Positions 1 to 25,910 of a DNA stretch of 25,910 nt are shown here, piece by piece. Below the pieces are notes generated by a model. That model was not told the origin of the DNA and did no database searches. It worked only from the letters and a program-made list of their open reading frames with translations. Source of the stretch: a virus; the IMG/VR virus record IMGVR_UViG_3300001589_000147, positions 5 to 25,914 of that record; one strand, given 5' to 3'. Position 1 is the stretch's first letter; each line of letters starts with the position of its first letter. The position numbers and the translations under genes are program-made.

Positions 1-30
1 CAGTTGTTGTCTCGTTGCTGGTTGTGCCAT
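1..30 (-). CDS. 13: First ten codons of the probable gp13 neck protein (3' end outside window)
   Basis: ATG at 28-30 is followed by nine open codons giving M-A-Q-P-A-T-R-Q-Q-L to the window edge. The start has an excellent ribosome site (AGGAG, 8 bases upstream). In T4-like phages the gene after the fibre cluster is gp13, and gp13 proteins open with a short Pro/Thr/Arg-Gln/Glu-Leu segment before a 'LRRLGAP' motif (T4: NPKELKDVILRRLGAP). The visible residues fit that opening, but ten codons cannot prove it. Confidence 0.5.
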   Translation of the reverse strand, partial: MAQPATRQQL

Positions 31-38
31 CTAAAATG

Positions 39-43
39 CTCCT
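39..43 (-). promoter_or_regulatory. Shine-Dalgarno of the probable gp13 gene
   Basis: The minus strand reads GAGGAGCATTTTAG immediately before ATG, with 8 bases between AGGAG and the start codon. A TATAAAAA box (48-55) lies just upstream but is too close to leave a leader containing this site, so I do not call it a promoter. Confidence 0.6.
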
Positions 44-128
44 CTTCTTTTTATATGTATGATTTCTAGTGCATTTTCTAATGGCAGTTCCTTCACCGCC
101 CTTTGGTTTTCTGAACTTTTTTGAAAAT

Positions 129-449
129 CTATTTTTGTTTATCAATGAATTTTCGTACCTTTCTGATCCTTTCTGACTCGATTCGGGCATCGTCATCATA
201 GATCTTTTTGTAATTTTTAAACTCGTTCAATCTCGAAATGAAACGATCCCCATCTTCCCAAGGCATAGGAAGGGGGATTATCGTCGAACCATTACTTTTG
301 TAATGCTCTTGATTTTGAATATAGACTCTGGTTCTTTGATCGTGTGGTGGATCATAGTCCGGTTCTAGTTTTTTAAAAAGTTGAATATCTATTTCTTCAT
401 TATTTATGATGACTCTATCTTCGTCTACATTATGAATAAATCTGTTCAT
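129..449 (-). CDS. Small hypothetical protein before gp13
   Basis: This 106-aa protein is hydrophilic and charged, with no membrane segment. It has a proline-containing middle ('LEPDYDPPHDQRTRVYIQNQ', then 'IIPLPMPWEDGDRF') and a helical, basic C-terminus ('ARIESERIRKVRKFIDKQK'). ATG 449 lies 11 bases after the LamG-gene stop, with TGGAA upstream. It ends at TAG 129-131, right after an AAAAA run. A one-base slip there would add 33 residues ending at TAG 31-33, which abuts the gp13 ATG. No family was recognised. Its place between the fibre genes and the neck gene corresponds to T4 wac (fibritin), but the sequence gives no support for fibritin. Confidence 0.7.
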   Translation of the reverse strand: MNRFIHNVDEDRVIINNEEIDIQLFKKLEPDYDPPHDQRTRVYIQNQEHYKSNGSTIIPLPMPWEDGDRFISRLNEFKNYKKIYDDDARIESERIRKVRKFIDKQK

Positions 450-460
450 GTATTATTCCA

Positions 461-2143
461 TCATGGTCCTGTGCTAAATCCATAACCAGACTCATCACCC
501 TTTGATAGACCAACTAGGGCAACAAAAGTTCCTTTACCGACTGTAATAGAAGTACCATTAGCAAGAGATGTTACTCTGGCATCAAGAATTTTCTTACCAT
601 CAGTGAGTGCAGTAATTGTCGTTATTTCGCTTGTGCGTGCTTTCTCATTCTCATTATTTGCTCTTCTGAATTCAGTAAGATCATTCCACAGTTTAATTAC
701 TTCTGGTCCTGTAAACCTAACTGACTCACCTTCGGCGTTTTCAATCGAATACGCACCACAAGAACCACTTGAAGTTCCTGCATTGATAGACGCAACTAAT
801 TCACCAACAACATTCATTGCATCTGCTCGTCTAACGAATGAGAACGAACCACCACCAGTTGCTCCGGTGTGCGTTTCTCCTGCTGGTCCAAAGTATCCAG
901 TAGTTCCACTAAACCCACCACATGAACCATCATTAAAGAATAATGTACAAAATGAGTTAGTAGAAGATCCGGTTGGACCTGGGTTATGTGTTTGTCCGTA
1001 AAGACGAACGTAGTCTAAATCCGCAGAATCTGAAGAGAGTGTATTTCTGATAATATCTTTATAAGTGGAGATATCCACAATGTCTAAACCACCACTACCA
1101 CCAGATCCGGTATTACCACCAGTTGACTGGATAGCGTAGTGTGCAGCACAAGACATACCAGTAATGAACCCACCACCTATTGTTGGATAATCAAAGTCTC
1201 CAGTCCCGGTAGTATTTCTTAACATCAATCTTCCCTTTGCTGAGTTCCAATTCGTTACCAAACCCTCAAAGAAGTTCCGACGATGCACTCCGGGATTCTC
1301 TCCAGACTGCACATCAAACAGATTGCAACCAGAGAGTCCTCTACATGGCAGATAATAAGCATAACCTGCTTGCCATGCTTCGTCTCCGAGACCGGCAGTA
1401 GATCCATCATTTGCACCATTCTGATAAGTACCAGTCAGGGTAAGACCAGACATTCCTGCCCACAATTCTGGACCAGAAGTCACACCGATAACAAGTTCAT
1501 CGATGTTTCCTTTCCATCTATTCCCAAGATCATTTGATCCACCGGGATTGAATCGGGCACCAATAGAGAATGGGTGTGGATTTAGTTTGATTCCGCCTCC
1601 ATTTGTTGACTGGTTTACTGTTCGTATTCCGTTTACATATGCAGTAACTGTAGATCCAGCAGCACTATTTAAATATCCAACAGCAAGGTGGAACCACTGG
1701 TGTCTCGGAATTTGTGCGCCGCTAGTTGGGCCAGTTATACCAGTTATGATTTCTGTTATGCTAACATTATTCAGTAAACCAGTTGTGCCGGTATCCGCAG
1801 CATCTGTCCAGTGGAATTTAATTGTATTTGTGTGTTGAGAAAGTTTGAACGAATCTCCACTACCTCCAGTAAAACCACCACCACCTGAACTACCGGCGCT
1901 CGTACCACTTTCAGGACCAGTGTATCCTTGATCTTCACTTGTATCCATCTTTGCGAGGATGATCTTATCGTTCTGGTACATCTTTGGCCAGAACCATCCG
2001 CTTATTAACCAGTTATCTAAAGTAGAACCATTATTATCATTTCCTCCACGAGAAGGTAGAACTATGCTACCAAGCATTTCAAATTTGATACTTTCCGCAG
2101 CACACGACTGTGTGATACCATTCCACTTCAGACCTGGAGGTGG
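461..2143 (-). CDS. LamG/concanavalin-like adhesin, C-terminal main part (frame B)
   Basis: From about 2143 downward this frame reads 'PPPGLKWNGITQSCAAESIK' and then 'LDNWLISGWFWPKMYQNDKI', the start of a LamG-type lectin fold. It continues with 'HQWFHLAVGYLNSAAGSTVT', 'AYVNGIRTVNQS', 'PFSIGARF' and 'WKGNIDELVIGV', the classic LamG strand series. The remainder is Gly/Thr-rich with a basic-acidic helix 'LWNDLTEFRRANNENEKART' near the end, and finishes 'GYGFSTGP'. The frame stays open to a TTG at 2377, but that upstream stretch (runs such as LLLLLK) competes with the better frame A. Glycan or surface binding is the likely role. TGA is at 461-463. Confidence 0.75.
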   Translation of the reverse strand, partial: PPPGLKWNGITQSCAAESIKFEMLGSIVLPSRGGNDNNGSTLDNWLISGWFWPKMYQNDKIILAKMDTSEDQGYTGPESGTSAGSSGGGGFTGGSGDSFKLSQHTNTIKFHWTDAADTGTTGLLNNVSITEIITGITGPTSGAQIPRHQWFHLAVGYLNSAAGSTVTAYVNGIRTVNQSTNGGGIKLNPHPFSIGARFNPGGSNDLGNRWKGNIDELVIGVTSGPELWAGMSGLTLTGTYQNGANDGSTAGLGDEAWQAGYAYYLPCRGLSGCNLFDVQSGENPGVHRRNFFEGLVTNWNSAKGRLMLRNTTGTGDFDYPTIGGGFITGMSCAAHYAIQSTGGNTGSGGSGGLDIVDISTYKDIIRNTLSSDSADLDYVRLYGQTHNPGPTGSSTNSFCTLFFNDGSCGGFSGTTGYFGPAGETHTGATGGGSFSFVRRADAMNVVGELVASINAGTSSGSCGAYSIENAEGESVRFTGPEVIKLWNDLTEFRRANNENEKARTSEITTITALTDGKKILDARVTSLANGTSITVGKGTFVALVGLSKGDESGYGFSTGP

Positions 2144-2564
2144 GTAGGACTTTAGCAATAGCAGCAGTGCTATAGAAAGGAGAGATTTTTGTTCCGGGTG
2201 GATTATTAAAACTAGTGTCTGATCTAGTATGGGCCCTGACTTTATCAATTTCAACTCGTTCGTCGTGTGCGAAATCACCACACCCAACAATCGTTCTGTA
2301 AAACCAACCATCATCACCACTTCCACCTGAAGAAGCACGACGTTGTGTTGGGATGTCCATTGTTCCTCTAGGATCAAATCCTTGAAGACTTGGGTTTGAG
2401 GTATTCAGTCTATCGAATAACTCTTGATCCATTGTGAAGATGTTATATGCTTTCTTCGATCTATACATCGAAGAGTTTTCTCGTTCATCTAAAATGTCTA
2501 CGATCCTACCAGTTTTAGAATCTACGACAATTTGCTTTACTTTGTTGTTGAGAGTTTTAGCCAT
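2079..2564 (-). CDS. N-terminal part of LamG-like adhesin (frame A, up to the frame break near 2142)
   Basis: This frame starts at ATG 2564 behind AAGGG, which overlaps the previous stop, and gives 'MAKTLNNKVKQIVVDSKTGR', then 'SSMYRSKKAYNIFTMDQELF' and an ordinary polar sequence up to 'STAAIAKVLP' (residue 141). After that it turns into an unconvincing tail, 'TSRSEVEWYHTVVCCGKYQI', and stops at 2079. The natural continuation ('PPGLKWNGITQ...') lies one base further on in the +1 frame. I therefore read 461-2564 as one gene of about 700 aa, either broken by a single-base change or read by +1 frameshifting. The N-terminal part probably docks the protein to the virion. Confidence 0.7.
   Translation of the reverse strand: MAKTLNNKVKQIVVDSKTGRIVDILDERENSSMYRSKKAYNIFTMDQELFDRLNTSNPSLQGFDPRGTMDIPTQRRASSGGSGDDGWFYRTIVGCGDFAHDERVEIDKVRAHTRSDTSFNNPPGTKISPFYSTAAIAKVLPTSRSEVEWYHTVVCCGKYQI
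2131..2150 (-). other. Frame junction (+1) in the LamG-like gene
   Basis: The coding strand reads GTC CTA CCC ACC TCC AGG in frame A. Moving one base at CCC-A (to CCA, 2143-2141) gives CTA CC(C) CCT CCA GGT, so the protein runs on as 'AKVLP-PPGLKWNG'. Removing one C from the CCC run would fuse the frames directly. No obvious Shine-Dalgarno-like stimulator or hairpin was seen next to it. Confidence 0.65.
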
Positions 2565-2579
2565 CTAGTTCAATTACCC

Positions 2580-5500
2580 TTAATCAATGTTGGAAGGTTC
2601 TATGTTGGAAGAAGAATCTACCGCCCACTTTGTTGCAGAATTTGGTGTCACTGGATCTGTTGTTTGTTCTATCACACCAGTCTTATTTATAAGAGAACCG
2701 AATCTAGAAAGACCATGTGCGATTGACATTCCAGAATAAATCTTCGGAACAGAAAGTGTACTAGCAGCAGTTTCAGTCCCAGCATTGACTGTGCGTCCAA
2801 TGAATGAGATCGCATTGGAGCAGTTTACACTCGAATCATTAATAGCAGAGAAGTTGTAATGTGCATTGTCGTATGCTTTAGAGGAAACTGCTGCTATGTT
2901 TGAGTTCATATTGGCAGTATACCCACCGCGTGTTCTGATTGCTGCACTGCTCTTTGCATTGATATTGGAGTTCATTGATGCAAAGAATCCTGCACCTGCA
3001 CATCCTCTTGCAAATGCATAGTCAGCATCTATGGTAGAATTTTCTAGTGCCATGTATGCTTGGTTTCTTAGCAATGAAACATAAGATCTTTCTGCATTGA
3101 GTGAAGAATTATTATATGCTAAGAATCCGATACCCATTGGATGATCCACTAATCGATACAGTGTAGTGTCTGGAACTACGTCATTACAAGGTCGATCGCA
3201 TGTTCCTGCATTGTCTGTACCGGGTGGACATTCACAGTCACCGTCAGTGCAGTCACTGCATTGTATATACCCAATATCAATATTACCATTTGGGCATATT
3301 GTACCGGGTACATCATCTCCACATGAGGGGTTATTGCAATAACATGGTTTCGGATCATTGGAATCGTCGAAACAACCTCCTCCGGGACAGTTGCAACAAC
3401 ATGCAGATCCAGAACAGTTTATTGGGAGTACGCAATTCACATCACAACATTCTGCTGGTTGTTCACCTTTACATACACAGTCATCTTTGTTCAGGCAGCA
3501 GAATTGATCAGATGCACACGCACAATCACACTCTGGGTGGTTGCACCCGATTGTTGAACACCATTCGCACGGGCCGCTGCCCGGTCCGGGATCCCCTTCG
3601 GGGAAACAACTCGGATCACATGGAGTATTCTCACAGATACATTCCTGCTCCGAGGCACAACACGGCGGTGATCCGATTCCAATCCATTCCCCACAATTTC
3701 TACCCTCACTCGAACAAAAATAACTCGCACATATACAGCAGCGATCATCGCCATTGCAAATCTGTGCCTCACATGTCCCCGATCCGTCTCCACCACATTC
3801 AGTCGATAAGCAGGAGCATGGGTTGGAGCATTCGATACAAGGTCCATCCGCGCCGTCGCAATCACCTTCGTTGAAGTTATCGTCGCCTCCGCCGCCTGCT
3901 CCCGAACCTACTCCTGCCCCGTCTCCGCCATTGAGGTTTACTGGTCCATCTTGATCTAAATCAAATCTATCCCCAATATAACCGGGAGGTATACAAACAC
4001 CACCAGAAATGTCTTCGTTGTTGCTACCACACGGTTCGACTGCTGTGTATGTGACTGGAAGACTTTCTTCTGGTAATACTCCTGCTCCAACACCATAAAA
4101 CTGAGTCCCGCCAAGTGTGAGTATTCTTGGTGGTGGTACTTCGTTTCCGGAATCGTCAGGTGGTAAACTATTATCACCATCGGAGGGTGCTACTGCTCGT
4201 AGGTAAATTTGATTTCCTGTATTGAATGGATAATAGTTGTATACATCATTAACCGGATCTGATATTTTTGTATATGGTTTTAAATATGAGTTCCACACAA
4301 CTTGAACGTAGGAGATTTGTCCGGATGGTTGTAATAGTGCTAATCTTTCACCTTGATTCATTGTGGAGATACTTGTTCCTGGTCGATCTAAGTCAATTGT
4401 CATTGGACTATAACCAGCAGATGCAACGATACTATTTGTTACTTTGGCAGTCGATGTACCATTTGCAAGAACACCTGCAATATCACACCCAGTTATTACT
4501 GAATTTCTTGCATAGATTGATGAGTTTTGTTCTGCAACCATACCAAAGGAACAGTCTGAAATTGCAATCCGATCTGTATGAATCACTGAGTCGGTGTGTG
4601 CTGCAATTCCTGCATAAAATCCACAGACACCAACATTAGTACATGCACGAGCGCCCAACGAGGAATTTTTATATACAAAAATTCCTTCTCCACCCGATGC
4701 TGCCGGATTCATTTCATTGAAATGCTTGTATCTGACATCACCTTGAAAAACTATATCGGTTAGTGAAGAAAGACTACTGTCTGGATGTACAACAAGACCC
4801 TTTAGTGGTTTTGCTGGTCCAGACGAAGTTGCTCTTTTGAACTTAAATACTGTCTTTACTATAGTTGCCTCGATACGGTGATCGGATATAATAGTTCCGA
4901 GTGTCGGATCGATACCACTGGTGGTTATTGATCCATACTTACCTACTGGAACTCCTGTTTCGTGTGTTGCTTTCCCCGGAGCGTTCTTATAACCACCGAC
5001 GTAGATATCGTCGTTAACCTGAAACGATCCATCATCTGCATTGATCTTCGAATCACCGAGTCGGTGTAAGAAATTCTTTCCTCTTGATCTAAAAGTAACT
5101 GTATTATCTGATGCATTTACTCCAATAATTTGAAAACACCCAAGAACATTAGTTCGGGCATCTCCGGTAGCACCAGTAATTCCTTCGGATGCAACTGATC
5201 CATCAACTTGTGATGGGTAGTATCCGGGATGGATGTTTGTTCGATCCCGAAGCAACATGTAATCGCCTTCTTCAATTCCATCTACACTTGGTCCAATTGT
5301 TGATGTTGTTGGAAAGTTATCCGAGTTTGCCAACTTCACAGTAATTCTATTATCGACAAGGGAACCGTTACCATAACCATTATCGTTTTCAACTGCATCA
5401 TACTGGTAGTTTGTAACTTCCTGTAGGAAAAAACTCAAAGGAGTGTCTCCAACAATACTAATACCTTTGTCACTTGTATTTTTTATCTGGATACTAGTTG

Positions 5501-5729
5501 TGAGATCATACGTTCCCTTGGCACAACGAACAATGGCATGTCCTCTGTCAGTGAAGAACATACGTTCAATATCATTCAACGCTCTACCGGGAGTAAAAAA
5601 TGGATTGGTTATACTACCATCACCATTAGTATCACTACCAGTAGGAGAACAATGGAATGTAGTAACGCTGTCAATTACATTGACATTAAACCCACCTTGC
5701 GGAATTCTAATTGCACTTTGATCAGCCAT
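2580..5729 (-). CDS. Beta-helix tail fibre with a 225-residue, 48-cysteine insertion
   Basis: The protein is 1049 aa. Residues 25-80 show a right-handed beta-helix opening, 'SPTGSDTNGDGSITNPFFTP' then 'AIVRCAKGTYDLTTSIQI', as in pectate-lyase/DUF1565-like folds. Around 346-435 are rungs of about 22 residues ('GIFVYKNSSLGARA', 'FGMVAEQNSSIYARNS'). Similar rungs resume at about 865-985 ('GFLAYNNSSLNAERS', 'FFASMNSNINAKSS'). Between them lie an unassigned beta region, a DLDQDG calcium-type loop, a Gly linker, and residues 624-848 with 48 cysteines. No lyase active-site residues were identified. The role is probably host-surface attachment. ATG 5729 follows TAGGAG, which overlaps the upstream stop. 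The frame is unbroken across the insertion. Confidence 0.82.
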   Translation of the reverse strand: MADQSAIRIPQGGFNVNVIDSVTTFHCSPTGSDTNGDGSITNPFFTPGRALNDIERMFFTDRGHAIVRCAKGTYDLTTSIQIKNTSDKGISIVGDTPLSFFLQEVTNYQYDAVENDNGYGNGSLVDNRITVKLANSDNFPTTSTIGPSVDGIEEGDYMLLRDRTNIHPGYYPSQVDGSVASEGITGATGDARTNVLGCFQIIGVNASDNTVTFRSRGKNFLHRLGDSKINADDGSFQVNDDIYVGGYKNAPGKATHETGVPVGKYGSITTSGIDPTLGTIISDHRIEATIVKTVFKFKRATSSGPAKPLKGLVVHPDSSLSSLTDIVFQGDVRYKHFNEMNPAASGGEGIFVYKNSSLGARACTNVGVCGFYAGIAAHTDSVIHTDRIAISDCSFGMVAEQNSSIYARNSVITGCDIAGVLANGTSTAKVTNSIVASAGYSPMTIDLDRPGTSISTMNQGERLALLQPSGQISYVQVVWNSYLKPYTKISDPVNDVYNYYPFNTGNQIYLRAVAPSDGDNSLPPDDSGNEVPPPRILTLGGTQFYGVGAGVLPEESLPVTYTAVEPCGSNNEDISGGVCIPPGYIGDRFDLDQDGPVNLNGGDGAGVGSGAGGGGDDNFNEGDCDGADGPCIECSNPCSCLSTECGGDGSGTCEAQICNGDDRCCICASYFCSSEGRNCGEWIGIGSPPCCASEQECICENTPCDPSCFPEGDPGPGSGPCEWCSTIGCNHPECDCACASDQFCCLNKDDCVCKGEQPAECCDVNCVLPINCSGSACCCNCPGGGCFDDSNDPKPCYCNNPSCGDDVPGTICPNGNIDIGYIQCSDCTDGDCECPPGTDNAGTCDRPCNDVVPDTTLYRLVDHPMGIGFLAYNNSSLNAERSYVSLLRNQAYMALENSTIDADYAFARGCAGAGFFASMNSNINAKSSAAIRTRGGYTANMNSNIAAVSSKAYDNAHYNFSAINDSSVNCSNAISFIGRTVNAGTETAASTLSVPKIYSGMSIAHGLSRFGSLINKTGVIEQTTDPVTPNSATKWAVDSSSNIEPSNID
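2684..2691 (-). promoter_or_regulatory. Possible T4-type late promoter box upstream of the LamG-like gene
   Basis: The minus strand reads TATAAATA, the T4 late promoter -10 consensus. It lies inside the 3' end of the beta-helix fibre gene, about 120 bases before ATG 2564. It is the only exact match I noticed upstream of a gene here. In AT-rich DNA one or two chance matches are expected over 26 kb. Confidence 0.25.
3186..3860 (-). other. Cysteine-rich insert domain (48 Cys in 225 residues)
   Basis: About one residue in five is cysteine. Spacings recur: C-x-C-x4-C (CSCLSTEC, CICASYFC, CICENTPC, CYCNNPSC), CC-x5-C-x-C twice (CCASEQECIC, CCLNKDDCVC), other CC pairs and one CCC. Asp, Glu, Gly and Pro are abundant while Lys and Arg are few. 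Locally the DNA is visibly richer in G+C than its surroundings, for example 3541-3600. No known family was recognised. Disulfide cross-linking or metal binding are the two obvious readings, and neither can be decided from sequence. Confidence 0.9.
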
Positions 5730-5746
5730 TGTAGTTTATTATTCTC

Positions 5747-6970
5747 CTAGAGTTCGGCATTTACCGTAACCCAAATATTTCCTTCGATTTCGCCATCACC
5801 CTTATCGGATCCTACTGCACCACCACCGGGATTGTGATCTGTACCCAAACTGGCAATAAGATTTACCCCAAGAGTATTACTCGGTGTAATCTGAAGGATG
5901 AAACTATCTGGGAGTGTTTCTAGTAACGAAACTCCACGGGTAGAATCAATTGTTCTCCAGTTACCATAAACAAGTTTGCTTGCCCAGTATTTATTACGCT
6001 TTTCATCCATCAAAATTAATTTTGTGTTCTTTGACTTAACATTTCCAAGCGGACCATCTGTAGAAACATACGCACGAATGGTTTCGAAATATCGTTTACA
6101 GTCTCGAATATCATCTGCGATATCTCGTTGCTCGAAGTCTGTACTTTGTTCTCCTGCTTCCAACTGAACCTGTGATATATCTATCGCTTCTGTTGCCCCA
6201 GTGTTCCAACCGAATACACTCGGAGCAGCAGGATTGTCAGATCCAGTTCCTCCCGTTCCGGCCTGTAGATACATTCTCATCGCAAGATAACTCGACGCAG
6301 TATCACCAGCACCAGTAGGAACTCGATCCCCGGTAAAACCAAGAACCTTTCCTTCCAAATCAGGAACACTAAACGTATGAGAGAATTTAGTCCACGAAGA
6401 ACTAAGTGCAAATGTCCCACCAGCAAGTCTTACATCAGTGGAGTGATTACCAGCACCTGTACCAAAAACTTGAACAAGAGATGCACCAACAACTCTAGAG
6501 GATCCGCTGACAGTTAAAAATTTTGCTTTGAATGAGAGTGTTGCACTCTTGCCGGCAAGTGTTTTTACGTTTTCGATTCTTTGCTCTAAGTATGCTTCGG
6601 TTGTCAAACCAGTTGATAGGTTCGTTGGATCATAAAGATTCGACAACGATGCACCTGTTCCGCTAGTTTGAACTCGAAGAAAGTGATTGCTCAATGGAGT
6701 AAATCCACTCGGACCATCTAGTTCGTGTTCCATTCTCTCGATCGATAATTCAGGTTGGAACCCTTGTGTGGCACCGATCATATAAAATCGCCATCGATCT
6801 AATGTGTAGTCGAATGTTGATCCAAGAGTTGCTTCACCAAAAGTAAACACATAAGGATCGACAGTAAATTCACCACGCTGACAGATATTAAAATCGCCAT
6901 TGATGATTGAATTTCTTCTCTCCTGTGGACCTTGGTGTCCTCTTAGATTTATTGCACTACTACTGTACAT
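5747..6970 (-). CDS. Small fibre/adhesin made mainly of a carbohydrate-binding-like module
   Basis: The protein is 407 aa. After about 17 leading residues it goes straight into the jelly-roll seen at the end of the 1124-aa fibre: 'RRNSIINGDFNICQRG', a 'DYTLDRWRFYM' strand, 'QRIENVKTLAGKSATLSFKA', 'ISQVQLEAGEQSTDFEQRD' and CKRYF near residue 290. The QRIENV stretch is identical in both proteins. The last 115 residues are beta-rich and not recognised. With almost no docking N-terminus it may bind to another fibre as a tip or accessory adhesin. The start is ATG 6970 with AAGGA ten bases upstream. It follows the collar fibre gene after 20 bases. Confidence 0.78.
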   Translation of the reverse strand: MYSSSAINLRGHQGPQERRNSIINGDFNICQRGEFTVDPYVFTFGEATLGSTFDYTLDRWRFYMIGATQGFQPELSIERMEHELDGPSGFTPLSNHFLRVQTSGTGASLSNLYDPTNLSTGLTTEAYLEQRIENVKTLAGKSATLSFKAKFLTVSGSSRVVGASLVQVFGTGAGNHSTDVRLAGGTFALSSSWTKFSHTFSVPDLEGKVLGFTGDRVPTGAGDTASSYLAMRMYLQAGTGGTGSDNPAAPSVFGWNTGATEAIDISQVQLEAGEQSTDFEQRDIADDIRDCKRYFETIRAYVSTDGPLGNVKSKNTKLILMDEKRNKYWASKLVYGNWRTIDSTRGVSLLETLPDSFILQITPSNTLGVNLIASLGTDHNPGGGAVGSDKGDGEIEGNIWVTVNAEL

Positions 6971-6990
6971 TTAGTTTAATTCCTTTTCTA

Positions 6991-9900
6991 TCAGAAAGAT
7001 GAAAGTGCTACTCGTTTCCATGTGTCTCCCTCAACACACACATAGAAGTGTGTGTTACTCCACGCAATATCTCCGGTGTTTCCAGTGTCCGAAGCAGATA
7101 CAGGAATATCAGGTCCGGTTCCACCAGAACCTTCGTCAGAACCGAGTCGGAATCTTCCCTTCGCATCAAAACTTGCTCTCTCTATACCATCAGTATCGAA
7201 AGACATCTTGTTTGTACTGTGTGTGTATTTGATCTGTCCTTCGTCTACGTCTCCAGCAGAGTTGTGGAATCTCACAGATCCTGTCTTGCTTCCGAGAGAT
7301 CGAACTTCAATTGCAGGATCTCCGGTTCCGTGACAAACAATCTTGGTGTTTGATCCGTACACATAAAGATCAGAGTCAACAGATGCATCTGGATCTGTAC
7401 AACTCGAACCAACGGCAAGTTTACCGGAGAATGATCCGGTTGCACCAAAACTAATTCCTATCAACGATGCTGTTATTCCGTGGGATCTAAAGGAACCCTT
7501 AACATCCAAAGATGCTCCGGGCGCATTTGTACCAATTCCAGCATCGCCATCCATGTATGCAATATCGGGTGCGTGATTTTCCCATTGCGAGAACGTGACA
7601 CCTTGGAATGTTGTACCAGAACTACCATCAGAAAGTAGTGCAGCAGATGCTCCAGCAGGCGCTCCTGTTGGTAGGGTATATCCGTCTGTTCCACTATTAG
7701 TTACTTCGATAGATATAGTCTTCATTGTTCCCCGAACATCCAAAGATGCTCCGGGAGCAGTCGTACCGATACCGATTCTGTGTGCTGCGGAAGCACCAGC
7801 AGAAACTCCAATCGTAAAGACTGGTTCGTTATCGTTTCCTGTTACGACTATACCTTCACCAGAAACTCCCTTAATTCGCATGAAGTTTTCTGTGGTGGAA
7901 TCTTCGTAGATATTAATCTGTGCGGTTATTCCATCGAGTCGAATTCCATTTGTCGAACCGCCACCAGAACCTCCGATGTGGAGTCTAGACTGTGGATCTG
8001 AATTATTGATTCCGAGGAATCCGCCAGTTCCGAGACGCATTCGCTCAGTTCCTGTTACATCTACTGTACTCTGAGAAGCAGCAAAGATAAGATCTTCACC
8101 GCTGTTTGGTCTGAGATCTCGGATCAGTGGTTTGAAATCATGATAACCATCGTCACCATCAGTATCGTAGATGAGAATGTCACCATCAGAAACTCCCGTG
8201 TCGTACACGTTTGTAAGTTCACCGGCAGTCAGTGCTACATCAAGTCCATTGATAAGCGATGCTTTTGCTGCTGATGTGAGTTTGATGATGTAGTTCACAA
8301 CACCATATGGTTGCATGTTGTTGTGACTGATACTTTCTCCTGTGTTATCAAGTGAAAGATCATCAAAGGATGCTGTGATTGATCCTGTGATTTGAATATT
8401 GCCAGTCCCATCAGTAGTTTGGAGATTTAGACTTCCCGAACCAAAGGTTGCATTACCGATGATCCCGATTTCACCGTGATCACCAAGTGCCGATCCACCC
8501 GGCCCAGAAAACAGGTCTGCAATTTGACTTGCTGTGTATGGGATCGGAAGTCCAGAGATAAATCTATAACCACTATTATCCGACCCATCCCATCGATTTA
8601 CCGGCCAACCACCAGAGTTCTGGTCGCAGTCTCCACATACACGATACCGGTCTGCGCCGGTAGTTGGATCTTTAGGTCGAGCAGTGAATACCTGATCATA
8701 TGGTTGCTGTGGGGCGTAAAATGAAGCGTCATCATTTCCTACTAATTGCGAAACCCCGACAACGTGAGTGTGCTGCGGAACCTTGAGTCCGGTTGAGTTT
8801 ACTACACCAGAACCAGCGATCGAAATATCACTGAGGTTGAATGCAAAATTAGGTTCGAAACCCAATGAAGAATCGGCAGAAATTGCATGAGTGTGAACTG
8901 GAAGTTCAGGAATAGTAAGTTGATGAACTTCCTCGCCGCCTTCTTGTCCCAATTTGTAATCATATAATGTATTATTTGATCCAGCATTTGTTCCGATGAT
9001 GGTCCTACCACGAAGATCTGGTTTTCTGAATTCGTTTGTTTCTTGTGCAGAAACGAAGAAAGATGCACCAATGTCATCACTTAATGGAATATTATTCGCA
9101 CTAATAATAGTTATCGTAGCGTGTTCAACACCTGTGCTGTCTGTGTCTACTAGTGCTGGAAATCTTAAGACTGGACTATCTGGTACTAGTACCGTTCCAC
9201 CCGCACCGGCGATTTGTTTTGTGAGATGATCAACTGTAACCGTCATTGTATTTGTGGATTCATCCCAATCAATAATTTGACCAGTGACAATTTGAGATTG
9301 TCCAAGTTCACCACCAATTGCATCATAGATGAATGTTGAGGTAACTCTACCACCTATAATCGAATATGCATTAAAATCTACATCAAAACCATCTCTTCTG
9401 TTTATTGTAAGTTTCTGTGTAAATCCGTATCGATTTCCGATGCGTGAATGAAGTTCGGGATATGATGTTGCAACTAAAGTTTCGCCGTCACACAAACTCC
9501 AACCATCTGGCACATCATTTTGTTCTCCTGCGTATGGTGCAATTACACCGGCAGGTTGAATACCTTCTAGACTTACTGTTGCTTCACCACCAATAAGTGT
9601 GCCGATATAATTTGTTACTAAACCTTTACCTTGCTCAGTTCTTGTGAGCATAGGTTTAATGACTGTACCACCGGCAGTCGGTGGTGCGTCGATCAATTTA
9701 CCGTTAGATGTATCTGATAGGAACCATACTAACTTTGTTTCGTCGTCAATTTCTGCCATTGCAGAAAGATCAATTTCACCCTGATATACAAGGGTAAACT
9801 GACTGGTGCTAAGTACCTTTTCAATCACACCAGATACTTCTGCGTTCACAGCAGAGTTTGCTTGTGCGCCGACAAAACCAGAAGTGGCAACATCCCAACG

Positions 9901-10005
9901 AACAACATCTCCAGCAACAAATCCGTGTGTTGCTTGGGTTATGTTATTCCGGATGGACTTTCCATCTGCGGATGCTGTTTGTAATTTGAATGCACTATAT
10001 GCCAC
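6991..10005 (-). CDS. Tail collar domain fibre (short tail fibre gp12-like)
   Basis: The protein is 1004 aa. Residues 25-135 carry one copy of the module found twice in the upstream fibre ('ATHGFVAGDVVRWD' to 'NYIGTLIGGE'). Residues 153-575 form a phage tail collar domain: 'VPDGWSLCDGETL', 'SYPELHSRIGNRYGF', 'FRKPDLRGRTIIGTN', then 'LTIPELPVHTHAIS' and a second HTH at about 413. It ends 'HNNMQPYGVVNYIIKL'. The HxH pairs recall the metal-binding histidines of T4 fibre tips. Residues 665-860 contain (I/L)GI-type LDVxG repeats, and the last 35 residues match a common fibre end ('HFYVCVEGDTWKRVALSSF'). The start is GTG at 10005: GGAG lies 10 bases upstream, an in-frame TAA lies just upstream, and no early ATG exists. 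Confidence 0.87.
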   Translation of the reverse strand: MAYSAFKLQTASADGKSIRNNITQATHGFVAGDVVRWDVATSGFVGAQANSAVNAEVSGVIEKVLSTSQFTLVYQGEIDLSAMAEIDDETKLVWFLSDTSNGKLIDAPPTAGGTVIKPMLTRTEQGKGLVTNYIGTLIGGEATVSLEGIQPAGVIAPYAGEQNDVPDGWSLCDGETLVATSYPELHSRIGNRYGFTQKLTINRRDGFDVDFNAYSIIGGRVTSTFIYDAIGGELGQSQIVTGQIIDWDESTNTMTVTVDHLTKQIAGAGGTVLVPDSPVLRFPALVDTDSTGVEHATITIISANNIPLSDDIGASFFVSAQETNEFRKPDLRGRTIIGTNAGSNNTLYDYKLGQEGGEEVHQLTIPELPVHTHAISADSSLGFEPNFAFNLSDISIAGSGVVNSTGLKVPQHTHVVGVSQLVGNDDASFYAPQQPYDQVFTARPKDPTTGADRYRVCGDCDQNSGGWPVNRWDGSDNSGYRFISGLPIPYTASQIADLFSGPGGSALGDHGEIGIIGNATFGSGSLNLQTTDGTGNIQITGSITASFDDLSLDNTGESISHNNMQPYGVVNYIIKLTSAAKASLINGLDVALTAGELTNVYDTGVSDGDILIYDTDGDDGYHDFKPLIRDLRPNSGEDLIFAASQSTVDVTGTERMRLGTGGFLGINNSDPQSRLHIGGSGGGSTNGIRLDGITAQINIYEDSTTENFMRIKGVSGEGIVVTGNDNEPVFTIGVSAGASAAHRIGIGTTAPGASLDVRGTMKTISIEVTNSGTDGYTLPTGAPAGASAALLSDGSSGTTFQGVTFSQWENHAPDIAYMDGDAGIGTNAPGASLDVKGSFRSHGITASLIGISFGATGSFSGKLAVGSSCTDPDASVDSDLYVYGSNTKIVCHGTGDPAIEVRSLGSKTGSVRFHNSAGDVDEGQIKYTHSTNKMSFDTDGIERASFDAKGRFRLGSDEGSGGTGPDIPVSASDTGNTGDIAWSNTHFYVCVEGDTWKRVALSSF
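7501..7755 (-). repeat. 21-bp direct repeat (7501-7521 and 7735-7755) in the collar fibre gene
   Basis: Two identical 21-base copies are 234 bp apart, exactly 78 codons, and encode the same Pro-Gly-Ala-Ser-Leu-Asp-Val stretch. They lie in 'GIGTTAPGASLDVRG' and 'GIGTNAPGASLDVKG'. A diverged relative, 'LGINNSDPQSRLHIGG', lies further upstream in the gene. Confidence 0.85.
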
Positions 10006-10027
10006 TTGGTATTATCTCCGTGTTATA

Positions 10028-13000
10028 CTATTTAGTAATATTATTCTTGAGTTCTGAGTCTGCATCGAAACCTTTGATAAGGTTATCTGATCCCCCAAGC
10101 GAACCGACATAAACACTTCGTTTGCCGGTAGAGTTGTTCGAAAAGAATCCCTTATCGGATCCACCAGCATGACTCTGACTCACTAGTCCAAGTTGCATGT
10201 TTGGTTTTGCTCGCATGGTTGTGGGGAAGAAAATTGTAAATCCTGTGCTATCAGAACCTGCAATGATTTCTACATTTCCGGCCATGTCTAGATCTCTCCA
10301 GTAGTACCGTTGACATGATTCAAGATCTGACTCTACATCTGGATTTTGGAATGTAGTTGCTTGCTGTCCGTGTTCTACTTGAACCTGAGCGAGTGACAGA
10401 ATACCATCATAGGTCAGTCCGGCAGCAAATCCAGCAAGAGTTGCACCCATAGCGGTGGTAAACGATTCATTGTTGTCCTCGGAGTGAGTAATGTATCTAA
10501 GATCCAAGAATGATGTGTCACCAATACTAGTTCCTACCAAGAATGCCGGTAAGGATACTGTGTGTGTAAACTTGTTCCATTCTGTACCAAGTCCAATATC
10601 TTCCACATGAACAGTGTTTCCTTCTGCGGTATTACCAAGTGCTTGGTAGTCTTGAACAACTGCAACTCGAACATTTCCATTTTTGGTTCCCTTTGCCCAA
10701 TAACTAAGGGTTACGTCTTTGTTCGCAAATCTACGGACGTTTTCAATTCTTTGTCCTACAGAAACAGTAGATTTATTTTCATTTCCAGAATTGGCATCAA
10801 TATATCCTTGGAAGTTCAAGTAATGCTTAGGGTATCCGGGGATTGTTGTTTGTGCATCCACGAATGTTCCCTGAGAAATTCCACCAATAATATTGGAAGC
10901 AGATCCCGATGATGTTAAATCTGGAATTACTTCTGCATTGAATCTATCTGCTGCAAACACATCATACTTAGATCCATCCGTTTGGAAGGTGTCCGAAAGA
11001 GTTACAGTTCTAACTCCAGTTGCGTTTGAGATAAAGTGTCCAGACTGAGGGCCGTTGCCGCTGAGGGGACTACCAGCAGTGGTGATACCAGTTACTCTTT
11101 GCCAATTATCAAAGTTACTATTGATGATTAGGTTTCTTCCCTGCTTACCAACAACAGGAGGAACCACTAAACCACCGTCTTCGATAAAGTATCCGAGGAC
11201 TTCGACTTGCACAGAAAAGGATTCTGTGTGAGATGGAATTCCCTGAACTAAAGCATGTGGTTTTCCAAGAGAAACTGCTATCTGTCCATTTGGATTTGAA
11301 TTTTCAATTGGAACGATCTTTGTAAAGTTATTGGTATCAGCGTTAAAACTTGCCATCCCTGCATCTCTAGTAGATTGGGTGGCGATATTTTCAGTAGTTT
11401 CAAAATTGATTGGGAAGTTCGCATTTGGAACACCAGCATAAACTTCTTCAAACCTACCAATACCTCTTCGCTTTATGTAAATCTTCACCATCATATGCGT
11501 GGCATTGTCGGGTGGTGTTATCTTTGTGAAGTAGTCATTGATGCTTGTCCAGGCGCCTGTGTTATTTGTATAATTATACTCAACATTATGTGGTTGTGAG
11601 GTATTATCAGAAGATTCAGTCGATTGACTAAAGAATATTCTGAACTTTTCATATGTCGAGATTTCAGGATCATACGGAGACGGATTTGTTCCTGATGCTA
11701 AGAATGGCAAGGGAGCAGTTGATCTTGCTTGCTTGAACATCAGTTTAGTTACTTTTTGTCCATCGGTTGGGGAGAACGTCTTACCTGTTAATGAAGTAGT
11801 TTCTTCTGAGTCTCCGTCGCCAGTAGGTGGAGCAACATTTGTAGTAATTTTTCTACCAACATACGACAGAACCAGTCCTCTTGTTGGACTCGTTGCAATG
11901 AACATTGGTTTCTTGACCATGTTAATAGTTCGTGGATATTCTAATCCAAGACTACTGATCGGCGCACCTGAACTGTTTGGTGTTAAGAAGTATACTCTTC
12001 CCGTGTTATATGTGTACGGTCCGTCCTGAAGATCTACCCAACCTGAGTTTGTAAGATAGAATGCATCTGATGATCCAGAAGCAGGAGTTACAATTTCACT
12101 AATGATTCCCTGTGACTCTGCATCATATTCACTATTTGCTTGTGCTTTAACATAGACACCAAACGGTTGTGCTGGATTTGTTATACCAGTTTCAAACCTC
12201 ATAACATCACCAACGGTATATCCGTGGTTCTCCTGATTAACAAGAAGTCTATTTCCCTGTGAAACCACACCAGTTTCAATTGACTCTGCAATTTCTCCGC
12301 CGATATAACTAACAACGAATCCAGTGTCTCCTGTCACACCAATCATCATTGGTTTTCTTACGAAACCAACTTGCGAATCTACGGGAGAATTTTGAGAAAG
12401 CATACCAGTCGTTCCAGACGAGAGGAAGTAGGCCCTTCCAATCTCCAAGGTAAATCCTGCGGGGACATTATCAATTATGGTGTCCCACCTAGAACTCTTA
12501 ACCTCACCTTGGAACGTAATGTCGAATGTTTTGTCATTGATGACTTCGGATACAATACCGATTGCTTCTGCACTTTCTTTACTACCGGCAAATGCTCCGG
12601 TGAAACCTTCACCGTGAGGTCTGACTGGCATACCAAAAGAAAGTCCATGTGCCGTATCTGTCGTTACTCTCTTCTTGTTAACACCGTGGAAGAAACTAGT
12701 GTGTCCCTCTTCGTCAATTTCTGCTACATCAATTGGTGTTGATAAAGTTGTATTATCATAACGGAGAGTTACGCTTCTGTGATTCCTAGTTATTCCACGC
12801 TGACCGTTTGTGAATCCGGGAGGAGCAGTAAATCCAAAAATGAGAACTTCACATGACTCACCACCACCAAAGTGTAGATTGCCTGCGGTTCCTGTTACTA
12901 ATCCTCTACCGTCACCAAATTCTATATTTTCGTTTGTAGTCCACGCACCAGTGTGTCCACATACACCAATTTGGTGTGGTTTCCATAACCAACCGGCACT

Positions 13001-13402
13001 AGGACCGTCTGAACGAGCGATGATAATACCACCACCACCCGCTGCAAGAATTTGTGAATCTGCACTTAATCCTTGTGTTCCGTCTTCGTAGGTTCCACCT
13101 AGTACAAGGTTGTAATCAGCAACAGTAACATTCGTAGAATGAACAGTTGTCATTTGACCTAAGATGGTAATATCAGAACCAAAGGTAACACCCTTCTGAA
13201 CAAACCCGGAGTGTTCTATGGCAAGATTTCCGTTTGCATCAGTGGACACAGAGATACCGTCACCAGAAACTCCAGTATAAACTTTGAGTCTGTTTAGTTT
13301 ATCAATAATGTCTTCGTTAGTAATACGTCTCCACTCTTGGAAGGTATCACCTAAAGAAACGTCTGCAATTTCATATGTGTTAAACTGTGGTCCGGTAGAC
13401 AT
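10028..13402 (-). CDS. Tail fibre-like protein with duplicated beta module and C-terminal carbohydrate-binding-like domain
   Basis: The protein is 1124 aa. Residues 1-60 begin 'TYEIADVSLGDTFQEWRRIT', a likely docking segment. Residues 67-105 hold a fibre strand unit, 'DITILGQMTTVHSTNVTVAD', common in marine phage fibres. Two copies of a module (12294-12655 and 11845-12235) follow, each running from an HG(L/Y)..G motif to SY(I/V)G. From about residue 754, 'GRNLIINSNFDNWQRVT' opens a carbohydrate-binding-like jelly-roll. It includes 'QRIENVRRFANKDVTLSYWA', an 'LAQVQVEHGQQATTFQNPD' strand, and closes at CQRYY near 1030. This layout is typical of fibres that touch host glycans. The start is ATG 13402 behind GAGGA. 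Confidence 0.83.
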   Translation of the reverse strand: MSTGPQFNTYEIADVSLGDTFQEWRRITNEDIIDKLNRLKVYTGVSGDGISVSTDANGNLAIEHSGFVQKGVTFGSDITILGQMTTVHSTNVTVADYNLVLGGTYEDGTQGLSADSQILAAGGGGIIIARSDGPSAGWLWKPHQIGVCGHTGAWTTNENIEFGDGRGLVTGTAGNLHFGGGESCEVLIFGFTAPPGFTNGQRGITRNHRSVTLRYDNTTLSTPIDVAEIDEEGHTSFFHGVNKKRVTTDTAHGLSFGMPVRPHGEGFTGAFAGSKESAEAIGIVSEVINDKTFDITFQGEVKSSRWDTIIDNVPAGFTLEIGRAYFLSSGTTGMLSQNSPVDSQVGFVRKPMMIGVTGDTGFVVSYIGGEIAESIETGVVSQGNRLLVNQENHGYTVGDVMRFETGITNPAQPFGVYVKAQANSEYDAESQGIISEIVTPASGSSDAFYLTNSGWVDLQDGPYTYNTGRVYFLTPNSSGAPISSLGLEYPRTINMVKKPMFIATSPTRGLVLSYVGRKITTNVAPPTGDGDSEETTSLTGKTFSPTDGQKVTKLMFKQARSTAPLPFLASGTNPSPYDPEISTYEKFRIFFSQSTESSDNTSQPHNVEYNYTNNTGAWTSINDYFTKITPPDNATHMMVKIYIKRRGIGRFEEVYAGVPNANFPINFETTENIATQSTRDAGMASFNADTNNFTKIVPIENSNPNGQIAVSLGKPHALVQGIPSHTESFSVQVEVLGYFIEDGGLVVPPVVGKQGRNLIINSNFDNWQRVTGITTAGSPLSGNGPQSGHFISNATGVRTVTLSDTFQTDGSKYDVFAADRFNAEVIPDLTSSGSASNIIGGISQGTFVDAQTTIPGYPKHYLNFQGYIDANSGNENKSTVSVGQRIENVRRFANKDVTLSYWAKGTKNGNVRVAVVQDYQALGNTAEGNTVHVEDIGLGTEWNKFTHTVSLPAFLVGTSIGDTSFLDLRYITHSEDNNESFTTAMGATLAGFAAGLTYDGILSLAQVQVEHGQQATTFQNPDVESDLESCQRYYWRDLDMAGNVEIIAGSDSTGFTIFFPTTMRAKPNMQLGLVSQSHAGGSDKGFFSNNSTGKRSVYVGSLGGSDNLIKGFDADSELKNNITK

Positions 13403-13405
13403 TTA

Positions 13406-13594
13406 TTATTTTTCCTCTTTGATTAGATCACAGATCATTGTCTTAAGATTTTCTATCTCTTGCCTTAGATTATGTATGTCTTTTTTTTGACCTCTTTTTT
13501 CGAGATCTTCTTTTAGTTTTACATTATTTACCATAATCAAAGCGCCCGTTTCTAGATCTCGTTCATAATTTTTATTATCAGTTTTCGCTCTCAT
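13406..13594 (-). CDS. Small coiled-coil protein
   Basis: This 62-aa gene starts at an ATGA overlap with the preceding stop and ends 3 bases before the next ATG. Residues 25-62, from 'LKEDLEKRGQKKDIHNLRQE' onward, show leucine/isoleucine spacing every 3-4 residues among charged residues, typical of a parallel coiled coil. There is one cysteine and no signal peptide or membrane segment. The tight coupling with two structural genes suggests a virion or assembly role, such as a trimerisation helix or fibre chaperone. That is inference, and no family was recognised. Confidence 0.75.
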   Translation of the reverse strand: MRAKTDNKNYERDLETGALIMVNNVKLKEDLEKRGQKKDIHNLRQEIENLKTMICDLIKEEK

Positions 13595-16500
13595 ATCATT
13601 GCTACCACTCTAAGGTCTTTAATTTGCGGGACATTACTAGTATTGTCAGAAAACATTAATACCTTAACTTGTAATGTGGTGTATTGTCCAATTTTATCTT
13701 GAGCGTTATCACCAACTTTAAAACTAGTTTCTGTAAACTCGAATGGGTTCTCTGTTTCCTGCACAGGTGTCAATTCTTGTAGTCTATAAAAATCAGATTC
13801 TTCAATTTCTTGATAGGTAGAAGGTGGAAGAGTTCTACAGTAAACTTCAATTGAAGTTCCAGTTGGTTTGTTGATATCAAGGAAGACGCGAAGATCGTCT
13901 CCAACCTCTTGCAGTTTTATGCAACGTGTTAGATACCTAGCGGCCGCGTTATCAACGGCAGGACTTTGATAATTTGGATCACCAGCACCAGAATTGTTTA
14001 TCACGTTTTCTACTGTAATAACAGAAAGATTCTTCGTGTCGAGAACCGCACTTATTGTAGTAGAAGATGGATTTGTAAATTCAACAACATGTGTAGTTTT
14101 TTCCTGTTCGGAAGGATTAGATGAAATTAACTGACTCGGTGAGAACTGATAATTTTCATTTTGTGGTAACTGGAATGTGGTTTGTGAGGTCCCAAAAGTT
14201 AATTTATGAACTATCGATGTTGTTGGTAAGATTAATTCATTTGATAGAATCTTAACAAGGTTTACATCCGTAGATACTCCGGGATCTGTCAGATTAATCT
14301 GTAAGTTCCCGGGCGCAGCAGTAAACAAGCACCTGTTAATTTCACACATAAATATCGTTGCAGTTTCTTCTTCTGCCACATTTGTGTTTTGTGGTAGGAA
14401 CACACTACCCATTTGAGGATCTCTAGTTATTACATTTCCAGTTAAAGAATCTTCTAGTCCAATATTTCCTGTATACAGTTTGTAATCATCTGTATTAGAA
14501 ATGACACTCAACGAGTAGTTTCCGGGTTGTAGATATACCGGAGAAGAAAATTGGAACTTGGTTGCTGTTGGAATATCTGTATTGGCATTGACTTCGCTCG
14601 GATACACCGTAACCTCAGAGAAAGGTATGATCGAAGATGCAGATGGATATCCACTAACAGTTGGTCGAATCTGTATAGTGACTGGAAGTGTTTCAGATTT
14701 AGATGCAAAGTAAAGATTTACATGATCTAAAAATGTACCATTAGAGTGTATATTAGAGGATACGGTAAAGATCTGTGAGAGTGGATCTACCCACTGTGTT
14801 TCCAATGAAAGATTTAAAGAATCTTCTCTAGTATAAACATCCCGAACAATTTTCTCACTAGTTACTGTTTGTCTTCGAAGAACTATAGGACGAGTAGCAC
14901 TAAAGGTGGTATCAGTGGTGTTCTGAACACCTTGTGCATAGTAGATACCCTCGGCAGAAGTTTCTGCATCTGCCGCCGTATTAGTAGACGAATCTGTTAG
15001 TCTAAAGACTTTTTCGCCGGTAAGATATTTCTTTGGGGGAATTGAAAATTTAAGATTTGTAATCTTACCAAATGAATCCGTTGTGATGTCACCACCAAGA
15101 GACCCTTCATTTGGTGTACAGAATTGACTGACATCATCACCATCAAAGAAAGGAACGACTTTCGTATTTGGTTTTAGATTCTCTGCTTTAATCGTTATAG
15201 TTTGAGATCTAATGAAAGGAACAACACTAACATCAATAATCTTGTCATTTACTTTCTTCTTCAGAGTATCAGGAACATTCCCTAGTCTGATGTTAAGTCT
15301 GGACTTTCTTTGTTCGATGGTACTTGCAATGTTTGATACAGAAGATACGTTTTTCTCAATCCTAGATGCAATGAATATATCAGAGTTTTGAATTCTTGCT
15401 TGCTCTAAGAATCTTTCACCGACAACATTAACTAGATTGTCGTCTATGCTTTCAACTCCAGACCAAATACTAGACCATTCGTTCCACTGAGTTCCGAATC
15501 CTCTATTGTCATTGAAGTTATTGACTTTCCAGTTGTCGTTTGAACCAAGATCGTTAATTTTCACCACTGGACGAACTGAAGTAGAGAACCATTGATCCGA
15601 TGGCGGATCGAGTTCTAAACGACCAATCCAGTTGATTAAATCGAACGGATTAACTGAAACAAAACCATTACTTAGAGTTTGTGAAATTAGTGGTTGGGTT
15701 CCTGTAATCTTAGAGTGAACAAGACCGTCCGAAGAAATTTGCAAATTGTCACCAAGTATTAATGAACTTGTATCTAGAGTGTGACTAGTTTCGTTGAATG
15801 GTGGTCTTAGAATTGAATTTTCATAATCAACAGAACATGCATAATTTGAATTTGATACATCTCCTAATCCATGTCCTGCAAAAGTATCGACAACTATACC
15901 GACTTTACTTCCGATTTCACTACTATTACTCTTTTCAATATCCATCGCTTCAATTTCATTTTCGATAAGAGATAGTTTTGTATAAAGTTCAAGATCATCA
16001 ACTCTCTTCTCAACCCTACCAATGTCTGCCATGGTGTATCGGTTATTTTCGATATACTTAACCGCAACATCCGATGCATTGTGTGTATATGGTGGCAGTG
16101 CAATAGTATACAATGTCATAGAGTCAGGTCTGTCTGCTGGCGCCACTGGTTTGAGATCTGGAACTCCCTCGATAACATCAAAGTTTATGTCATCACCAAA
16201 CGACTGTCTCGCAACAATCTTATCAATTCTAGACTGATAATATGTGTGGGACTCTTCTATGCTAATGATATTGTCTGTCGGGATTACATGGCCCGAAATT
16301 TCATCTCCTATGGGACCACTGTGTCTGAAGTCTATACAACTTGCCAGTGAAGTTGTCTTACCTAAACTTGGACTTGCAAACAATGGAATATTATCATAAG
16401 TTATTCCAGCGTAAGATTCAACTGTAAATGGTCCAATTGATCCACTATGCTGAAAGTAGTCATATGTTATTCCAAACGGTTCATTTAGTATAGATGATTG

Positions 16501-18831
16501 GTTCTCGGGATCCTGTGTAATATAAGTGCTATACTTCTCTGGTTTGATGTATAATTTTCCAGTAAGATATCTTGTATCTCTTTGTCCATCATCAAACAAG
16601 AAGTCTCCCGGTTCCGCAGAATCCATTTCTGTTATTTGATATGCATCAAACTTACTTAGAGGGACATAAAACACAGGGGCGTCAAACGTACCTTCATTTA
16701 CAAGTTCCGAGGTAGTAAACCTTTGACTTTCTTTAGTAAGTGTTTTACTTCTAATAGTAGGTGAAGTGATGATAGAATTTGAAGAACCTTGATCTTGCGC
16801 CACAATAGGAGCAACTAGAACATATTCATTTCCGGGAGAAGAATCTGGTATTGTTATAGTCAGAGTTTTCCCATCAGCAGATCGTTGATAGACGGGGGCA
16901 TCATCTGAATTATTTTGGAAGTAATTATCTACAAGTTGTAGTACCCCAGTTGTCCCGTCGTCAGTAATGGGTCGTGCAAATAAAATGTAATCACTAGTGT
17001 TTGTGATGAGTTCAGTGCCAGATTCACTAAAGAACTGATGAACACCCTCTGGGTCTGTTGCAACACTGAGATTCCAAGTTGCAACACCATTGTCGTCAAC
17101 TGTGATTGTGTTTGATCTATTATAGACGTATCTAAGTTGATTAATTGACTTAACAGTTTTTCCCTGTGGAACTTCAAATACTAGACCGGACTCTGGAATA
17201 TCAAATAACGTCTGACTATCTTTAGAGTTTGGAACAGAAATCAACCTGATAGCCGGGAACCCAGTTCCTAGATTTTCAGGTGCAGTATTGAGATTACTCG
17301 GTGGCGTCATATAATACGCACTAGAAAAGTCACCATCACCAATAAACGAATCGATATAAAATCTATGAATGTAGTTTTGATCTACTTCTCCACTTTGGTG
17401 ATTAGATATTTCATTTCTAACGGCGTTTATGACAGAAGAATTGTTTTCTTTTTCTAAGTTATGTACCGTTGCATTACCGATTCTTTCTCCGGTTTGCTTC
17501 CAAAGACTGACGGTAACTGCACCTGTTATTACATCATAACCATTCGTAGGAGCAATTAAGTTGTTAAAGAATTCTCTATTACCTGTAAAGTCATCACCAA
17601 CACCGTCTGGTGTCGGTGCATTTCCGTCACCGTCAACTTCAACTCCAACGAAAAAGTTTCCGACCTTTGCGCCGGGAATCTTAGTTAGACTAGAACTATC
17701 GGTTGTTCTTGATTTATTAATGTTAATAAACTGTGGCGATTGTGTTTCGTACTCATAGCCATACAGATATGCTTTTCCCGGTTGAAGAGCAGAAACTAAT
17801 TTAGTAGAATCTCCACCCCGATCAGATGTATAAACACCTCGGTTTGTTCCATCATTTAAGTGTTCTCGTAAATCAATCTCAAATGGTTTTACTGTGTAGG
17901 ATCCAGATTCATCGAATGTTCTTCTTGCTAGTGTCTTTTCTAACTCTGCATAGTCTGTGTATAGAGTCTTAAAAATTACACTACCTTCATCGAATCTGAC
18001 TAGTTCTATGAAGTTCTTTGTGGTTGAAATATTATTCACAAAACCAAGATTCAAATCAATCTTATATCGATCGCCACCCGGAGCGTTATAGTTGTAGGAT
18101 CCAGAAGCAGGATCTCGCAGAGTCGCATCATCTCCCTCTGTTACAGCACTTCTTCGGACACTAAAACCTACGCTTCCACTTGGTTGATTAAAGAATCTAA
18201 CTCCATCACCAGTGAATCCATAAATCGAAGTTGACTGTTTGTCTGTTTTTACAAAGAAACCATCGGTGTAGAAAATACCGGGACTTGTTGTTACTACTTT
18301 AGATCTTCCCTGAACACCATTAACAATAGTTGCGTCGGTGACGGTTTCAGATACCTCTGCAATTTCTCCTGCTCCCGTTCCGCCTACGATTGTTGATCCA
18401 AAAGTTCCTCCGGGTTGAAAAGTATTTCCCTGTAGGAAGTTTACATACAGCAAATCGTAGTTGTCTACAGTGGATGTGGGTGTTTTTTCAAGATGAACCA
18501 CCCTTGCACTAACATTCTCTGTTGTTCCACCGTCAGTTTTAACCTGACTAATATCGTACCCACCAAGTAAATCTAAATCAGAACCTTTAACTATCCTGAC
18601 ATAAGAACAGTTTTGAACTGATTGATCACCACCGAGAATCTTTGCCCCATCTTCGAAGATATGGTCACCCATCCTAGAAACTTGGTTCTGGAGGATGCTT
18701 TGAAGTTGAGTAAGTTCTCTTGCTTGAACTGCATAACCCGGCCTAAAGAGGACTCTAAGAAACTTCTTGTCTTCGTCGTAGTCGTCATAGTAAGGATCTA
18801 TGTTCAGTAATGTCGGGTCATATGATGCCAT
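13591..18831 (-). CDS. DUF4815-type giant virion protein (baseplate/tail periphery)
   Basis: At 1746 aa this is the largest gene here. The N-terminus, 'LLNIDPYYDDYDEDKKFLRV' then 'LFRPGYAVQARELTQLQSIL' and 'RMGDHIFEDGAKILGG', is the mark of the DUF4815 proteins of marine T4-like phages. It stands where T4 has gp9-gp11, so a baseplate-periphery or fibre-docking role is likely, but this is inference. Around residues 950-985 'RVDDLELYTKLSLIENEIEA' looks like a short coiled coil. The remainder is predicted beta-rich with no enzyme motifs. The start is ATG 18831 behind AAGGTGG, which overlaps the gp8 TAA stop. The end overlaps the next gene as ATGA. Confidence 0.85.
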   Translation of the reverse strand: MASYDPTLLNIDPYYDDYDEDKKFLRVLFRPGYAVQARELTQLQSILQNQVSRMGDHIFEDGAKILGGDQSVQNCSYVRIVKGSDLDLLGGYDISQVKTDGGTTENVSARVVHLEKTPTSTVDNYDLLYVNFLQGNTFQPGGTFGSTIVGGTGAGEIAEVSETVTDATIVNGVQGRSKVVTTSPGIFYTDGFFVKTDKQSTSIYGFTGDGVRFFNQPSGSVGFSVRRSAVTEGDDATLRDPASGSYNYNAPGGDRYKIDLNLGFVNNISTTKNFIELVRFDEGSVIFKTLYTDYAELEKTLARRTFDESGSYTVKPFEIDLREHLNDGTNRGVYTSDRGGDSTKLVSALQPGKAYLYGYEYETQSPQFININKSRTTDSSSLTKIPGAKVGNFFVGVEVDGDGNAPTPDGVGDDFTGNREFFNNLIAPTNGYDVITGAVTVSLWKQTGERIGNATVHNLEKENNSSVINAVRNEISNHQSGEVDQNYIHRFYIDSFIGDGDFSSAYYMTPPSNLNTAPENLGTGFPAIRLISVPNSKDSQTLFDIPESGLVFEVPQGKTVKSINQLRYVYNRSNTITVDDNGVATWNLSVATDPEGVHQFFSESGTELITNTSDYILFARPITDDGTTGVLQLVDNYFQNNSDDAPVYQRSADGKTLTITIPDSSPGNEYVLVAPIVAQDQGSSNSIITSPTIRSKTLTKESQRFTTSELVNEGTFDAPVFYVPLSKFDAYQITEMDSAEPGDFLFDDGQRDTRYLTGKLYIKPEKYSTYITQDPENQSSILNEPFGITYDYFQHSGSIGPFTVESYAGITYDNIPLFASPSLGKTTSLASCIDFRHSGPIGDEISGHVIPTDNIISIEESHTYYQSRIDKIVARQSFGDDINFDVIEGVPDLKPVAPADRPDSMTLYTIALPPYTHNASDVAVKYIENNRYTMADIGRVEKRVDDLELYTKLSLIENEIEAMDIEKSNSSEIGSKVGIVVDTFAGHGLGDVSNSNYACSVDYENSILRPPFNETSHTLDTSSLILGDNLQISSDGLVHSKITGTQPLISQTLSNGFVSVNPFDLINWIGRLELDPPSDQWFSTSVRPVVKINDLGSNDNWKVNNFNDNRGFGTQWNEWSSIWSGVESIDDNLVNVVGERFLEQARIQNSDIFIASRIEKNVSSVSNIASTIEQRKSRLNIRLGNVPDTLKKKVNDKIIDVSVVPFIRSQTITIKAENLKPNTKVVPFFDGDDVSQFCTPNEGSLGGDITTDSFGKITNLKFSIPPKKYLTGEKVFRLTDSSTNTAADAETSAEGIYYAQGVQNTTDTTFSATRPIVLRRQTVTSEKIVRDVYTREDSLNLSLETQWVDPLSQIFTVSSNIHSNGTFLDHVNLYFASKSETLPVTIQIRPTVSGYPSASSIIPFSEVTVYPSEVNANTDIPTATKFQFSSPVYLQPGNYSLSVISNTDDYKLYTGNIGLEDSLTGNVITRDPQMGSVFLPQNTNVAEEETATIFMCEINRCLFTAAPGNLQINLTDPGVSTDVNLVKILSNELILPTTSIVHKLTFGTSQTTFQLPQNENYQFSPSQLISSNPSEQEKTTHVVEFTNPSSTTISAVLDTKNLSVITVENVINNSGAGDPNYQSPAVDNAAARYLTRCIKLQEVGDDLRVFLDINKPTGTSIEVYCRTLPPSTYQEIEESDFYRLQELTPVQETENPFEFTETSFKVGDNAQDKIGQYTTLQVKVLMFSDNTSNVPQIKDLRVVAMI

Positions 18832-18844
18832 TTATTTGTCCACC

Positions 18845-21193
18845 TTAGAAACCAAGAATAATCTTGAAGTTTTCTTGTTGTTCGATGTTACGATCTATTC
18901 GTCTTATATTCTCTATGTATAATACATCACCAGATGATAGTTTCAATTCTGGTTCAGACACAGATGTAATCCACTTATTTTCTGGTAGATTTGGTGAACC
19001 ACCAGACACACCAAATCCATCAGTTCCTGCTCCGCCTCTGAAGGTTCCGATTACATTTGTAAGTAGCAATTCTCCTGTCCCTCCGGACTCGTACTTCCAT
19101 TCAACCACACTTCCCTTGGCGTAATTGGAATTTACCTTTGATCCTTGCTCAATTACATCATCAGCAGAGAACATTCCTTCTGTCAACTTATATCCGGTTG
19201 GAGAAGTTGAGTCTACCCTACCTTCAACAACTACATTTGTTGTAGTTCTGTATACCTTGTTTAAAACTTTTGATGATGTTACGTCATCTACTGAAACTAT
19301 CCGTGCTATGTCTTGTTCTCCTGCGATCATTTGAGGTGTAATCACGCCGTTAGTCGCTCCCTCAACAAAGGTTTTGATTAACTCACCACCCTTTGCTTCT
19401 ACTCGCACTACGTTTGGATAGAAAGCAGAACTACTGATACCACGAACTTCTGATGCTAAAGTAGAACCAGAGAACGATCCAACTACAGGATCTACCAATA
19501 ATTCGTTACGATCTGGGTTCCATGCTTTTACCAAACCTTCTGCCGTTCCGGTTCCAATTCCAGTATACTGTGATACCTTTTCATCTACCTCGAACGAACC
19601 GAGTTGACCCAAAGTGGCACCAAAAATAATTCGTTTTGTGTCGTCATTGAGTTCTTGAGTTTTGAATGTACCCTGTACATCTTCAAGAATCAATTCAACG
19701 TACTCACTATTTCTACCAGTAAAAGACTGGATTTTAGCGGCGGCCTTACTTTCACTACCTATGATAAATTTACCATCTAAGAAAGTACCACTTGTATTAG
19801 TAAAATCATAATTAGCAGCCAGATACTCTGGTTTTCTAATTACCATTTTATTTGCCTGCTTTAGTTCTTTTCCTGCAACTTTATTTGTGCCATCGTTCAG
19901 TAATGGATTTTTTACAATCCCGAATTGTCTAAAATCATTTTTAGTCGAGATCTCATTATTCTCATCTCTGCTAATTTTCATGTTGATCATAGTTCTTGAT
20001 GCTTCAAGATCTTCAACTATGTTCGCTGCGTGACCTTTCTTTGGACCAATTATAGGTCTCCAGTTATCGGCAGTCCCGGATGATGGTGTAGTCAATATAT
20101 CTACGGTGGCAACACTATAGTCTTTGCCTTTAGTAATTGTAACCAGATCACTAACTTTATTTGAAGAATTTAATTTGGTTCTAACAGTACAATCTGTTCC
20201 GTCACCAGTTATAACCGCATGTGGGATTATGATATACGATGAGGGTTTCTTAGTAGAATCTAAATTACCCAATGTTTCATCTGAGTGCAATTGAAAATCA
20301 AAAGGTTGATCTACAACGATATACGGATCACCATCAAATCTTGCGTCATTATCCCCATCGAAATACACATAATTTGATATTCTTCGATATTGTCCAACTT
20401 CTGGTCCTCGTCCATCTACAATGTAAACTGCATACCCAGCATAGTATGAACTGATTTCATTCGGTGCCAAATTTTTATCAAGGTAAACACGATTTAAATC
20501 TCCCGTGTTTCCATGACGCACGTTTTGCCTGACTCCCTCAGCGAACCCTGCTGAGTATACTGCGGAACCTTTAACGTCTCTATCGAACTCCTCGATAGAT
20601 CCTGCAACGGCCTTTTCTTGTGCTTGGTATTGATGAATACTGTTTGTATTTGTTATATCAGTAACAAGACGAACAGGCATATAATCATCAGTCATGAATG
20701 GTCTAATATCTTCTGTGACTTTACCCAAAAACTTCCACTTATATTGATCACTACCAACTGTGACAACATCGGTTCCAGTAAACTCTGGTTTTACTGTTGA
20801 TGCTCCGCCATCATTATTATCAATGACTTTATATACTCTAGAATCATCAACCAATGCATAAAAATTATTAGCAGTCAATCCACTAGATGGGTTTTCGAAT
20901 AACGACAGAGTATCATCATATTCAGAGTAGAAAGAACCAGAAACCCAGTTGTTTCTTGGTACGACATGGATAGCATCATTTTTATCAATACGCTTTGCTG
21001 CTATTGCATTTCTAAATGCATCGTTCTGAACATCTATAGAACCTGTTACGCCAGGTGCTGCGGATTCATTTGGCCATTCGTCTACATTACCTATAAACAA
21101 GTAATATTGATCTTCGTTTGACTTATCAAAGTCATTAATCAAAGAAGTCGCAAAATGACGGCCGAATGGTTTTTGGAAGTTTTGTGTACTCAT
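18845..21193 (-). CDS. 8: gp8-like baseplate wedge protein, enlarged
   Basis: This 782-aa protein is over twice the length of T4 gp8 (334 aa). Both ends match gp8. Near the N-terminus are 'YYLFIGNVDEWPNES' and 'HVVPRNNWVSGSFYSEYD' (T4: an FG.SEPW and an IPRRDWG segment), then 'YKWKFLGKVTEDIRPFMTDD' (T4: YVWEYLFEIPPD...). The C-terminus 'GDVLYIENIRRIDRNIEQQE' followed by a short hydrophobic strand parallels T4 'GEMIYMENRPPI...'. The extra mass lies between and holds three copies of a roughly 50-residue beta module (19035-19810). The frame is open to ATG 21226, but I chose ATG 21193: it has GGAG upstream, follows the previous stop by one base, and the longer start has no ribosome site. Confidence 0.87.
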   Translation of the reverse strand: MSTQNFQKPFGRHFATSLINDFDKSNEDQYYLFIGNVDEWPNESAAPGVTGSIDVQNDAFRNAIAAKRIDKNDAIHVVPRNNWVSGSFYSEYDDTLSLFENPSSGLTANNFYALVDDSRVYKVIDNNDGGASTVKPEFTGTDVVTVGSDQYKWKFLGKVTEDIRPFMTDDYMPVRLVTDITNTNSIHQYQAQEKAVAGSIEEFDRDVKGSAVYSAGFAEGVRQNVRHGNTGDLNRVYLDKNLAPNEISSYYAGYAVYIVDGRGPEVGQYRRISNYVYFDGDNDARFDGDPYIVVDQPFDFQLHSDETLGNLDSTKKPSSYIIIPHAVITGDGTDCTVRTKLNSSNKVSDLVTITKGKDYSVATVDILTTPSSGTADNWRPIIGPKKGHAANIVEDLEASRTMINMKISRDENNEISTKNDFRQFGIVKNPLLNDGTNKVAGKELKQANKMVIRKPEYLAANYDFTNTSGTFLDGKFIIGSESKAAAKIQSFTGRNSEYVELILEDVQGTFKTQELNDDTKRIIFGATLGQLGSFEVDEKVSQYTGIGTGTAEGLVKAWNPDRNELLVDPVVGSFSGSTLASEVRGISSSAFYPNVVRVEAKGGELIKTFVEGATNGVITPQMIAGEQDIARIVSVDDVTSSKVLNKVYRTTTNVVVEGRVDSTSPTGYKLTEGMFSADDVIEQGSKVNSNYAKGSVVEWKYESGGTGELLLTNVIGTFRGGAGTDGFGVSGGSPNLPENKWITSVSEPELKLSSGDVLYIENIRRIDRNIEQQENFKIILGF
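19035..19810 (-). repeat. Three degenerate ~50-residue beta modules inside gp8
   Basis: Three segments share the pattern F-x4-I/V-x-Q/G, then A-x-G/I-x-V, a W or F, E-L-L/I-L, x-x-V-x-G-(T/S)-F. Copies run roughly 19810-19650 (ends 'LILEDVQGTF'), 19600-19450 (ends 'LLVDPVVGSF') and 19180-19035 (ends 'LLLTNVIGTF'). They were seen by eye at protein level. DNA identity between copies is low, so the duplication is old. Confidence 0.6.
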
Positions 21194-21194
21194 A

Positions 21195-23045
21195 CTAGTA
21201 TATATCTCCGCCGGTTGGTCCAACATTATTCACATCTAGGGTGAAAAAGTTTCTGAGAGTTATGCCGTCAAATGAAATTCCGTTAGGTATTGTTGTTACA
21301 CCACGAACAGCAGGGTGGAAGTAGATTGAAAAATATGTTACTCCAAGATTTTTTGCAGCAGTATATCCACCATCAAATGTTGCACCACTACCACCAAGAG
21401 GTCTTCCTAACGGATCATGACTTGTGATACCACCTTCTGGGACTGTTACAAAGGTAATACCTTGAGTGCCGGGATTAAAAACAGATCCATCTGGTCCAGT
21501 TGCTGCGAAAGGATTATACCCAAACGGATATAAATCCCCGGTTGCACCTACGAAGGTCCCCCCGACATTCCCAGTTCGACCGTTATTTCTTAGATTTAGC
21601 GTTGTTCCGGGAGCATATGGAGTGTAATGTCCAATGATAGGAAGTTCTTGAATCTTGCTTATGTTAAGGTCTTGAGAATTGTCTCTTGCCAAAACTCTAG
21701 TTAGTGCTATTTCACCAAATACTTTCATCCCTGCTGGGTGAATTATTTTCTTTATTGTATCTTCGAATTTACTAAGAGTAACTTCAGATCGTAAAACATA
21801 AGAATGAATTTGGTAGTAGTGATTATCTTGTACGACTTTATTAGAACTAATTTTACCCATGTTTCCATCATAATATCCCGGTTTACGATTTACTGCTTTG
21901 GGTATCAAAAGACCATATGCACTTCCATCACCTGTTTGACTTCGGACCGTAAACGGAACGGATTCGTTATAAAAAATTCCGCCGTCTGTAATATGAACAT
22001 CTAAAATCTCGCCCTGTAAACCAACTTGAGATACATATCCCACAGCACCTGCGCCTGGAACACCGTATATTTCGCCGATAGGAATTGATGGATCTTGTTC
22101 GTAAATACCAAATGAGCAACATGGCGCACATCCAAAATCAATTTGTGGATACACAAGAACATCATCGCTTCCTGTCCTATAACGATTTAATATAATCGGA
22201 TCGCCTATCTGATAATTAAATCCCGAACTAATAATTCGAACCTCTGATAATATACCATAAACATTTTCATAAACATCTCCGGTTGTTCCTCCTACATCAA
22301 AGAATGCAGGTTGTCCCGAAGCAAATTTTCCATTGATTTCTTTCAAAGAAAATTCAGCAACATCAGCACCACGAACACTGTATTGTATTACAGAATCCAC
22401 TGTTGCAAATGCCGTGATTTTTTTACTATATGGATCTCTTTGCTTAATTTTTCCATAAACATAGTCAAAAAGATCGTCCCCAGCAAATGCTGTTGTTTTT
22501 ATAATATCTGGAGAGTTCCATCTACCATCAGATAAACGAAGCATGTCCGTCTCTGGATAATAGAACTCTAATACACTATTATAAATTATACGGAATAAGA
22601 ACTCAAAGGCCTTTTCTGTTCCTTTGAGTTTATAAAACTCTTTTATGTTTTTAATTACTGACTGGACATTTAGAGGAGTCGTGCCGTTATTTGTAGTTGC
22701 TAATTCAGTTGGAAAATTTAAAAGGTAAGTTTTTCTAAACTCATCAACAAAAGAATTTATAGTGGTATCGATATCCGACACTGAGGTGAGTCTACTAATT
22801 GCACCAACTGAATTTTCATTTTGTTCTACCCATTCATAATACGCTTCGATAAATGAAAGAAACATTGGGTAGTCAGATCGGACAAAATCAGGAACCTGTG
22901 ATTCTATGAAGGGAGATATACGGAAAAGAACCGACTCTTGTTCTGGAGTCAGTTCAGCAAGAACCTGCGAGATATCCGATGGTTGGAGATCAACGAAGGA
23001 CTTTAACTGGAATAATAGGGGTAAACTATTATATGGGTTTGACAT
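21195..23045 (-). CDS. Baseplate wedge-region structural protein at the gp7 position
   Basis: The 616-aa protein lies between gp6 and gp8, where T4 encodes gp7 (1032 aa). I see no convincing direct T4 gp7 motif, so the equivalence is positional. The N-terminal 190 residues look helical: 'DFVRSDYPMFLSFIEAYYEW' (about 54-73), an 'INSFVDEFRKTYLLNFPTEL' helix, and 'IKEFYKLKGTEKAFEFLFRI' (about 134-153). This layout is familiar from marine T4-like virion proteins. The rest is beta-rich and Gly-rich, with a compact cysteine cluster, CAPCC, near residue 306, and several TGD/TGP turns. Its start overlaps the gp6 stop by one base behind a very strong ribosome site. The TAG stop leaves one base before the gp8 start. 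A wedge role is inferred from context. Confidence 0.75.
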   Translation of the reverse strand: MSNPYNSLPLLFQLKSFVDLQPSDISQVLAELTPEQESVLFRISPFIESQVPDFVRSDYPMFLSFIEAYYEWVEQNENSVGAISRLTSVSDIDTTINSFVDEFRKTYLLNFPTELATTNNGTTPLNVQSVIKNIKEFYKLKGTEKAFEFLFRIIYNSVLEFYYPETDMLRLSDGRWNSPDIIKTTAFAGDDLFDYVYGKIKQRDPYSKKITAFATVDSVIQYSVRGADVAEFSLKEINGKFASGQPAFFDVGGTTGDVYENVYGILSEVRIISSGFNYQIGDPIILNRYRTGSDDVLVYPQIDFGCAPCCSFGIYEQDPSIPIGEIYGVPGAGAVGYVSQVGLQGEILDVHITDGGIFYNESVPFTVRSQTGDGSAYGLLIPKAVNRKPGYYDGNMGKISSNKVVQDNHYYQIHSYVLRSEVTLSKFEDTIKKIIHPAGMKVFGEIALTRVLARDNSQDLNISKIQELPIIGHYTPYAPGTTLNLRNNGRTGNVGGTFVGATGDLYPFGYNPFAATGPDGSVFNPGTQGITFVTVPEGGITSHDPLGRPLGGSGATFDGGYTAAKNLGVTYFSIYFHPAVRGVTTIPNGISFDGITLRNFFTLDVNNVGPTGGDIY

Positions 23046-25213
23046 TAATACCCTCCGCCTCCTGAGAATGATCCGCCGTCACTACCACCACCATCACTAC
23101 CACCACCATCAGAATCACCGCCTGCACCACCCGGTGGTGATGGTGGAATACTCGTACCTTCTTCGTCTGGAGGAATGATGGGTGGATCTTGAACCGTGCC
23201 ATCTACGACACCAGTTCCACCCTGTCCACTGTCTGAATTCGAAACTGATCCATCACCACTGTAGAATGATGATGATTGTGATCTATCTATTATTGTGCTA
23301 TCTGCACCAGTTGGAACTTGATATCGATCCAATCCAATCGCAAGAGAAGTAGAGATATTATCATATCGTTCTTTTCTAAGTGCTTTAGTAGTTATTGAGA
23401 CTTTAATAGAATCGCTGTCTAATTCATCGTATGTTAATATTAAATTATTCGTTGCCAAAACATCTTGATCATCTGGAACTGCCGTGAACCGAATAACTTC
23501 GCTTCCATCATCGATAGATACAGGAACAAAGGAAGACGATAATGTTATCTTACCTTTCTTATAATTTACTGCACCAACATTTGAATTTAAAATTTTCTTG
23601 GTTCCCTTTTCAAAGTACAGTAAACGGATAAATCCACGACCATCATCTTCAGCAAAAGCGGTTTGCATTTTACCATTTAAATCTAGATGTTTAAAATTTG
23701 TAGATGTAATAACTGGCATATGACCATCATGTGGATGAAAGATCGGGTTCTTGAAATTTATTGTATACCCGGTAGATGCCCCTAACGTCGGATATAACCA
23801 TTTTTGTATTCTTATCGTTGTTTGATTTCCAAGAATAGAATCTTCTGTCTCGTCAATTTTCTCAAGTAATCTAGAAAACACCATGTCTTGCTCAAACTTT
23901 TCTAGGTTTGTATCAATGTATGACTTAATATTTGCTTCTGTTAGAATAGCAACCGCTTGTGGTGATAATAAAGTTTTGTTTGGATTGTATAAAACTTCTG
24001 TATCTAATAGTAGATAAAGATACTCTGGGTCGATAACCTCCGGAATTATACTGACAAGGTTCTTACTTTTAACTATGTCATTGATAATATTTCTCTTGGC
24101 ACTTTCATTTAGATACTTACCACTCTCTGGTTTTATAGAGATAAAAACTTTTCCATATTGAGGTGGAGATTCTTCCTCACCACCATACACATTAATTGTT
24201 TCAACGTCTGCGTATTCTTTTGCTACTAAAGTTTCATAATCGATGGCAGTTACTGCACGATCTTGTGCTTGGAATGTTCGAGGAGCAAAGTATTTGATGT
24301 TTTTAATATCTTCTGGATCAGAACCACCAGAAGAAAAGTCTATAGTTTCCACATATGCATTACCCGAAATCGAGAATGCCCTGTTTGCAGTAGACTCATT
24401 TTTGCCGATATTATTGGCATTACTTCCTGCACTAGAAACATATGTTAAAGTTATGACATTACCATCTGCTAATTCTTGTCCAACAATCCCATCCCCGAAA
24501 TATACTTCAAAGAAATTATCTTTTGATTCTTGCAAGAACCAAACTTTGTCTGTTGATTTATAATCTGTAAAGTTTGTTCCTTTAGACCAAGTATCGAAAA
24601 ATCCACTTCTATCTGAAGTTGAAGTTTGTACATTTATCACCAGATGTTCTGTATCTACATTTACATCTGGAATTCTAAACATTTTGTTTGACACTGATGA
24701 GTCATAAACAAAGGAAACAGTTCTTCTTAATCCTTCATAAATTGACACATTAGGAGCAATTCCGTTTCCTAAATTATCTTGGTTTGTATCTTCTTCAATT
24801 AGCACAGGGGTTTTATTAAAGAAAGTATAATTTGTTCCATCAGGACCCGTGGCGGTAAATGTTGTAAATGCAGGCAAATATGTGCCTGATTCATAAGTGG
24901 TGTTATACTTTACATTTATAGTAGAAAAGGCAGACTTTTTTGATGTTGGAGTATATCCAAGATGTTTTGATAGAGAAACAACAGAGTCTCTCATAACTGC
25001 ACTGTCTAAGAACATTTCATTCGCAACCATGTTTGCATAGAAACCCATGTAGTGAGTATTGTATGAAAGAACATCCAAAAGTATAGATAGACCAGATCCT
25101 TCGAAGTCATAGTCTTTGAAAACTTCTTGAGACTTCAGATAAGTCTTGAGAGATTCTTTGATATTCAGAAAGTCTAATTCTGTAAGTTCAAGATTTTTAT
25201 CGTTGGTTGCCAT
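23045..25213 (-). CDS. 6: gp6-like baseplate wedge subunit (baseplate J-like)
   Basis: The 722-aa protein is somewhat longer than T4 gp6 (660 aa). The N-terminal third carries the gp6 signature: 'YDFEGSGLSILLDVLSYNTH' followed by 'ANEMFLDSAVMRDSVVSLSK' (about residues 39-90). Around residues 308-362 is a baseplate-J-like segment, 'FQAQDRAVTAIDYETLVAKE', then a 'VYGGEE...GKVFISIKP' strand pair. In T4, gp6 dimers form the inner baseplate ring with gp25 and gp53. The last 60 or so residues are a low-complexity Gly/Ser/Asp/Pro tail ending in SGGGGY, which is unlike T4 gp6. The start is ATG 25213 with GGAGAG upstream, and it overlaps the gp25 stop by one base. The stop overlaps the next start in the same TAATG manner. 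Confidence 0.93.
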   Translation of the reverse strand: MATNDKNLELTELDFLNIKESLKTYLKSQEVFKDYDFEGSGLSILLDVLSYNTHYMGFYANMVANEMFLDSAVMRDSVVSLSKHLGYTPTSKKSAFSTINVKYNTTYESGTYLPAFTTFTATGPDGTNYTFFNKTPVLIEEDTNQDNLGNGIAPNVSIYEGLRRTVSFVYDSSVSNKMFRIPDVNVDTEHLVINVQTSTSDRSGFFDTWSKGTNFTDYKSTDKVWFLQESKDNFFEVYFGDGIVGQELADGNVITLTYVSSAGSNANNIGKNESTANRAFSISGNAYVETIDFSSGGSDPEDIKNIKYFAPRTFQAQDRAVTAIDYETLVAKEYADVETINVYGGEEESPPQYGKVFISIKPESGKYLNESAKRNIINDIVKSKNLVSIIPEVIDPEYLYLLLDTEVLYNPNKTLLSPQAVAILTEANIKSYIDTNLEKFEQDMVFSRLLEKIDETEDSILGNQTTIRIQKWLYPTLGASTGYTINFKNPIFHPHDGHMPVITSTNFKHLDLNGKMQTAFAEDDGRGFIRLLYFEKGTKKILNSNVGAVNYKKGKITLSSSFVPVSIDDGSEVIRFTAVPDDQDVLATNNLILTYDELDSDSIKVSITTKALRKERYDNISTSLAIGLDRYQVPTGADSTIIDRSQSSSFYSGDGSVSNSDSGQGGTGVVDGTVQDPPIIPPDEEGTSIPPSPPGGAGGDSDGGGSDGGGSDGGSFSGGGGY
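23050..23062 (-). promoter_or_regulatory. Strong Shine-Dalgarno inside the gp6 3' end, for the gp7-position gene
   Basis: The coding strand reads AGGAGGCGGAGGG, then TATTA and ATG at 23045. These bases are also the gp6 codons for the terminal glycines, so the Gly-rich tail doubles as the ribosome binding site of the next gene. It is the strongest purine-rich site in the window. Confidence 0.75.
23081..23110 (-). repeat. Perfect 15-bp tandem repeat (two units) in the gp6 Gly-rich tail
   Basis: On the coding strand the unit is GATGGTGGTGGTAGT, repeated exactly twice. It encodes two copies of Asp-Gly-Gly-Gly-Ser and is followed by a partial, diverged third copy (GAC GGC GGA TCA). The unit is in frame, so copy-number change would only lengthen or shorten the flexible tail. 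Confidence 0.9.
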
Positions 25214-25605
25214 TATCGTAATCTCTCCAGTGCAAGATTCAAGGTTTCTATTCTATCGTCATTTTCTAACCTAAAAATAATAGTTGCTACCATTTGATGT
25301 GTATCGGATATAATTGCAACTCTAACATCTTCCACTATTGCTCTAGGTTCAAAATCCTGAATAACCTCTTTTATCCTATCTTTTGTTTCGATGACCGCAA
25401 AGGGCCCTGCTAGTTCAAATAATTGATCTGTTATTCCACCGAAGAGGCCTGGTTGAAATGGTCGTTCGTATTTATTTGTCATTACCAAATTTCGAATAGA
25501 CCTTTTTACCGCCTCATAATTCGTCTTTAGCGGAACATCTCCTGTAATGGGGTTCCGAGTAAACGAAAGATCTAGATCTGAAAATTTGTATTTTTTATCT
25601 CTCAT
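25213..25605 (-). CDS. 25: gp25-like baseplate wedge protein
   Basis: This 130-aa protein matches the size of T4 gp25 (132 aa). It has the family pattern: an N-terminal 'KYKFSDLDLSFTRNPITGDV', a central 'NLVMTNKYERPFQPGLFGG' segment, and a C-terminal 'DRIETLNLALERLR'. In T4-like phages gp25 sits in the wedge core next to the sheath and is related to type VI secretion TssE. The open frame extends upstream to a TTG at 25665. I chose ATG 25605 because family members start just before this motif, and because the longer start would overlap the upstream gene. The Shine-Dalgarno before ATG 25605 is weak, so coupling to the upstream gene is likely. The stop TAA shares one base with the gp6 start (TAATG). 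Confidence 0.93.
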   Translation of the reverse strand: MRDKKYKFSDLDLSFTRNPITGDVPLKTNYEAVKRSIRNLVMTNKYERPFQPGLFGGITDQLFELAGPFAVIETKDRIKEVIQDFEPRAIVEDVRVAIISDTHQMVATIIFRLENDDRIETLNLALERLR

Positions 25606-25609
25606 ATGT

Positions 25610-25910
25610 CTATTTATCTGCCTGAAGTGTAAGATGTGTAGAAATCTTGCGAACTGACTCGCCAATTATTCCCTCAACAACTTCCTCATCAATAGCGTCT
25701 ACTTTATCTGTCGCACACCACTGGAACATGACAAAACCAGTAATAAGTCCGTGGTGCTTCAATGGTTGTACAGAGAATGCCAGAACATTGTGTAACTCTA
25801 GAAAGTTCTTACAATACGAACTTGCATCTTCTTCTCGCCAATCTCTTTGGAGATAAACCACGGTTGGTTTATCTTTCTTTATCTGTCGAAGCAAAGAAAC
25901 ACACATAGAG
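25610..25910 (-). CDS. C-terminal part of a GAF-like domain protein (5' end outside window)
   Basis: The frame is open to the window edge, so only the last 100 or so residues are visible. They look like the end of a GAF-type sensor/ligand-binding fold: a strand followed by a basic 'QPLKHHGLITGFVMFQW' segment (the usual 'vPl..~g..iG.l' turn), then 'DAIDEEVVEGIIGESVRKIS', which resembles the closing helix of GAF domains. No catalytic residues are visible. It ends in TAG four bases before the gp25 start, so it is in the same transcription unit as the baseplate genes. The fold assignment is pattern recognition on a fragment. The role in the phage (lysis control, host signalling or structural) cannot be told without the missing N-terminus. 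Confidence 0.55.
   Translation of the reverse strand, partial: SMCVSLLRQIKKDKPTVVYLQRDWREEDASSYCKNFLELHNVLAFSVQPLKHHGLITGFVMFQWCATDKVDAIDEEVVEGIIGESVRKISTHLTLQADK

What the first reader, a model, noticed from the sequence alone, without database searches (positions are those of the whole stretch)
3186..3860. 48-cysteine domain inserted in a phage beta-helix fibre
Residues 624-848 of the 1049-aa fibre contain 48 cysteines with recurring C-x-C-x4-C and CC-x5-C-x-C spacings, in an acidic Gly/Pro-rich background. Phage structural proteins fold in a reducing cytoplasm and are normally cysteine-poor, so this density is striking. It could be a metal-loaded module (Fe, Zn or Cu clusters, fitting ideas about metal-carrying tails in marine phages). 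It could also be a disulfide mesh that sets after lysis and hardens an adhesin, or a decoy or receptor mimic. I know of no described phage domain of this kind.
Basis: partly seen in the sequence, partly recalled or inferred. Interest (0 to 1): 0.85.

Follow-up and report, generated by a model that had tools for sequence, protein, structure and literature searches.

The report
Disulfide-rich module in phage tail fibre
An uncultured marine T4-like phage carries, inside a tail fibre, a fast-changing module in which every fifth residue is cysteine; the cysteines are strictly kept and come in even numbers, as if they pair into disulfide bonds once the virus leaves the cell.

Summary
It is no chimera: the module recurs in seven other viral contigs (four lineages). 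Its cysteines are under strong purifying selection (no amino-acid change between the two closest relatives), while residues between them diverge faster than the rest of the fibre. The module interrupts a predicted parallel beta-helix of the tailspike kind. Pfam, NCBIfam, PHROGs and PDB sequence searches found no match; AlphaFold2 could not fold it.

New: with one gap rule the cysteine number is even in all five modules (48, 46, 46, 44, 44) and in larger arrays of two related phages (128, 114, 28, 112); a looser rule makes one count odd. Flanking fibre parts have mixed parity. This favours disulfides over metal. Phage Milano shows that virions can carry many disulfides.

Best reading: a disulfide-bonded, rapidly evolving module on an adsorption fibre, which folds fully only after lysis. 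Disulfides are inferred; a receptor-binding role is a guess. Metal is less likely: no HxH, one His, no C-x-C or CxxC excess in this module.

The parts
2580..5729 (-). 1049-aa tail fibre gene carrying the module
   Evidence: present in 7 other contigs, complete in 6 of them (no stop inside) and 5'-truncated in L026
3981..5729 (-). N-terminal part, residues 1-583: fibre N-terminus and first part of a predicted parallel beta-helix (best-predicted rungs about 351-440)
   Evidence: AlphaFold2 strands, pLDDT 54-77 per block in residues 351-440, most of the rest below 60; beta-helix matches; fibre outside the module 85% identical to L002/L003
3981..4031 (-). residues 567-583 with Cys567 and Cys579, kept in all five distinct sequences, just before the linker; possibly part of the module
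   Evidence: alignment A3
3861..3980 (-). residues 584-623: Gly/Asp-rich linker of variable length, with DLDQDGPVN
3186..3860 (-). cysteine-rich module, residues 624-848, 48 Cys
2583..3152 (-). C-terminal part, residues 860-1049: second part of the beta-helix (rungs about 868-976) and fibre C-terminus
   Evidence: AlphaFold2 pLDDT 54-82 per block in residues 871-970; alignments to single beta-helix chains run across the module, e.g. 293..1026
5747..6970 (-). neighbouring tail fibre gene (phrog_4492; weak CBM_4_9 below cut-off)
461..2564 (-). neighbouring gene with a Laminin_G_3 (ConA-like lectin) domain, interrupted by a frameshift in this window
6991..10005 (-). neighbouring fibre with Phage Tail Collar domain and two HTH motifs

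Best explanation
The segment is a disulfide-bonded module set into a beta-helical adsorption fibre of a T4-like marine phage. The beta-helix is a rigid stalk or platform; the module leaves it through a Gly/Asp-rich linker and is displayed at the side. In the reducing host cytoplasm the thiols stay free and the fibre assembles; after lysis the cysteines oxidise in pairs in sea water and lock many short loops. The cysteines form a conserved scaffold, while the loops between them change quickly and the whole cassette is probably exchanged between relatives, as expected for a surface that meets changing host receptors or is under other external selection. Shown here: conservation, parity, hypervariability, genomic place. 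Inferred: disulfides, oxidation after lysis, exchange of the cassette. Guessed: receptor contact.
For: (1) Cysteine number is even in all five modules when runs are cut at gaps over 30 residues: 48, 46, 46, 44, 44; arrays of two related phages give 128, 114, 28 and 112. An earlier definition gave 48, 46, 42, 44, 128, 112, 110, also all even. Flanking fibre parts give 9,9,9,10,8 and 2,2,2,3,3. For eight runs, leaving out the near-twin P0003, chance is about 1 in 256 if they were independent. (2) P0002/P0003: 0 amino-acid differences at 123 non-synonymous sites of module cysteine codons, against 53.6 at 407 in the rest of the module; P0001/P0002: 14 of the 56 cysteine codons shared along the whole fibre differ silently. 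(3) C624 and C631 of the window are both absent from L002 and L003, and C729 is replaced by one two residues away, so the change keeps parity. (4) Silent divergence is higher in the module (P0002/P0003 dS 0.180 against 0.029 and 0.051 in the flanks; P0001/P0002 0.891 against 0.419 and 0.187), and P0002/P0003 nucleotide identity drops from 94-100% to 70-92% over the linker and most of the module. (5) Beta-helix on both sides: 50 rows shown, Z 18.4-26.9, 249-345 residues aligned, tailspikes among them. (6) Neighbours are fibres and a lectin-like gene. (7) Disulfide-rich virions exist: in phage Milano DTT lowers virion stability (passages).
Against: No disulfide was seen. The parity test rests on few sequences and the fibre modules are homologous to each other; with a gap rule of 60 one count becomes odd (P0004, 47, taking in cysteines of the beta-helix), the 5'-truncated ORF of L059 has 25 and a sparser L059 frame 9. 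Seven of eight whole-protein counts are odd (59, 57, 57, 55, 55, 129, 123; one even, 158). The similarity of the L012 module itself to the window's is weak (z 4.1 against full shuffles, 2.1 with cysteines held in place), so its homology rests on the flanks. AlphaFold2 gave no fold for the module (residues 718-854 alone: mean pLDDT 36.5, pTM 0.17). No thioredoxin, glutaredoxin or DsbA in G001, G002, G003, so oxidation would be unaided. dN/dS of non-Cys module sites stays below 1 (0.52-0.78), and for P0002/P0003 the N-terminal part (0.54) is close to the whole module (0.60), so relaxed constraint fits as well as diversifying selection. The CxxC spacing is in excess in the G001 array (24 against 15.9, p 0.02). 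Foldseek itself gave no match at E 0.001 or below.
Confidence: 0.5

Rival explanations
1. Disulfide-bonded spacer or armour only: the module stiffens and protects a hinge between two beta-helical parts and binds nothing; its loops vary because they are free to.
For: In the sister phage L036 the N-terminal half ends near this place and a second gene starts with an acidic Pro/Gly linker; L035, whose contig starts there, shows the same second gene. L038's homologous fibre has no such module. Module dN/dS is below 1.
Against: A spacer hardly needs 42-48 kept cysteines in four lineages, nor a sharp cassette-like rise in silent divergence.
Confidence: 0.25
2. Metal-loaded module (Zn, Cu or Fe-S thiolate sites) formed in the cytoplasm, which could carry metal or present it to a host receptor.
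For: Cysteine density in the range of metallothioneins (recalled); C-x-C and CC present; CxxC in excess in the array of the related phage G001 (24 against 15.9); the iron-in-fibre idea exists for T4-type HxH fibres (passages of PMC11705849).
Against: 46 and 46 are not multiples of four; parity is even throughout with the stricter rule. In the window module CxxC is below expectation (3 against 6.3) and C-x-C not clearly above it (9 against 7.9); C-x-C is depleted in the two G009 arrays (5 against 21.0 and 16.2). His 0-1 and aromatic residues 9-11 in the four modules counted. No HxH in the protein.
Confidence: 0.12
3. Intermolecular mesh: cysteines of neighbouring fibre chains, or of other cysteine-rich tail proteins, cross-link the tail tip as in phage Milano.
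For: Milano has inter-chain disulfides in its tail (passages); a relative of this phage has a second tail-locus protein with 129 Cys.
Against: Even numbers within one chain point to pairing inside the chain; the density is far beyond what cross-linking needs; the other window tail proteins are cysteine-poor.
Confidence: 0.1
4. Assembly chimera or reading-frame artefact.
For: None found for this gene; a frameshift does occur in the neighbouring gene of this record.
Against: Module at the same place in seven other contigs and four lineages; cysteine codons under purifying selection.
Confidence: 0.01

Closest known systems
Right-handed parallel beta-helix tailspikes and polysaccharide lyases/epimerases (phage Andhra upper-tail structure 8egr, LKA1 gp49 4ru4, HK620 4xkw, AlgG 4nk6)
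   Same: Predicted fold of the two flanking parts
   Different: No sequence relation found in the phage or PDB sequence searches; no cysteine-rich insertion known to me in them (recalled)
Agrobacterium phage Milano disulfide-networked virion
   Same: Cysteine-enriched virion proteins of a contractile-tailed phage that form disulfides in the virion (passages)
   Different: Milano spreads single cysteines (2.1-2.4% of structural proteins) that join chains; here 21% cysteine is packed in one module of one fibre while the other window ORFs have about 0.5%
HxH iron-binding fibres (T4 gp37; Alteromonas phage R22Y gp12; from passages of PMC11705849)
   Same: Fibre of a phage, marine in one case, shown or proposed to hold metal
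   Different: Uses His pairs; the present protein has no HxH and its module one His
Metallothioneins
   Same: Cysteine density with CC and C-x-C
   Different: Aromatic residues present, few Lys, no C-x-C excess, no Pfam match; defining traits recalled
Cysteine arrays of related uncultured T4-like phages (G001 910 aa with 129 Cys; G009 1511 aa with 158 and 1377 aa with 123; L059)
   Same: Acidic, Gly/Pro-rich dense cysteine runs, even-numbered in G001 and G009, in tail loci
   Different: Other genes and other spacings; no clear sequence relation to this module (z 0.7-3.0 against full shuffles)

Membership tests
Parallel beta-helix tail fibre / tailspike | right-handed parallel beta-helix in the shaft | tested here: met
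   VIA-align Z 18.4-26.9 to tailspikes and beta-helix enzymes over 249-345 residues in the 50 rows shown, on a low-confidence model (mean pLDDT 37.6); Foldseek best E 0.04
Parallel beta-helix tail fibre / tailspike | place in a tail fibre locus | tested here: met
   beside fibre genes (phrog_4492, collar domain), between gp6 and the neck gene; the fibre itself has only a weak PHROGs tail match, phrog_4577, E 0.06
Parallel beta-helix tail fibre / tailspike | glycan-cleaving or glycan-binding activity | not testable with these tools
   -
Metallothionein | C-x-C / CC enrichment (recalled) | tested here: not met
   window module: C-x-C 9 observed, 7.9 expected; CC 6 observed, 9.8 expected
Metallothionein | absence of aromatic residues (recalled) | tested here: not met
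   9-11 aromatic residues per module in the four modules counted, P0001, P0002, P0004, P0005
Metallothionein | match to a known family model | tested here: not met
   no Pfam or NCBIfam family up to E 10 in any of 5 modules; HMMER's filters may hide weak matches
HxH iron-binding fibre | HxH motifs | tested here: not met
   none in 2580-5729
Disulfide-networked virion (Milano type) | disulfides in the released virion | not testable with these tools
   even cysteine counts are indirect support
Disulfide-networked virion (Milano type) | raised cysteine content across structural proteins | tested here: not met
   0.50% in the other window ORFs counted
Known disulfide-rich domains (EGF, granulin, TIL and the like) | sequence match to a curated domain | tested here: inconclusive
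   no Pfam, NCBIfam, PHROGs or PDB sequence match; no usable model for a fold search of the module

The most novel reading that the evidence does not exclude
A group of uncultured marine T4-like phages builds parts of its tail from cysteine arrays (42 to about 130 Cys per module) that stay reduced inside the cell and fold by oxidation after lysis: self-hardening, hypervariable adsorption modules in which a conserved disulfide lattice carries quickly changing loops, a phage counterpart of disulfide-rich toxin scaffolds, used in several apparently unrelated tail genes.
Probability: 0.3. Interest if true: 0.88.

Novelty: new variant of a known kind. Interest (0 to 1): 0.73.

Why it matters
Phage tail proteins are made in a reducing cytoplasm, so a module that seems to need more than twenty disulfides raises a testable question: when and how does a virion finish folding after release? 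If the cysteine scaffold carries variable loops, it would be a new way for a phage to diversify host contact. The even-number pattern offers a simple rule to tell disulfide modules from metal modules in viral dark matter.

Tried and rejected
Chimera: rejected by homologues. Known family: Pfam, NCBIfam, PHROGs and PDB sequence searches with the five modules gave nothing up to E 10; the whole fibre gave only phrog_4577 at E 0.06. Cultured phages gave nothing for the window fibre at E 1e-3, nor for the module alone at E 10, and only short N-terminal hits at E 0.4 (3 records, L011 fibre) and 0.2-0.6 (11 records, L012 fibre). BLAST's low-complexity filter could mask part of such queries. Bacterial and archaeal genomes: 84 stretches matched a peptide pattern, none encodes a relative; such patterns reach close relatives only. 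Structure: AlphaFold2 on the fibre gave beta-helix rungs but pLDDT 21-47 for the module; on residues 718-854 alone pLDDT 36.5, pTM 0.17, so no fold search was made with that model. Oxidoreductases: no glutaredoxin, thioredoxin or DsbA match in 3 records that may be fragments, two of them near-identical at the fibre locus. Common descent of this module with the arrays of G001 and G009: no clear support. C-terminal half of L036's second gene as homologue of the fibre's C-terminus: E 0.04-0.1 only, kept as positional likeness. Many cysteine-rich open frames in other loci (L056, L122, L123, L141 and others) were judged by eye to be shadow frames.

Not in print: eight full-text searches of the open-access library listed no description of a dense cysteine module in a phage tail fibre; of these I saw listings, and passages of six papers. 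Most subscription papers and bioRxiv are not covered.

Full report
What is there. The window is part of the tail locus of a T4-like phage: gp6 (phrog_219, E 1.3e-164), other baseplate wedge proteins, a collar-domain fibre and two phrog_4492 fibres on the minus strand. In contig L001, 99.9% identical to the window over 11.5 kb, the neck protein (gp13-like) and terminase-like and sheath-like genes follow (the last two names recalled from sequence). The listed nearest cultured relatives by gp6 and neck protein are mostly Pelagibacter, Methylophilales and Synechococcus phages at about 35-47% identity, with Caulobacter phage Cr30 also listed for the neck; the host is unknown. The gene 2580-5729 encodes 1049 aa with 59 Cys, 48 of them in residues 624-848.

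More than chance, and coding. Cysteine is 0.50% in eleven window ORFs without the module and 21% in the module. The module occurs at the same place in L001 (identical protein), L002, L003, L011, L012, L013 and L026, that is in seven other contigs; five distinct fibre sequences (P0001-P0005) in four lineages. L001 is nearly the same genome as the window, so it is not an independent lineage. No stop interrupts the six complete copies. Between P0002 and P0003 the module's cysteine positions show 2 silent and 0 amino-acid differences over 123 non-synonymous sites, the other module positions 53.6 differences over 407. Between P0001 and P0002, in residues 567-852, 47 of 50 columns with a cysteine agree against 134 of 227 others, and 650 of 763 in the rest of the fibre. 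In the seven more distant pairs cysteine columns agree at 62-71%, other module columns at 25-36%; these alignments partly lean on the cysteines themselves, and the L012 module taken alone is only weakly similar to the window's (z 4.1; 2.1 with cysteines held in place).

A hypervariable cassette. Between P0002 and P0003 nucleotide identity in 30-codon bins is 94-100% along the fibre except columns 601-840, which are the second part of the linker and most of the module, where it is 70-92% (gaps counted as differences). Silent divergence rises there too: dS 0.180 against 0.029 and 0.051 in the flanks; for P0001/P0002 0.891 against 0.419 and 0.187. A rise in silent sites points to exchange of the cassette with other phages rather than only faster protein change; I did not test recombination formally. 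dN/dS of non-Cys module sites is 0.52-0.78, against 0.21-0.54 (N part) and 0.13-0.39 (C part) over three pairs.

Place in the protein. AlphaFold2 with five sequences gave low overall confidence (mean pLDDT 37.6) but regular strands in residues 351-440 (block pLDDT 54-77) and 871-970 (54-82); the module has 21-47. VIA-align matched the model to parallel beta-helix chains with Z 18.4-26.9 in the 50 rows shown, all with low-confidence stretches kept in, and many rows map residues on both sides of the module onto one chain, for example 293..1026 with 263 residues on 4c2l. Foldseek alone gave no E at or below 0.001, best LKA1 tailspike at 0.04. So the module is best seen as an insertion in one beta-helix. 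In the sister contig L036 the N-terminal half (E 1.7e-66) is its own gene, followed by a gene that starts with an acidic Pro/Gly linker and has 5 Cys in 299 codons; L035 shows the same second gene at its contig start. L038's homologous fibre (918 codons, 12 Cys, E 2.9e-24) has no dense module, nor have the weaker homologues in L049 (partial), L050, L057 and L060. The link between L036's second gene and the fibre C-terminus is not significant (E 0.04-0.1).

Disulfide or metal. I counted cysteines in runs cut at gaps over 30 residues: 48, 46, 46, 44, 44 for P0001-P0005 (P0004's run takes in two cysteines before the linker; 42 without them). The same rule on other cysteine-dense proteins gave 128 (G001), 114 and 28 (G009, first protein) and 112 (G009, second), all even. 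An earlier definition, used first, had given 48, 46, 42, 44, 128, 112 and 110, also all even. Against this: with gap 60, P0004 becomes 47 because beta-helix cysteines join; a 5'-truncated L059 frame has 25 and a sparse L059 frame 9, while the long L059 protein has 46. The flanking fibre parts hold 9, 9, 9, 10, 8 and 2, 2, 2, 3, 3. Chance is about 1 in 256 for eight runs if independent, but the fibre modules are homologous. Sites of four cysteines alone would want multiples of four, which 46 is not. C-x4-C is enriched in the window module (10 against 3.9) but not in the two distant lineages; CxxC is not enriched there (3 against 6.3) but is in the G001 array (24 against 15.9), and the window module has one His. 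Nothing here excludes a mixed or unusual cluster.

How it would work. Shown: kept cysteines, even numbers, variable loops, fibre locus. Inferred: pairs form disulfides; because the fibre is made in the cytoplasm and no thioredoxin, glutaredoxin or DsbA was found in three contigs (0 of 3 each), oxidation would come after lysis. Guessed: the loops touch the host or protect the fibre. Phage Milano is the proof of principle that a contractile-tailed virion carries many disulfides and that reduction with DTT weakens it (passages of PMC10491603 and PMC10811340); the passages I read do not say when the bonds form.

How widespread. Of 14 larger contigs, chosen by length and not at random, scanned whole or nearly whole for frames with at least 20 Cys in 100 residues, three (G001, G002, G004) have the fibre module, two (G001, G009) have other giant cysteine arrays, and ten have neither (G012 scanned for 60,000 of 60,555 bases; several are fragments). 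50-kb tail segments of three cultured relatives (HTVC008M, Mosig, Melnitz) have none, 0 of 3. In G001 the array is a 910-aa protein with 129 Cys next to a gp5-like gene; identical copies were found in three other contigs, one of them G003, and no match in the other 9 of 10 records tried. In G009 two neighbouring proteins of 1511 and 1377 aa with 158 and 123 Cys combine an N-terminal domain, a collagen-like stretch (Pfam E 7e-4, below cut-off, in the first; by eye in the second), the cysteine array and a C-terminus with tail-fibre profile matches (E down to 1e-8 in the first, 7e-4 in the second). These arrays share composition but no clear sequence relation with the window module (z 0.7-3.0). 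So dense cysteine arrays appear to have entered tail genes more than once in this group.

Novelty. The fold of the carrier is known and disulfide virions are known; a dense, even-numbered, hypervariable cysteine module in a phage fibre was not found in the family libraries searched, among 50,697 phage records or in eight literature searches. I rate it a new variant of a known kind, short of categorically new because the chemistry is unproven.

Noticed in passing
window 461-2564 (-), near 2155: The lectin-like (Laminin_G_3) neighbour gene is split into two frames by extra bases (four gap columns between 2155 and 2159) relative to L001, where it is intact (699 aa); L002 also intact (693 aa). Probably an assembly or sequencing error.
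   Followed up: yes
L194 14887-17616 (-) = G001 114887-117616: 910-aa protein with 129 Cys beside a gp5-like baseplate gene and near a PAAR-like gene (names by eye), in a phage that also has the cysteine fibre; ends in a GACC-type repeat.
   Followed up: partly
L216 1180-5712 and 5718-9848 (+) = G009 21180-29848: Two neighbouring tail-fibre-like proteins (1511 and 1377 aa) with 158 and 123 Cys, collagen-like stretches and granulin-like CC spacing (likeness recalled).
   Followed up: partly
L059 3-677 and 1369-4449 (+): Upstream of gp13 in another T4-like contig: repeats of GACC type with 25 Cys in 225 codons, and a 1027-codon frame with 50 Cys, a leucine-rich repeat match and a tail-fibre profile match.
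   Followed up: partly
L036 665-3216 and L035 56-952 (+): In sister phage L036 the beta-helix half and an acidic Pro/Gly linker plus C-terminal half are separate genes, at the place where the window has the module; L035 shows the second gene only.
   Followed up: partly
window 3936-3962 (-): DLDQDGPVN (residues 590-598) resembles a DxDxDG calcium loop (recalled); kept as DLDADGPVN in L002/L003, absent in L011 and L012.
   Followed up: no
window 6991-10005 (-): Collar-domain fibre with two HTH (HxH) motifs, at residues 371 and 412, the kind of site proposed to hold metal in phage fibres.
   Followed up: no
window 5747-6970 and 10028-13402 (-): Two neighbouring fibres both match phrog_4492 at overlapping C-terminal profile positions, so they look like paralogues.
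   Followed up: no
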